From Pirellulaceae bacterium (GTDB lineage: Bacteria; Planctomycetota; Planctomycetia; Pirellulales; Pirellulaceae): 64,000 bases of DNA. Within the stretch, counting starts at the first letter, position 1; each line of letters starts with the position of its first letter. The position numbers and the translations under genes are program-made. The stretch is from the NCBI GenBank assembly GCA_026004795.1, contig BPJV01000006.1:124001-188000 (forward strand), given 5' to 3'. The notes below the pieces were generated by a model, which saw only the letters and a list, made by a program, of their open reading frames with translations, did not search any database and was not told the DNA's origin. This document shows positions 1 through 64,000 of this stretch, one piece after another.

Positions 1-300
1 TCCCTTTGGTCCCCGAGCCGGGAGGGGGCCACATGACGCAGCGGTCCCCCGAGCCGCGAGGCGGGCCACACGACGCAGCTTCACCGGAGAGCCTTGCTGA
101 AAAACCCTCCCCCGGCTGCGCCGACCCCTCCCGTGGGAAAAGTCCGGTTATTGAGTAGCTTTGCAAGTCGTGGTTTTTCCAACGGGAGGGGTAGGGGTGA
201 TTTCGGAACTGCGCCGACCTCTCCCGTCCTTCAAAATGCTCGATTTACGCAAGTTCACCCACAAGCTTCAATGTCACCACGACGGGAGGGGTGAGGAGAT
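1..300 (-). repeat. Partial copy of the long hairpin-rich repeat unit, inverted orientation
   Basis: This stretch has no credible gene. It matches, in reverse complement, the repeat unit found at 3050-3690 and five times at 26990-29860. It carries the same inverted repeat of CCCCTCCCGT(T/G)GGAAAA arms (about 134-200) around a spacer containing the ATTGAGTAGCTTTGCAAGTCG string. It also carries the same flanking elements, such as the GGGGGCCACATGACGCAGCGG-like tracts near its start. Short reading frames here are products of the repeat composition. Confidence 0.85.
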
Positions 301-329
301 TGGGAGCTGTGTCGAGGACTTCCGTTGCA

Positions 330-660
330 GAAGCTTGTTGCCTCGTTGCCTCGTTCCCAGGCTCCGCCTGGGAACGCCCTGCACCAGAGGCTCCGCCTCA
401 CAATCGCTCTTTCATTCGCGTAAAGCCCTACACCAGTAACTCCGCCTCGCGATGTGCAGGCGGAGCCTGCGAGGCATTGGGTTCCCAGGCAGAGCCTGGG
501 AACCAGAGAACCATGAAGCGCTCGAGCCACTGCTTTTTCCTTTCCTCGTTCCCAGGCTCCGCCTGGGAACGCCCTGCATCAGAGACTCTGCCTCACGATC
601 GCCCCTGTCCGCACGCCGTACCAACCGTGCGCCCGCTCGCTGGACATTCCCTACTCGCTA
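330..660. repeat. Cluster of REP-like palindromes upstream of rfbB
   Basis: Three 23-bp palindromes of the form GTTCCCAGG-CTCCG-CCTGGGAAC lie at about 353-375, 481-503 and 548-570; the middle one has a different 5-bp centre. Each can form a 9-bp perfect stem. They are separated by related motifs such as CTCCGCCTC and CGGAGCCTGCGAGG. I see no gene. The same palindromes recur at 2740-3015 and 26260-26740, so they form a dispersed family that brackets the polysaccharide genes. Confidence 0.8.
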
Positions 661-668
661 ACTAACCG

Positions 669-1776
669 ATGACTTCGAACACTCCACAACGCCGCATCCT
701 GGTCACCGGGGGAGCCGGTTTTATCGGCTCGAACCTGGTCCGCTACTTGATCGACCAAGGCCACACGGTCCTGAACGTCGACAAGCTGACCTATGCCGGC
801 AACTTGAACTCGCTGGCCGACATCGCCGATCATCCGCAGTACCAGTTCGCTCAGCGTCGACATCACCGACGAAGCGGCCATCCGCGAGCTGTTTACGGAG
901 TTTCGGCCCGACGCGGTGATGCACCTGGCCGCCGAAAGCCACGTCGACCGGTCGATCGATGGCCCCGACATCTTCATCCACACCAACGTCGTCGGCACGC
1001 TGACCATGCTCAAGGAAGCCCTGCGGTACTGGCAAGGGCTGGACGCCGACGCCCGCGAGGCTTTCCGCTTCCTGCACGTGTCGACCGACGAGGTGTACGG
1101 ATCGCTCAGCGACGATGGCTACTTCACCGAGCAGACCGCCTACGACCCGCACTCGCCCTACTCGGCCAGCAAAGCCGCCTCGGATCACCTGGCCCGAGCC
1201 TGGTTCCACACCTACGGTTTGCCGGTGATGGTCTCCAACTGCTCGAACAACTACGGCCCGTACCAGTTTCCCGAGAAGCTGATTCCGGTGGTGATCCTCA
1301 AGTGCTTGCGCGAGGAGCCGATTCCGGTGTACGGCCGCGGCGAGAACGTTCGCGATTGGCTGTTCGTTGAAGACCACTGCCACGCCTTGGCCACGATCAT
1401 CGACCGCGGGAGTCCCGGCGAGACGTACAACATCGGCGGCAACAACGAGATGCGGAACATCGACCTGGTGCGGCTGCTGTGCCAGTTGCTCGACGAGCTC
1501 TCGCCGCGCCCCAGCGCCGGCGGCACTTCGCCCCCCAGCTACGCCGACCTGATCACCTTCGTCGCCGACCGTCCCGGGCACGACTGGCGGTACGCCATCG
1601 ACGCCAGCAAGATCCGTCGCCAGCTCGGTTGGTCCCCCCGCCACGACCGCCACACCGGATTCCGCAAGACCGTCCAATGGTACCTCGACAACCAATCCTG
1701 GTGGCAACCCATCCTCGACGGAACCTACCGATTGGAACGTCAAGGAACTGGGTTGGCCAAGGGAGGTGAGTCGTGA
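669..1776 (+). CDS. rfbB: dTDP-glucose 4,6-dehydratase, with an apparent one-base frameshift
   Basis: The enzyme converts dTDP-glucose to dTDP-4-keto-6-deoxyglucose, the precursor of rhamnose and of 3-amino-3,6-dideoxyhexoses. The N-terminal frame from ATG 669 shows the NAD-binding GGAGFIGSN loop. The frame from about 856 onward continues with [19 protein letters not shown] and the catalytic YSASK. The two frames join if one base near 851-855 is removed, giving 1107 nt or 368 residues, the normal size for the family. As written, frame 1 would run on as nonsense to 1370. Everything downstream is well conserved, so a recent indel or sequence error is more likely than an old pseudogene. The stop overlaps the next start (GTGA, 1773-1776). 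Confidence 0.93.
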
Positions 1777-2663
1777 TCGTTTTGCTAGGTGGCAGCGGGT
1801 ACGTGGGGACAGCCTTTCGTCGCTTTCTCAAGGCGCAGGAGATTCCCTTTGAAAGCTGGTCTCGGGTCGAAATCGACTACTACGATCCACGGGCCCTTCG
1901 CCAGGCGCTTGAGCGCGTCGGGGCGGAGTTCCTGATCAACTGTGCCGGCTACACGGGCAAACCCAACGTCGACGCGTGCGAGATTCACAAGACCGAATGC
2001 TTGCTCGGCAACGCGGTGCTTCCGGGACTGATTCGGCAGGCATGTGAAGAGGTCGGGTTGCCGTGGGGACATGTCTCCTCCGGCTGCATTTACTCCGGAT
2101 CGAAGGACGGGGGCCAGGGCTTTACCGAAGCAGACCCGCCGAACTTCTGTTTTCGCACGAATAATTGCAGTTGGTACTCCGGATGCAAGGCGCTGGGGGA
2201 AGAATGCCTGGCCGATGCCGACAATGTGTACGTCTGGCGGTTGCGGATTCCGTTCGACCATCGCGACAGTCCGCGAAACTACTTGAGCAAAGTGATGCGG
2301 TACGACCGCTTGCTCGATGCAGCCAACTCGCTGTCCCACTTGGACGACTTCGTAGCCGCCTGCTGGCACACCTGGAGCCGTCGAGCGCCGGCAGGAATCT
2401 ACAATTGCACCAACACCGGCTACACCACCACGCGGGATGTCGTTCAGTGGATCCAGGAAGAATTGGGGATCGAGCGCGAGTTTCGTTTTTTTGCGAACGA
2501 GGCCGAGTTCATGCAACTGGGCCAGCACACGCCGCGCAGCAACTGCATCCTGGACAACGCGAAGCTGCGTAGCACGGGATTCGACATGCCCACCGTTGAA
2601 CAAGCCGTTCGGCGTGCCCTGCGCCAGTGGCAATGGGACAACAAACTGGCCGCTGTAAGCTGA
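1773..2663 (+). CDS. RmlD-like sugar-nucleotide reductase/epimerase (SDR)
   Basis: This is a 296-residue extended short-chain dehydrogenase. The Rossmann motif GGSGYVG lies at residues 6-12, NCAGYT near 55, SSGCIYSG near 103 and the catalytic YSGCK near 134. It resembles dTDP-4-dehydrorhamnose reductases and the plant-type nucleotide-rhamnose synthase reductase domain. It starts at GTG 1773, overlapping the rfbB stop by 4 bp, so the two are translationally coupled and it should act on an rfbB-derived keto-sugar. No rfbC epimerase is visible in the window, so rhamnose synthesis is not proven. The exact product (rhamnose or another 6-deoxyhexose) is open. Confidence 0.75.
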
Positions 2664-2668
2664 GAGCT

Positions 2669-2748
2669 CATCGACCATGACCCTACCTCGTGAAGGCATC
2701 GTTTCAGCGGGCGGTTCAGCGAAGCGGATGCCCCCAATCGCTTCCTAG
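2669..2748 (+). pseudogene. Remnant of an rfbA 5' end
   Basis: Starting six bases after the SDR stop, this stretch matches the beginning of the intact rfbA at 3795-3853 in about 49 of 59 positions without gaps, including the CATCGACC leader. It translates as MTLPREGIVSAGGSAKR..., against [17 protein letters not shown] in the intact gene, so the nucleotide-binding loop is recognisable. It then hits TAG at 2746-2748. Homology breaks off there and REP-like palindromes begin at once. It sits where the third gene of an rfbB-SDR-rfbA operon would start, so it looks like the original rfbA start, cut by an insertion. Confidence 0.8.
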
Positions 2749-3030
2749 TTCCCTGGCTCCGCCTGGGAACCCGATGCTCTGCAGGCTCCGCCTGCTCATC
2801 ACAAGACCAAAGCCTGGAATGCATTCCGTTTCCAACGAGAACGATCACGAGTTCCTGGTTTCCTGGTTCCCTGGCTCTGCCTGGGAACCCGCTGCCCTGC
2901 AGGCTCCGCCTGCTGATCGCAAGACAGAGCCTCCAATGCATTCCGTTCCTAACAGGAACGTTCGCGAGGCAGAGCCTCTGGCGCAGTGCGTTCCCAGGCG
3001 GAGCCTAGGAACGAGGAAACGAGGAAAGCT
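2740..3030. repeat. REP-like palindrome cluster downstream of the rfbA remnant
   Basis: Imperfect copies of the GTTCCCAGGCTCCGCCTGGGAAC family lie at about 2748-2771, 2868-2891 and 2990-3012. Between them are GCAGGCTCCGCCTGC palindromes at about 2783 and 2908. No gene is seen. Confidence 0.75.
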
Positions 3031-3049
3031 TGTGGGTGAACTTGCGTAA

Positions 3050-3690
3050 ATCGAGCATTTCGAAGGGCGGGAGGGATCGGCGCAGCTCCAAAAATTACCC
3101 TTACCCCTCCCGTTGGAAAAACTACGACTTGCCAAGCTGCTCAATAACCGGACTTTTCCAACGGGAGGGGTCGGCGCAGCCGGGGGGAGGGCTCTTCGGC
3201 ACGACTTTCGGGCGAAACGGAGTTTGTGGCCCCCTCGCGGCTCGGGGACCGCTGCGTCGTGTGGCCCCCTCCCGGCTCGGGCATAGTTGGTGAGGCATCG
3301 CTTGGTGGTGGTTTCTGCGCCGGCTCGCTTGGATCCTGTGGTGGTAATTCCCGAGCCGACCTCCCCCGTGAGGCGGGAAGGTGGGGTGGACGAAATGCCT
3401 GTGTTGGTATTCGCCTCACGGGGGAGGTGGGGAAGAAGGCGTTGATGGATCAGCGCGGATTAGGTCCGTGATGGTGTTCGCCTCACGGGGGAGGTGAGGA
3501 AGAAGGCGACAGCTGTGAGACGCCCTAGCATAAGGCAACGCACGAGGTGAGCATTCCAAGTCTTCCCACCCCTCCCGTTGGAAAAACCGCGAATCGCCGA
3601 GCTACTCAATAACCGGACTTTTCCAACGGGAGGGGTCGGGCGCAGCCGGGGGAGGGCTCTTCCCCCCACGCCGCGTCGCGTATTCCTGCC
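3050..3690 (+). repeat. Single dispersed copy of the ~621-bp hairpin repeat unit
   Basis: This carries the same ordered elements as the tandem array at 26990-29860. A first inverted repeat with CCCCTCCCGTTGGAAAA arms lies at about 3104-3168, then a CCCGGCTCGGG tract, then a second inverted repeat with CCTCCCCCGTGAGGCG arms (about 3361-3428), the CAGCTGTGAGACGCC string, and a second CCCCTCCCGTTGGAAAA hairpin near 3570-3636. Compared with the full units it lacks roughly 80 bp after GGTCCGTGATGGTG. No credible gene lies here. Confidence 0.85.
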
Positions 3691-3802
3691 CACCTGTCGG
3701 CGACGTTAGCAACTTGCCTGACATCCTGACATGGCGAACAGCTCCCGCAAACTTGATCGCTGCCAGGAACAACCCCCTCGCGACTCTTTGGCCACATCGA
3801 CC

Positions 3803-4678
3803 ATGACACTACCTCGTAAAGGCATCATTCTGGCAGGCGGTTCAGGAACGCGGCTGTACCCGATCACGCGGGTGGTCAGCAAACAGCTGCTGCCGGTCTA
3901 CGACAAACCGATGATCTACTACCCGCTGTCCGTCCTCATGCTGGCCGGAATCCGCGAGATTTTGATCATCACTACGCCGCAGGATCAGGACGCATTCCGA
4001 CGGCTGCTGGGCGACGGCAGCCAGTGGGGCATTTCGCTGCAGTACGCGGCGCAGCCCCGGCCGGAGGGGCTGGCCCAAGCCTTCATCATCGGCCGCGAGT
4101 TTGTGGGCAACCATCCGTCGTGTTTGATCCTTGGCGACAATATTTTTTATGGCCATGGTCTACCGCAACGGCTGAAGGCGGCCAACGAACGGTCGACCGG
4201 AGCGACCGTGTTCGGGTACTACGTGCACGATCCGCAGCGGTACGGTGTCGTCGCTTTTGATGACCAAGGCCGGGCAACCAGCATCGAAGAAAAACCGGTC
4301 CAGCCGAAATCGAACTACGCCGTGACCGGCCTCTATTTTTACGACAACGACGTGCTCGACATTGCCGCGTCGTTGAAACCGTCGGCCCGCGGCGAGCTGG
4401 AAATTACGGACGTCAATCGGGTTTATTTGGAGCGTGGCCAGCTGCACGTCGAACTCCTTGGCCGCGGCTTTGCCTGGCTCGACACCGGCACGCACGATTC
4501 GTTGCAACAAGCCTCCGCGTTTGTTCAAGTCATCGAGTCGCGGCAAGCCCTCAAGATCGCTTGTCCCGAAGAGATCGCCTACCGTGCCGGTTGGATCGAC
4601 GCCGACCAAGTCGCCACCATCGCCGCCACTATGCCCAACAGCGATTATGGGAATTATCTCCATCGGTTGATTGGATGA
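3803..4678 (+). CDS. rfbA: Glucose-1-phosphate thymidylyltransferase
   Basis: The enzyme joins glucose-1-phosphate and dTTP to make dTDP-glucose, the substrate of rfbB. The protein is 291 residues from ATG 3803, the normal family length. It has the nucleotidyltransferase signature [12 protein letters not shown] at about 12-23, [18 protein letters not shown] soon after, the metal-binding LGDNIFYG near 112, EEKP near 165 and [12 protein letters not shown] near 225. The longer frame from 3731 is rejected: the decayed copy at 2669 matches from just before ATG 3803, and the family starts there. It supplies both the rhamnose-type and the amino-deoxyhexose branches of this locus. It is flanked by fragments of a second, diverged rfbA. 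Confidence 0.96.
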
Positions 4679-4745
4679 GCCTCGTTGTGTTCCGGCGTCG
4701 TGGCGTGCCACGTGGTGCCTCGCCCTTGGTGCTCAAGTTGTACAA

Positions 4746-5814
4746 ATGAATCGAAAACGATATGAGTGGCTTGAAGTAGGACGGGGAATCGCCGCGATTT
4801 GGGTCGTACTGCATCATTGTGACCAGAGCTTCAACGCCTTCATGGCGGCCCCCGGTAACCGACCGAGTTTATTGGTGAATGGTTATCTTGGAGTCGATTT
4901 CTTCTTTATTCTATCAGGCTTCATCATCGCCTATTCAACGCAGCAGTTACAAAGTCGCGGGGGGGGGGGGGGGGGGGGGGTTAAACAATATGCGCTGTCG
5001 CGGATAACGCGGATATACATTCCGTATCTTCCTATTGGACTGGACGATGCTTCTTTTCTATTCTTTGTTTCCAGTCGTTAGTGCAGGCGATCGAAATATT
5101 GGGGTGGTATCATCTTTGTTTTTATGGCCTTCAAATAACCCGCCCGCCCTGTCCGTGGCATGGACATTGATTCATGAAATGGTGTTTTACACCATCTTTT
5201 CGTTCTTCTTTCTGAGCCGCCGGCTGCTGAATTTCCTACTGATCCTATGGGGCGTCACCATAGTGACACTTCATTTGGCCGATGTCGATTTCCCTCGTGC
5301 AGTCAACTATGTAATGTCTCCGCTGAATTTGGATTTCATTCTCGGGATTTGTATTTTTCATGTTAGGGAGATGCTTGCACGGAGTAAGGCGGATTACGTG
5401 ACGACAGGCGCGTTGATTATTGGGGTGGCCATCGTGTGGTGGAACGCGTCAACATGGGTCCCCAGTCGTGTCCTGGCATCGATAGGTTTCGGTCTTTTGC
5501 TGTTCGCGGTAACACTTCCCCCAATTCAAAAGATCACGGCACCGCGCGTACTGACCATTTTGGGTTCCGCATCGTATTCCATTTATCTTGTACACAATCC
5601 GGCACTATCGGCCCTTGCTAGAATCTGGACACGGATTGGCGAGCCACTTTCGCCGGGGATCGGTTACGCGTTCTTATCCCTACTAGCCATAACAATGGGG
5701 CTGTTGTACTGGTGGACGTACGAACAACCGGCAGTGGCATGGGTTAAGTCGATGGCGACGGGACGTAGTGGGATGAAGGAACGCAAGAGGTTACTTGAGC
5801 TTCCCAATTCTTGA
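4746..5814 (+). CDS. Acyltransferase 3 family membrane O-acyltransferase, with a 22-G tract and one frameshift
   Basis: This is a membrane enzyme that typically O-acetylates surface sugars (OafA/WecH-type). The N-terminal part has YEWLEVGRGIAAIWVVLHH, the usual start with the conserved His, then GYLGVDFFFILSGFII. The C-terminal part has ALSVAWTLIHEMVFY, several hydrophobic helices and the late SYSIYLVHNP motif. An unbroken run of 22 G (4959-4980) encodes seven Gly after QLQSR and keeps the frame. A separate extra base near 5042 then breaks the frame; removing it joins YLPIGL to TMLLFYSLFP and gives 355 residues, normal for the family. As written the product stops at 5081. Base composition is lower in GC than rfbA. 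Confidence 0.85.
4959..4980 (+). repeat. Homopolymer of 22 G inside the acyltransferase gene
   Basis: This is an uninterrupted poly-G run in coding sequence, read as seven Gly codons plus the first base of a Val codon. It lies at the junction after the second membrane segment, where the family normally has a cytoplasmic loop. Tracts of this kind are classic slipped-strand mispairing sites. They are also classic assembly artefacts. Confidence 0.95.
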
Positions 5815-5867
5815 CCGATTCATCGCGTGCAAATTTGTGCCGATCCGATATGTTCGCAGTTTCAGTT

Positions 5868-5927
5868 ATCGCCGCCACCATGCCCAATAGCGATTATGGA
5901 AATTATCTCTAGCGTTTGATTGGATGA
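5868..5927 (+). pseudogene. Remnant of an rfbA 3' end
   Basis: These 60 bp align without gaps to the last 60 bp of the intact rfbA (4619-4678), with 54 identities. Read in the rfbA frame they give [14 protein letters not shown], then TAG, then RLIG and the native TGA. Most differences are third-position changes, which means this copy diverged as a functional gene before it was broken. Together with the 5' fragment at 2669-2748 it frames the inserted segment. The rest of the 5815-6092 gap holds no gene that I can support. Confidence 0.85.
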
Positions 5928-6092
5928 GTCCAGGTAGCAACGCGAAATCGCTTTTTTCTGACTTGTCCTCCGGTCTGAATTAGTGAACTTTAGGGATTTA
6001 GATGGCATCAAACCGAACGCTAGTCATCTATCGAGTACCCATCTGTTCATAGCCTGTTCATAGCCGAATCCGAACGTCGTAATCACACCGGA

Positions 6093-6554
6093 ATGCACTC
6101 ACCTCCCATGATTCACCCGTTGGCCGATGTAAAGGCGGAAGAAATCGGTTGCGGAACCAAGATTTGGCAGTTTTGCGTTGTTCTGCAGGGGGCGAAAATC
6201 GGATCCGATTGCAATATTTGTTCCCACTGCTTTATCGAGAGTGATGTCATTGTTGGCGATCGGGTCACGATCAAGAACGGAGTTCAGCTGTGGAACGGGA
6301 CGCGGATTGAAAACGACGTTTTCATCGGCCCGAACGCGACCTTCACCAATGACAAATATCCACGAAGCAAGAACCACGATTTCGACTGCCTGGGCGTCAT
6401 CGTGCGACAGGGGGCTTCGATTGGTGCGGGAGCGGTTATCCTTCCTGGTATTGAAATTGGCGCGAATGCAATCGTCGGTGCCGGTGCGGTTGTGACAGAA
6501 GACGTCGCTGCGGACGCAACGGTGGTAGGTAATCCAGCAAGAAGAATCCGATGA
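6093..6554 (+). CDS. Sugar N-acetyltransferase, left-handed beta-helix (FdtC/QdtC-like)
   Basis: A 153-residue protein made almost entirely of hexapeptide repeats (for example [20 protein letters not shown] and [14 protein letters not shown]), ending in [10 protein letters not shown], the usual end of nucleotide-sugar N-acyltransferases. It resembles the enzymes that acetylate the 3-amino group of dTDP-3-amino-3,6-dideoxyhexoses (known for FdtC and WbpD-like proteins). The following two genes, a 3,4-ketoisomerase and a PLP aminotransferase, are the two preceding steps of that pathway. An alternative ATG at 6108 (MIHPLADV) is equally plausible. The stop overlaps the next start (ATGA). Confidence 0.82.
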
Positions 6555-6961
6555 ATATCGGCCGTTGCGGAATTATCGATCTACCCAAAATCGAAGATGC
6601 GCGTGGCAACCTGACATTTATTGAAGGTGGCCGCCATGTGCCATTCGATATCAAGCGAGTCTATTACCTTTACGACGTTCCCGGTGGAGCAGAGCGCGGC
6701 GGACATGCTCATAAAGAACTGGAGCAGTTGATCGTCGCCATGGCAGGTAGCTTTGATGTTGTGCTTAATGACGGAAAAGAAACGAAGCGTTTTCATCTAA
6801 ATCGTTCCTACTATGGGCTTTACGTGTGCCCGATGATCTGGCGGGAGCTGGATAATTTCTCTTCGGGTTCGGTGTGCATGGTATTGGCATCGAATCTCTA
6901 CGACGAGAACGACTATTTCCGTAATTATCAGCAGTACCTTGAAGCGCTGAGGGCTGGTTAG
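6551..6961 (+). CDS. dTDP-4-keto-6-deoxyglucose 3,4-ketoisomerase (FdtA/QdtA family)
   Basis: A 136-residue cupin of the WxcM-like family. It shifts the keto group of the rfbB product from C4 to C3. Diagnostic segments are the RGNLTFIE start, [26 protein letters not shown] with the metal/catalytic His residues, and [12 protein letters not shown]. In characterised enzymes two positions are reported to set product stereochemistry: QdtA has Tyr and Arg, FdtA has Arg and His. Here the aligned residues seem to be Arg (ARGNL, residue 18) and Arg (IWREL), a mixed pattern, so I cannot say whether the sugar has galacto (Fuc3NAc) or gluco (Qui3NAc) configuration. It overlaps its neighbours on both sides. 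Confidence 0.9.
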
Positions 6962-8085
6962 TGCTGATTCCATTTTTGGATCTACAGGCCGCTTACCGCG
7001 AACTCAAGGATGAGATCGATGCGGCAGTCGCTCGGGTGCTGAACAGCGGCTGGTACATCCTGGGCGAGGAGGTGGAGGCATTCGAGGCCGAGTGGGCGGC
7101 TTATTGCGAGGCCGATTACGCCGTAGGTGTGGCCAACGGGCTCGACGCGTTAACTCTCGCCCTGCGGGCGCTGGATATCGGGCCGGGCGATGAAGTGATC
7201 GTTCCGTCGAACACCTATATCGCTACCTGGCTTGCCGTATCGGCCGTTGGTGCGACGCCCGTTCCAGTAGAACCCGACCCCGCGACCTACAACATCGATC
7301 CACGCCGTATCGACGCGGCTGTCACGCCACGAACACGTGCGCTTCTGCCCGTACACCTTTATGGCCAGCCGGCGGACCTGGATCCCATCCTGGCCACTGC
7401 GCGCAAGCACGGCCTGGCGGTCGTGGAAGACGCCGCGCAGGCGCATGGAGCACGGTACAAAGGGCGCCGCATCGGCGGCCACGGCGACGTTGTCTGCTGG
7501 AGCTTTTACCCGGGAAAGAATCTTGGTGCCATGGGAGATGGCGGCGCCATCACCACCAACCGCGCCGATCTGGCCGACCGCATTCGCGTGCTTCGCAATT
7601 ACGGCAGCCGTGAAAAATACGTCAACGAGGTCAAGGGAGTGAACAGTCGGCTCGATCCGCTGCAAGCGGCAATCCTGCGCGTGAAGCTCCAACACCTCGA
7701 CGCCTGGACCGAGCGCCGCCGTGCGATTGCACGAGCCTACTCGGAAGGGCTGCGAGACACGGACCTGACCTTGCCGCAAGTGCCCGACTGGGCCGAACCC
7801 GTTTGGCATCTGTACGTCGTCCGTTCGCCCAAGCGCGACAAGCTTCAGGCGCAACTGACCCAGGCCGGCATCGGCACGCTGATCCACTATCCCATACCGC
7901 CCCACATGCAAGCCGCCTACGCCGAACTCGGCATCGCCCCTGATGCTCTCCCAATCGCCCGTGATCTGGCCCGTAGTGTCCTGAGCCTTCCCATGGGACC
8001 GCATATGCAAGAGCAGCAGAGTACAGTCGTTCTCGACATTGTAGTGGGCTCCGCTGCTGTAGGCCCTATCGGACGGAGCCGATGA
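6961..8085 (+). CDS. DegT/DnrJ/EryC1 PLP aminotransferase (FdtB/QdtB-like)
   Basis: A 374-residue sugar aminotransferase that would convert the 3-keto sugar to the 3-amino sugar. It begins [18 protein letters not shown], as FdtB-type enzymes do. It has [16 protein letters not shown], the PLP-contacting [15 protein letters not shown], and [16 protein letters not shown] with the Schiff-base Lys, followed by [24 protein letters not shown] 6961 overlaps the ketoisomerase TAG by one base. The last 20 or so residues (after [11 protein letters not shown]) are less typical of the family. Confidence 0.92.
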
Positions 8086-8114
8086 TCGTACGGCTGCTAT
8101 CTGTCTACCCCAGA

Positions 8115-8607
8115 ATGAGAATGAGGTTGTTGGCGTGGCGCTTCGCCAGCGTCGGCCGCCGCGCCAGCCTGGGGGCGAATGTTCGCAATCGCCGGCCAGA
8201 CAAGGGTCTATCTGGGCGATCGAAGTACCATTCGTAGGGGAGTAATCCTCGGTGGGAATGGTGAGATCTGGATTGGCACTCGAACTGTGATCAACGAAGG
8301 CAGCATTATCGCAGCCGTCGAGAGAGTGACGATTGGTGACGACGTGATGATCGCTCCACGGGTCTATATCCTGGACGTCGATCACCGTTTTGACAGACGT
8401 GATATTCCGATTTCGCAACAAGGTTACATTACATCACCAGTCACAATAGGGAACGGAGTTTGGATCGGAACTGGGGCAGTAATCACGCGAGGAGTCAATA
8501 TCGGTGAGGGGGCAATCGTGGGCGCCAACAGCGTGGTGACGAAGGATGTCGCGCCTTACATGATCGTCGGTGGCGTACCAGCACGGAAGATTCGCGAGCG
8601 TCCCTGA
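8115..8607 (+). CDS. Hexapeptide-repeat sugar O-acetyltransferase, with an apparent one-base frameshift
   Basis: An acyltransferase of the left-handed beta-helix class related to WcaF/WbbJ. The frame from ATG 8115 reads [21 protein letters not shown], a typical amphipathic start. The conserved body then continues in the next frame ([45 protein letters not shown]). Removing one A at 8187-8188 joins them into 163 residues. The short open frame alone would start at ATG 8179. A His-containing segment ([10 protein letters not shown]) supplies the probable catalytic base. The acceptor is unknown; it probably decorates the same polysaccharide. Confidence 0.8.
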
Positions 8608-8610
8608 ACG

Positions 8611-10077
8611 ATGTCGAGTCTGCGTCGCGCAGTTGCAGTCCTCGGGGCGGTCTCTTTTGTGGGCACCGCAACGCAGGTTGCAAAGGGCAAAATAGGCGCC
8701 CTGCTGCTTGGAGCTGCCGGGGTCGGCGTTCTCAATCAACTCACCACGGTTTACAGCATACTGTTTATCGTCGCCGGTTTAGGTTTCTTTAACGGCATGA
8801 TCCACCGGATCACGATTGCGATTGAGAACGGCGATAGCACAATGGTGCGCGAACAGATTAACAGTGTTTTGCTTTTTCTTTGCGTCACCTCTTTGCTCGT
8901 CGTCGCCGGCTGCTTTGCGACCGCGGATCTGATCTCCGACTTGCTATTTGCTGACGGCGGCGAGCGGGCTGCCTATGTCAGAGCGGTGGTCTTGGCTGTG
9001 CCAATCGCCGTCCTGCAGCGTGTCTTCCGCGCCTATCTGAGCGCTAAGCGAGATTTGAAGGCTCTCGCCCGAGCTCAGACCGCTGCCGACGTTAGCAGCG
9101 TCTTACTGTTCGCTGTGGGCGTATCGATCTTTGGAATTTGGGGGGCGGTGTGCGCGTTTGTCAGCATGCATGCCCTGCTGCTAATGGGCATGGCGACGTA
9201 TTCGGTGCGTAGCGGAGGCGTGGGCTTGGTAATTCCGCGGCTTGCCTGGTTCAGATGGCGAGAAATTGCGCCCAATTTCGGATATGGTGTTAACGCACTT
9301 ATCGCGACAGCAGCCGCGTCAGGGGTCGCGATTATTATCGGTCGTCTAATCATTGCCCATTATGGACTCGCTGCGGCAGGGATCTTTGCCGTCGCTTCCA
9401 AGGTGGCAACCGTGTATTTAGGTGCATTGTATTCCGCAGCCAGCAGCTATTACTTTCCTACTCTGATTCGCGCGGTAACGCGTGAGCGATTGGAGGCCGA
9501 CGCCAATGCAGCTGTCGCTTTATATATGACAATCCTGCCGCTCGCAATGCTGTGCCTGATCGCGCTCGGTGACATCCTGATCCCGCTGCTTTTTAGCGAG
9601 GAGTTCCGCCCGGCTGTGATGGTGATGGCCGGTTTACTGTTGGGGGATATCTTCCGCGTGACCAGCGAGACTATCGGACTAACGATGCTTGCACGTCAGC
9701 ACCTGACGACCTGTACAATGCTTTACCTGCTCTATAGCGCCGGATTCGTCCTTTTATCGTGGTGGTTATTACCGGAACACGGGTTGCTAGGCGTGGCATA
9801 CGCATATCTTGTGATGCGCGCACTGGATTTCGTCCTCATTCTACTGGCGTGCCGCATGACGTTAGACATTGGCTTGACTTCGCACGGAATGAAGCCACTT
9901 GCGCTCGCATTCTTTGTCGTCGCCCCGATGGTTGTGGCGGAGATCCTACAAGCCAGCCAGATGAGTAAAATCATACTTGCGGGCGCACTTAGTCTATGCT
10001 GGGTTGCACTAGGATGGAATCTGCCGGAACAGTTGCGCATCCGTCAGATGTTGATTCGCAGATTGGCGTCTCAATGA
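8611..10077 (+). CDS. Wzx-type polysaccharide flippase
   Basis: A 488-residue, highly hydrophobic protein with about a dozen or more predicted membrane helices from end to end. It starts LRRAVAVLGAVSFVGTATQV and is followed by a repeated alternation of hydrophobic segments and short Arg/Lys loops. It looks like an O-antigen flippase of the MOP/MVF superfamily, which moves undecaprenyl-linked repeat units across the inner membrane. It sits 4 bp after the acetyltransferase and its stop overlaps the next glycosyltransferase start (ATGA). Pairing with the EpsG-like polymerase at 15929 points to a Wzx/Wzy-dependent pathway. Confidence 0.87.
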   Translation: MSSLRRAVAVLGAVSFVGTATQVAKGKIGALLLGAAGVGVLNQLTTVYSILFIVAGLGFFNGMIHRITIAIENGDSTMVREQINSVLLFLCVTSLLVVAGCFATADLISDLLFADGGERAAYVRAVVLAVPIAVLQRVFRAYLSAKRDLKALARAQTAADVSSVLLFAVGVSIFGIWGAVCAFVSMHALLLMGMATYSVRSGGVGLVIPRLAWFRWREIAPNFGYGVNALIATAAASGVAIIIGRLIIAHYGLAAAGIFAVASKVATVYLGALYSAASSYYFPTLIRAVTRERLEADANAAVALYMTILPLAMLCLIALGDILIPLLFSEEFRPAVMVMAGLLLGDIFRVTSETIGLTMLARQHLTTCTMLYLLYSAGFVLLSWWLLPEHGLLGVAYAYLVMRALDFVLILLACRMTLDIGLTSHGMKPLALAFFVVAPMVVAEILQASQMSKIILAGALSLCWVALGWNLPEQLRIRQMLIRRLASQ

Positions 10078-11006
10078 CCTCACCACTAGTATCAACCATC
10101 ATCCCTTCATTCAACCATGCTCAATATATCGAGCAGGCGATGCAGAGCGTGCTCGACCAAGACTACCCGAACATCGAACTGATCGTCGTGGACGACGGAT
10201 CGACCGATAACAGCCACGAGGTGATTTCCAACTTTGCCAAGAGGCACCCGCAAGTCAGAATCATGTTGAACGACCAAAACCGGGGCCAGTCAGCGGTGTT
10301 GAACCAGGCGCTCGTTCAGGCGAGGGGTGAATTCGTTCAGTTCCTGCCGTCAGACGACTGGTACTTGCCAAATAAAACGCGAATTCAGATTGAAAAATTC
10401 CTGTCGTTGCCGCCAAATTTCGGCGTCGTATACGGACGCGGGTATCGATTCTTCGAGGATAGTGGCAAGATGGTCGATTGGGCCAAAACACCGATGTTTC
10501 GGGGGGATGTGCTTCGTCCACTCATCGAACGAGGAAACTTCGTCTATCCCGTGACTCCTATGTTTCGCCGAGAATGCTTCCTTCGTGAGCCGTTCGATGA
10601 AACTTATCGGGCCGAGGGTGAAGCAATCTTTCCGCGCCTCGCAAAGCATTATTTTTTTGATTACGTTGATGCTCACGTGGGGGTCATGCGCGAGCATACT
10701 TATAACATTGGGAAAGATGCAGAGGTAATGTATCACGAAATCAATCGTTATCTTGATCGCGTATTCGCTGATCCGGAGTTGCCCCCCGACATAAAGGCGT
10801 GCGAATCGATCGTGCGGGCACGTCACTACCGCACGAAAGGTCTCCAGCTGATCCGTGGCGGGCGAAATCGTCGACTGGGCCGCGAAAGTCTTATCAATGC
10901 AATTGCTCATAGCCCAAGATTGGCTGTAGATCCAAAGCTGCTTATCGGAATCGCCGTCAGCTTTGTACCGGAATGGCGGGGACAACAAAAAGGGGCCACA
11001 ACGTGA
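10074..11006 (+). CDS. Family 2 glycosyltransferase
   Basis: A 310-residue GT-A fold enzyme. It has VSTIIPSFNHAQYIEQAMQS at the N-terminus, ELIVVDDGSTDNS near residue 40, NRGQSAVLNQAL near 71, and QFLPSDDWYLP near 93, where the DDW supplies the metal-binding acidic residues. The C-terminal third is helical and specific to this subgroup. ATG 10074 overlaps the flippase stop; the longer frame from 9996 lies inside the flippase and is rejected. The donor sugar cannot be inferred. Confidence 0.92.
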   Translation: MTSPLVSTIIPSFNHAQYIEQAMQSVLDQDYPNIELIVVDDGSTDNSHEVISNFAKRHPQVRIMLNDQNRGQSAVLNQALVQARGEFVQFLPSDDWYLPNKTRIQIEKFLSLPPNFGVVYGRGYRFFEDSGKMVDWAKTPMFRGDVLRPLIERGNFVYPVTPMFRRECFLREPFDETYRAEGEAIFPRLAKHYFFDYVDAHVGVMREHTYNIGKDAEVMYHEINRYLDRVFADPELPPDIKACESIVRARHYRTKGLQLIRGGRNRRLGRESLINAIAHSPRLAVDPKLLIGIAVSFVPEWRGQQKGATT

Positions 11007-11938
11007 GAGTGCGATATCGACTTGCTCGAGCAATCGGCCATATCCAAGGCCTGCGTCTTGGGCTCCGGCGGCGAGCCGTCAAATGGTTGGCACCACCAAC
11101 GAAGATAGAACCGGTACCGTTCGAAACCACGTTTCTTGGAGGAATTTATCGTGGCGATATCGCGAACATGCAGGAATGGCATGTCTATTTCTTTGGTGGA
11201 TACGAGCTCAAGGAGCTAGCCCTAATCGCTGACCTCCTCACCTGCATGGAACGGCCAGTCGCAGTGGACGTCGGTGCTAACCTTGGCGGGCACACTCTCG
11301 TGATGGCTCGGTTTGCAGCAGAGGTGCATAGCTTCGAACCTTATCCACAGTTCGCGGACCGGATCGAGGAACAGCTACGATTGAATAATTACGACCATGT
11401 CCACGTTCACCGTTTGGGCTTGAGCGATAGGAACGAGAAACTTCCATATTTCTTCGATTTGGCATCGCGCAACCAAGGGATTGGATCTTTCATCGAGACA
11501 CACAACGATGGCAGACCAGTCGCAACGCTCGAGGTTGTCCGCGCTGACGATTACTTGGCCGATAGGCTGCCAAGATTAGATTTCCTGAAAATCGATATCG
11601 AGGGTTCTGAGGGGCCGGCACTTGCGGGAATGAAGACCATATTGACTCGGACCAATCCGATTATCATGATGGAAGTTACAGAAACGAGTAACGCGCAGCT
11701 AGAGCGACTCGGCGGGCTCCAAAGGCTTATTCCGTTCGCATTCAAGCTCTACAGGATTGATAATCCACACTATGTGGTCGGTTTGATTCAAACTAAGAAG
11801 TATCGCTTGGTGCCAATTCGTACAGTAGAGGCGAGGGCCCATAGCTACAATATCCTACTCGTTCCAGATTCTCGTTGCGAAATTGTAACGAGATCGCTCC
11901 CCAATCAAGGGAAAGCGACGGAGCTCGCCGAAGGATGA
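11003..11938 (+). CDS. FkbM family SAM-dependent methyltransferase
   Basis: About 311 residues. The SAM-binding core VAVDVGANLGGHTLVM is followed by FEPYPQFADRIEEQ. The FkbM signature LDFLKIDIEGSEGPAL lies further on. FkbM enzymes O-methylate sugars and other small molecules, and here probably a hydroxyl of the polysaccharide. GTG 11003 overlaps the previous TGA (GTGA) and is preferred; ATG 10973 would lie inside the glycosyltransferase. The stop overlaps the next ATG in the same manner. Confidence 0.88.
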   Translation: MRVRYRLARAIGHIQGLRLGLRRRAVKWLAPPTKIEPVPFETTFLGGIYRGDIANMQEWHVYFFGGYELKELALIADLLTCMERPVAVDVGANLGGHTLVMARFAAEVHSFEPYPQFADRIEEQLRLNNYDHVHVHRLGLSDRNEKLPYFFDLASRNQGIGSFIETHNDGRPVATLEVVRADDYLADRLPRLDFLKIDIEGSEGPALAGMKTILTRTNPIIMMEVTETSNAQLERLGGLQRLIPFAFKLYRIDNPHYVVGLIQTKKYRLVPIRTVEARAHSYNILLVPDSRCEIVTRSLPNQGKATELAEG

Positions 11939-12549
11939 GAGCCTTATTGCTACGCACTCTCTGTCGTATTGGATCTCGTGTAGCCAATGTCTACCGCCAG
12001 TCGTTCCTGCGTGCCGCGTACCCAAACATACACATTGAAGAGGGCGTATCCATCGGGCGGGCCTGTCGCATCAGAGCAAGCGACGGAGGAATCCTTACCC
12101 TTGGCGCCCATACAGCTATTGACCCAGGATGTGAGATTACTGCAAAAGCTGGCCAGCTAAAGATCGGATGCAACAGCTTTATTGGAAGGGGTAGTGTTAT
12201 CGTGTGCCGCGCAGCTATCACAATTGGTGAACATGCTCTAATTGCAGAGTATGTCACCATTCGTGATCAAGATCACCGATGCGCTGCCGGCAGACCAAGA
12301 AGCGAAGGCGGGTTTGAGACGTCCCCTATCATTATCGGTAACAACGTGTGGATCGGCGCGAAAGCCACGATCACACGGGGCGTAGTCATTGGAAGCGGGT
12401 CAATCATTGGTGCGGGCGCTGTGGTTACACGTGATTTACCCGACAACGTGGTCGCAGTGGGCGTTCCCGCGCGGGTAGTACGGCAAATCGAAACTTTGTC
12501 TATCGAAGATTGCATTGGGCCGACTACGAATCCAAATTCTTCTCCCTGA
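11935..12549 (+). CDS. Hexapeptide-repeat acyltransferase (WcaF/maltose O-acetyltransferase-like)
   Basis: 204 residues. An N-terminal helix is followed by imperfect hexapeptide repeats (ISIGRA-, IGCNSFIGRGS-, IGEHALIAEYVTI-type), a catalytic-loop DQDHRCA, and the terminal coil IIIGNNVWIGAKATITRGVVIGSGS with AVGVPARVVR. Such enzymes O-acetylate sugars from acetyl-CoA. The start at ATG 11935 overlaps the FkbM stop; the longer frame from 11875 runs inside that gene. It is the third probable acyltransferase of the locus after 4746 and 8115, besides the amino-sugar enzyme at 6093. Confidence 0.87.
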   Translation: MRALLLRTLCRIGSRVANVYRQSFLRAAYPNIHIEEGVSIGRACRIRASDGGILTLGAHTAIDPGCEITAKAGQLKIGCNSFIGRGSVIVCRAAITIGEHALIAEYVTIRDQDHRCAAGRPRSEGGFETSPIIIGNNVWIGAKATITRGVVIGSGSIIGAGAVVTRDLPDNVVAVGVPARVVRQIETLSIEDCIGPTTNPNSSP

Positions 12550-13618
12550 CCTTCGCGCTGGCGGTGCAGAGCTTGTGCATATGGATCTTGCACGAGAGTT
12601 TGCACAGCAAGGGCACGAGGTGCGATTTTTGCTCCGACGGACACGCGGTGAATTGTTAAGCGAGGCCCAGCGCAGGTTTCAGATCGTCGACTTGGGCGCT
12701 CCGCGCGTCCGCAACGTGTTCATCCCGCTGGTGCGTCACTTGTATCGGGATCGCCCAGATGTGCTTCTTGCACCGATGTGGCCGCTGTCAGTGATTGCTC
12801 CACTCGCAGCGCGACTAGCCGTGCGCGAAATCAAGGTTTTGACCTCCGAACATGGCGTGATCTCCAGGCAGTATGCGCCGCGGGGCAAAATTCATCGCGT
12901 ATTCCTGCGGGCTTCCGCCGCGATGGGCTATCGTCTGGCCCATGCGCTTGTCGGTGTGTCATCTGGCGTTGCACGAGATATGGCCAGGCTCGCCTTCTTG
13001 CCCGAAACCTCGGTTCATGTTATCCACAATCCGGTACGGGGCGCGGGGGACAAACAAATGCCGGACACGTCGATTGCTGAAACGCTGTGGGGAATACGGG
13101 CCGGAAAGCGAGTCTTGACGGTTGGTCGATTCAAACCAGTGAAGAACCAAGCACTCCTTCTTCGCGCCTTCGCTCGGCTTGCTCGTGAAACTCCTGCAAC
13201 GTTGATGCTGGTAGGCTCAGGAGAATTGGAGGGCGATCTGCGCCGTCTCGCTTCTCGCCTGGGAGTCAGTGACCGGGTGATTTTTGCGGGCTTCCAGCCT
13301 GATCCGTCACCGTTTTATGCTAGTACCGATCTGTTCGTGTTGAGTTCGAATGCAGAGGGCCTCGGAAATGTCGTGGTGGAAGCCTTGGCTCATGGGACTC
13401 CGGTCGTTTCCACCAACTGCCCGTATGGTCCTTCCGAGATCCTAGAGAACGGCCGTTGGGGGAGGCTGGTTCCGGTGGGTGACGAGCAAGCGTTGGCCCA
13501 AGCGATGCATGAAGCCCTTCACGATCCGCCAGACCCTACGGCGTTGCGCCGGCGCGCGGCCGACTTCGCTCCCGAAATTGCCGCCAAGAGGTATCTGGAG
13601 GTTCTCGGCCTGACATGA
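12515..13618 (+). CDS. Family 4 glycosyltransferase
   Basis: 367 residues, GT-B fold. The N-terminal domain starts with IQILLPDLRAGGAELVHMDLA, a typical acceptor-side glycine loop. The C-terminal donor domain has VLTVGRFKPVKNQALLLRAF, LVGSGELEGDLRRL, FAGFQPDPSPFYASTDLFVLSS and the EGLGNVVVEALAHG nucleotide-sugar signature. The only sensible start is TTG 12515, which overlaps the previous gene by 35 bp. The stop overlaps the next gene (ATGA). Confidence 0.92.
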   Translation: MGRLRIQILLPDLRAGGAELVHMDLAREFAQQGHEVRFLLRRTRGELLSEAQRRFQIVDLGAPRVRNVFIPLVRHLYRDRPDVLLAPMWPLSVIAPLAARLAVREIKVLTSEHGVISRQYAPRGKIHRVFLRASAAMGYRLAHALVGVSSGVARDMARLAFLPETSVHVIHNPVRGAGDKQMPDTSIAETLWGIRAGKRVLTVGRFKPVKNQALLLRAFARLARETPATLMLVGSGELEGDLRRLASRLGVSDRVIFAGFQPDPSPFYASTDLFVLSSNAEGLGNVVVEALAHGTPVVSTNCPYGPSEILENGRWGRLVPVGDEQALAQAMHEALHDPPDPTALRRRAADFAPEIAAKRYLEVLGLT

Positions 13619-14802
13619 CCTCTATTGTCTACTTGACACGCAACGGACTGCTAGAGCCCCTCGGGCAGAGTCAGGTGCTGGCCTATCTGCGGGGCCTATC
13701 GCGGGACTATCGGATCACGCTCATCACTTACGAGAAGGACGAGGACCGGGCCGATGCTGCCCGCATGGCCCGTGCACAAGCGGAGTGCGAGGCGCTCGGC
13801 ATTCGCTGGCTACCCCAACGTTTCCGGCCGCGGCCGAAGCTGGTTGCGCCTGCCTTGTCCATGCTGCGCATGATCTGGCTCGTGCTGCGCGAGGTGCGGC
13901 GACGCAACATCCAGCTTGTCCACGCGCGCTCCTACCTCCCGGCCGCCGTCGCATGGGTGGTGTGGAAACTCACGCGGGTTCCGTTCATCTTCGACATGAG
14001 GGCGCTTTGGCCGGAAGAATTGATCACGGCCGGCCGGCTCAGGCGAGGCTCGATCGTTCACCGCGGGATCGCAGCCGCTGAACGCAAGTGCCTGCGCGAC
14101 GCCGCGGCGGTTGTTTCCCTGACCCATGCCGCAGTGGATCACCTGCGAAAGGTTTACCCCGATGAGCTGGCCGATCAACGCATCGTGGTGATTCCGACAT
14201 GTGCTGACCTTGATCGTTTTGTTCCAGCCAAGATCCGACCGGACGCGTTGGTGATTGGCTGCATGGGAACCCTGTTGAGCGGCTGGTTCCGCATCGACTG
14301 GCTGGCGGCCTTCTTGCGGGAGGCGGCCCGGCGGCATTCGGAGGCGCGTTTTGTTATCACCACGCGGGATGATCCGGCCCGCGTCCGCGAGGCGCTTGGT
14401 CTCGAGTCGGAAATCATGGAGCGTGTGGAGATTGGGGCGGCGACGAGCGAGGAAGTGCCAGCGATCCTGCAGCAGCAAACCACATCAGTGATGTTCTTTG
14501 CTCAGGGTCTGGCCAAGCTGGGCAGTAGCCCCACCCGCATGGGCGAGGTTCTAGGCTGCGGCATTCCGGTCGTCGCCAACGAGGGGGTCGGCGACGTGGC
14601 CCGGATCATCACGACACACAACGTCGGTGTGTTGGTACGGTCGGGGGCTAGTGACGAGATGTCTGAAGCGTGGAGCAGTCTGATGCGACTGCTGGAGGAC
14701 CCTCAATTGGCCTTCCGATGTCGTGCGGCCGCCGAGAAAGTATTCTCTTTAGATTACGGCACGGAGGCTTACAAGCAACTGTATCGATCCGTCCTCGCGT
14801 GA
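13615..14802 (+). CDS. Family 4 glycosyltransferase
   Basis: 395 residues, GT-B fold. N-terminal SIVYLTRNGLLEPLGQSQVL with the GLLEPLGQSQ acceptor loop, and IQLVHARSYLPAAVAW; the donor domain has LVIGCMGTLLSGWFRIDWL and a late RMGEVLGCGIPVVANEGVGD signature in place of the common EGxPxxxxE form. GC and codon use look richer in GC than in the genes that follow. ATG 13615 overlaps the upstream stop; GTG 14799 of the next gene overlaps its own stop. Confidence 0.9.
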   Translation: MTSIVYLTRNGLLEPLGQSQVLAYLRGLSRDYRITLITYEKDEDRADAARMARAQAECEALGIRWLPQRFRPRPKLVAPALSMLRMIWLVLREVRRRNIQLVHARSYLPAAVAWVVWKLTRVPFIFDMRALWPEELITAGRLRRGSIVHRGIAAAERKCLRDAAAVVSLTHAAVDHLRKVYPDELADQRIVVIPTCADLDRFVPAKIRPDALVIGCMGTLLSGWFRIDWLAAFLREAARRHSEARFVITTRDDPARVREALGLESEIMERVEIGAATSEEVPAILQQQTTSVMFFAQGLAKLGSSPTRMGEVLGCGIPVVANEGVGDVARIITTHNVGVLVRSGASDEMSEAWSSLMRLLEDPQLAFRCRAAAEKVFSLDYGTEAYKQLYRSVLA

Positions 14803-15929
14803 AACGACAGACTTCAACCATCAAAATGGAACGTCCGCTCCGTGTGCTTTTCTTGACACGCTATCCTGAACTGGGTGCCAGTAGTCGTTACCGCGTATAC
14901 CAATATCTCCCCTACTTGGAGAAGCACGGGATAGAGTCTGAGGTGCAAAGCTTCATGGATGATGATTTGTATCGTCTAGCTTTTTCGCATGGCCAGACGC
15001 TCAAGAAACTCGTCGCCACCGCACGAGCCACCATCCGACGCACCGCGAAAATCGCCGCGGCACAGGCGTACGATGTCATCGTGATGCAACGCGAATTACT
15101 ACCGTTCGGCCCTCCGATACTGGAACGTTCGATAAAGCATCGTAAGACACCGTTAGTATTCGACTACGACGACGCCTTGTTCATCGCGAAGCCAAGTAGA
15201 TTCAATCCCATTGCCACCGCGTTGCGCTCGCCCCGAAAAATTCGCACAATTTTTCGCATCAGTGACTTGGTGTTGGCTGGCAACGACTGGTTGCGCGATC
15301 AAGCACGGCGATACGGGGCGAACGCGATTACACTAGAAGTTGCTGAGAATACCAGCCGTTTTTTACCGAGGTCGAGGCGCAGCGGAGATGCGCCAGTGAC
15401 GATTGGGTGGTTAGGTTCACCGTCGACAGTGAAATACCTAAATCTAGTTGCCCCTGTGTTGCGTCAGCTGGCGGCTGATTTTCCGCAACTGCGCTTCATT
15501 CAGATGGGCGGCGGTGACTTTACGATGCATGGGGTGCCGTGGGAATCGAGAGAATGGAGTCTCGGCAGCGAAGTTGAGGCGCTGCATGAGTTTGATATCG
15601 GACTGATGCCCCTGCCAGACGAAGAATGGGCGCTGGGCAAATCTGGTGGAAAGGCTAGAACCTACATGGCCGCTGGCGTCGTTCCGGTTTGTAGTGCGCT
15701 TGGTTACAATCTGCAGTTGATTCAACACGGTAAAACCGGTTTCTTGTGTACAACTCTCAATCAGTGGAAGCAAACACTCAATGAGCTGATAGCCAACGCA
15801 GAACTTAGGCACAACATAGGACAACAGGCGCAACAAGAAGTGAAACATCGATTTGCGCCAGAGACCATTGCGGGCGAGCTCGCGCGCGCTCTAAGATCCG
15901 TTGCGAAATTGCCACAAGAATCAAACTGA
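14799..15929 (+). CDS. Glycosyltransferase (GT4-like)
   Basis: About 376 residues. It begins LRVLFLTRYPELGASSRYRV, a form typical of polysaccharide-locus GT-B enzymes; the first domain ends near LVFDYDDALF. The second domain has TIGWLGSPSTVKYL, IGLMPLPDEEWALGKSGGKA and YMAAGVVPVCSALG. GTG 14799 overlaps the previous TGA; ATG 14826 (MERPLRV) is the alternative and matches family starts better. The stop overlaps the polymerase start (TGATG). Confidence 0.9.
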   Translation: MKRQTSTIKMERPLRVLFLTRYPELGASSRYRVYQYLPYLEKHGIESEVQSFMDDDLYRLAFSHGQTLKKLVATARATIRRTAKIAAAQAYDVIVMQRELLPFGPPILERSIKHRKTPLVFDYDDALFIAKPSRFNPIATALRSPRKIRTIFRISDLVLAGNDWLRDQARRYGANAITLEVAENTSRFLPRSRRSGDAPVTIGWLGSPSTVKYLNLVAPVLRQLAADFPQLRFIQMGGGDFTMHGVPWESREWSLGSEVEALHEFDIGLMPLPDEEWALGKSGGKARTYMAAGVVPVCSALGYNLQLIQHGKTGFLCTTLNQWKQTLNELIANAELRHNIGQQAQQEVKHRFAPETIAGELARALRSVAKLPQESN

Positions 15930-16978
15930 TGTGGATCTACCTCTTGCTGTACTTTTCTTTGGCTGCCAGTGCCTTGTTAGCTCGGACCAAAAGAGCTGTC
16001 ACAACATCGCTCTGGTTCTGGGGCACTGTTCTTGCTTTGTTTGCTGGTACGAGAGACGCGGTAGGTTGCGATTATATTGGATATAAGCTTCGCTTCGATA
16101 ATTTATACGACCACGAAACCTGGCAATCGATACTCACGCATGCTGAGCCCGGATTTCATGCGTTGAACTTTGCAGTGATTCAGCTAGGAGGAAGCTACCA
16201 TACATTAATCTTCATCGTTTCCGTATTCTACGTTTTCTGCCTCATTCAGTTTTCGAAAATCCATGACCGACCTCTCGACGTGGTAGCCCTGATGTTTCCC
16301 ATCATGTTTGTGCAACTTGGAATGTCGGGAATGCGTCAAGCAATGGCTGTTGGATTTCTAATGTTGGCGATGATCTGCTTTGTTAGAAAGCGAGTTATAT
16401 GGACCGCGCTATGGATCTTGTGCGGCTCCCTTTTCCATGCATCCGCGATTATCTTCCTTCCCCTTGCAGTGCTCGCCAAAAGAGAGTTTTCAATGGTGCG
16501 GATGATAGGAGCCCTGGTCGTCCTGGGACCAATTTCAGGATACTTATTAGGAGACCGCCTGGAACTTTATCAGGCTCGTTACATTTATCAAGAGTTCGGC
16601 GAAAACTCGTCCGCCGGCGCATGGTATCGGTATGCAATAGCTGTTATTCCTTTTATTGCTTTCGAAATGAGAAAGCAAGCCATAAAGCACATTTACCCGC
16701 AGATATTTTCACTGTTGCGTGTTTTCTCGCTGATTGCCTTCACCATGCCAATCGCAGGGTTGGTATCATCGGTGGCCTTGCATAGACTCGGATTCTATGT
16801 CCTGCCAGTCAGCATTCTAGCTTTAGTATCCGTGGGTCGAGTCGGTTTCACTGATAGCAGCGCCACCGCTTCTAGGCATCTGGCATTCTTCGCTTACGGC
16901 ATTTATCTCTTCGTTTGGTTTTCCTATTCAAGACACGCGGCCGTGGGCTACATTCCGTATAGGACTTGGCTGTTTTGA
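15929..16978 (+). CDS. EpsG-family polysaccharide polymerase (Wzy-like)
   Basis: A 349-residue polytopic membrane protein with about ten hydrophobic segments. After two N-terminal helices it has AGTRDAVGCDYIGYKLRFDN, the EpsG hallmark (R..vG.Dy..Y), and later MSGMRQAMAVGFLMLA, LCGSLFHASAIIFLP and SVALHRLGFYVLP. EpsG/Wzy proteins join lipid-linked repeat units on the periplasmic side. Together with the flippase at 8611 it indicates Wzx/Wzy-type assembly. The segment from here to 19046 is visibly richer in A+T than the rfb genes, which suggests horizontal acquisition. Confidence 0.87.
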   Translation: MWIYLLLYFSLAASALLARTKRAVTTSLWFWGTVLALFAGTRDAVGCDYIGYKLRFDNLYDHETWQSILTHAEPGFHALNFAVIQLGGSYHTLIFIVSVFYVFCLIQFSKIHDRPLDVVALMFPIMFVQLGMSGMRQAMAVGFLMLAMICFVRKRVIWTALWILCGSLFHASAIIFLPLAVLAKREFSMVRMIGALVVLGPISGYLLGDRLELYQARYIYQEFGENSSAGAWYRYAIAVIPFIAFEMRKQAIKHIYPQIFSLLRVFSLIAFTMPIAGLVSSVALHRLGFYVLPVSILALVSVGRVGFTDSSATASRHLAFFAYGIYLFVWFSYSRHAAVGYIPYRTWLF

Positions 16979-16986
16979 CCAATTCC

Positions 16987-18162
16987 ATGCCATTTGCAAT
17001 TGTCCTAGGCTCCTCTCCCACGGGGCTTTATGCCCTGCGTGAGTTGTCCAAAAGTGGCTTCCGCACCGCTTTGGGCGACCGGGAGCGTGGTTGCGCTTGG
17101 TATTCGAGATTGATCACTGGTGGCCGGTACTGTGGAAGTGTAGAAGACGTTTGCGATTGGGCATTGAGGTGTGCGGATCGCCAAACTGGCAAGGCAATAC
17201 TGATACCAACCAGTGATATATTTATTGAGGCTGCAATAAATCGGTTTCAAGAATTATCATCCCAAATCGCCCTTTTTAGTTGTTACAAACAGCTTGGACG
17301 TTCCCTTTTGGACAAGTATCACTTCTACGAATTATGCCAACAGCACGGAATCGAATCTCCAAGAGTGTGGCGTGCGGACAGTCCAAATGAACTCGAAGAA
17401 ATCGCACGATTCATTAGCTTTCCTTGCATTCTGAAACCACAGCTAATCCATCGTGCACGCTCCCTACTTTCGGGAAAAAAAGTTTTAATAGTGCGAAGCG
17501 CGCTCGAGATGCGGAATCTTCTGGCAACCATGCCGGAAGACTCCGGTGGTTGGCTGATTCAAGAAATCATTCCCGGACCCGAGTCTGAAATTACACTGGT
17601 AGCTGCCGCATTTGGACACGATGGAGCTCCGCTACAAGTATTCTCAGCACGTAAACTGCGACAGTATCCGGCTGGATTCGGTTCCGCGTCCCTGGTGCTT
17701 TCCAAACCTTGCCACGAATCAGAAAATATTGCCGTCAGCTTCTTGCGCGACATTGAGTTTCGCGGTGTGTGCGGCGTGGAATTTAAGCGTGATCCGCGAG
17801 ATGGGCGATTAAAGATCATAGAGATTAATCCACGGCCCACGCTGTGGTTTCAGATTACTCATGATTGCGGGTACCGAATTCTTGCTTCGGCATGTCGCAA
17901 TCTCTTAGGTCTCGAATCAGCGACTCCGCAGATTCGCAAAGAACCGATCGTTTGGCGATACCTTTTGAAAGACATCGCCTCACAGCATTTTTATCGCAGA
18001 TTTCCCGAAGCGTTGCCGTTCAGCGCCCCCAACCTATCGGCTGTGGAAGGTGCCCCTGTTCGATCTAGACCTGTTTTTCAGTGGAGCGACCCGCTGCCTT
18101 CGTTGGTCGAACCAGTAGGTTTTCTAAGAAAGGCTGTAAGCAGATGGTCTCGCGTGTCGTGA
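16987..18162 (+). CDS. ATP-grasp ligase in the polysaccharide locus
   Basis: About 391 residues. It has an N-terminal preATP-grasp Rossmann-like start (FAIVLGSSPTGLYALREL), DKYHFYELCQQHGIESP before the ATP-grasp domain, FPCILKPQL with the ATP-binding Lys, LIQEIIPGPESEI, GVCGVEFKRD and the metal-binding LKIIEINPRPTLW. This is the carboxylate-amine ligase fold. Next to a YdjC-type deacetylase and a nucleotide-sugar 6-dehydrogenase it could amidate a uronic acid or attach an amino acid to an amino sugar; that is inference. ATG 16987 is chosen; TTG 16966 would overlap the polymerase. Confidence 0.8.
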   Translation: MPFAIVLGSSPTGLYALRELSKSGFRTALGDRERGCAWYSRLITGGRYCGSVEDVCDWALRCADRQTGKAILIPTSDIFIEAAINRFQELSSQIALFSCYKQLGRSLLDKYHFYELCQQHGIESPRVWRADSPNELEEIARFISFPCILKPQLIHRARSLLSGKKVLIVRSALEMRNLLATMPEDSGGWLIQEIIPGPESEITLVAAAFGHDGAPLQVFSARKLRQYPAGFGSASLVLSKPCHESENIAVSFLRDIEFRGVCGVEFKRDPRDGRLKIIEINPRPTLWFQITHDCGYRILASACRNLLGLESATPQIRKEPIVWRYLLKDIASQHFYRRFPEALPFSAPNLSAVEGAPVRSRPVFQWSDPLPSLVEPVGFLRKAVSRWSRVS

Positions 18163-19046
18163 TCGTAAACGCCGATGATTTCGGCATGAATCGATCGGCA
18201 AATTATGGAATCGTGGAATGCCATCTAGCCGGAGCTGTAAGCAGTACGACGATGGTCGCAAACGGAGACGCGTTCGACGAAGCTGTCAAACTGGCGGCTG
18301 CACATCCTTCTCTGGCTGTGGGATTGCATTTCAATCTAACTTGGGGAAAGCCGGTCGCACCGGCGTCATCCGTGCGTGCACTTCTTGATTCAAGAGGTAA
18401 TTTTCTGGATCGCAGGACGCTCATGCTACGTTCGATGTTCCACCGATCGCTTTCACAAGAAATCAGAACCGAACTTCGTGCCCAGTATTCACGGATCCGT
18501 GATGCGGGGATCAGTCCAACACACGTGGATAGCCATCAACATGTGCATGGATCTCCCGTAATCTTTAGTGTGGTAGCCGAGTTTTGCTTAGAAAACAACC
18601 TGCCAGTTCGCGTGCCTTGGGTACGAACAGAAGAGTTCGGTTCGTTTTCTAGACGATTTCGGCGCTTTCTACTCAAAAAGATGGTCGATCACAGTGTTGC
18701 AGACTGGCGAGGAAAACTGCGATGGAATGATTGCATTGGAAGCGTCTTTGATCTCGAACATGTGGCAGAGAGCCTAGCAGATGATGATTATCGGTCGATA
18801 CTAATGAGCGCGCCTGGCAGATGCATGGAACTACTGGTCCATCCCGTACTATCTGCCGCAGAAATGACGGGTTATACGCGCATTGGCCGTATCAGCGAGG
18901 CCGAGTACCGCTATCTGAGACTGGGCACTCTGCCGTCAGTTATCGCGGACTGCGGTTTCAAATTAGTTACTTTTCGAGATTTGATGGATCAGGAACGTTT
19001 TACATCAGATTCGACCGCAGATCATTCTGCTTCCACAATCTGCTGA
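18144..19046 (+). CDS. YdjC/ChbG family carbohydrate deacetylase
   Basis: 300 residues. The N-terminal RVVIVNADDFGMNRSANYGI contains the metal-binding Asp-Asp, then AVSSTTMVANGDAFDEAV, LAVGLHFNLTWGKPV with a metal-ligand His, and THVDSHQHVHGSPVI with the remaining His ligands. The family removes N-acetyl groups from sugars (ChbG acts on diacetylchitobiose). The start at ATG 18144 follows AAGGCTG. It may de-acetylate an amino sugar of the repeat unit, perhaps to free the amine for the ATP-grasp enzyme it overlaps. That link is inferred from adjacency only. Confidence 0.88.
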   Translation: MVSRVVIVNADDFGMNRSANYGIVECHLAGAVSSTTMVANGDAFDEAVKLAAAHPSLAVGLHFNLTWGKPVAPASSVRALLDSRGNFLDRRTLMLRSMFHRSLSQEIRTELRAQYSRIRDAGISPTHVDSHQHVHGSPVIFSVVAEFCLENNLPVRVPWVRTEEFGSFSRRFRRFLLKKMVDHSVADWRGKLRWNDCIGSVFDLEHVAESLADDDYRSILMSAPGRCMELLVHPVLSAAEMTGYTRIGRISEAEYRYLRLGTLPSVIADCGFKLVTFRDLMDQERFTSDSTADHSASTIC

Positions 19047-19569
19047 ACACGAGCGCTTCACATTCCTTACGGAAGATTTGGATAGAATCTAAAAGTTCCA
19101 GGGAGCGCCATCATCGGTGTCGCAACAAAATGATGAAGACCGACATACGGTCGTATAAGCTGTCCGGCACGCATGCCAAGTCGCTCAGTAGCAGTGATTC
19201 GTTTGAGCAGCCATCTTAATCCCCGAAAATCCCAACACATTCATGCCTGTCCCACCTCGTAGGTTGGCAGCTCGCAGGCGTGAGGTCCTTTGTGTCAATC
19301 AATACTCTTGTGATCATATGCCCTCATCGTGGAATTTCTGCACCTATTAGATTTTAGCGCCAAGACGAGGCTAGTCCCAAGGCCATATGCTTGAATTCTG
19401 CACCGATTAGCCCGTTAGATCGGAGTATTTCATCAGGCTACACGATCACCTTGGCATGCTGCGCCTATCGCTGACCTTCTGGCTTATTCATCGCATCGTT
19501 ACCTTGTCTCCCAAGACCGATGACTGCACAGGTAGCTTCCCGTTTACAGTGGCGATCGGCAATAAACTC
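19047..19569. other. Non-coding gap between the deacetylase and the next glycosyltransferase
   Basis: About 520 bp, rich in A+T, with no frame that looks like a gene. It contains two short similar strings, GAATTTCTGCACCTATTAG (about 19332) and GAATTCTGCACCGATTAG (about 19393), about 60 bp apart. It separates the overlapping gene block (6093-19046) from the next genes, so a promoter for the latter is expected here. I cannot pick one out with confidence. Confidence 0.6.
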
Positions 19570-20724
19570 ATGCAACAGCATGGAACACAAAGAAAAGTTT
19601 TTCTTGTCTCCAACACCACATGGAACATTTTCAATTTCCGACGGCGTTTGGCCACATCGTTGCGCGAGCAGGGGTTCCAAGTTAGTGCCGTTGGGGAACG
19701 CGATGCCTACACCAATAGGATTCAAGAACTAGGCATTACGTGGCACGAGTGGAAACTTCGGCGCCGTAGCATCAATCCGGCAGCCGAACTTCTGGCAATC
19801 TGGAACTTGTACCAGACATATCGACGAGAAAGACCGACTCTCGTCCACCACTTTACGGTCAAAGCCGTGTTGTACGGAACCATCGCCGCGACCCTGGCGG
19901 GGGTACCTGCCATTGTCAACTCGGTTACCGGTCTTCCATACTCTTTGGTTCATCAGGACCGAGGATGGAGAGCACATGCGTCACGGTCCATCATGCGATT
20001 GTACGCGTGGTGCCTGGCCGGTAAGAATCGTCGTGCTATCTTTCAAAACCAGGACGACCTCCAGTACATGATCGGGTTGAGATCCGACGTGGAACGCTGC
20101 GCCATCGTGACTCCTGGATCCGGAGTGGACCTCGCACGGTTTCAGCCCATCGATCGAGCAGAGTGGACTTGTACGGTACCGAATCTTGTCTTCATCGGAC
20201 GCATCATTCGGGAAAAAGGGATTGTGGAGGCGATCGAGGCGGTAGAGATCCTCCGCCAGCGCGGTTATCCTGTCGAGTTGACCGTCTGCGGTAGTCCCGA
20301 CTACGGCAACCGTTCCGCCATACCACTGGAGGTATTCGAGCAATGGCAAAGCCGACCTTACCTCCATTTCCTCGGACACGTGGAAGATATTGACGCGGTT
20401 TTTTCGAAGGCCTATCTGGTGGTGCTCCCCTCTTACCGGGAAGGTGCCCCTCGTTCCTTGCTGGAAGCAGCAGCATGCGGCCTACCGATCGTCGCCACGG
20501 ATGTTCCTGGCTGCCGCGAGGTGGTCGAAGATGGTGTCAACGGACTGCTGGTGCCGCCTTATTCTCCAGACCATTTGGCGGCGGCGATCGCCCGACTGCT
20601 CGATTCCCCTGACGAAGCACGGGCGATGGGGTTGGCAGGTCGGCGCCGAATCGAAACGCGTTTCGACGAGTCCTTCGTGATCAATGCAACCCGTCGGCTC
20701 TACGAGACATTGCTCCAGCAGTAG
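19570..20724 (+). CDS. Family 4 glycosyltransferase
   Basis: 384 residues, related to the transferases that act on undecaprenyl-linked N-acetyl sugars. VFLVSNTTWNIFNFRRRLA at the start and PTLVHHFTVKAVLYGTIAA with VNSVTGLPY in the acceptor domain; IVTPGSGVDLARFQP, LVFIGRIIREKGIVEAIEA, YLVVLPSYREGAPRSLLEAA and GLPIVATDVPGCREVVEDGVNG in the donor domain, a textbook E-x7-E GT4 signature. ATG 19570 (MQQHGTQRKVFLV) fits the family start; the frame upstream to 19456 has no homology that I can see. Confidence 0.92.
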   Translation: MQQHGTQRKVFLVSNTTWNIFNFRRRLATSLREQGFQVSAVGERDAYTNRIQELGITWHEWKLRRRSINPAAELLAIWNLYQTYRRERPTLVHHFTVKAVLYGTIAATLAGVPAIVNSVTGLPYSLVHQDRGWRAHASRSIMRLYAWCLAGKNRRAIFQNQDDLQYMIGLRSDVERCAIVTPGSGVDLARFQPIDRAEWTCTVPNLVFIGRIIREKGIVEAIEAVEILRQRGYPVELTVCGSPDYGNRSAIPLEVFEQWQSRPYLHFLGHVEDIDAVFSKAYLVVLPSYREGAPRSLLEAAACGLPIVATDVPGCREVVEDGVNGLLVPPYSPDHLAAAIARLLDSPDEARAMGLAGRRRIETRFDESFVINATRRLYETLLQQ

Positions 20725-20940
20725 CTCCCTTGCACGGACCAGAATTGCTACATCGGTTCCCTCGCGCGAGTCGTCTCGCTCAAGACGTTGCCTCGTGCGA
20801 ATGGTCATCCCGTTGCGACACGAAGGGCGCACCAGTTTGAAAGACTGTGCCTGTCGGAATTTGTGCTGGAGATCGTCTATGGTAGCGGACCGGTCGGTGA
20901 CCAAGGGCATGTGGAGTCTGTACCAATAGCGCCGCCCACC

Positions 20941-22707
20941 ATGCATCCATCGCCCCTTCTATCATCGTTCCAGGATACCCCGCGCAGGTTATGGCGCACG
21001 GTCAACACGTTGAGTTGGGTGGATGTTGTAGCGTTTGCTACCATCGTTGGCCTGAGCCTGCTGTTGTACGGGCAGGGCAGGAAACTGTGGCAACAGCCCC
21101 ATTATCAATTCTTTCCGTTCGCTGTCGCAGCCTATCTCGCGCTCGTCTGGACCTATCGTCGCGGAGACGCCATTCCCAACACACCTCGGAGGCTTGCTGG
21201 CGACACGTTATTAGCCGGAGGTGTCCTTCTTGCTGGCCTCTCATCGATGCTGCTTTCTTACTGGCTCGCACACGTTGCCGCCATTGTGGTCGTGGTCGGT
21301 TGGTCCTTGATTCGATTGCCATCGGTAGGGGCGGGCAGACTAGTGGCATGGTCGAGCCTGTTATGGATCACACTGCCCATCCCGTTTGGGTTGGGTGTCG
21401 TGGCGATTCAGCGATTGCAATTCTTGTCAGGTCGGTCGGCAAGCCGATGGTTGGATGTACTGGCAGTTCCTCATGTCCCATATGGCATCGTACTGGAACT
21501 GAAAACGGGACGGTTGTTCGTCGACGAAGCGTGCAGTGGAGTGAACAGTTTGTATGCGCTCCTGGCACTCGCCTTGATCGTCGTGCTATGGCGACGTATG
21601 GGGCTGGCTACTTCGCTTGCCGTTTTGGCGTGTGTGCCTTTCTGGGCCTGGTTTGGCAATACCGTAAGGCTGGTAATGCTCGCCGCGCTGTTGGATTGGT
21701 TCGATTGGGATTTCGCCCACGGTTGGAAGCATACGGCGGTGGGGCTGGTGATCATGTTAGCTGTATGCTCGATGATGATTGCATCGATCGCTGCAATCGA
21801 TTCTTGTTTCAAATTCTTACACAGGCCCACCTTCCTTAAGAAGATGGCATTGATCCTAAAACGTCTAGTCCACCGCCCCCAAAAACCGAGTCGCACCAAA
21901 ATCACTCCCCTGGCGGGCGGGCCAGACATGGCCGAAGTGTGGCTTAAACCATCCTCGAGGGTATGGTGGTCGCTGCGTGTGCTGTCCGTCACGATCCTTG
22001 TATTGATTGGTCTAGCATGCTTGCCACTAACCATTTTATCCCGCAGCCGATTCTCCCAGGAGGCAAATAAGTACCGCGACATTCCAATCCGCTGGAAAAC
22101 CGTCAACCGCATATTCGATGAAGAGCTCTTGCCGCATGAGTATCGGAATATGCAACGAGTCAGTTTCGAGTTGATCCATCGTGAGGGCTCTAGGATTCAT
22201 CTGGGTGAATACTCGGCACTATGGGAGTTCCGAGATGGTAGTAGACAAGTACAAATTTCTTTGGACTTCGTTTTTCCTGGTTTCCATCAACTGGAAGATT
22301 GTTACCTGAAATCGGGATGCAAAATCAAGTTTCCGAGACGAACTTTGCTGGTCGGCACGGAGCCAGATTCGTCGAGAATGATCGAGGAAGTCCAGCTTCA
22401 CCCGCCGAACATCGGGGGAGCAACGTCTACCGCGTATCTTTGCTACATCGAGTTCTCACCTGATGGCCGCGATGTCTGGCGCCCGGAACCAACGGTGGTT
22501 GGCCGCATACGAGGCCGCCTTGCGGACGCCTTGAGCTGGCATGTGGGGGCGTTCCGCGAACCGCCAACCTTCCAATTGCAAATTCACGTTTCGGGAACTG
22601 ATTTCTCAGAGGCAGAAAAAGCACGCTATCAGCAGATCTTATTGGATGCCTACGAACTCCTCTTCCCTCGAGTGCAACAGTTGGTGGCGGAGGCGAGTTC
22701 GTCGTGA
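20941..22707 (+). CDS. xrtU: Exosortase (XrtU-like) fused to an EpsI-like C-terminal domain
   Basis: 588 residues from ATG 20941. The first ~330 residues are polytopic and carry the exosortase triad: Cys198 in DEACSGVNSL, Arg243 in NTVRLVML and His264 in GWKHTAVG. Exosortases are membrane transpeptidases that process C-terminally tagged exported proteins, often beside exopolysaccharide genes. After a further membrane helix (about 345-365) comes a ~220-residue soluble region with FHQLEDCYLKSGC, like the conserved His/Cys segment of EpsI, which is a separate gene or a fusion in other exosortase systems. The frame is open back to 20788, but the extra N-terminus has no exosortase character. The stop overlaps the next gene (GTGA). 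No target protein with an obvious sorting tail is in this window. Confidence 0.87.
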   Translation: MHPSPLLSSFQDTPRRLWRTVNTLSWVDVVAFATIVGLSLLLYGQGRKLWQQPHYQFFPFAVAAYLALVWTYRRGDAIPNTPRRLAGDTLLAGGVLLAGLSSMLLSYWLAHVAAIVVVVGWSLIRLPSVGAGRLVAWSSLLWITLPIPFGLGVVAIQRLQFLSGRSASRWLDVLAVPHVPYGIVLELKTGRLFVDEACSGVNSLYALLALALIVVLWRRMGLATSLAVLACVPFWAWFGNTVRLVMLAALLDWFDWDFAHGWKHTAVGLVIMLAVCSMMIASIAAIDSCFKFLHRPTFLKKMALILKRLVHRPQKPSRTKITPLAGGPDMAEVWLKPSSRVWWSLRVLSVTILVLIGLACLPLTILSRSRFSQEANKYRDIPIRWKTVNRIFDEELLPHEYRNMQRVSFELIHREGSRIHLGEYSALWEFRDGSRQVQISLDFVFPGFHQLEDCYLKSGCKIKFPRRTLLVGTEPDSSRMIEEVQLHPPNIGGATSTAYLCYIEFSPDGRDVWRPEPTVVGRIRGRLADALSWHVGAFREPPTFQLQIHVSGTDFSEAEKARYQQILLDAYELLFPRVQQLVAEASSS

Positions 22708-24371
22708 CTGAGCAGCGCAGTGGATGGCGTGGGGACCAGAACCTCTTGTGGGGGATGGTCAGCTTGAGCGTGTTGGTGGCGTCAGGTTTGATGACGTGTT
22801 ATGGCGCCGTGGTGGTGCCACAGCGTTTGGTAACGACTTATCACCAGCGGGCCGCCCAACTGGCAGAACGTTTGACGCAACTAGACAGCCTAACGCCCAC
22901 GGTAGTCCTGGACCTGGCGTCGGAGCTGGAAGTGTGCTGGTCACGCTTGGACCAGATCGATCCGGGGCGGATACCGCAGCTGCACGAGCTGCAATTGGCC
23001 GAACGCATGCTACGCTTTATCGAAGAAGCGGAAGATCAATTCACCGATGACGCGGCCACCTGGTCAGCTAGACGAGAGAGACTGGTTAGCAAACTACAGG
23101 ATCGCTTGCGGTATGCAACTGAGCAGATCACGTCCGCCGGTCCGCCACAGGTGCGGGCCGGCTACGCCATTTGGTTAGCGAATCGATGCTTGGAGAAGGC
23201 AACTGTCGGATCGCCGGAGTGGAATCAAGCGGTCGATTTGTTAGAGGCGGTACTGGTGCCTACCGAGGGTGAGACAACCGACCGACAGCGACGAGCGGTG
23301 CAACTCCTGTTGGCGCGGATGTTGATCGAATCGGCTTGGGCCACGTCCCCGGCGGAGAACTCGTGGCCTTATGACGACGATCTGCTGGGCCGAGCAGAAC
23401 GTATACTGGATACCGGGGAAGCCACGGATCCCGTGGTGAATCAACTGAGCCTGGAGATTCTGGCACAGCTCGATCCCACCAGCGCCTTGCAGTTGGCTCG
23501 CCAGATCGAGAACCGGCGCGGCGGAGGCGACTCCACGTTGTTCGCGCCGCCGAGCCCTCAGCAGGACTCGCCTCCCTCGAAAAGCGATTCAGCCAAGGAA
23601 CCCGCTGGCCCTGATTCATTCAATCCGCTACGTACGGTGTGGGAGGGCATGGATCGGGTGAGTGCGGTGTTAGGAGATTGGGAGGCGATTTCCAGAAATC
23701 TCCAGAGGCTGGTCCGGCAAGTGCCGGATAGCGGAACCGGGCAGGACGCGTCGCGTGTGGCCGTGCATCGTGCGGGACGACAGCTCGCCCGCTTATTGCT
23801 CAGTGACGTCCCGGACACGGTTCCAGGCTGGTATTCCGCAGCACCATATTTCGCTAATGCCGCAGTGCGAATGGCCCCGGATTCGCCGGAGGTTGCTTCC
23901 TTTCTTTGGTTCGCTGGTGCGGCTCATGCTGGCCAAAGATCACCAGTCTCCGACTCCCTCGTGGAAAGCATTCTTCTGTGGCCCGAGGGCATCAACCGGT
24001 ATTTGATCCTGGCGCTGTCTCATTTCCAACATAATGAGTTGGAGGAAGCCGTTGCATACCTTGAACTGGGACAACGTAGCGACTCTCGCTGTGCCAAAGC
24101 GTTGTGCTTTATCGCGCAATGGGAAATGGGATGGGACGAGAGCCATGTGAGCGCGTGGAATTCGCTACTCGGCAATCTCGTGGAACGCGTCCCCGACAAT
24201 GGCCTGGTATGGTACACGGCCGGGCTGGCCGCATGGCGTAGCGGGGATCGGGATGTTGCGAAGCAACGCCTGCAGCGGTCGATGGAACTGGTAGGCCCGG
24301 TTTCTGCCATTAAAGAGGTGCTGAAGCAAATCGAAACGGAGGAAGTGGACAACGAGGGACGCGGCGCATGA
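22704..24371 (+). CDS. Membrane-anchored helical-repeat (TPR-like) protein, partner of the exosortase
   Basis: 555 residues from GTG 22704, overlapping the exosortase stop. One hydrophobic segment (about residues 14-36, LLWGMVSLSVLVASGLMTCY) is followed by a long alpha-helical, Gln/Glu/Arg-rich region with a probable coiled coil (about 40-150). The C-terminal third has TPR-like repeats, for example YLILALSHFQHNELEEAVAY and NGLVWYTAGLAAWRSGDRDV. A Ser/Pro-rich linker lies near residues 275-305. I do not recognise a named family. The coupling to xrtU suggests an assembly or scaffolding role in export of the polysaccharide or tagged proteins. Confidence 0.75.
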   Translation: MTEQRSGWRGDQNLLWGMVSLSVLVASGLMTCYGAVVVPQRLVTTYHQRAAQLAERLTQLDSLTPTVVLDLASELEVCWSRLDQIDPGRIPQLHELQLAERMLRFIEEAEDQFTDDAATWSARRERLVSKLQDRLRYATEQITSAGPPQVRAGYAIWLANRCLEKATVGSPEWNQAVDLLEAVLVPTEGETTDRQRRAVQLLLARMLIESAWATSPAENSWPYDDDLLGRAERILDTGEATDPVVNQLSLEILAQLDPTSALQLARQIENRRGGGDSTLFAPPSPQQDSPPSKSDSAKEPAGPDSFNPLRTVWEGMDRVSAVLGDWEAISRNLQRLVRQVPDSGTGQDASRVAVHRAGRQLARLLLSDVPDTVPGWYSAAPYFANAAVRMAPDSPEVASFLWFAGAAHAGQRSPVSDSLVESILLWPEGINRYLILALSHFQHNELEEAVAYLELGQRSDSRCAKALCFIAQWEMGWDESHVSAWNSLLGNLVERVPDNGLVWYTAGLAAWRSGDRDVAKQRLQRSMELVGPVSAIKEVLKQIETEEVDNEGRGA

Positions 24372-24478
24372 GTGATCTCGCTGAACGTCGACGAAGGTTC
24401 GTGCGTTTGCTTTTGTCCCCGGATTTTCCCGACCCCGGAGCGGCAACTTCTTCGGCCGCTATGCTGAGCGCTGAGTGA
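24368..24478 (+). CDS. Possible 36-residue small protein coupled to the TPR-like gene
   Basis: An ATG at 24368 overlaps the TPR-like gene stop (ATGA), the same coupling used throughout this locus. It opens a 36-codon frame starting MSDLAERRRRFVRLLL, with a basic N-terminal half and a Ser/Ala-rich end. There is no recognisable domain. It may equally be chance. Confidence 0.25.
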   Translation: MSDLAERRRRFVRLLLSPDFPDPGAATSSAAMLSAE

Positions 24479-24583
24479 ATCTTGTTCCCCAACGTTGCTG
24501 CTGGCCTGACGCGCGCTCGTCGGGCTTAACAACCACTAAGATGAGTTTTACAACCAACACTATCCGAAGCGGAGTGCGATGCA

Positions 24584-25929
24584 GTGAGTAATATTGCCGA
24601 AAATCAAGTTCGTATTCTAGAGGAGCGATTCCAACTCAAGACCGCGCTGGTGGGTGTGGTGGGACTGGGATATGTCGGTCTGCCGCTGATCGATGCGTTT
24701 ACCCGAGCCGGATTTGCGACCTTAGGGTTCGATGTGGACCAGCAGAAAGTCGACCGCGCTGAAGGCGGGGCAGAGCTACATCGCGCACATTCCCTCCTCG
24801 AAGATCCAGACATGGCTGGATGAACAGCGGTTCGATGCGACGGCCGATATGGCTCGATTGGCCGAGCCGGATGTCATTCTGATCTGCGTGCCGACGCCGC
24901 TGAGCGATAGCCGCGATCCGGATCTGTCCTACGTGGTCGGGACGACCGAGGCGATCGCCAAGAGCCCTGCGGCCGGGGCAGTTGGTGGTGCTCGAAAGCA
25001 CGACCTATCCCGGCACCACCCGCGACGTGATGCTGCCCATCCTCGAGCAATCCGGACTGAAGGCGGGCGAAGGACTTTCTTCCTGGCCTACAGCCCGGAA
25101 CGCGAGGATCCGGGCAACCCGCAGTTTTCGGCCAATACCATCCCGAAGGTTGTCGGCGGGTATGACGAGAATTGCTTGCAGCTTGCCAACGCTTTGTATT
25201 CTCAAGCCGTCACGCAGACGGTGCCGGTGTCGACCCTGGAGGTGGCCGAAGCGTGCAAGATCTCTCGAAAACACGTACCGCGGCATCAACATCGCCATGG
25301 TCAACGAGCTGAAGATGCTGTTCGATCGCATCGGCATCGACGTGTGGGAAGTGATCGATGCTGCCAAGACAAAGCCGTTCGGGTTCCAGGCGTTTTATCC
25401 CGGGCCGGGCTTGGGCGGCCACTGCATTCCGATCGATCCGTTCTACTTGAGCTGGGTGGCTCGGAAGCACGAGATGCCGACCAAGTTCATCGAGTTGGCT
25501 GGCGAGATCAACACCAGCATGCCGTTGTACGTCATTCATCGGCTGGCCGAAGCGCTCAACGGCCATGGCAAACCGATCAAGGGAAGCAGGATCTGCGTGC
25601 TGGGCGTGGCGTATAAGAAAGACGTCGATGACCCGCGCGAAAGCCCGTCGTTCAAGTTGATGGAACTGCTGATGGCGCGGGGTGCCGAGTTGACGTATTC
25701 CGATCCGCACATACCGGTGCTGCCGAAGATGCGCCATTACGATGTGCCGGAGATGACCAGCCAGGAGTTGACTCCCGAGTTCCTCGAGTCGCTCGACTGC
25801 GCCTTGATCGCCACCGATCACACGGCGTTCGACTACGAGGCGATCGTCCGGCACGCTCCGCTCGTCGTCGACACGCGCAACGCCACCAAGGGCGTGGTCG
25901 AAGGGCGAGAGAAAATCGTCAAGGCATGA
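24584..25929 (+). CDS. UDP-sugar (UDP-HexNAc type) 6-dehydrogenase, reading frame broken at four sites
   Basis: NAD-dependent oxidation of a UDP-hexose or HexNAc to the uronic acid. From GTG 24584: VGVVGLGYVGLPLIDAF, then ILICVPTPLSDSRDPDLS, VVLESTTYPGTTRDVMLPIL, FFLAYSPEREDPGNP and GPGLGGHCIPIDPFYLSWVA with the catalytic Cys at 25423-25425, ending with the C-terminal NAD domain (CVLGVAYKKDVDDPRESP). It resembles WbpA/WecC more than simple UDP-glucose dehydrogenases. The conserved blocks sit in alternating frames. They join if one base is removed near 24754-24759, one C at 24965-24967, two bases near 25072-25078 and one near 25261-25264, giving 446 residues. Because every block is intact, sequence error is more likely than decay. 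Confidence 0.88.
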
Positions 25930-26985
25930 GAGGTTGGCCACCGGAGCTGCCCCCCGCCCCAACTGTTTCCACACTCAGGTTCAGCCGGGGGACGCCCTGC
26001 GCCCGTGGTTCTGCACGGAAGCGCTGAGCAACTAGTCGCTGACTGGTGACCGGTTCAGCCCGGGGGCGTCCTGCGTCCGTGGTTCTACCCTGGGATGAGC
26101 AGGCGGCGTGCTGTTGTGGAAGCCATCGCGTGTCAGCTGACTGCGCCAGTGTGGGTTTCTGGGCTGTGATGAGCAAAACGGAGCCTGCACCTCGTGAGGC
26201 GTAGACACGCGTGCTGGGCTTTACGCGAACCAAATGGGGATTGCGAGGCAGAGCCCTCTGATGCAGCGCGTTCCCAGGCGGAGCTCGGGAACGAGGAACG
26301 CATCGGTTCCCAACGAGAACTATCGCGGGGCAGCGCCTTTGGTGCAGTGCGTTCCCAGGCGGAGCCTGGGGCCGAGGAACGCGAACTAAATGGCGATTGC
26401 GAGGCAGAGCCTCTGGTGCAGCGCGTTCCCAGGCAGAGCCTGGGAACGAGGAAAACGAGGAAACGAGGCACGGGGGATTGCGAGGCGGAGCCTCTGGAGC
26501 GACGCGTTCCCAGGCGGAGCCTGGGAACAAGGCACTCTTTCTCTGGTTCCCAGACTCTGGCTGGGAACCCAATGTCTTGCAGGCTCCGCCTGCACATCGC
26601 GAGGCGGAGTTACTGGTTGTAGGGCTTCACGCGAACGAAAGGGCGATTGCGAGGCAGAGTCTTTGGTGCAGCGTGTTCCCAGGCGGAGCCTGGGAACCAG
26701 GAAAATCTCGTCCCCAGGCTCTGTTTGGGGACGCTCCGCAATCGCAGGCTCTGGCTCGTGGTAAGCGGGCGAAGCCTGGGAACTCTCCAAAACCTCCTTT
26801 CCGTCGCCTTCTCTCGCGGCTTAGGGAGTTTTCCTCTGCTCCCCTCACCTCGTCCTGCCGCTTAGCGTTTTCCTGAGCAGCGGCTATCTACCGTACGACG
26901 ACGCCTCGCGTCACCCACGCGGGCGCAGCTCCAACCCCTCCCGTCAAGGTTCCATCACAACTTATGTGCAAACCCGCGCTAATAG
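25930..26985. repeat. REP-like palindrome field downstream of the polysaccharide locus
   Basis: This contains two ~40-bp direct repeats (about 25978 and 26052; GGTTCAGCC(C)GGGGG...CCGTGGTTCT) and then at least six copies of the GTTCCCAGGC(T/G/A)...CCTGGGAAC palindrome between about 26268 and 26700, embedded in GCGAGGC(A/G)GAGCCTCTGGTGCAGCG strings. No protein with database-like character appears on either strand; the many Arg/Gly/Ser-rich frames come from the repeats. The last ~150 bp leads into the tandem array. Confidence 0.8.
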
Positions 26986-26989
26986 GATA

Positions 26990-29860
26990 CATCGAAGGAC
27001 GGGACGGGTCGGCGCAGCTCCATAATCCTCCTACCCCTCCCGTTGGAAAAACCACGAATTGCCAAGCTACTCAATAACCGGACTTTTCCAACGGGAGGGG
27101 TCGGCGCAGCCGGGGGAGGGTTCTTTGGCAAGGCTTTCCAGTGAAACTGCGTTAACGGCCGCTCCCGGTTCGGGAACCGCTGCGTCGTGTGGCCCCCTCC
27201 CGGCTCGGGAATCGTTGGTGAAGCATCGGTTGGTGGTGGTTTCAGCGCCGGCTCGCTTGGATCCTGTGGTGGTAATTCCCGAGCCGACCTCCCCCGTGAG
27301 GCGGGAAGGTCGGGTGGTCGAAATGCCCGTGTCGGTGTTCGCCTCACGGGGGAGGTGAGGAAGAAGGCGTTGATGGATCAGCGCGGATTAGGTCCGTGAT
27401 GGTGGGAGCCTCCGCGGAGAGGTGGGGAAGAGGGCCGCGAGAGTTCAGAGTAGGTAATCCCCCTTGCAGAGTTCGCCTCACGGGGGAGGTGAGGAAGAAG
27501 GCAACAGCTGTGAGACGCCATAGCATAAGGCAACGCACGAGGTGAGCACTCCAAGTCTTCCTACCCCTCCCGTTGGAAAAACCACGACTTGCCAAGCTAC
27601 TCAATAACCAGACTTTTCCCACGGGAGGGGTCGGCGCAGCTCCATAATCCTCCTACCCCTCCCGTTGGAAAAACCACGACTTGCGAAGCTACGTATTACC
27701 AGACTTTTCCAACGGGAGGGGTCGGCGCAGCCGGGGGAGGGCTCTTCGGCAAGGCTTTCCGGCGAAACTGCGTTAACGGCCGCTCCCGGTTCGCGGACCG
27801 CTGCGTCGTGTGGCCCCCTCCCGGCTCGGGAGTAGTTGGTGAAGCATCGGTTGGTGGTGGTTTCAGCGCCGGCTCGCTTGGATCGTGTGGTGGTAATTCC
27901 CGAGCCGACCTCCCCCGTGAGGCGGGAAGGTGGGGTGGTCGAAATGCCCGTGTTGGTATTCGCCTCACGGGGGAGGTGAGGAAGAAGGCGTTGATGGATC
28001 AGCGCGGATTAGGTCCGTGATTGTGGGAGCCTCTGCGGAGAGGTGAGGAAAAGGGCCGCGAGAGTTCAGAGTAGGTAATCCCCCTTGCAGAGTTCGCCTC
28101 ACGGGAGAGGTGAGGAAGAAGGCAACAGCTGTGAGACGCCATAGCATAAGGCAACGCACGAGGTGAGCATTCCAAGTCTTCCCACCCCTCCCGTGGGAAA
28201 ATCCACGAATCGCCAAGCTACTCAATAACCAGACTTTTCCCACGGGAGGGGTCGGCGCAGCTCCATAATCCTCCTACCCCTCCCGTTGGAAAAACCACGA
28301 CTTGCGAAGCTACGTATTACCAGACTTTTCCAACGGGAGGGGTCGGCGCAGCCGGGGGAGGGCTCTTCGGCAAGGCTTTCCGGCGAAACTGCGTTAACGG
28401 CCGCTCCCGGTTCGGGAACCGCTGCGTCGTGTGGCCCCCTCCCGGCTCGGGAATCGTTGGTGAAGCATCGCTTGGTGGTGGTTTCAGCGCCGGCTCGCTT
28501 GGATCCTGTGGTGGTAATTCCCGAGCCGACCTCCCCCGTGAGGCGGGAAGGTGGGGTGGAGGAAATGCCTGTGTTGGTATTCGCCTCACGGGGGAGGTGA
28601 GGAAGAAGGCGACAGCTGTGAGACGCCATAGCATGAGGCAACGCACGAGGTGAGCATTCCAAGTCTTCCCACCCCTCCCGTGGGAAAATCCACGACTTGC
28701 CAAGATCGCCAAGCTACTCAATAACCAGACTTTTGCCACGGGAGGGGTCGGCGCAGCTCCATAATCCTCCTACCCCTCCCGTTGGAAAAACCACGACTTG
28801 CGAAGCTACGTATTACCAGACTTTTCCAACGGGAGGGGTCGGCGCAGCCGGGGGAGGGCTCTTCGAGCAAGGCTTTCCGGCGAAACTGCGTTAACGGCCG
28901 CTCCTCGTTCGGGAACCGCTGCGTCGTGTGGCCCCCTCCCGGCTCGGGAGTAGTTGGTGAAGCATCGCTTGGTGGTGGTTTCAGTGCCGGCTCGCTTGGA
29001 TCCTGTGGTGGTAAATTCCGAGCCGACCTCCCCCGTGAGGCGGGAAGGTCGGGTGGTCGAAATGCCCGTGTTGGTATTCGCCTCACGGGGGAGGTGAGGA
29101 AGAAGGCGTTGATGGATCAGCGCGGATTAGGTCCGTGATGGTGGGAGCCTCTGCGGAGAGGTGGGGAAGAGGGCCGCGAGAGTTCAGAGTAGGTAATCCC
29201 CCTTGCAGAGTTCGCCTCACGGGAGAGGTGAGGAAGAAGGCAACAGCTGTGAGACGCCATAGCATAAGGCAACGCACGAGGTGAGCATTCCAAGTCCTCC
29301 CACCCCTCCCGTTGGAAAAACCACGACTTGCCAAGCTACTCAATAACCAGACTTTTCCCACGGGAGGGGTCGGCGCAGCTCCATAATCCTCCTACCCCTC
29401 CCGTTGGAAAAACCACGACTTGCGAAGCTACGTATTACCAGACTTTTCCAACGGGAGGGGTCGGCGCAGCCGGGGGAGGGCTCTTCGGCAAGGCTTTCCG
29501 GCGAAACTGCGTTAACGGCCGCTCCTCGTTCGGGAACCGCTGCGTCGTGTGGCCCCCTCCCGGCTCGGGCGTAGTTGGTGAAGCATCGCTTGGGGTGGTC
29601 TCTGTGCCGGCTCGCTTGGATCCTGTGGTGGTAAATTCCGAGCCGACCTCCCCCGTGAGGCGGGAAGGTCGGGTGGTCGAAATGCCCGTGTTGGTATTCG
29701 CCTCACGGGGGAGGTGAGGAAGAAGGCATTGATGGATCAGCGCGGATTAGGTCCGTGATGGTGGGAGCCTCCGCGGAGAGGTGGGGAAGAGGGCAGCGAG
29801 AGTTCAGAGTAGGTAATCCCCCTTGCAGAGTTCGCCTCACGGGGGAGGTGGGATAGCAGA
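26990..29860 (+). repeat. Tandem array: five copies of a ~621-bp hairpin-rich unit
   Basis: The anchor GCGTTAACGGCCGCTC recurs at about 27150, 27771, 28391, 28888 and 29510, so the spacings are about 621, 620, 497 and 622 bp. Each unit holds an inverted repeat with CCCCTCCCGTTGGAAAA arms around a ~30-bp spacer, a CCCGGCTCGGG tract, and a second inverted repeat with CCTCCCCCGTGAGGCG arms. Full units also hold a second copy of the first type near the CAGCTGTGAGACGCC string. The third interval is ~125 bp shorter: the segment between two GCCTCACGGGGGAGGTGAGG direct repeats has been lost. It is non-coding on both strands. Confidence 0.92.
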
Positions 29861-29994
29861 TGCGTTGGAGTGCCGTTTCAGGACGGAGGGGAATGGGTAC
29901 CCGATTTCCTCGAGCGGCGTTTCGCTCTTCCCCAGGCTTGCCTGACAACACCCCTTCGGCGCGGAGTTGGCGGCTGAGGGGGAGGAGAGGAGGC

Positions 29995-31446
29995 TCAGTG
30001 GCGATCATAGAGGTGGGCTAACTGAGAGTCGATCATGGTGAGCAGACGCGTGCGGAGATGGCTGGCAATCCACTGATCGGCTTCTGATTGTCCATCTACC
30101 ACAAGTTGCGCGATGCGTCGTCGCAATTCCATCAGCTCCAGCTCGGCTACTTCCGCCTGCCCAGCACGTTCGTGGATGGCAGCCAACAAGAGCAGCTTCG
30201 CCAACGTCTGTTCGTCCTCGCCCAATGCTGCTGCCAGTTCCGTCTCAAGCTTTCCTAACTGGTCGGCATCCCCGAGGCGCGCCCAGGAGGTCACTTCCCC
30301 TCGTAGTGGTGCGTCTGGCGATGCCTCTTCTACCACCCGTGCCATCTCGGCGGGGGAGCTGCGCAGCAACCAGTAAGCGGTCAGTAGGTGGCAAAGAGAG
30401 TCGCATTCCGACGAAGGAATGGCGGCCAATCGAGTTCCGGCTGTGTAGCGCGATTCCCCATCGTTCTGCTCCATCAACGCCACCACTTGCAGCAGCAGGG
30501 CGTCGCGATGGAAGGTGCTGTGCGCATCGTCGACCCAAGGTTGCAGCGCCTCCAATGCCCGGTCCCATTGTTGGCGGTCGAGCAGTTCCACAATCTGAGT
30601 GATGGAAGCGCGGCGGCCGGTGGAAGAAAAATCGGGAAGCGTTCGCGGCTGATAATTCGCCGGCGTCTCCATGGGCCTGGTCGTCCCGCCGCGTACCGGT
30701 TTCACGGGCTGGTCCCCCTTGGGGATCACCGACGCCGAGGAGCCGCTGGCCGTGTCGGCCGCTGCAGGGCCGGCTTCCTCCGCGCGGTTCTCCGCGGGAG
30801 GCTCCCCCGGGAGGACGCCATCGTCGGCGACGACCTTGATCTTGGGAACCGCCGCGGCTGCGGTGGATGGTTGCACCGAGCCATTCCCAACCAACGCCTC
30901 GCGCGGTGGCGGCCGAAAGATCAACACCAAGGCTACCACTAGAATCACGATTCCCACCGCGGCGATGCGCCCGATCGTTAGCATTCCCCGCGTGGCACTG
31001 TAGATTCGTTCATCCATGTAGTAGTACCAGCACCACCAATCGGCTCCCAATCGCGAGGCGATTTCCTCCACTGGATCCTCAGCGGCATGGTGCGTCGAAC
31101 GTGACTCGCCAGCAGGTGAAAACTCTACCGTCTCCAACGTCGTTGGGGGAAGGGATGCTTGCTGCAACGGGCGAGCAGGTGGGGCTCCACCATTGTTCCG
31201 ATCCATCAGAGCAGCCGCGGGAGGCAGCTTTTCCAATGACCTGCGCACAATCGTACTAATCAATGCGCCCGGTTGGCGGTCGATATCCTCTAGCCGGTCC
31301 CATTCCTCCTCCGAGGTAACGCTCTTCACCCACCGTCGCACGGCCCGCTGCAAATCGGAGCTGGTGGCATCACCTCGCTGCCAGTGAACAACCGTGCACA
31401 ACAATTCTTCCAAATCGAGGTTGATGTCCGTTTTTATTGATGGCAT
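29995..31446 (-). CDS. Single-pass membrane protein of unknown function
   Basis: 483 residues from ATG 31446 (MPSIKTDINLDLEELL). An N-terminal acidic/helical region is followed by DWWCWYYYMDERIYS and one strong hydrophobic helix of about 20 residues (IAAVGIVILVVALVLIF). Then comes a ~90-residue low-complexity Pro/Ala/Glu linker, and a helical C-terminal half with TPR-like alternation (ELLDRQQWDRALEALQPW, LAKLLLLAAIHERAGQAEVA). This layout suggests a cytoplasmic N-terminus and a periplasmic C-terminal scaffold, by inference. I recognise no named family. It ends right at the edge of the tandem repeat island. The 31447-31771 gap upstream has no gene. Confidence 0.7.
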   Translation of the reverse strand: MPSIKTDINLDLEELLCTVVHWQRGDATSSDLQRAVRRWVKSVTSEEEWDRLEDIDRQPGALISTIVRRSLEKLPPAAALMDRNNGGAPPARPLQQASLPPTTLETVEFSPAGESRSTHHAAEDPVEEIASRLGADWWCWYYYMDERIYSATRGMLTIGRIAAVGIVILVVALVLIFRPPPREALVGNGSVQPSTAAAAVPKIKVVADDGVLPGEPPAENRAEEAGPAAADTASGSSASVIPKGDQPVKPVRGGTTRPMETPANYQPRTLPDFSSTGRRASITQIVELLDRQQWDRALEALQPWVDDAHSTFHRDALLLQVVALMEQNDGESRYTAGTRLAAIPSSECDSLCHLLTAYWLLRSSPAEMARVVEEASPDAPLRGEVTSWARLGDADQLGKLETELAAALGEDEQTLAKLLLLAAIHERAGQAEVAELELMELRRRIAQLVVDGQSEADQWIASHLRTRLLTMIDSQLAHLYDRH

Positions 31447-31771
31447 TGTCAGAGCGATTTCTGTGGACAGTCGGGTTGTAGGGCGTAACAACGCAATCCC
31501 ACCGGTTGGAGGATGAGATGACGCTCCGAGGCTCTGATTCTACCTCGAAGCCCGCTAGGTTGCACGTCTGGACTAGCCAATTTTTCACAAGACGGACACC
31601 CACCTGGGGGGTGTGGGCGGCATCCGGAACGTTTCGGCGCTTTTTCTCAGCATGCCAATTGCCGAATCGCCGAGCCTCGCAGGAGCAAATGCCGGCAAAG
31701 AGCGTCTGCTCGCAAACGGAGATTCGGAGTGTCAAAAGTAATCGGCGGACGTGAACCTGAGGTTTGCGGCG

Positions 31772-33190
31772 TTAGGCCACCACCCCATGAACGACGCGGC
31801 CTTTGACGTCGGTGAGGCGGAAATCGCGGCCTGCGTGCCGGTAGGTCAGACGCTCGTGGTCCAGCCCCAAGAGGTAGAGCATGGTTGCATGCAAGTCGTG
31901 GAGGTGGACTTTATCCTCGACGGCAAAGTAACCGAACTCGTCGGTAGCGCCATACCGAAGGCCACCCCGCACGCCCCCGCCGGCCAGGAACATCGTGTAG
32001 CCCACGTTGTTGTGGTCTCTACCGTCATCGCCCTGAGTAGTCGGCGTGCGCCCGAACTCGCCCCCCCACAGGACCAGGGTATCGTCGAGCATACCGCGCT
32101 GTTTCAAATCCTTGATCAGGCCAGCGATGGGGCGATCGACTTCCAGCGCATTCTGCCGATGGTTCTTCTCCAATTCTCCGTGCGCATCCCATTTGTAGCT
32201 GTGCGTAACCTGCACAAAGCGCACGCCGGCTTCGGCGAAGCGCCGGGCCATCAAGCATTGGATACCGAAATTCCGCGTCGGCTCCTGGTCGATGCCGTAC
32301 AGGCGATGGACGGCTGCTGTCTCGCGTGTATAGTCCTGCACTTCCGGAGCAATCGATTGCATACGAAACGCCAGTTCAAAAGCCTCGATGCGGCTTTCCA
32401 GTCGATCGTCCGGGCCTCGCTGGTTCAGGTGCATCATGTTGATCTCACGCAGCAGGTCGAGTTCCCGGCGTTGCTGTGGCAGAGAAAGTCGCGGCTGGAT
32501 AGAACCAATCCGAGCCTCCTCCGCTTTGACGGAGGAATAACCGATGGGAGTGCCGGTGTAGCGGGCCGGCAGAAAAGCGCTGCTCCACGCATTGGCTCCG
32601 CCATGCCCCAGGGTGGGGCAGATGGTGATGAAGCCAGGCAAGTCCTCGTTCTCGGTCCCCAAGCCATAGGTGATCCAACTGCCCATGCTGGGGCGGATGA
32701 ACGTATCGCTGCCGGTATGCAGTTCCAACAGGGCCGACCCGTGCCGCGAATTGCTTCCCCACATCGAATTGATAAGGCAGATATCGTCGATGCATTTCCC
32801 TGTTTCGGGAAAAATCTCGCTGACCGGAATGCCGCTTTCCCCACACCGGTGGAACCGAAACGGGCTGGCCATCAAGTTCCCGGTTTTCGCTGAGACGATA
32901 CGCGGCCGCGCGTAGGTGTACGGCTGGCCGTGGCGCCGCTGCAATTCCGGCTTGTAGTCGAACGTGTCGACTTGCGAGGGTCCGCCGTGCATGAACAAGA
33001 AGATTACCCGTTTGGCGCGCGGCGTGAAGTGAGGCGTGCGGCGTCGAGCGGCTGTTCCCGGCGACGGTTCGGCCCGCAGGTCTTGCTGCTTCAACAAGGC
33101 GGCCAACGCCAGTCCGCCGAAGCCGATGCCGCTGTGGAACAGCCATTCGCGCCGCGATGCCGGTCGGTCGGTGATCCAGTGCTGAAGCAT
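31772..33190 (-). CDS. DUF1501 family Tat-exported protein
   Basis: 472 residues from ATG 33190 ([10 protein letters not shown]). A twin-arginine signal, [10 protein letters not shown] plus a short hydrophobic stretch, opens the protein. The body has the sulfatase-like DUF1501 features: [18 protein letters not shown] near residue 60, [15 protein letters not shown], and [23 protein letters not shown] near 370-395, ending in a metal-site-like segment ([15 protein letters not shown]). DUF1501 genes are paired with DUF1549/DUF1553 cytochrome genes in many planctomycetes, as here: it starts 11 bp after its upstream partner, in one operon. The substrate is unknown. Confidence 0.93.
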
Positions 33191-33201
33191 CGTCGGTCTC
33201 C

Positions 33202-35737
33202 TCAATCGATATACAAGAACTCGTTGCTGCATAACAACACGCGTGCCACCGCGGCCCATTGCTCAAGTTCGTTCCCATCCTCTCCCTGGCCGGCGGCGTC
33301 GGCGGCTGAAGTCGTCATGTACCGCAGCACCGCCTCCAGTTCGGCTTGATGGGGCGGTCGGCCGAGGACGCGCTGCCACAGCCGCTCGACACGCGTTTGC
33401 GGATCATCCGACGGCGACCATACCCACTCCGCCAACTTCGCGCTTGCTTGGTGGACCAACTCACTATTCATCATCACCAGACTTTGCGGCGCAATGACCG
33501 ACTCCTGGCGATCGCCGGTGGGCGTGGCGGGATCGGGAAAATCAAACGCGGCCAGGAAATCGTAAACGGCCGAGCGATAGATGGGCTGGTACACACTGCG
33601 TCGCGGATTGTCGTACTGCTGCTGCTTGGAGGCAGTCCCGGTGACGTAGGTGCGATCCTTCAAGGGCATGAGCGATCCGCCGAACCGGGTATCCAATTGG
33701 CCGCTGACCGCTAGAATCGCATCGCGAATGGCTTCAGCCTCCAGCCGACGACGGGGAAAGCGCGACCAAAGCTCATTCTGAGGATCTCGCTGGGCGGCGT
33801 CCGCCGCTGCGGTACTGCTCATCTGGTAGGTCGCACTGAGCAACATCAGCCGGTGCAACCGTTTCATCGACCATCCGGACTCGACGAACTCGACGGCCAA
33901 CCAATCCAGCAATTCCGGGTGTGTGGGACGTTCGCCCAGGCGGCCGAAATTGTCCGTGGTGGGCACGATACCTCGACCGAACCGCCACCGCCACAAACGA
34001 TTGACGAACACCCGCGGCGTAAGTGGATGGCTGGGATGGGTGATCCAACGTGCCAACTCCAGACGCCCGCTTCCCAGGAGCTCAGGCGGCGGCACGCCCG
34101 GCGGGGGTCAGCACTTGCAAAAAGCCGCGGGGAACGACTGGGCCGGGGGTCAGGTAATTACCACGCAGGCTGATGGGAATGTCGCCAACGTCCCCCTCGG
34201 TCGGCCCCATCACGCGCACTGGTTGCGGTCGTGTCGTTTCGTGCTCGGCAATGGCGGCTTGCAACTCCTCCCAACGCTGGCGCTGCTCCTCGGGAACCCA
34301 TTTGGCCAGCTCTTTCTCCTCTGGCAGTTCGTAAGTGCTGCTCGTGGAAGCCGCCGGCGCGCCGCTGTCGTCTTGCTGGTTACCCTCCGAATTCTCGGAG
34401 GAACGAGCGGCCAAGTAGGCGGGACCGGCAACCTGTCGCCAGAACGCGTCGCGTTGGTCAAGCAACTCCCGGCGCCGCTTCTCAAACGCGGCCAATTGCT
34501 CCGCGAACCCCGGCGGATGTAGTTCGTGAATCCAAACCGGCGCCACGACCTTCAGATGCTCCATCGTTCGCGTGCTTTTCAGGATTCCGGCCAGTGCGTA
34601 GTAGTCTCGTGTGGGGATCGGATCGAACTTGTGGTCATGGCATCGCGCGCAGCCGATGGTGAGCCCCAGAAACGTTTGGCCGATCGTGCTCAACTGCTCG
34701 TCGACGATATCCATCTTCTTCTTTATCGGATCGTCGTCAGCAATCATCTTCGGGCCGACCGACAAGAATCCCGTGGCGGCAAGGCGTTGCACGCGCTCCT
34801 CGAACGGTTCGTCGCCCGCGGGGGTCATCAAATCGCCGGCAAGCTGATACTGCACGAATCGGTCGTAAGGCATATCGCGGTTGAAAGCGGTGAGCACCCA
34901 GTCGCGGTAGCGGTAGATATGCTCGAACGCCCAGTTCTCGTCCAAGCCATTGCTATCGGCGTAGCGGGCTACATCGAGCCAGTGCCGTCCCCACCGCTCG
35001 CCGTATCGCGGCGAGGCGAGCAATCGGTCGATCAGCCGCGCGTAAGCATCCGGCGACGGATCGGCCACGAAGGCATCGATTTGTTCGGGCGTCGGCGGCA
35101 GGCCCCACAGGTCCAAATAGACCCGCCGCACCAGGGTGCGCGGTGAGGCGGGCGGAGCGGGGGCGATGCCCTGTTTCTCCAGCTCTGCCAGGACGAAGTA
35201 GTCGATCGGCGTGCGACACCACGGACGATTCTTGACCAGCGGCAATACGGGTCGACGGGGAGGTTGAAAAGCCCAGAACTGCCGGTCCTCCGCCGTGACT
35301 TCCGTTCCCGTATCCCAAGTTGGTCGTCGCCGCTCGGCTCGCTGTCCCGGCCAAAAGGCTCCCTGGTCCACCCACTGCACCAGGGCACGAATTTCTTCGC
35401 CCGAGAGCTTCTCCCCTTCGGGCATTTGCAAATCTGCTTCGCTGTGCTGGACGGCATGGATCAGCAGACTCCGCTGGGCATCGCCTGGAACGATCGCCGG
35501 TCCGCGCTGCCCACCGTCGAGCAACCCCTGCAGCGAATCGACGCGCAAGCCCGATTCCTGCGCATCCGGCCCATGGCACTCAGAACAACGCGTTGCCAGA
35601 ATCGGCCGAATTTTCGATTCGAAGAATCGTTCCTGCTCCGCCGTCAATTCCGCCCCCGCGCGGCGCGGGGGCACGAGCAGCAACATCAGGCCGATGGCCA
35701 AGGCGACGAGCCGAGGGAAGAAGGATTGCGGCAACAT
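33202..35737 (-). CDS. Planctomycete cytochrome protein PSCyt1-PSCyt2(DUF1549)-PSD1(DUF1553), one frameshift
   Basis: 844 residues when one extra base near 34085-34093 is removed. The protein starts at ATG 35737 with a signal peptide ([13 protein letters not shown]). A c-type haem site, CSECH, lies near residue 55 ([16 protein letters not shown]). DUF1549 follows ([48 protein letters not shown]) with a second haem-like [12 protein letters not shown]. The DUF1553 part lies in the other frame: [57 protein letters not shown]. In the written frame the protein stops at TGA 34082-34084, just at the junction. A role in periplasmic or surface redox is likely; the true substrate is unknown. Confidence 0.9.
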
Positions 35738-36025
35738 GAAGTTCACCGTGGAAAGCAGGCGGGAAGGTGCGGCGTGGACGATCGCGGGTAAGGGCGCACG
35801 CCATTGTACAAGAGTTCGGCCCGCAGGTTCAACCAATACCAGGGCAGGAATGCCCGTCCTGTCGACTGGGGGGCCCACGATTGAGGGGACCGCAACCGGC
35901 CGCCATTCAGTTATAATGCGGTCTTCCCACCTCGACATGGAGACGGCCACCAATCGTGAGCTCGCTCCAGTGTTGACGATCCCACCTTATTTGTTTCTTT
36001 TTTCTTTGTTTTCGGAGTCGGCACG

Positions 36026-39000
36026 ATGCGTCGTTCGTATGTTGATTCACCGAATCGCTCTCCATCCCGTTGCCTGGCGATGCTGGCCATCGTCCTCACC
36101 TGCCTGTCCCTCGCTGAGGCTGCTGGCCAGGACAGTCCCCCCCAGCCGCTGCAGCGGATTGACTTTGAGGTCCAGCGGTTGACCGACATCTATTACTCCG
36201 AGGGGATTGCGGTCGGCGACCTCAACGGCGATGGGCACCAAGACATCGTATATGGTCCGCACTGGTATGCGGGCCCCGCGTGGGAGGAGGCGGTGGAGAT
36301 TTACCCAGCCACGCCGCAGCCGCGCGATGGCTATGCCGACAACTTCTTCAGTTGGGTTTACGACTTCAACGGCGACGGGGCGCAAGATGTGCTCGTTGTC
36401 GGATTCCCCGGAACTCCGGCTCACGTATACGAAAACCCGGGTGAGGGGGTCGGTCAATGGAAGCGGCAGCGGATTGCCGACTGGGTGGCGAATGAGTCTC
36501 CGCAGTGGACCGACTTGGTCGGCGACGAGCGCCCCGAGCTGGTTTGTACGCGCGATGGTTTTTACGGCTACTACGCACCCGATTGGAACGAACCATGGGC
36601 GCCGTGGCAGTTCCATCCGATTTCCGAACGCATCGCCCCTCCCAAGTTCGGACATGGTCTCGGCGTGGGCGATGTCAACGGCGATGGTCGCCATGACATC
36701 CTCTTTGCCAACGGTTGGTTCGAACAACCCAGCGACGATGCCGGCAACTCGCGGTGGAAACTGCATGAAGTTCCGCTGACGACATCCTACGGCGGGGCGG
36801 ACATGCGTGTCATGGATGTCGATGGGGACGGCGATGGCGACATCATCACCAGTGAAGCGGCCCATGATTTCGGTCTATCGTGGTACGAACAGCTCACCCC
36901 CGACAACTTTCGTCGCCACGTGATCATGGGCCGCACTCCGGAGGAGAATCGCTACGGAGTCCTGTTCACCGAATTGCACTCCCTTGCCTTGGCCGACATC
37001 GATGGCGACGGGCTGCAGGACATCGTCACGGGCAAGACCTATTGGTCCCATCATCGCCAAAGTCCCATGTGGGATGCCGGCGCGGTGGTGTATTGGTTCC
37101 GCTTGCAACGCACCGAGGAAGGTATCGATTGGATTCCCTTTCAGGCAGCGGCCGACACGGGTATCGGTCGTCAGGTTACCGTGGTGGACGCCACTGGCGA
37201 CGGGTTGCTCGACATCGCGGTGGGCGGCATGTTGGGCGGGCACGTGCTAGTTCAGCAGCGGACGGCCGTCCGTGCCGAGCAGTATGCCCAGTGGGTTCCC
37301 CAAGCCACTGCCCATGAGTCCGTAGCCAGTGCTTCCTCATCACCACCGTCGCCGGCCCAGAAGCCGGTGGCGGGAGTACGGTTGCGGGGAGGACGGGCGG
37401 TATTGGACGACAGCGGTCATCTTCCGGGAGCCATCGAGGGCGAGGAGCTTCGCCCCGTGGTCTCCGGCGGGACGGTAGGGCCCCAAGCCATGGGAGGATT
37501 TTCGGCGGATCGATGGAGTGGCGGAGAGCAACTGTGGTGGCGCGGCGCGCGACCCGGTGACTGGCTGGAAATCCCGCTCGACGTGCTGCAGCCGGTCGAC
37601 GCCATCGAACTGGTGCTCACCTGCGCTCGCGACTACGGCGTGGTATCGCTGACGATCGATGACCAACCGCTGGGGGAGGCGATCGACTTGTATGAGCCCG
37701 AGGTGGTGACCACGGGGACACTCGAATTCCCGTGCCAGTTACAGCCCGGTCAACATCGCTTGCGCATCGCCATCGTGGGGGCCAATCCGCAAGCCGTGAA
37801 GAGCTTCATGTGCGGATTGGACTGCCTCCGTTTCCGACCGCGAGGCGGCGACTACCCCCAAGGCAAGGTGGATGAAATCGTGCCTCGCACGGCCGAGGGG
37901 CAGCCGGTCAATGTCGACTTCGAGACGGGCGATCTCCGTGACTGGACCGCTACCGGCACCGCATTCGCCGATCAACCGATTGCCGGAGACACCGTCGCTC
38001 TCCGACGCAACGACATGCGCAGCGGCCATGTGGGCCGGTATTGGATCGGTGGCTTTGAGCGCAATGGCGATGCGCCTCAGGGCACGCTTACCTCGACTCC
38101 GTTTCGCGTGTCCCATCGCTATGCCTCGTTCTATGTGGGCGGTGGCAGTTCGCCTGATACGCGGATCGAGTTGTGGCCGGCGGGCGCGACCGAGCCACTG
38201 TACACGTTCAGCGGCGACAATCGTGAGAACATGCAACGCGTCGTCGTCGATTTGCGACGGGTCGAAGGCCAAATGATGCAGATCAAGCTCGTGGACGAAA
38301 GTTCAAACGGATGGGGGCACCTCAACTTCGACCACTTTCGGTTCCATCGCCGCCGCCCCGCACCGGTGGCCGCTCCCCAAGTTCGGCTGAGTGACGATCA
38401 ATATCCGCACCGGGGGTTGCCAGCGGCAGAGGCCGCGGCCGTCATGAAGGTTCCCGACGGTTTTTCCGTTACCGTATTCGCTGCCGAACCCGATGTGCGG
38501 CAACCCATCGCTATGGCGCTGGACGACCGCGGCCGGGTGTGGATCGCTGAAGCGTACGAGTATCCGCGGCGCGCGGCGGGGGATCGAGGACGAGACCGCA
38601 TCCTCATCTTCGAGGACACCGATGGGGACGATGTGTTTGATCGCCGCACCGTTTTTTATGAAGGGCTGAATCTGGTCAGCGGCTTGGAGGTCGGATTCGG
38701 TGGCGTATGGGTCGGCGCGGCGCCGTACTTGATGTTCATCCCCGATGGCAACGGCGACGATGTCCCCGACGGTCCACCTCAGGTACTTCTCGATGGCTGG
38801 GGATATCAAGATACGCATGAAACGTTGAATGCCTTTTGCTGGGGCCCGGACGGCTGGCTGTACGGTTGCCACGGCGTGTTTACTCACTCGCGGGTGGGTA
38901 AGCCGGGAACGCCCGACGAGCAGCGGGTGCCACTGAATGCCGCCATTTGGCGCTACCACCCTCTCGAACATCGCTTCGAGGTGTTCGCTCATGGCACCAG

Positions 39001-41355
39001 CAACCCGTGGGGCGTGGATTTCAACGAAGTGGGAGAAGCCTTTGCGACGGCCTGCGTCATTCCGCATCTGTACCACATCATCCCCGGCGCCCGCTACCAG
39101 CGCCAGGCCGGGCAGCACTTCAATCCTTACACCTACGACGACATCAAAACGATCGCCGACCATTTGCATTATCTCGGCGCGACTCCGCACAGTGGCAATG
39201 GCAAATCGGATGCGGCCGGTGGTGGCCATGCCCACGCGGGAGCCATGATTTATCTGGGCGGCACTTGGCCGCAGCACTACCGCAGCGTGCTGTTCATGAA
39301 CAACATCCATGGTCAGCGTATTAACACGGACTTTCTCGAACCATCCGGTTCTGGCTACGTGGGCACGCACGGCCCCGATTTCTTGTTGACGGGGGATCAA
39401 GCATCTCAAATCCTCAACATGCGTTACGGTCCCGATGGCAATGTCTACGTGATCGATTGGTACGACATGCAAGCATGCCATCGGAACGAAGTGGAAGTGC
39501 ACGATCGCAGCAATGGGCGGATCTACAAGATCAACTATGCTGCGGCCAAACACAGGGCGCCGCAGGTCGATTTGCCTACCGCGACCGATGGAGAACTAGC
39601 GCAGCAATGTTTGGCGACCAATGAATGGTACTATCGCCATGCCCGCCGTTTGTTGCAGGAGCGGGCGGCCAGCGCGGCGATCGAGCAAGCGGCTGTCGAC
39701 TGGCTGCGCGGCATCGCCGTGGACCATCAAGAGCCGACCCGGCGATTGCGGGCCGCTGTGGATGCTGCACGCCATCGGTGAGCTTTTCCCCGAGGACTTC
39801 GCACGCCTTCTGCGCGATCCCAGCCCCCACGTTCGTAGTTGGGCCATCCGCTTGCAAATGCAAGCGGCCCGTGGACGTCCTCTGCCTCAGTGTCATCGAG
39901 CGGTGGAGCCAAATGGCGGCTGAGGATCCTTCACCGATCGTGCGGCTGAGCCTGGCGTCAGCGGCAGGTCGTTTGCCACCGCAGCATCGGTGGCATCTCC
40001 TTGCGAACTTGATGGAGCACGCCAGCGATGCCGACGATCCGAATCTCCCCTTGATGTACTGGTACGCCCTCGAACCGTTGGCCGACGTCGATGCCGACCG
40101 CGCGTTGGCGCTGGCCATGAGAGCCGGTGTAGCGATTCCTTTGTTGCGCAATTTTATGCTCCGCCGCGTCGCTGCCGGGGGATCGGAAGAAGCCTTGCGG
40201 CGATTGGTCGAAGCGCTCGGCCGAGCCGATGCGGTCGACGCGCAGGTGATGTTCCTGCAGGCGCTGCGTGCCGCTTTGGTGGGCCGGCGACAGGCGACCG
40301 CACCTCCCCAGTGGCCTCCCCTAGCCACCCGCCTCATGCAATCCGCTGCGCCCGAGGTGCGCGTGCGAACCGCTGTGCTGGGGAACCTTTTCGGCGATCC
40401 ACATGCCACCGCATACTTGCTGAACGTGCTCCAGGATTCCCAAGCGGAGACCACGTGGCGACAGGAAGCGTTGGCCGCACTATTGAGCAGTCGCGCGGCG
40501 TCGTTACCGGACCTGCTGGAGCAGTTGTTGCGGGACGCGGCGACGCCAACCTCGCTGTTGCCCGACCTGATCCACGGGTTGGTAGCAGTGGATGCCCCGC
40601 GCGCCGAACAGCTGCTGCTGGAGCTTTACGACCACCTGCCGCCGGAAGGAAGGCGCAACGTTTTGGCAGCGATGACCAAGCGGCCAGACCTTGCCCTCCG
40701 GCTGGTCGAGGCTATCGAATCGGGGACGATTCCAGCCCGCGATTTGACGGCCGACCTGGCACGGCGCATCCAGTACTTGGGCGACGAGCGGCTGGTGGCG
40801 CGGCTGGAGAACGTGTGGGGGAGTTTGCAACCGACCTCCGCCGAGAAGGGGCGGCTCATCGCGCAGTACAAAGAGCTGGTCGAGCGCACGGATTTACCTG
40901 ATGCCGATGTGCGACTGGGCCGCAAGTTGTACGGCGAGACATGTGGCCGTTGCCACCGCCTGTTTGGGGAAGGGAACACGATCGGCCCAGATCTCACTGG
41001 ATCGAACCGCGCCAATGTCGACTACCTATTGGAAAACATCGTCGATCCAAGTGCGGTGATGGCCAAGGAATACCGACCGGAAGTGGTGCTCACCGAAGAC
41101 GGGCAAGTGTTGACCGGCCTGGTGGTGGAAGATACCGATCGGGCCTTGATACTACGATCGGCGGAGGAGACGACGGTCGTGGCCAAAGACGAAATCGTCC
41201 AACGCATGACGAGCAGCACCTCGATGATGCCGGATAATCAGTTGCAGCAATTCACCGAGCACGAAATCCGTTCGCTGCTGGCCTATCTCCGCAGCCCGTC
41301 GCCAGTGCCACTGCCCGACACCGATTCCCCGCCGTCTTCGGTGCCGCAGGAGTGA
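36026..41355 (+). CDS. Giant secreted FG-GAP / PVC-type dehydrogenase / CxxCH cytochrome protein, two frameshifts
   Basis: 1775 residues after removing one base near 39753-39756 and one C at 39868-39870. In order: signal peptide (LAMLAIVLTCLSLAEA); about six FG-GAP/VCBS repeats with Ca-binding loops (DLNGDGHQD, DFNGDGAQD, DVNGDGRHD, DIDGDGLQD) in residues ~55-410; two beta-sandwich, CBM-like regions (~440-610 and ~625-780); the PVC-type six-bladed dehydrogenase domain (VPDGFSVTVFAAEPDV to GRIYKINY, ~805-1175); HEAT-like helical repeats; and a C-terminal haem domain with CGRCHRLFGEGNTIGPDLTG. The parts occur in separate planctomycete proteins; here they are one chain. It is divergent from the DUF1553 operon, with ~290 bp between. 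Confidence 0.9.
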
Positions 41356-41427
41356 CCGCTGCAGAACCGCGCGGGCCCCCGTCCTCGCCGCAACGGCCGC
41401 CTCCATCAACAGCCGCGAAAACCCAAT

Positions 41428-41459
41428 AAAAAAAGGCTGGAGCCATCTCCAACCTTTTC
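41428..41459 (-). terminator. Rho-independent terminator downstream of tRNA-Gln
   Basis: On the minus strand AAAGGTTGGAG, a 4-nt loop and CTCCAGCCTTT pair over 11 positions with G-U pairs, followed by a run of seven T. It lies 15-45 bp past the 3' end of the tRNA. It could also stop transcripts of the cytochrome gene arriving from the other side. Confidence 0.8.
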
Positions 41460-41474
41460 AAGTAGTTACACCAG

Positions 41475-41545
41475 CTACCCGGCTAGGACTCGAACCTAGA
41501 ACGACGGAACCAAAATCCGTTGTGTTACCATTACACCACCGGGCA
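41475..41545 (-). tRNA. tRNA-Gln (anticodon TTG)
   Basis: Reading the minus strand, the 5' TGCCCGG pairs with the 3' CCGGGTA (one G-U), with discriminator G. The D-arm contains GTAATGGTAAC. The anticodon stem ACGGA/TCCGT encloses the loop TTTTGGT, giving anticodon TTG for Gln. The T-arm is CTAGG-TTCGAGT-CCTAG. CCA is not encoded. It lies 35 bp downstream of rex on the same strand. Confidence 0.95.
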
Positions 41546-41580
41546 GTCGGATGAATTGCTCATCGCCAACTCTGTAAAAT

Positions 41581-42276
41581 CTAGCGGGATTCCTTCCAAT
41601 TGGCAACCGCAAACGCCAACCTTTGCAGCTCCACCGCCAGGTCGACATCGACGATCGCCAGCTCCTTCTGCAGCGGGAGGCTGACGGGGGCAAAGTTGAG
41701 GATGCCGGCAATACCGATATCGGCCAACCGGCGGGCAATCTGGGGAGCATCTTGAGCGGGAATGGCGAGAATGGCCAGGCGGGCACGCAACAGAGGAACT
41801 TTCTCTTCCAAACTGTCGATGCTGAAGACGGGAATGCCGTCGATCAGCGTGCCGATCTTGGTCGGATCGGATTCGAAGACCGCCCGCAGGACGAATCCCT
41901 GTTGCTGAAAACCCCGGTAGCGGATCAAGGCGCTACCCAGATTTCCTAAACCGACCAGAATCGTGTTCCACGTGCCATCGGTGCCCAGGGCGCGGCGGAG
42001 CGCTTGGACCAACCCCGCCACGTCGTATCCGACACCGCGTTTACCGAATTCGCCGAACAGGGCTAAGTCGCGGCGAATCTGCGAATCACTCAACCCCAAC
42101 CGATTCCCCAGCACGTTGCTTTTGATCGTCTCCACGCCAGCACGGTGAAAGTGCTGCAGTTCGCGGAGGTACAACCCCAGTCGGTGAGCGGTAGCCGGTG
42201 GAATCTGCCCCGAGGTGACCGTGGGCACCGATTCGAATTGGTCGGTGTTCTCGTTGGCTGGTTGCTGGTTATCCAC
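41581..42276 (-). CDS. rex: Redox-sensing transcriptional repressor Rex
   Basis: 231 residues. The N-terminal winged helix has LGLYLRELQHFHRAG, SNVLGNRLGLSDSQIRRDLALFGEFGKRGVGYDV, the typical Rex DNA-binding segment. The C-terminal Rossmann domain has ILVGLGNLGSALIRYRGF for NAD(H) binding, then VFESDPTKIGTLIDGIPV. Rex senses the NADH/NAD+ ratio and represses fermentative and respiratory genes. GTG 42276 has AGAGGA six bases upstream and gives a ~30-residue extension before the usual family start; the GTG at 42294 is less well placed. Confidence 0.94.
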   Translation of the reverse strand: MDNQQPANENTDQFESVPTVTSGQIPPATAHRLGLYLRELQHFHRAGVETIKSNVLGNRLGLSDSQIRRDLALFGEFGKRGVGYDVAGLVQALRRALGTDGTWNTILVGLGNLGSALIRYRGFQQQGFVLRAVFESDPTKIGTLIDGIPVFSIDSLEEKVPLLRARLAILAIPAQDAPQIARRLADIGIAGILNFAPVSLPLQKELAIVDVDLAVELQRLAFAVANWKESR

Positions 42277-42558
42277 TCGCTTTCCTCTCCGCACGGGAAA
42301 AACCTGTTGCCTTCATGGTACTTGAAGGGGAAGGGACGTGGTGTGGTGGAACGGGAGTCGGTAGCGATGGCCACGATCGTTTTACCGCGCGGCGGCGGAC
42401 CGATGGCACGATAGGTGGCGACGGGCGGATACCTCCGTTCATCGGCTCCACTGCGGCGGGAATCCCTGCGGAGGGCCCTGGCGTCCTCGTGCTCTTGGCC
42501 ACGTCGCCGACACCCGAGAGCGAGGGGGAACCGGTCCATCGCGGCCCCGAATAGCCGG

Positions 42559-43524
42559 TTAGTCGGCCACCGTCACTCCCTCGGCCTGCAACTGCGCGGC
42601 GGCCAGCTTACCGTGTTGCCAGGCCAACCACAACAACAATCCTTTCTGAGCATGCATGCGATTTCCCGCCTGCTGCGTCACCAGACTGTGAGGACTGTCG
42701 AGCACCTCGTCGGTGATCTCCTCTCCGCGTTTGGCCGGCAAGCAGTGGAGGATGTACGATTCGGTTTGCGTCATTTCCACCAGGTAACGATTGACCTGAT
42801 AGGGAGCGAACGCGCGGCGTCGCTGGGCGGCTTCTTTTTCCTGCCCCATGCTCGTCCACACGTCGGTGTAGATAAACGTGGCGCCGGAAAGCCCGGTCTC
42901 GAGGCTCTCCGTCTGCAGGATCTCCGCCTCCTGGTAACGCTCGACGATGCGGGCCACGTCGTGATCGGGTAGATGGTAGTCCGCCGGGCCAACGAGGTGA
43001 AAACGGGCGCCGACCATCGCACAGGCGATGGCCAGCGAGCGAGCCACGTTGTTCCCATCCCCGACGAAGGCAACGATCTTGCCGTCCAGACTGCCGACCG
43101 CCTCCTGCATGGTCATCAGGTCAGCCAGCGCTTGGCATGGGTGGGCGTAGTCGGTGAGACCATTGATGATCGGTACGACATGGAATGCGGCCAACTCTTC
43201 CACCGTGGCATGCCGTTTGGCACGGCAAACCACAAAATCGGCATACTGAGCCAAGACGCGAATGAAGTCCGACGTCGCTTCGCGGCTTTGCCAGCCAACC
43301 TCCTGGCCGAGGAACATGGCGGTCCCGCCCAAGTGGCAGATGCCGGCTTCGAAGCTGACGCGCGTGCGCAGGCTCGGTTTTTCGAAGAGCAGCGCAAGGA
43401 CGTTTCGCGGCAGCCAGGCAGGCCGCGCCCCATTGAGGTGCAATTGCTTAACCTGCTGGCCGATACTCAAGATCTGCTGCAACTCGGCTCGTGTGATATC
43501 CATCAACGTTAGAAAGTGTCGCAC
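42559..43524 (-). CDS. argF: Ornithine carbamoyltransferase
   Basis: 321 residues. It catalyses ornithine plus carbamoyl phosphate to citrulline. The carbamoyl phosphate loop is present as KPSLRTRVSFE (the usual Ser-Thr-Arg-Thr-Arg has Leu in place of Thr, a form seen in a subgroup), and then YAHPCQALADLMT, FVGDGNNVARS and the ornithine-binding HCLPAKRGEEI. Third in the arg cluster, after argB and argD in the direction of transcription, with ~180 bp between it and argD. Confidence 0.96.
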   Translation of the reverse strand: MRHFLTLMDITRAELQQILSIGQQVKQLHLNGARPAWLPRNVLALLFEKPSLRTRVSFEAGICHLGGTAMFLGQEVGWQSREATSDFIRVLAQYADFVVCRAKRHATVEELAAFHVVPIINGLTDYAHPCQALADLMTMQEAVGSLDGKIVAFVGDGNNVARSLAIACAMVGARFHLVGPADYHLPDHDVARIVERYQEAEILQTESLETGLSGATFIYTDVWTSMGQEKEAAQRRRAFAPYQVNRYLVEMTQTESYILHCLPAKRGEEITDEVLDSPHSLVTQQAGNRMHAQKGLLLWLAWQHGKLAAAQLQAEGVTVAD

Positions 43525-43702
43525 TCGTCTGCTCCTCTATTCATTGCCCTGGGTGGCCAACTCGAACTAGCCCGCCCGCAGTCTCTGGTCCACAAGACGT
43601 TACCGCTGCTGCCACCAACGATCGCCGCCTGTCGCCCTCGTGATGGCCCCCGCCAGGCGTCGCCTAGACCGTCGTAGCCACTTGAATCCGGCACTGGCCA
43701 GG

Positions 43703-45157
43703 CTACTCCTGTGAGGCAGGAGACGCTGGTTCGTTGATTTCCGCAGGGGACCGCGTGCTCGATTGCTCAGCCTCCTCGGCAGCGGCCGCGTTCCTGCCGT
43801 CGGCATCATGGGCATCGTTGGTAGCGGGCGCCGCTGGCGGAGAAGCAGCCGCCGCGTGGTTCTCCGCGGTGGCGGCCGTCACCTCGTCCTCCGCCCCCTC
43901 GCGCTTCTCCAGCCCAGGGGCAGCGACCTCGGGCGGAGTCAGATCGTCCAGGAAGGCGCGAACATTAGCCGCCAGCTTTTCCATGCCGCGGTCGATTTCC
44001 TCTTTGGTTACGTTCATCGCCGGCAGCAAACGGAGAATATTGCCTTGGGTGCAGTTGATCAGCAGACCGTCCTCTAAACAGCGCTGCACAATCCCGGCCA
44101 CCTCGACCTCAAACTCGATCCCGATCATCAACCCCACCTGCCGAATGTCGCGAATGTGCGGGCACTGGGTTTGCAGCTCGCTCAAGTGAGCGGCGAACCT
44201 TTCGGCGGCTTGGCGTCCGCGCTCCAGCAGCCCCTCCTGCTCGATCGTCTCCAAGGTGGCGATGCCGGCGGCCGCGGCGATCGGGTTCCCTCCGAAAGTG
44301 CTGGCATGGGTTCCCGGTTTGAGACTGGCGGCGATCTCGGCTCGAGCCAGCATGGCGCCACCGGCGATGCCGCCGCAAAGCGACTTGGCCAGCGTGATGA
44401 TATCGGGCTGCACCTCGAGGGTCTGAAAGCCGAACCAATTGCCCGTACGCCCGCAACCGGTCTGCACTTCGTCGAAGATCAATAGCAAACCATGCTGATC
44501 GGCCAACTGCCGCAGACCGGCCAGAAATCCTTCTGGCGGGACGCGCACTCCGCCTTCCCCTTGCACCGGTTCGATCAAGATCCCCGCCGTGGTGTCGTCG
44601 ATACTTCGTTCCACCGCCTCCAAATCACCGAATGGAACGTACGTGAATCCGGGCAACATGGGGCCCATGCCGGCGTGGTATTTCGGCTGCGCTGTAGCCG
44701 ATAGGGCGCCGAACGTGCGTCCGTGGAACCCCCCCTGGAAGGTGATGATGCGGTAGCGGTCAGGCCCTTGATGCAGCCGAGTCAGCTTGATCGCCGCTTC
44801 GTTTGCTTCCGCACCGCTGTTGCAGAAGAATGCCTGGCTGGGAAAACTCCGCTCAACGAGCATTTGGGCCCACCGTGCCTGGGAGTCGATCAGCCACGTG
44901 TTGGGAACATGGATCAACGTGGCGACCTGCTCCTGCACGGCATGGACCACGCGGGGAGGGCAGTGACCAAGCAGATTGCATCCCCAACCGGGAAAGAAGT
45001 CCAAGTATTCGCGCCCCTCAGCATCCCACACGCGGGAGCCGCGTCCGCGAACCAGGTTGATCGGATAGCGGACGTAGTTGCCGATGACATACCGCTCGAA
45101 CAGGCGAGCCGAGTCGGCGGACGACATGGTCGAAGCCAGTTTTTCGGACGTGTTCAT
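43703..45157 (-). CDS. argD: Acetylornithine aminotransferase with a long low-complexity tail
   Basis: 484 residues; the family is usually ~400. The class III PLP core is intact: FPGWGCNLLGHCPPRV, FFCNSGAEANEAAIK, ITFQGGFHGRTFGAL, LLIFDEVQTGCGRTG and the PLP-Lys in DIITLAKSLCGGI. After the normal end (NVRAFLDDL) come about 80 residues rich in Ala, Glu, Pro and Ser with no homology that I can see. It transfers an amino group to N-acetylglutamate semialdehyde. It starts 54 bp after argB. Confidence 0.94.
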   Translation of the reverse strand: MNTSEKLASTMSSADSARLFERYVIGNYVRYPINLVRGRGSRVWDAEGREYLDFFPGWGCNLLGHCPPRVVHAVQEQVATLIHVPNTWLIDSQARWAQMLVERSFPSQAFFCNSGAEANEAAIKLTRLHQGPDRYRIITFQGGFHGRTFGALSATAQPKYHAGMGPMLPGFTYVPFGDLEAVERSIDDTTAGILIEPVQGEGGVRVPPEGFLAGLRQLADQHGLLLIFDEVQTGCGRTGNWFGFQTLEVQPDIITLAKSLCGGIAGGAMLARAEIAASLKPGTHASTFGGNPIAAAAGIATLETIEQEGLLERGRQAAERFAAHLSELQTQCPHIRDIRQVGLMIGIEFEVEVAGIVQRCLEDGLLINCTQGNILRLLPAMNVTKEEIDRGMEKLAANVRAFLDDLTPPEVAAPGLEKREGAEDEVTAATAENHAAAASPPAAPATNDAHDADGRNAAAAEEAEQSSTRSPAEINEPASPASQE

Positions 45158-45211
45158 TGCTCTTCTGCCGCAAATGAAAAAAGAACTGTTGCCCAGGGAG
45201 CCGGCCACCAC

Positions 45212-46114
45212 TCACACACAGGCGTGCGATTCTCGCGATTGCACGATCTCGGTCCCCACGCCGCTGGTGGTATAGATTTCCAGCAACAACGAGTGGCGTA
45301 GGCGACCGTCGATGATATGTACTTTCCGTACGCCGCGGTCGAGCGTCGCCAGGCACGCTTCGACCTTGGGAATCATTCCGGCATCGATGACGCCATCGGC
45401 AATCAACTGACGCGCTTCCTCGGCGGTCAGCGAGTGGATGATGGTGCTGGGGTCATCCTTTACGCGGCGCACGCCATTGACATCGCTGAGGAACACCAGC
45501 TTTTCGGCCCCCAGAGCTTCCGCAACGGCCATGGCCGCCGTGTCGGCGTTGACGTTGTACTTCTGTCCCGCCTCATCGATGCACATCGAGGGTATCACGG
45601 GAACCTGATTGGCATAAAGGATACTCTCGATGACATGGCGATCGACGCGCGTCACCTCGCCGACAAATCCCAAGTCGATGTCGTCACCAGCGTTGTCACG
45701 CCATCGAAGCTGGCGACCGTATAGGACATTGGTTCCCGCAGCAAAGTTCAAATTGACCGCTCGTCCTCCCAGCCGCTCGATCTCATCGGTCAAGTACTGC
45801 GTGATCTCTCCCGCCAACACCTGTTCCACGATCCGCAAGGTGGCTTCGTCGGTAACCCTTCGTCCCTGGACCCATACCGGTTGGATGTTGGCGTCCGCCA
45901 TGGCGCGGCTGATGCGGGCACCTCCACCGTGGACGATGACCGGCTTCATGCCCACCGTCTCCATAAAAATGACGTCCACCAACAGATGCTGAAGGGCCTG
46001 ATGATCGTCCAGCAGGCTGCCACCGAGTTTGATCACCGTGGTCTTGCCGCGGAAGCGACGGATCCAGCCCATGGCTTCGATCAGCGTATCGGCCTTCGAA
46101 ATCGCGTCATTCAC
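45212..46114 (-). CDS. argB: Acetylglutamate kinase
   Basis: 300 residues from GTG 46114, about 12 bp after a GGAGG. It has the N-terminal [25 protein letters not shown], the NAG-binding [13 protein letters not shown]-type segment, [20 protein letters not shown] and [11 protein letters not shown], the family motifs in order. It catalyses phosphorylation of N-acetylglutamate, the second step of arginine synthesis. It is first of the argB-argD-argF cluster; the ~345 bp upstream (46115-46460), shared with a divergent gene, should hold the promoter. Confidence 0.95.
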
Positions 46115-46460
46115 CTTTGGGTACGACCTCCAAGGAACCATCAGGAACCAATGTGAGCAGTGAGAAAACATGCCATCGTAACCCAAGCGTTGCCCGGTTG
46201 GGAAGCCCACTGCAAGAGGAAACTTTACCTGGTTCCTCGCCCCTCGGTAACTCCTCCATATCACCTTGCGACTAGATTGCGGGCAGGGAGAGCGGGGCGG
46301 GAACGGGGTGCCAGCCATCGTAGGGTGTAGGCGGCCGGGGCATCGATTACGATAGGTGAGAGACTAAGTGGGAGCGTTCCCGACGTTGGCTACTGGTAGG
46401 ACGGCGGGAATAGCATCCACCAATTCGCCATCGTTTATTCAGCCAATAACGGAGCCTGCC

Positions 46461-47396
46461 ATGTCCCGCTCACCGGATCGCACCGCCACGCGACGTCACT
46501 TTTTGTACCAGACATCGGCATTCGCTTGGGCAGCGGCTGGGAGTCGTCTCCTGGCCCCGAGCGCTGCAGCAGGCGAGATCACCCACTCGACACCGCCGCG
46601 TCGACTGCTGAAGACGTTGAAGATCGGCATGGTGAAAGTGCCTGGCGACTTGGTGGCCAAATTCACTGCGGCCAAGGAAGCGGGGTACGATGGAATCGAA
46701 TTGAACAGCCCTGGGTTGAACATCGACGAAGTGCGTCAGGCGATCGATCGCAGCGGGCTACCCGTGGACGGAACGGTAGGCGCGCGGCACTGGAGTGTCC
46801 GACACTCGGACCCCGATCCCGATGTGCGCCGCCAAGCGCTCGACGACCTGGTGCAGGCTATCCAAGAGACCCACGCCATCGGCGGACACACGACGCTCTT
46901 GGTCGTCGGTCATGGCAACGATGGCACCGAGGAGGAGGTATGGGACAGATCGATCGACAACATCCGTCAGGCCCTACCGGTGGCGGCGGAATTCGGCGTC
47001 TACATTGCCATCGAAAACGTGTGGAACCACTTCTGCTACGACCATGACGGCCCATCGAATCAAACAGCGGAAAAATTCGTGCGGTACGTCGATGAGCTGA
47101 ATTCACCCTGGGTGGGCATGCAGTTCGACATTGGCAATCACTGGAAATATGGCAACCCGGCCGACTGGATTCGGCAGCTTGGGCGACGAATTGTCAAACT
47201 CGACATCAAGGGCTTTAGCCGTGCGGAGAACAATTGGCGTGACATCACCGAGGATGACCTGCCGTGGGCCGACGTGCGTCTGGCGTTGGACGAGATCAAC
47301 TACTGGGGCTGGGTAGCAGCAGAAGTCGGTGGTGGCGACGTGCCGCGACTGGCCACCATCGCCAAGCAGATCGACCGTGCGTTGAACATCGGTTGA
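46461..47396 (+). CDS. Tat-exported sugar phosphate isomerase/epimerase-like TIM barrel
   Basis: 311 residues from ATG 46461. A twin-arginine leader (TATRRHFLYQTSAFAWAAAG) is followed by a xylose isomerase-like TIM barrel: KIGMVKVPGDLVAKF, AGYDGIELNSPGLNIDE, GVYIAIENVWNHFCYD, WVGMQFDIGNHWKYG (metal-ligand Glu/Asp/His) and IVKLDIKGFSRAE, WVAAEVGGGD. Such exported isomerase-like proteins are numerous in planctomycetes and their substrates are mostly unknown. The longer frame from 46368 lacks the leader at its start and is rejected. Confidence 0.9.
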   Translation: MSRSPDRTATRRHFLYQTSAFAWAAAGSRLLAPSAAAGEITHSTPPRRLLKTLKIGMVKVPGDLVAKFTAAKEAGYDGIELNSPGLNIDEVRQAIDRSGLPVDGTVGARHWSVRHSDPDPDVRRQALDDLVQAIQETHAIGGHTTLLVVGHGNDGTEEEVWDRSIDNIRQALPVAAEFGVYIAIENVWNHFCYDHDGPSNQTAEKFVRYVDELNSPWVGMQFDIGNHWKYGNPADWIRQLGRRIVKLDIKGFSRAENNWRDITEDDLPWADVRLALDEINYWGWVAAEVGGGDVPRLATIAKQIDRALNIG

Positions 47397-47571
47397 CGAA
47401 CTGCTGCCCGGGAAGTCGCCGGTCATCTGTTCCTCACCTGGCTCACGACGCCAATCAACTGCGCATCCCGCTCCTCCCTCCCCCTGCGGACGCCAGCCGC
47501 CGGGGCGATCCGCCGGACATGGTAGGGCGCGGCGCATGGACGGCCACTGCAGAAAGAAGCTGCCGACCCAC

Positions 47572-48456
47572 TCAGTCGCTACAGGGTTGATCGTTGCGAA
47601 CGAAGGTCATGATGTGGTAGCGAAAGTATTTGCGGTACAAACCGAGCGCGATGGTGTAGGCCGAGGCGCGGAGGTGCTTCCACTGCCACGGCGTGGCCGT
47701 TTGATGACGCATTAGTTTGAAAAAGTGCCACAGCGACAGATGCGCGGCATGCAGTGCCGAAGGCCCCAGTCGCCATCCGCATTCGAACTGGTCGATCCGT
47801 TCGAGGCACCCTCCCCCGCTCCACTGGCGCGCTTGATCGAGATGGTGGAACATGGGAACGGCCCAGTTGTGAGCCACCCCGGTCACGATGTGCTGAAACA
47901 GCCGCGAAGTCTGTTTCAGCGGCCGGGTAAGGAAGCCATCGGTGAGCACCAACCGGGCGCCAGGCCGCAGCACGCGTGCCGCTTCACGAAGCGCCGCCTC
48001 TGGACGCGTGCTATGGCAAAGACTTTCCAAAAAATAGGCACCGTCGAAGCTGGCGTCCGCGAACGGCAACTGATGGTAGTCACGGCAGTAGTACGTGACT
48101 CGCTCCTGGCCATGGCGACGCTGCGCCTCGGCCACCTGATTGGCAGAAATCGTCAACGCATGGAATTCGAGTTGAGGAAAGAGCCGACTGCCGTGCCGCG
48201 CCACCGCACCAAAGCCACACCCCAGGTCGGCAATGCGCCCAGCGGCAAGTCGGTCCAACGCGAGTTGCCGAAAAACGACGCGATTCATTTCTTCGAGCAT
48301 CGGTTTGCGCACGAAGGGATTCAACCACGGCCGCCAGTAGCCGAAGTGCAGATATCCCTCTTGGCTCCATGCTGTGTAATCGACGATCGTATCATCGTAG
48401 TACTCGGCCGTTACCGACGGAGCATCATCTGCCATCCCAGTGTTCGTCGTCGTCAT
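47572..48456 (-). CDS. Class I SAM-dependent methyltransferase
   Basis: 294 residues from ATG 48456 (MTTTNTGMADD). The motif I IADLGCGFGAVARHGS, ALTISANQVAEAQRR, YHQLPFADASFDGAYFLES and RVLRPGARLVLTD are the standard Rossmann-type methyltransferase blocks. It resembles small-molecule methyltransferases of the tocopherol/sterol/O-methylating group, but the acceptor is not determined. The C-terminus (HFFKLMRHQT to YHIMTFVRND) is specific to this subgroup. It is divergent from the SprT-like gene. Confidence 0.85.
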   Translation of the reverse strand: MTTTNTGMADDAPSVTAEYYDDTIVDYTAWSQEGYLHFGYWRPWLNPFVRKPMLEEMNRVVFRQLALDRLAAGRIADLGCGFGAVARHGSRLFPQLEFHALTISANQVAEAQRRHGQERVTYYCRDYHQLPFADASFDGAYFLESLCHSTRPEAALREAARVLRPGARLVLTDGFLTRPLKQTSRLFQHIVTGVAHNWAVPMFHHLDQARQWSGGGCLERIDQFECGWRLGPSALHAAHLSLWHFFKLMRHQTATPWQWKHLRASAYTIALGLYRKYFRYHIMTFVRNDQPCSD

Positions 48457-48631
48457 CGAGGGGGAACGGTTTAACGGATTTCGTGAGTCAAAGATCGGCG
48501 GTAGCAAGGCGACCACAGTACCATGGCCGCCCGGTCGTCGACTCGTATCATGCGATGGTGCTGCGTACCTGGCAAGTCCCGAGAGCGGTTTCTGGGATTG
48601 GGAGAGGAAACTCGTGTAGGAAAGGGATAGA

Positions 48632-49609
48632 ATGGTGGAGCCGTGGGGAGGCGAGTGGAAATGCGACGGTTTGTTCGCCACGAGCAGGAGCCAGACGAGG
48701 ATGTACTTGCGTAATAGGAACGGCGGCAAGGCACCGCACCGGCAGGCCGGATCGCCCAGCCGGGAGCGCCAGGATTGCCAGGCGAAGGGAACGGGTTTAA
48801 CGGCCGGGGAATTCAAGCAGCGTCACGCCGCCTTGGCGGAATTACTGTGCCACCGAAGAATCGAGGCGCCAACGCGGGCGGCCCGTTGCGAGCTGATCGG
48901 CCAGCGTGTCATCGCCGCATCGCCGGCCATGGATGGGGCGAATTTCACCCGCACCGTCGCCCGCGATCTGACCTATATGGCCGAGTTGTATGACGATCAA
49001 TTCCTCGATGGCCATCTATTGGCCTTGGCCCGGCACTTCGGCATGCGCTTTCGGTGGTCCAAGCGGATGACCAGCAACGGGGGCAAAACGGTGCGCACCA
49101 TGGGCCGCGATCCCCATACGCGCCGACCCTTCGTACGGTACGAGATCGTTCTCTCGGCCACCTTGTTGTTTCAAACGTTCGCCGATCTGCGGCGACCGGT
49201 GCGTGTTAGTGGGGTCTTGTGTTGCAACCGGTTGCAAGCCATGCAAAGGATCCTCGAGCACGAGTTGGTGCACCTGGCCGAGATGCTGGTGTGGGGGGAT
49301 AGTTGCTGCGCGGCGGCCAGGTTTCACTCCATTGCCGGCCGCCTGTTCGGGCATACCGAACACAAGCATGAGTTGATTACCCAGTTGGAACGTGCACAGC
49401 AAAAATTCAACGTCACCGTCGGCTCCCACGTCGAATTCAGCATGGCCGGCAAACGGCTCGCCGGAACGGTCAACCGCATTACGCGCCGTGCCACCGTGTT
49501 AGTCCCCGACCCTCAGGGACAACTCTACGATGATGGACGGCGGTACACGAAGTACTATGTCCCCCTCAGTCACCTGCGGGTCACCCCATTGCGGCCGAAC
49601 AAACAGTAA
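48632..49609 (+). CDS. SprT-like zinc metalloprotease domain protein
   Basis: 325 residues. ATG 48632 follows AAAGGGA at a good distance, but the first ~65 residues are Arg/Ser/Gly-rich and not conserved; ATG 48701 is a later option. The core has FLDGHLLALARHFGMRFRWS, then LEHELVHLAEMLVW (HExxH-type zinc site with a third His downstream in HSIAGRLFGHTEH). The last ~70 residues look like a small beta domain. SprT-like proteins are putative DNA-protein or cytosolic zinc proteases; the function here is unknown. Confidence 0.75.
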   Translation: MVEPWGGEWKCDGLFATSRSQTRMYLRNRNGGKAPHRQAGSPSRERQDCQAKGTGLTAGEFKQRHAALAELLCHRRIEAPTRAARCELIGQRVIAASPAMDGANFTRTVARDLTYMAELYDDQFLDGHLLALARHFGMRFRWSKRMTSNGGKTVRTMGRDPHTRRPFVRYEIVLSATLLFQTFADLRRPVRVSGVLCCNRLQAMQRILEHELVHLAEMLVWGDSCCAAARFHSIAGRLFGHTEHKHELITQLERAQQKFNVTVGSHVEFSMAGKRLAGTVNRITRRATVLVPDPQGQLYDDGRRYTKYYVPLSHLRVTPLRPNKQ

Positions 49610-49706
49610 CCGCTGCCAGCCATCGGCGTCGATTCGCGGTGGTCATAATCATGGGCAAGCCCGTTGCAGTTCGTCTCAGCGCCGTTATAAACGTCGGTTT
49701 ACCGCT

Positions 49707-49756
49707 GCTTCGCCCAGCGGTGCCGGCCCCACCGCTGGGCGAAGCACACCCTTTTT
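49707..49756 (+). terminator. Long perfect hairpin terminator
   Basis: A perfect 16-bp stem (GCTTCGCCCAGCGGTG and its complement) with a 7-nt loop is followed six bases later by TTTTT. It lies ~100 bp after the SprT-like gene and stops its transcript. No gene lies in the rest of 49610-49920. Confidence 0.85.
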
Positions 49757-49920
49757 GAGGTCACAGTGTCGGCGACCGGAATTCCATCGATCGTGGGTCA
49801 CACCGCAGCGGCAGGAAGGTACTCCCTGCCAGAAGTCATTCGAACCGGAACCGGGCCTGATGGCCTTCAACTGTGGTGAGACGAATCGCTAGTCTGTCTA
49901 AATCGGGAGGTTGACCAAGC

Positions 49921-50928
49921 GTGCCGCATGCTGAAATCGGTCCCATTGCCGTCCATTTCCCTGAACGCGTGGAAACGAATGCTGATCTCCAAGCCGAGTT
50001 TCCGCATTGGGATTTGGGATTGATCGAGGAAAAAACAGGAATCCGCCAGCGGTACATTGCCGCCGCCGAGGAGACCGCCTCCGATTTGGCCGTGGCGGCC
50101 AGTGAGAAACTGTTCCGCGACTACGACATCGATCGCAGCACCATCGATTTCGTCCTTTATTGCACGCAGACGCCCGATTACCCACTGCCCACCACAGCGT
50201 GCTTGATCCAGAACCGACTGGGGCTGAGCGATCGTTGCGGGGCCTTGGACTTCAACCTCGGGTGCTCCGGGTACGTCTACGGCCTGGCCCTGGCTGAAGG
50301 GCTGATCCATAGCGGTAGTGCCCGCAACGTCTTGTTGCTGACCGCCGAGACGTACTCGAAGTACATTGACGCCGAGGACCGCAGTCTGCGGACGATCTTT
50401 GGCGATGCCGCCGCCGCGACGCTGGTACGTGCCACCGACCAAGCCACCTTAGGGGCGTTTCAGTTCGGCACCGATGGTAGTGGTGCCGACACCTTGATGG
50501 TCGCCGACGGTGGCGCCAGGACCGGCGACCAGGTGCTCAAACCGCGGCACCGCAAACGATGGAAAAGCCGCCTGTACATGGATGGTCCCAGCCTGCTGAG
50601 CTTTACCGTCGTGGCCATTCCCAAATTGATCGACGATATCCTCGCCGCCGCAGGTCGCACGCTGGATAGCTACCACTATCTACTGATGCATCAGGCGACG
50701 CGGAAAATGCTTGAACAACTGCAGACGCGGTTGGCGGTGGACGAGGAGCGTTTGCCCATCCGTTTGGCCAATTGCGGCAATACCGTCTCCTGCACCCTGC
50801 CGATCCTCATCTCGGATCTCCGCGGCGAGGGTAAAATAAAGCCGGGAACGGAGTCCCTGTTGATTGGATTTGGCGTGGGGTGGTCGTGGGCCGGATGCAC
50901 GTGGAAAGAAACCTGGACACAGCCCTAG
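49921..50928 (+). CDS. 3-oxoacyl-ACP synthase III family protein
   Basis: 335 residues from GTG 49921. A FabH-like thiolase fold with the catalytic Cys115 in FNLGCSGYVYGL, His in LLMHQATRKML and Asn in LANCGNTVSCTLPI, so the Cys-His-Asn triad is complete. It also has LRTIFGDAAAATLV. It condenses acyl-CoA with malonyl-ACP in the known family. There are no fatty acid genes beside it, so it may be a KAS III-like enzyme for a special lipid or an aromatic/acyl product rather than the housekeeping FabH. Confidence 0.9.
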   Translation: MPHAEIGPIAVHFPERVETNADLQAEFPHWDLGLIEEKTGIRQRYIAAAEETASDLAVAASEKLFRDYDIDRSTIDFVLYCTQTPDYPLPTTACLIQNRLGLSDRCGALDFNLGCSGYVYGLALAEGLIHSGSARNVLLLTAETYSKYIDAEDRSLRTIFGDAAAATLVRATDQATLGAFQFGTDGSGADTLMVADGGARTGDQVLKPRHRKRWKSRLYMDGPSLLSFTVVAIPKLIDDILAAAGRTLDSYHYLLMHQATRKMLEQLQTRLAVDEERLPIRLANCGNTVSCTLPILISDLRGEGKIKPGTESLLIGFGVGWSWAGCTWKETWTQP

Positions 50929-50975
50929 CCGTCAGCGTTGGTTCCCGTTGTTCCAAGGGATGAGGCCTGGTGGTT

Positions 50976-51518
50976 ATGAATCTGCGCGGAAGAGCTTTGG
51001 TGGCTTCCCCTTACCTCAGCGATCCCAATTTCGCTCGCACCGTCGTCTACATGGTGCAGCATTCGGAGGAAGGGGCGGTGGGGTTGGTGCTGAATCGGCC
51101 TTTGACGGTGACCGTTGGCAGACGGCTGGAGGACATCGTCGAGCAGCCAGTGCACTGCCACCAGCCGTTGCGGTGGGGAGGCCCGGTGCCCGGCCCCCTG
51201 TTGATGTTGCACACGTTCCATGTCAGCAAAAACGTTATCGGCGTGGAGACGGAGGTGGCGAAAATCGCGGCCATATGCAGTGACGGCCTGCAAGACGAGT
51301 CGCGGTATCGTGTATTTGAAAACTACTCTGGTTGGGGGCCAGGGCAGGTCGAGCGGGAGCTGGAGGAAGGTGGCTGGTTGATTTGGGAGTTGAATACGGA
51401 AGACATCTTTAGCCCCTGCGATGCGCTGTGGCAGCGAGCCTTGCGACAGATCAGCAGAGAGATCCTATCGGTGACGATCGATCCGTCACGAATTCCCGAA
51501 GACCCGGCTTACAATTAA
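50976..51518 (+). CDS. yqgE: YqgE/AlgH family protein (UPF0301)
   Basis: 180 residues from ATG 50976. It begins NLRGRALVASPYLSDPNFARTVVYMVQHSEEGAVGLVLNRP across the conserved N-terminal block, then PLRWGGPVPGPLLMLH and a C-terminal YSGWGPGQVERELEEGGWL, all family hallmarks. Its function is not established; AlgH is linked to transcription control in Pseudomonas. It starts 48 bp after the KAS III-like gene, so the two may be cotranscribed. Confidence 0.93.
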   Translation: MNLRGRALVASPYLSDPNFARTVVYMVQHSEEGAVGLVLNRPLTVTVGRRLEDIVEQPVHCHQPLRWGGPVPGPLLMLHTFHVSKNVIGVETEVAKIAAICSDGLQDESRYRVFENYSGWGPGQVERELEEGGWLIWELNTEDIFSPCDALWQRALRQISREILSVTIDPSRIPEDPAYN

Positions 51519-51666
51519 CCGTCTGACTGACCAACAGGGCTGGCGGCGGTAGGAGGTTAGGCAACATCGCCTCCATGCTGGACGATGCTGGAGACGCGTC
51601 CTCCACCTACCGCCGGGTCACCGGTAGGGCATCATCTTCACCCGCGCCGATGGGGCTTTTCTTACC

Positions 51667-52374
51667 ATGCGAACCATCGTCATCGGGGACATCCATGGTT
51701 GTTCGAAGGCGCTGATCGGATTGTTGGAGGCGATCGATCCGGGCAAGGAGGACCGTTTGATCTTCCTCGGCGACTACGTCGATCGCGGACCGGACAGTCG
51801 AGGGGTCATCGACATTCTGCTGGATGTCCAGCAGCGCTACACGGCCACCTTCCTCCTCGGCAACCACGACATCATGTTTCGGGGCGTGCTCACCGGCCGC
51901 GATCCGACGTTGTGGTTGCAAATCGGAGGCCAACCGACCGTCACTAGCTACGGGGGCAAGTTGACCAAGGTCGACCCCAGCCACCTGGACTTTTTGCAGC
52001 AATGCTTGCCCTACTGGGAGTCGGATTCTCACATCTATGTGCACGCCAATTACGTGGCCGCATTGCCCATGGACGAACAACCCGAGGAAGCGCTCTTTTG
52101 GGAGCACCTCAGCACCCGTCTACCTCATCCCCATTGTTCGGGCAAGCACGTCGTCTGCGGCCACACGCCCCAGATGACTGGCGATCCGTTGCACTTGAGT
52201 TATTTGACGTGCGTGGATACCGCGTGCTTTGCCGGACTGTGGTTGACCGCCTGGTGTGCCGAGACGGGGCAGGTGTGGCAGGTGTCGCGTGAAGGCCATC
52301 TGCGGCACCGGGGAATCACGGCACGATTCCGCCGATGGTGGTGGAGTGGCGCGTCACGACGCGATGGACGGTGA
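51667..52374 (+). CDS. Calcineurin-like serine/threonine phosphoesterase (PrpA/PrpB-like)
   Basis: 235 residues. It has the metallophosphatase motifs GDIHG (residues 7-11), GDYVDRGPDSRG (about 35-46), LLGNHD (about 62-67), VHANYV and VCGHTPQM in the right order and spacing. The bimetal site is complete. This matches small bacterial phosphoprotein phosphatases that also hydrolyse nucleotides; the substrate is unknown. A bidirectional terminator follows. Confidence 0.9.
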   Translation: MRTIVIGDIHGCSKALIGLLEAIDPGKEDRLIFLGDYVDRGPDSRGVIDILLDVQQRYTATFLLGNHDIMFRGVLTGRDPTLWLQIGGQPTVTSYGGKLTKVDPSHLDFLQQCLPYWESDSHIYVHANYVAALPMDEQPEEALFWEHLSTRLPHPHCSGKHVVCGHTPQMTGDPLHLSYLTCVDTACFAGLWLTAWCAETGQVWQVSREGHLRHRGITARFRRWWWSGASRRDGR

Positions 52375-52416
52375 TGGGGAACCATCGTCGCCCGGTAGTG
52401 CCCCCAGGACCGAAAA

Positions 52417-52455
52417 ACGGGAGGCCATGCACATGACCATGACCTCCCGTCTTTT
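52417..52455. terminator. Bidirectional terminator between convergent genes
   Basis: A 13-bp stem with one mismatch (ACGGGAGGCCATG paired with CATGACCTCCCGT), an 8-nt loop and T runs on both sides (CTTTTG on the plus strand, GTTTTTCG on the minus strand). It serves the phosphoesterase gene (+) and the dockerin gene (-). Confidence 0.85.
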
Positions 52456-52528
52456 GCCAAACGCGATTGATCGCAGCGGCCAGCCGCACGCGACCTGGCT
52501 GCTCTCACCTCTCGTTTCCCCAGGCAGT

Positions 52529-55500
52529 CTAGAGCGTCATCCCTTTCTTCCAGGTCTCCTCGATCTCCGGCGCGATCTGGCTGAGCAAGTCATCCAGCTC
52601 CTCCTCGCCACCGAAGACGCCGTCTACGGGCTGGTCACCGGTCGCTGCGGGCGCCACCGGACCGCTGCCCAAGCCACCGGCGATCGGCACGCGCACCTCC
52701 TCCGCTTTGAGCACGAGGAGATCATCGCGGACATCGAGATCGTCTATCCTCACCGCCATCATGACCATGGCGCGTTCCAACTGGAGGGGCGACCAGGTCA
52801 CTGCCAGGCCCCTCGCCTTCGCCCCCTCCCAGACTTCCCTTGTTCAAGTAATTGATCACGAGCAGCGCATCGATGGGGCTGACGAAATTATCTCCGTTGG
52901 TATCGACGTACAAACGGCGACCTGCCGCTTCACCTTCTCCACTGCTGGTGGGCAGTTGTCCAGCACCTTGCAGATTCAACCAGTTGATCACCCCCAGGGC
53001 ATCGATGGGGGAAACGTATCCGTCACCATTGACGTCCATGGGATTGCTGTAGTTATGGAATCCTTCCCCGCCGGCTGTTCCATTGCTTCCGGCCGGCAAG
53101 ATGTTCAACGTATCGAATCCGTAACGCACCTTGTCAAACCCGACCGCCGTGGGTGGTTCGAATAGCAACGTGTCGTGCAACGGAGTGATATCGGCCGGAT
53201 CCGCCACGAAGTTGGCCGTACCGGGAGCGTTGGCCGTCATCGTAATGGTAAACAGCAACAGCTCCCCGTTGCCCAGAGGCGTGTCGGTCGTCTGCAGGGC
53301 CCCAATCTCGTTGATGATTCCCGGTGTACGGATGTCACCACTGCGCACCCGCTGGTAGTTAGGACCGAATTGCACCTGGAAGCCCAGGTTCGGATCGTTC
53401 GTCGTGCTGGCTACCGGCGAAACGAGGTTCGCAGAGTACAGAATGTCTTCGTAAGCCGCAAATACCCCGAGGTTCGACGCCGAATCCTCGCAAGTCTTGT
53501 ACGTAGCCGCGCAGTTGGAATTGGCTGCCAGCGGTAATCTCCGTAATCTCTTGACCGTTCAGGTCGGTTACGCGGAGATTGAGAGCGACCAGATCATCAG
53601 CGTCCGCGTTGCCCACCCGCACCGTAACCGTGGCCGTGCTCTGGAAACCCCGGGAATCTTGGATTGTGTAGGTGAACTGGTCCGCACCGTTGAATCCACC
53701 GGGTACCAAGAACGGCGTGTAGGTCACGACATCGTCGGCAGGATCGGTCGTGTTCTTCGTGTCGATGGCCACCCTGCCAAAACTGCCATCGGTCACCGAC
53801 ACAATCCGCACCGATCCGGTCGACCCAGGAAGGTCATTGGCCAAGACATCGACCGGATACGCCACGGCGGTAGAAGGAATCGACTGCGGCAACGAATCGT
53901 CGACGGCGAGCGGGAATTGGGTTCCATCACCGACGATTTCCAGAGTCGTACCGATGAATCGGATCCGCTCCATGGGCACCTGACTGCCGGGCGTGTCGAA
54001 CAACAGCACTTCGCTCAACGGATCATCAGCCGGGTCCGGCATGAAGGAAGCCAGCCCGGGAGCCCGCGCGGCGAAGGTGACCGCAGCCAGTTCGACCGGA
54101 TCCGGGTCGGCCATCGTGCTCCGCGTACTGAACGCCCCTAGTTCATCGATGATACCCGGGATCGATGCATCGCCACTCCTGCTGTTTTCATAATCGTTCA
54201 GGAAGGTGACATCGAAATCGAAACCACTGCTGGGATCGGTGGCCGGCACGGTCGACACCAACTGCATGTTGTACAGCAGATCGGCATAGGCGGAAAACAC
54301 GCCGGCGGCTGGGCCGGGATTGGTGAACTCGTACCGCAAGTCATCGACCTGCATTACCACACGGAACTGTTGCCCCTGCTGAATGGCGGTAATCGGCGTA
54401 CCATTGAGGTCGGTAGCCAGCAAGCGGATTTCCACGACATCGTCGTCACGGTCCCCTGGCAGCGTGTGCAGAGTCACCTTGGCGGTCACCTGATTACCGG
54501 CACCATCGGCGGCGGTGTACATCAGCGTCTCGGTGCCACCGAAACCGGGCGCGGGTGTGTACTGCAACCGCTTGCCACCGGTGGCGATCTTCACCGTACC
54601 GCCCTGGGTCGGCTGAGTCACGGAAACGATCGTCAACGCGCCGTTGCGGCCCTCGATGTCATTTGCCAAGACATTCAAGGGAACATCGACCGAATTCATC
54701 GGCACATCGAAGCTGTCGTCGACCCCCACAGGATTGTCAAAGAAGAGATCGACATTGACTACTACCGTCGCCGTATCGACCTCCCCAGAAGAATTCCGCA
54801 TGGTGTAGGAGAAGGTGTCCGTGCCGAAAAAGCCGTTGGGAGGCGAGTAGCGGACCACGTTGCCGTCGGTGGTCACTAGCCCACCGGCGGCCGACGGACT
54901 CTGAATGTTGATGATGGTCAACGCTTCCCCAGGCAACCGGAAATCATTGGCCAAGACATCGAGTACGTTTTGCACGGAATTGCGCGGCACCGAGAAGTTA
55001 TCATCGACGGCCAACTCCAAGCGGTCGACGACGGTGAAGAGATAATCCTCGACTTCACCGGCAGCCACTTCACCCGTCGGCCCGATATCCCGTTGCGGTG
55101 TGTAACGGAAGCGGGCGAAGGTCTGCCCCAACTGGGCGTCGCCCGGAGCGGCAAAGACGATATCGGAGGTACCGGTCCCCACCAGGTGATCCGAGATCAC
55201 CTGCTCCCCGGCGTCGTTGAAATCGCCGTCCTGATTGAAATCGATCCAGCCGTGAAGATAAGCCGGCGCGCCGGTGGTGTTGACTGCCGTAACAGCCAAT
55301 CGATTGTTCGAACTGCCTCGCACTAATGGTCGGGTGAGGATCACACCATCTTCGTCGTCGATGATGGTTCCGCTGGTATCGGTTGCCCCGTTGACGTCAT
55401 CTCCTAAAGCATTCGCGGAGAACTGACTGGACTGCTCGGCGTCCCAATTGGCTCCCAATCGCAAGCCCTCGACGAACCCATGGCGTGCCACACCGTAGCT

Positions 55501-57660
55501 TGCCGGGGCATCACCGAAATCCACCAACAGGGTGTTACCGAAATCGAGCCCCGCCGCGCGGATCGCATCGATCGCCGGATCTCCCGTCATGACGACCGTA
55601 TGCTCGTAATTGCTGGCTGGCCCCGGGAAGGTCTGGACAAAGCCCGGGCCCAACACCTCGCGTACGGTATACGTTCCCGGACCAGGGAAGGTGAGTTTAT
55701 AGCTGCCATCGGCGGCTGTTTGCGTCGCCGGTTCTCCAATATCGATCCGGTCATCACCATCAAGGTCGATGTAAATCCATACCCCAGCGATCCCCGGCTC
55801 ACCCGTATCGCGCAAACCATTGCCGTTGACGTCGCTGTATTTTACACCGGTGATATTGACATTGATCCGCTCGTTGCCGAAATCAACGTTGCTGCGGACC
55901 TGATTCACTCCCACATTGACCGTGACAGCCGGATTGGTGGTCAACCGGTACCCCGTGGGGACCGACTCACGGATGACATGCGTGCCAGCCGGGACGTTCA
56001 ACGCGTACGACCCGTCCGGGCCGCTGAACACGAAGAACTCTCCTGGATCCCAAACACCGTTGGGATTGGAATCTGCGTAGACGCGCACCTGGCCCAATCC
56101 AACATCGCCACCGTCCAAGGTACGGCTCAGATTACGGTCCTCGTAGACCTTGCCGGTTACCAGACCAGCGCCAGCTTTACCGGTCGACAATCCCCAAGCC
56201 AAGGCGGCAGCCGAGTTCTGCATGCCGAACTGAATCCCTGAGGCCAACGGGTCGTAGGTGTCCGTACCAAAGACCACCTCTTGATCGTCAGGGGTGCCGA
56301 AAATGCCGTCGACACCCACCCCGATCAGGCCAGTGGGATTGCCGCCGGTGTCCATGATTTGATCCGATGCGTTGTTGTTCAATGTATGCCACGCACCAAA
56401 GAAGTGCCCAGCTTCATGAGCAGCAACCGCGGCGATGGCCTCCACGAGCACGTCCTCCAGCGGCACACTAGCGGCGCGGGGAATGCCACCCCAGATCGGT
56501 AGAATGCTGTCCAGCAACACCACCGCGGTTTCCGTCGTGTCGAAGTTGCCAACGTCGACACTTTGTGCAATACCGACCGTGGGAATCAGCAGCTCATTCT
56601 GGGTCCCACCAATGATAATGCGGCTGACGTTCGGAGCCGTACCTGGATCGGCGTGGTCGCGGCTGTTAAGGATCTCCAAGGCGAACTGACCAGGGATTCC
56701 GGTAGCAAAATAGTCGCCGTTGCCGCCGGTGGACGAGATGCCCAGCGCTCCATAGAACTTGCTCTGAAACACATTGATGATCTTGTCGATAATGCGACTC
56801 TCGTCGCTCGGCTGCAACCCCCAACCGGTCAAGAAGCTCGACAACGGCGAGAGCCGCGCTTGTCCGGAAGCCTGGAATAGTTCCCGTCGAATGTTCGCGC
56901 CGTCGAAATCGAGGAAAACTTTCTGGACGGTCCCCACCGGCTCCGATTCCAAGACCGGCCGGTAAGCCCGCACGGTCAACGTGTAGGTTTGCGTGGTAAC
57001 CGGCGCGAACGCTTCGCTCAAACGTGCATAGTAACGCCCGTCGGCCGGGACGACGAACGCCAGGCTGACCGTTCCTCCAGTCGACAGAGGACTGTTGGGG
57101 ACATTTGGGGCATCGGCGAGCGGATACCCAGCTCCCACCGGCTGCTGATTGGCAATGATCTCTCTGCCCGCGCTGTCGTAGAAAGCCAAGTCCAGTTGGC
57201 TGGTGATGTTCGCCACCGCCACCGCATCGATGATATCCCCCGCTTTCAGATCGAAGGCGAAGTAATCTTCATCACCCACGCCAGCGAAACTTGTGGCCAG
57301 CGTGCCAACGATCGCCACGCCATTGTTCTGGTTGGGACCAGTCCCCAAGTTGATGGCATGGGCGCTGGACAACACGTTATTCGGCTCGGCTTCCGAAACG
57401 GTGGTAAATCCCAGGGTTCCCTCGCCAACCATTTGGGAACCGAATCCCGCGCCCCCATACTGCGCTTGACTGATCGAAGCGTATTGCTGGAGGGAGACAG
57501 ACGGAGGCAGATACGCCGTCTTCGTGCCGATCGGCGGATAGTACATGCCGTCCGACCACGGACTGACCGCCAACAGGCGCCGGTCCTCCAGCGTCTCGAA
57601 AGAACGTAGGACCTTCTTCAGCTTCGACCGTCCACGGTCCGCGAGCCGCTGTTTGGACAT
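52529..57660 (-). CDS. Giant secreted metzincin / SdrD-B / GEVED / cadherin-like / cohesin-like / dockerin protein, two frameshifts
   Basis: 1709 residues from ATG 57660, if one extra base near 53486-53492 and one C at 52822-52826 are removed. An N-terminal FETLEDRRLLA motif is typical of large planctomycete exported proteins. About residues 412-422 are HEAGHFFGAWH, a full HExxHxxGxxH zinc site, with a Met-turn DQIMDTGG after it. Then two SdrD B-like repeats with Ca loops (~500-700), a GEVED domain (~713-873, DFGDAPASYG to GEVEDY), three tandem Ig-like/cadherin-like repeats (VLANDI motifs), two homologous cohesin-like modules (~1073 and ~1353), a type I dockerin (two DVNGDGYVSPIDAL-type loops, ~1537-1600) and an acidic tail. 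Probable extracellular zinc protease. Confidence 0.9.
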
Positions 57661-58369
57661 CCTTTGGGTCTGGTCAGACTTGCGTGACTTCACTTTGATT
57701 TGTCCCCAAAATCGAGCTAGTGAGCTTGGCGTTGTTTGGAATGCAAAACTTCCACGGTGCGCCAAAACAAGGCAAAGGAGATACTACGTACCGGACTACC
57801 AAGCGGTGGAGGCCCAGCAGCCCGCCCTGATAAGATGCGAGGTTTGGGCAAAAGGCAGTCTCGATTCTAATCGCACTACCTGTACTGTCAACGAAATGTG
57901 ACGCTTCTCTGATGTCTTAACCGTGGTGGGAGTTCCCACGTAGGTCCGATTTTTCGGCTTGGTCCATCCGTATCGAGCTTTGTTGGGGGGCACCACCAAT
58001 TGGCGAACTTTTCGTTGAACTTCATGGTGGCATGTGCGAGCCGTAGAAAAGGATAAACCATGCGGTTAGGGATTCGCCGAGGAGCGACAACCGCGATGGG
58101 GGCAAGCGATCCCGCGCAGGGGAGAAGCAGCGGCGAAGCAGCCCCCCAAGTGCCTGATTGGGCGTCTGCGCGGCGCCGTGGCCGGTGAGGAGCGCTGTGG
58201 ACGCTCCGGAAAGGGGGCGGGACGACGGGGAGACCAGCAAACTTGCCAGTTTCCACGACCGGAGCGGCAAACTGTCCTTTTGCAGGTCCTCGCTTTACGG
58301 TACATTCTGTCCATGCCTTGCTGCATCAAGAAAACAAAGGCGATTATGCTCTCGTGCGAGTAGGGACAC
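57661..58369. other. Non-coding gap between the dockerin giant and secG
   Basis: About 710 bp. The first part should hold the promoter and leader of the minus-strand gene. The rest has no frame that I can support on either strand; the long antisense frame over 58066-59088 is a shadow of secG. AGGGA just before ATG 58370 is the secG ribosome-binding site. Confidence 0.7.
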
Positions 58370-58993
58370 ATGATTCTGGGCGCTTTTTTGCAGTATTTCT
58401 TTGGTCTCAGCATTTTCTTCCTGTCCGTATTTCTCATCTTGCTGGTATTGGTCCAGCGAGGGCGAGGCGGCGGGCTCACCGGCGCCTTGGGCGGTCCGGG
58501 GGGCCAATCGGCTTTCGGCACCCGTGCCGGTGACGTTTTTACGAAGATTACGGTCGTGGTCGCCACGATCTGGATATTCCTGTGTGCGGCGGCAGTGGTC
58601 TTCTTGCGTGCCCGCGGGCGTCCGACCCTAAACGCTGCCCCCAACCTCCCAGCCATTGCTTCGCCCGATTCGTCCACGCCCCCCGATCTGGAGGCTGAGG
58701 TAAGCGAATCGTCCGTGTCCCCCCCGAGCGGCGAGGTGTCGGCCGAGGAGGGAAGCGTTCCGGACGAGGAGGCTGAGAGTGCTCCCGGTGACGGGTCGTC
58801 TGCGGAGGCCAGCGGAGAGGAATCGGCGCCATCCTCGGATGTCGTGCCCCAGCCGACGGCCGAGGTACAGCCAGACGCGGCCGAGCTCCAGCCAGATGCG
58901 GGGGCGGCGGCATCGGACGCGGCAGGAGAGGCAGCACCTGCCGCAGAGACCGATTCTGCTGCGGGAAGCGACGAACAAGCTCGTGCGCAGTAA
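58370..58993 (+). CDS. secG: Preprotein translocase subunit SecG with an acidic tail
   Basis: 207 residues; SecG is usually 70-130. The first ~90 residues have the two membrane helices ([21 protein letters not shown] and the second around [13 protein letters not shown]) joined by [21 protein letters not shown], the SecG signature. The remaining ~115 residues are Glu/Ala/Ser/Asp-rich and disordered. SecG helps the SecYEG channel. It starts right after AGGGA and opens the downstream housekeeping run. Confidence 0.9.
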
Positions 58994-59005
58994 AAGAGGT
59001 GCGCC

Positions 59006-59896
59006 GTGCTGTTGAGCATGACCGGACAGGGACAGGGGCAGCACTCCATCGATGCGGCGCGATTCTCGGTAGAAATCCGATCCGTCAACCACCGGCATTT
59101 GAAGATTCAAACGCGAGTGGCCGACGGGTTGCAGGGCGTCGAAGCCATCATCGAGAAGCGTCTGCGGGACCAATTACGACGCGGTGCAGTACAGGTCACC
59201 GTCCAGTATATGGGCCCCTTGGCCTGCGGCGAGTTGACCATCGACGAGGGTTTCCTTGCACGTGTCGTCCAAGAACTAACACAGCTAGCGACGAACCTGG
59301 GGCTTGAACCTCCCCGCCGCGTGGTCGATCTGCTGGATTTCCCGGGCGTCGTGCCGGATACTCGTATTGCCAGCAACCGCATGCCTGCCGCCGAGGTCAT
59401 CGAGGGGGTGATGGCGGCGTTGGACCAAGCTTTGCAAGCGTTTCAACGCATGCGGGAGGTGGAAGGGGAGCATATCGCCGGCGAATTGGCGGGGCAGGTG
59501 CAGCGGTTGCGCCAGTTGGTTGACGCCGTGGAGCAACGTGCTCCGGTGGTGGTGGAGGAGTACCAGCAACGCCTGCTGAAAAAACTCCAGGACACCTGCG
59601 GCGATCAGGAGCTGCGGTTCGATCCTCGGGACGTGTTGCGCGAGGTCGTTCTCTTTGCTGATCGATGCGACATCCGGGAAGAAATCGTTCGCCTGCGCAG
59701 TCATCTGGATCAGTTCGTCGAGGTGCTGCGGGCACCCACCAGCCAAGGGCGCCGCCTTGATTTCCTGGTGCAGGAGATGTTTCGCGAGGCAAACACGATC
59801 GGCGCCAAGGCCTCGGATGCTCAGATTGCCGGTCAGGTGGTAGAAATGAAGACGATCATTGAACAGATGCGTGAGCAGATTCAGAATGTGGAGTAG
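59006..59896 (+). CDS. yicC: YicC family endoribonuclease
   Basis: 296 residues from GTG 59006. It begins LSMTGQGQGQ and EIRSVNHRHLKIQTRV, the strictly conserved YicC start, and ends EMFREANTIGAKASDAQIAGQVVEMK, the typical YicC C-terminal block. Known YicC proteins cleave RNA. It lies 12 bp after secG and 6 bp before gmk; yicC-gmk-rpoZ is a common gene order. Confidence 0.96.
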   Translation: MLLSMTGQGQGQHSIDAARFSVEIRSVNHRHLKIQTRVADGLQGVEAIIEKRLRDQLRRGAVQVTVQYMGPLACGELTIDEGFLARVVQELTQLATNLGLEPPRRVVDLLDFPGVVPDTRIASNRMPAAEVIEGVMAALDQALQAFQRMREVEGEHIAGELAGQVQRLRQLVDAVEQRAPVVVEEYQQRLLKKLQDTCGDQELRFDPRDVLREVVLFADRCDIREEIVRLRSHLDQFVEVLRAPTSQGRRLDFLVQEMFREANTIGAKASDAQIAGQVVEMKTIIEQMREQIQNVE

Positions 59897-59902
59897 AATC
59901 CA

Positions 59903-60496
59903 GTGGCAGGCCCAGGGCGACTGATCATCATCTCCGGCCCATCGGGGGCGGGAAAGAGCACCGTGGTGCGGCGGTTGCTCGAACGGTGCCCCCTCCCCTT
60001 GGAGCTCAGCGTATCGGTTACCACGCGGCCGCCGCGGCCCGGAGAGGTCGATGGTCGCGACTACCATTTCGTCACGGCGGAACGTTTCGAACAGTTGCGG
60101 CGTGCTGGAGAATTCCTCGAATGCAAACAGGTTTACGGAAAACATTGGTACGGGACGCTGCGAGGGCAAGTGGAACGGGCGTTGGCCAGTGGAAAATGGA
60201 TTATCCTGGAGATCGATGTCCAGGGAGCGATCAGCGTGATGGAGCAAATGCCTGAGGCACTGAGTTTTTTCGTGCATCCGGAATCCCGCGAGGAACTGGA
60301 GCGGCGGCTCCGCAGTCGCGGCACCGAGGACGAAGAGTCGATCCAACGACGGTTGGCGGTCGCCGATAGCGAATTAGCGTTCAGAAATCGCTATCGGTTC
60401 GAAATCATCAACCGCGATGTCGATGAGGCTGCTGATGAAATCTGTCGGATTCTGAAACAATCTACTGAAAGGACCGTGTCATGCTCGAAGAATTGA
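59903..60496 (+). CDS. gmk: Guanylate kinase
   Basis: 197 residues from GTG 59903. It phosphorylates GMP to GDP. It has the P-loop [16 protein letters not shown] at residues 7-22, [20 protein letters not shown] for GMP binding, and [11 protein letters not shown]. The C-terminus has [20 protein letters not shown], normal for the family. The end overlaps rpoZ by 16 bp. Confidence 0.97.
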
Positions 60497-60741
60497 AAGA
60501 AGAAGCGATTGTCAACAAGGTTGGCGGACGATTCAAGTTGTCGACACTGATTCAAAAGCGGCTGGTGCAACTGAACCGCGGCAGTCGGCCACTGATCGAC
60601 AATCCTCCGGAGAACAAGATGGAGATCGTCTTGCAGGAGATTTTGCAGGACAAGATCTACTTGAGCTCGGCCAACGAATTGGCAGTGAGCGGTCCCAAGG
60701 AGGACGCTGACTTGCTCGACATGGACAATCTCGAACTGTAG
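60481..60741 (+). CDS. rpoZ: RNA polymerase omega subunit
   Basis: 86 residues. It has [29 protein letters not shown], the omega signature of Lys/Arg-rich helix and Gly-Arg-Phe turn, and the acidic ending. It supports assembly of core RNA polymerase. The overlap with gmk and the position before coaC are the usual neighbourhood. Confidence 0.92.
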
Positions 60742-60748
60742 CCACGCT

Positions 60749-61312
60749 ATGGCGAAGCTGGTCGTTGGTATCGGAGGTGGAGTCGCTGCCTACAAGACGG
60801 CGATGGCGGTGAGCCAGTTGGTTCAACGAGGCCATGATGTCCACGTCGTGCTCACGCGTGGGGGCCGCAAGTTCGTCGGCGCGGCGACGCTGGCCGCACT
60901 CTGCGGGCGTCCGCCGGTCGAGGATACCTACGACCCCGCGTTTCCGTTGGGGCCGCATATCGAATTGGCGCGTGGTGCCGCGATGCTCATCATCGCTCCG
61001 GCAACGGCACGCATTTTGGCCAGTTGCGCTTGGGCGTTGGCCGACGATTTGCTCAGCACGCTCTATCTGGCCCGCGATTGCCCCACCCTGATGGCGCCAG
61101 CGATGAACGCCACGATGTGGCAGCAACCGGCCGTTCAGCGCAACGTGTTGCAATTGCAGCGCGATGGAGTCGATTTTATTGGGCCGGAAAGTGGTTGGTT
61201 GAGCTGCCGGGATCAAGGGCCGGGGCGTATGGTCGAGCCGCAACGGTTGGTGGAAGCCATCGAACGGAAACTGGGCCTGGGTGGGGAAGGGAGCGTACCG
61301 GCGGATGGCTAG
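60749..61312 (+). CDS. coaC: Phosphopantothenoylcysteine decarboxylase (CoaC part of Dfp)
   Basis: 187 residues from ATG 60749. It has VVGIGGGVAAYKTAMAVSQL (flavoprotein start), HIELARGAAMLIIAPATARIL with the active-site His, and PTLMAPAMNATMWQ, the PxMNxxMW decarboxylase motif. It is a flavoprotein that makes 4'-phosphopantetheine from phosphopantothenoylcysteine. In many bacteria it is fused to CoaB; here it is separate, and overlaps coaB by 8 bp. Confidence 0.93.
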   Translation: MAKLVVGIGGGVAAYKTAMAVSQLVQRGHDVHVVLTRGGRKFVGAATLAALCGRPPVEDTYDPAFPLGPHIELARGAAMLIIAPATARILASCAWALADDLLSTLYLARDCPTLMAPAMNATMWQQPAVQRNVLQLQRDGVDFIGPESGWLSCRDQGPGRMVEPQRLVEAIERKLGLGGEGSVPADG

Positions 61313-61994
61313 GATATTGATCACTTCGGGGCCTACCCGACAGTTCCTCGATCCGGTGCGCTACTTGACCAATGCTAGTAGCGGACGCATGGGGGCCGCT
61401 TTGGCGACCGCGGCCCTGGAGGCGGGGCATGAGGTGACGGTTGTCAGCGGTCCGGTGACGATTTCCTATCCGCAGGCGGCCCGACTGGTGCCGGTGGTCA
61501 CCACCGACGAGATGCTGCAGGCCGTCATGCACCACTTTCCCCACCATGATGGACTGATTGGTGCTGCCGCCCCATGCGACTACATGCCGCGCAAGGTGGC
61601 GACGGAAAAGATTGCCAAATCGGGGCAACCTATGGTGCTCGAACTGGTGGAGACTCCCGATATCGTGGCTACCGCCGCGCGCTCCAAACGTCCCGATCAG
61701 TGGGTCGTCGGCTTTGCCCTGGAGACGGAAGACATCCGCTTTCGCGCTTTGGCCAAGATGGAACAGAAGTGTTGCGACTTGATGGTTTCCAACAGCGCGG
61801 CGGCAATCAATGCCTTGGAAAATGATGTGGAAATCCTGGCTGCCGACGGAACCGTGCTGGCCCGCTCCCGCGGCCCCAAGGAGGACGTGGCTCGTGCCGT
61901 CATCGCTTCGCTGGCGACCCTGCCGCAGTTCCGTGCGCCACCCGCCGAGCAGCATTCCCCGTCATTGCCTGCCGGTCGCCGCCAGTCGTCGTAA
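61305..61994 (+). CDS. coaB: Phosphopantothenoylcysteine synthetase (CoaB part of Dfp)
   Basis: 229 residues from ATG 61305. It has [24 protein letters not shown], the nucleotide-binding start with the conserved Asn, then [31 protein letters not shown] and LMVSNSA. It joins phosphopantothenate and cysteine. The frame opens at 61281, but the family start and the overlap with coaC both support 61305. The C-terminus has a short Pro/Ser-rich extension. Confidence 0.93.
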
Positions 61995-62028
61995 ATTTTC
62001 GTCCACCATTCTCCTATGCCGCATCCCC

Positions 62029-62988
62029 ATGAATCGTTCGCTGACCTCCACCGATACCGTCGGCCACACAGCCACGAATCCGCTCGCCGTTCAACTCGGA
62101 CGTTTGTGGTTGAAAAACCCGATCCTGGTGGCTTCGGGGACGTTCGGCTACGCCCGGGAAATGGAGCGCATGGTCGACCTGAACAGGTTGGGTGGGATCT
62201 TGCCCAAAACGATTACCAAATATCCGCGCAAAGGGAACGCCCCGTGGCGGACCGTGGAGACGTCGGCCGGACTGCTCAATTCGATCGGGTTGGACAACGA
62301 CGGCATTGACGCTTTCCTGGAAAGCCACTTGGCCTACCTGCGGCAACTGGATACGGCGGTCATCGTCAGCATTGCTGGCCGCACGGTCGAGGAGTTTGTC
62401 GAGCTGGCGCGGCGACTTGAAGAAGCGGGTGGGGTCGATGCCGTGGAGTTGAATATTTCCTGCCCCAACGTGAGTGGAGGAGTTGATTTTGGCACCGACG
62501 AGGGGCTATGCGAACAGGTGGTACGCTCCGTCCGCGAAGGGTGTAGCCTACCCATCTTGGCCAAGCTGACCCCCAACGTGACTCGGATCGCCGACGTCGC
62601 CAGGGCGGCCCAACGGGGTGGTGCCGACGCCATCAGTTGCATCAATACGGTGTTGGGGATGGCGGTAAACTGGAGACAGCGGAAACCGATCCTCGGCAAT
62701 GGCATGGGCGGACTGAGCGGCCCGGCAATCAAGCCGATCGCCCTGCGCTGTGTTTATCAAGTTGCCTCCGCCGTCACCATCCCCGTGGTGGGAATTGGCG
62801 GTATCGCCACCTTGGACGACGTCATGGAGTTCTTGGTCGCCGGTGCTTCGGCCGTCCAAATCGGTACCGCCAACTATTACGACCCGACGATCAGCCAGCG
62901 GTTGGTCGAGGCGTTGCCCGCGGCGTTGGCCGAGTTGGATGCCCGGTCGATCGCCGACGTGGTCGGGACCTTGACCTTCCCTGCCTAG
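62029..62988 (+). CDS. pyrD: Dihydroorotate dehydrogenase, class 1B catalytic subunit
   Basis: 319 residues from ATG 62029. It has [18 protein letters not shown] (FMN site and class 1B signature), [58 protein letters not shown] and [27 protein letters not shown]. It oxidises dihydroorotate in pyrimidine synthesis. The frame extends back to 61810, but only inside coaB. No pyrK partner is next to it here. Confidence 0.93.
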
Positions 62989-63066
62989 TCCTCGCCGCGC
63001 TTCACGGTCGGCACGAAACCAGATCTTCCATCAACATCGTCTTTGTTCAACAGTACGGGATACGAC

Positions 63067-64000
63067 ATGCGAGTACTCTCCGGGATACAACCCACTGGTC
63101 GCTTTCACTGGGGGAACTACTTCGGTGCCATCCGGCAATACATCGAGTTGCAACACGAGCACGAAGGATTCTACTTCATCGCCAACCTGCACGCGTTGAC
63201 GACGATCCGCGACCCGCAACGATTGAGTCAATTGACGCTCGACGCGGCCATCGATCTGTTGGCCCTAGGACTCGATCCCCAACGAGCGACCTTGTTCATT
63301 CAATCCGATGTGCCTCAGGTCAGCCAGCTCACTTGGATCCTGATGACCTGCACGCCGATGGGGTTACTCGAGCGTTGCCATGCCTACAAGGAAAAGAAGG
63401 AACGTGGTTTAACCGCCGATGCCGGTCTGTTCACCTACCCCGTACTGATGGCTGCCGACATCCTGGCCTACGATTCCAACCTGGTACCGGTGGGGCAGGA
63501 TCAGGTACAGCATATCGAAGTCTGCCGGGACCTGGCCAACAGCTTCAACCATCATTTCTCCCCAGTGTTCGTCCTTCCGGAAGCTCGGATCCTGTCCAAC
63601 GCGGCCAAAGTCCCCGGTACCGACGGCGAAAAGATGTCTAAGAGCTACAACAACACCATTGAGATATTCGAGGACCTGAAATCCCAGCGCAAAAAGATCA
63701 TGCGCATGCAAACCGACAGCCGTCCTATGGAACAACCGAAGGATCCGGAAAGCGACCACCTATTTCAACTATACCGCCTCATGGCCTCCCCCGAGGAAAT
63801 CGAACAGATGGCAGCCTTGTACCGCCGCGGTGGATTCGGGTACGGCGAAGTGAAAAAGGCCTTGGCGGACGTCGCCGAACGCTATTTTGCCGAAGCGCGC
63901 CGACGACGCGCCGAGCTGGAAAAGGATCCCGATACGGTGCGCGATATCTTGCAGGAAGGTGCAGCCCGGGCCAGAGAAAAAGCGGCCGAGGTTTTGCAGC
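63067..64000 (+). CDS. trpS: Tryptophanyl-tRNA synthetase (3' end beyond the window)
   Basis: 311 codons are present; the frame is open at the window edge, where ~20 residues are missing compared with the usual length. It starts [20 protein letters not shown], which contains the HIGH-like TGRFHWGN motif. [30 protein letters not shown] and the KMSKS loop [10 protein letters not shown] follow at expected positions. It charges tRNA-Trp. It lies 78 bp after pyrD. Confidence 0.97.

Follow-up and report, generated by a model that had tools for sequence, protein, structure and literature searches.

When some integrative elements insert into a gene, they restore its end and displace the old one. Gene remnants, among them an H-repeat remnant at the D1/E junction of group D2, are described in the O-antigen clusters of Salmonella (PMC3715488, in the part of the article available to us). 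REPtrons and TIRtrons, as presented in the accessible sections of PMC3733652, pair a tyrosine transposase with repeats that are palindromic or inverted, and GGGGWSAS is the consensus for some of the TIRs. Here, we compare with these systems a surface-glycan cluster of a Pirellulaceae bacterium (GenBank assembly GCA_026004795.1, contig BPJV01000006.1, positions 124,001 to 188,000; this whole stretch of 64,000 nucleotides is the window), in which a complete rfbA stands between two displaced ends of an rfbA. The nested arrangement is real, and consists of the following features, listed with their surroundings in window positions:

1..610, minus strand: left hairpin-repeat array, inner end
669..1776, plus strand: rfbB, dTDP-glucose 4,6-dehydratase, with a frame shift near 857 (ORFs and profile match)
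1773..2663, plus strand: RmlD-like SDR gene (64.5 bits, under the TIGR01214 rmlD cut-off of 224)
2669..2739, plus strand: 5' rfbA piece, 8 bp upstream and 21 codons (sequence match to intact rfbA)
2738..3662 (about), plus strand: hairpin-repeat module, with GTTCCC palindromes, then CACCCCTCCCGTTGGAAAA and CCTCCCCCGTGAGGCG hairpins
3663..3802, plus strand: spacer leading up to intact rfbA; the final 8 bp also occur in the left piece
3803..4678, plus strand: intact rfbA, glucose-1-phosphate thymidylyltransferase (TIGR01207 match; only full copy found in the genome)
4746..5814, plus strand: Acyl_transf_3 O-acyltransferase gene, split by a frameshift near 5031-5044 (ORFs and domain match)
4959..4980, plus strand: run of 22 G within the acyltransferase gene (read from the sequence)
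5868..5928, plus strand: 3' rfbA piece with an in-frame TAG, ending 1 bp past the original stop (sequence match)
6093..6554, plus strand: fdtC-like hexapeptide acetyltransferase (domain match, relatives' layout)
6551..6961, plus strand: fdtA (PF05523), ketoisomerase-type gene (domain match, relatives' layout)
6961..8085, plus strand: fdtB-like DegT aminotransferase (domain match, relatives' layout)
26183..29867, plus strand: right hairpin-repeat array, with GTTCCC palindromes, then five large units at steps of 497-621 bp

The left piece matches the intact gene (3795-3865) at 57 of 71 bases (E = 8e-14 in a 96-kb search), or at 49 of 63 when only coding bases are counted. Its opening 32 bp are nearly identical (30/32), the differences in its later codons are mainly non-synonymous, the motif GGSGTR has become GGSAKR, and repeat sequence starts at 2738-2742, where the piece ends. 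The sequence-only reading had recognized this piece but misjudged its extent (2669-2748, about 17 codons, about 49 of 59 bases). The right piece matches 4619-4679 at 55 of 61 bases (E = 2.5e-19), in agreement with the earlier description of the last 19 codons and stop of an rfbA (54/60) lying after the acyltransferase. Five of the six differences in its 60 coding bases fall at third codon positions, and a change of CAT to TAG, which that description did not mention, places an in-frame stop 5 codons ahead of the original one. The hairpin repeats, complete rfbA, and acyltransferase gene that had been reported between the pieces are all found there, the last of them frameshifted. The intact gene scores 513 bits against TIGR01207 (cut-off 361, residues 6-290), as expected of an RfbA/RmlA member. 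No second full rfbA, and no second copy of the acyltransferase or of the spacer beyond its last 8 bp, is present among the genome matches listed, a listing that lacks the right piece as a separate entry and is incomplete as a census of short pieces.

The arrangement resembles that left by gene-end-restoring integrative elements in having a complete gene, an insert, and a displaced copy of the gene end; unlike those elements, the insert (4679-5867) has no integrase among its ORFs of at least 80 aa, and the gene found there is the acyltransferase. As in the Salmonella O-antigen clusters, remnant genes and a repeat-marked junction lie within a glycan cluster, and the displaced partial copies of rfbA are of the kind expected of a recombination scar; the Salmonella remnants, however, are wzy or the H-repeat, whereas here they are both ends of the same gene, and Salmonella offers sister serogroups for comparison, whereas the rfbA nest is known from one strain (PMC3715488, to the extent of the text available). 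A scar of this kind is already known in other bacteria.

The gene order from which such a scar would have started survives in relatives. In three of the seven fdtA-bearing relatives with regions laid out (G025, G122, and G091), rfbA is followed, uninterrupted, by fdtC-fdtA-fdtB at 50-171 bp, which bears out the earlier proposal that rfbA once lay directly upstream of the aminosugar genes; neither the acyltransferase nor the repeat module was found in these three stretches. The SDR gene adjoins rfbA in two other relatives (G012 and G013). A joint duplication of SDR and rfbA was considered and rejected, as the sequence 5' of intact rfbA is unrelated to the SDR end.

We consider it an even chance that recombination in a mosaic surface-glycan cluster of the O-antigen or exopolysaccharide type left the nest as a scar, by way of two insertions. 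The starting order would have been rfbB - SDR - rfbA - fdtC - fdtA - fdtB. A hairpin-repeat module would have inserted at the 5' edge of rfbA, and a foreign acyltransferase gene at its 3' edge, probably as a separate and later event, each leaving a displaced rfbA end (71 bp and 61 bp, respectively) on its far side, and the complete rfbA would have remained functional while the displaced ends decayed. The end duplications may have arisen by break repair with template switching or been brought by incoming DNA bearing an rfbA end. The number of events, two and not one, and their order are our inference.

The pieces cease to match the gene at its positions -8 and +1 on the outer side and at codons 21 and 273 on the inner side, and all four edges are explained by two insertions with end duplications. 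The sequence-only reading had instead proposed that one cassette of repeats, rfbA, and acyltransferase, here taken to come from a close relative, entered a resident rfbA whose middle was lost and whose ends remain. In one event, this would make the pieces halves of a single gene in the correct order and orientation, and relatives do carry rfbA at the same place, but the abrupt edges at -8 and +1, beyond which the sequence is unrelated on both sides, require two extra breakpoints when whole alleles are set against each other. The acyltransferase, moreover, matches none of the 117 rfbA loci compared, leaving among them no donor with rfbA beside it. The pieces have also decayed unequally: changes at codon positions 1 and 2 number 9/42 in the left piece and 1/40 in the right (Fisher p = 0.015, in a test based on just 20 differences in total), although over all sites the difference (14/71 versus 6/61) is not significant (p = 0.15). 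The excess of third-position differences in the right piece (p = 0.018 against 1/3; p = 0.076 against 0.46, a hand estimate of the expectation for one-sided decay) is what two functional alleles evolving separately would produce; it favors the single cassette and counts against two insertions. The accompanying claim that both alleles had been functional, as judged from synonymous divergence, suits the right piece and is not supported by the left, where 5 of 14 differences are at third positions. Overall, separate insertions at the two ends of the resident rfbA fit slightly better, and the single cassette is possible but rather doubtful. Displaced gene ends alone are no proof of a one-step cassette swap; under the two-insertion reading, the nest would document how a glycan cluster was put together step by step in a bacterium that is not one of the well-studied enterobacteria.

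Which rfbA the pieces resemble bears on all of these readings. The right piece agrees with the intact gene at 54/60 bases, compared with 21-37/60 for the rfbA of 32 relatives and 27-35/60 in a gap-tolerant comparison of eight rows, four of them genomes already among the 32; judged by sequence, it is far nearer the intact gene than any compared rfbA. The left piece (49/63, versus 25-42/63 for the 32 relatives and 31-42/63 for the eight gap-tolerant rows) also appears nearest the intact gene, less decisively, since G091 matches intact rfbA equally well (49/63) over the same conserved motif, which weakens the left-piece case when taken alone. A common MTLPR start and 8/8 upstream bases nevertheless tie the left piece specifically to the intact gene. 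Both matches thus exceed what random rfbA genes would give; matches no better than those were what the sequence-only reading had named in advance as counting against it. With both pieces nearest the intact gene, near-identical alleles or copies would have taken part.

The relatives' fdt-type rfbA was rejected as a source of the pieces (right 27-30/60 and left 31-40/63 across five fdt-locus rows and G020). In a tree that we use solely for this separation, with unsettled bootstrap and with the window gene in no starred set, the majority of the relatives' fdt-locus rfbA group in a clade apart from the window's intact type. The pieces are of the intact gene's own type, so the suggestion that the lost gene was the rfbA of the ancestral operon finds no support; the fdt-type rfbA of that operon had probably been replaced at an earlier time. 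No non-cassette rfbA allele close to the pieces was found in any genome searched, the right piece has no match in 198 other genomes of the family, and the best rfbA among 80 loci listed from the genome collection has 72% protein identity.

That both pieces are nearer the intact gene than any other compared rfbA would also suit local amplification, in which rfbA underwent tandem duplication within the lineage and decay left end fragments of the outer copies on either side of later insertions. This scenario would need three copies and a pair of large deletions, each leaving an outward-facing end, and no further rfbA piece is present among the genome matches listed, so we regard this origin as quite unlikely.

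Less probable still is an artefact of assembly or strain mixture in which two alleles from a mixed population were joined. Residual indel errors are suggested by frameshifts in rfbB, the acyltransferase gene, and a PSCyt2/PSD1 pair, and the 22-G run lies inside the nest; the pieces, however, differ by substitutions and not by indels, one of them with a two-base change to TAG, and the genome assembly comprises 17 contigs, with 97% completeness and 1.8% contamination.

The C-terminal part of the acyltransferase has matches in only 4 other genomes among 396 of the order (E 1e-10), at 29-34% identity. Its GC3 (0.54-0.55, versus 0.73 for rfbA) does not single it out, because its neighbors fdtC (0.57) and fdtA (0.53) are equally low. 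Phase variation of this gene through the G run alone was considered and is unsupported by the sequence: the reading frame stays open across the G tract and is not broken until 50-65 bp beyond it, and the other frame holds a stop between the run and the break. G/C runs of at least 12 number five in the genome, and our literature search on homopolymeric-tract phase variation in Planctomycetes gave only a match, by title, on Chlamydia.

The nest's repeat module is a member of the inverted arrays that bracket the 26-kb cluster; the left array continues beyond the window in further pieces, as far back as about C6:116.5k, with GTTCCC palindromes to 114.2k. Searches of 14 other genomes of the genus did not find the large repeat unit, nor was the module found in 11 relatives' stretches. 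None of 6 other repeat regions examined shows a flanking duplication comparable to the rfbA pieces, and sequence-specific target duplication as a regular feature of the module was therefore rejected. Comparison of positions 1-30500 with Rfam gave nothing that reached the gathering score, promoter and terminator scans covering 2600-6100 returned fewer sites than the shuffle means, and in the fold of 3029-3200, 16 of 200 shuffles were at least as good, with an 18-bp stem that is nonetheless plain.

The genome's only gene for DUF559, a Vsr-like nuclease, sits in one of the arrays, on the left-array side, where no tyrosine transposase was found among the 7 ORFs scanned. DUF559 genes sit between inverted repeats, a well-supported observation: among the best-scoring loci of the family, the flanks of 27/29 hold such repeats, versus 0/29 controls. 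This finding may be more novel than the rfbA nest; DUF559 genes framed by inverted hairpin repeats occur in several phyla and may represent a small mobile element of an overlooked kind. If so, the nest's module could belong to a family of such elements, in which the DUF559 nuclease is the sole gene, and breaks made by this nuclease at the arrays around the cluster could drive glycan-gene turnover that leaves long duplications of gene ends behind, the rfbA pieces among them; we think this unlikely, and that DUF559 itself moves the repeats, or that such a system made the nest, is guesswork. Within the accessible sections of PMC3733652, REPtrons and TIRtrons are similar in that hairpin or inverted-repeat families surround one small gene, with copies dispersed, and differ in that the enclosed gene is a tyrosine transposase rather than DUF559; the window's module, unlike some TIRs, is without GGGGWSAS. 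In the relatives' DUF559 loci, this TIR consensus (PMC3733652, same sections) occurs at 1.21 per kb, versus 0.15 in rfbA loci, and because the relatives' repeats thus fit a consensus published for repeats flanking tyrosine transposases, we set the odds of the DUF559 mobile-element reading slightly lower.

The intact rfbA gene (3803-4678) lies between a 5' and a 3' piece of an rfbA, together with a hairpin-repeat module and a frameshifted acyltransferase gene (Acyl_transf_3; 4746-5814). This nest is real and of an already known kind: the sequence-only reading had placed rfbA pieces on either side of a complete rfbA, and a 96-kb search bears this out.

2669-2739: left rfbA piece, matching 3795-3865 of the intact gene at 57/71 bases (E = 8e-14)
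2738-3662, + strand: repeat module, a single copy of a composite repeat in which GTTCCC palindromes precede larger hairpin units
5868-5928: right rfbA piece, matching 4619-4679 of the intact gene at 55/61 bases (E = 2.5e-19)

The left piece begins 8 bp 5' of the ATG and matches at 30/32 bases in its first stretch; it then changes at every codon position (5, 4 and 5 differences at positions 1, 2 and 3 of the piece), and the GGSGTR motif is lost. In the right piece, 6 of the 60 coding bases are changed, five of them third positions, and CAT has turned into TAG. Past the limits of both pieces, similarity to the intact gene falls abruptly to 0-5/10 bases. Salmonella O-antigen clusters are described as containing remnants, among them one of an H-repeat where two parts join, and as sharing recombination ends in their rml genes, part of rmlA included (PMC3715488); the nest is of the same kind in another phylum, and it is of interest as the local history of a glycan cluster.

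The right piece matches the intact gene at 54/60 bases versus 21-37/60 for rfbA of 32 relatives, and the left piece at 49/63 versus 25-42/63; a gap-tolerant comparison of eight rows, four of them genomes shared with the 32-relative set, gave 27-35/60 and 31-42/63, respectively. For one relative, G091, the rfbA start agrees with the intact gene just as well (49/63), so the left match inside the conserved motif is not exceptional, and the specificity of this piece rests on the common MTLPR start and the 8 upstream bases. The right piece had no match across 198 other family genomes. No second full rfbA copy was found in the window genome (5.59 Mb, 17 contigs); in 59 other genomes no protein exceeds 70% identity to the intact gene's product, and the best rfbA among the 80 loci listed from the wider genome collection reaches 72%.

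FdtA, encoded 3' of the nest, matched 11 of 396 order genomes at 1e-20, the window genome among them, and gene layouts were drawn for seven of the ten foreign genomes; the other three, G020, G210 and G296, have FdtA identities of 36-39%. In G025, G122 and G091, rfbA is followed 50-171 bp on by fdtC-fdtA-fdtB, as the sequence-only reading had anticipated for a relative with an uninterrupted gene, so the right piece sits at the relatives' rfbA position. In G102 and G065, the fdt genes lie near rfbA with other sequence in between, and in G393 and G411 (8.9-kb contig) the rfbA query matched nothing in the stretch. Neither the window acyltransferase nor the repeat module had a match in any of the seven laid-out relatives. 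On the other side, two members of the genus, G012 and G013, have the SDR gene next to rfbA, and in G009 and G006 the two genes lie within ~3 kb of each other.

These relatives also point to a step missing from the earlier account, namely a probable replacement of the fdt-type rfbA that preceded the nest. The rfbA proteins of G025, G122, G091 and G102 are 74-79% alike and, with that of G020, form a starred clade (100/99) in the tree. The window rfbA lies outside this clade, at 64-67% identity to those four proteins, whereas window rfbB is 73% identical to G102 and G065, and window FdtA 76-78% to G122 and G091; the window rfbA is thus out of step with its neighbour genes, and both pieces are of the intact gene's type. 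The rfbA of fdt-bearing G065 likewise falls outside the clade (65-69% to its members), so rfbA exchange may be common at fdt-bearing loci.

The nest may have been made by one insertion or by two. A single insertion of a repeats-rfbA-acyltransferase cassette into a resident rfbA, as first proposed, explains how the pieces are ordered and oriented; however, this model compares two whole alleles and predicts some common sequence outside the gene, which is absent at -8 and +1. The two pieces have decayed unequally at codon positions 1 and 2 (left 9/42, right 1/40; Fisher p = 0.015), though counting all sites the figures are 14/71 vs 6/61 (p = 0.15). Two insertions, each leaving behind a copy of an rfbA end, would account directly for the four edges. 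We prefer two events, which we hold about evenly balanced between true and false, and regard one event as a tentative, rather doubtful reading. GC3 (rfbA 0.73, SDR 0.74, acyltransferase 0.54-0.55, fdtC 0.57, fdtA 0.53) does not decide between them, because fdtC and fdtA are about as low as the acyltransferase. Within the order, the best identity to the C-terminal part of the acyltransferase is 34%, and at 1e-10 only four of the 396 genomes match besides the window's own.

The region as a whole is a glycan cluster. Besides rfbB, RmlD-like SDR, rfbA, Acyl_transf_3, fdtC-like, fdtA and fdtB-like genes, it has genes for glycosyltransferases, an FkbM methyltransferase and EpsG, for an exosortase whose C-terminal domain is XrtU, and for part of a UDP-sugar dehydrogenase. 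It ends at ~25.9 kb and is bracketed by inverted repeat arrays.

C6 (the window's contig, of which the window is 124001-188000) about 116.5-124.3k, inner end at window 1-610, - strand: left array pieces, with genes in between
8179: candidate hexapeptide-like ORF, cross-matching fdtC loci
8611: putative flippase-like ORF, named by appearance
20788-22704: cluster exosortase
26183-29867, + strand: right array, five units, right of the cluster
C6:121877-122374 (L064:13880-14374): the window genome's only DUF559 (Vsr-like nuclease) gene, in the left array

An inverted repeat pair encloses rfbB-SDR and direct copies enclose rfbA to 26 kb, so that ordinary recombination at repeat copies could invert or delete the enclosed segments. 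GTTCCC palindromes are dispersed throughout the genome; all 33 genome matches to 3029-3700 fall in C6 or at one place in a second contig, C2, and the larger unit was found in none of 14 other genus genomes (73-99% complete). The C2 copy (G000:C2:734569-735807; L178) lies between an ORF without a Pfam match and a WD40 gene and has no flanking duplication. A second exosortase-like gene with sub-threshold scores (G000:C6:117916-120099; L064:9919-12099) lies between the left array pieces.

Nearby genes encode PSCyt1/PSCyt2, PSD1 and DUF1501 proteins, which are typical of planctomycetes; PSCyt2 and PSD1 domains normally share one protein. Frame breaks in rfbB (857), the acyltransferase (5031-5044) and the PSCyt2/PSD1 pair (about 34085-34095) are perhaps residual assembly indel errors. 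The acyltransferase gene also contains a 22-G run (4959-4980), longer than the other four G/C runs of at least 12 in the genome and possibly a contingency tract or a sequencing artefact.

DUF559 matches occur in 109/199 family genomes. Among the best-scoring 30 loci, not a random sample, 29 had sufficient flank (from L064 and L207-L235), and in 27 of these the two 400-bp flanks match each other in inverted orientation (E 1e-3 or better), versus 0/29 rfbA loci and 1/174 sliding stretches (15 loci), controls unmatched for intergenic position. The window genome's own flank match is weak (20 nt), and plasmid loci of other phyla (L236-L245) have inverted flanks in 7/10, one by a 15-nt match only. 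GGGGWSAS has been published as a consensus for inverted repeats that flank tyrosine transposases (PMC3733652). It occurs 1.21 times per kb in 29 DUF559 loci of relatives (L207-L235), about eight times as densely as in 29 rfbA loci (0.15), and it is absent from the window's repeat module. The two sets of repeats may be related. We found no literature naming DUF559 with inverted repeats in a search mostly outside subscription papers, where the association is possibly published; one report attributes SOS induction in Caulobacter lacking a methyltransferase to a Vsr-like nuclease with DUF559 (PMC12907096). Another genome, G206, has 15 DUF559 matches. Of the nine copies compared (L246-L254), seven have units of 0.73-0.89 kb in common, one more shares ~400 bp, and the last had no match to the others in that comparison. 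The unit ends differ by pair, L246 and L251 matching ~0.1 kb further right, with no clear target duplication. In the stretches examined, five copies stand in a row in G035 (L255) and four in G140 (L256), and this dispersed or serial unit of about 0.8 kb looks like a small mobile element.
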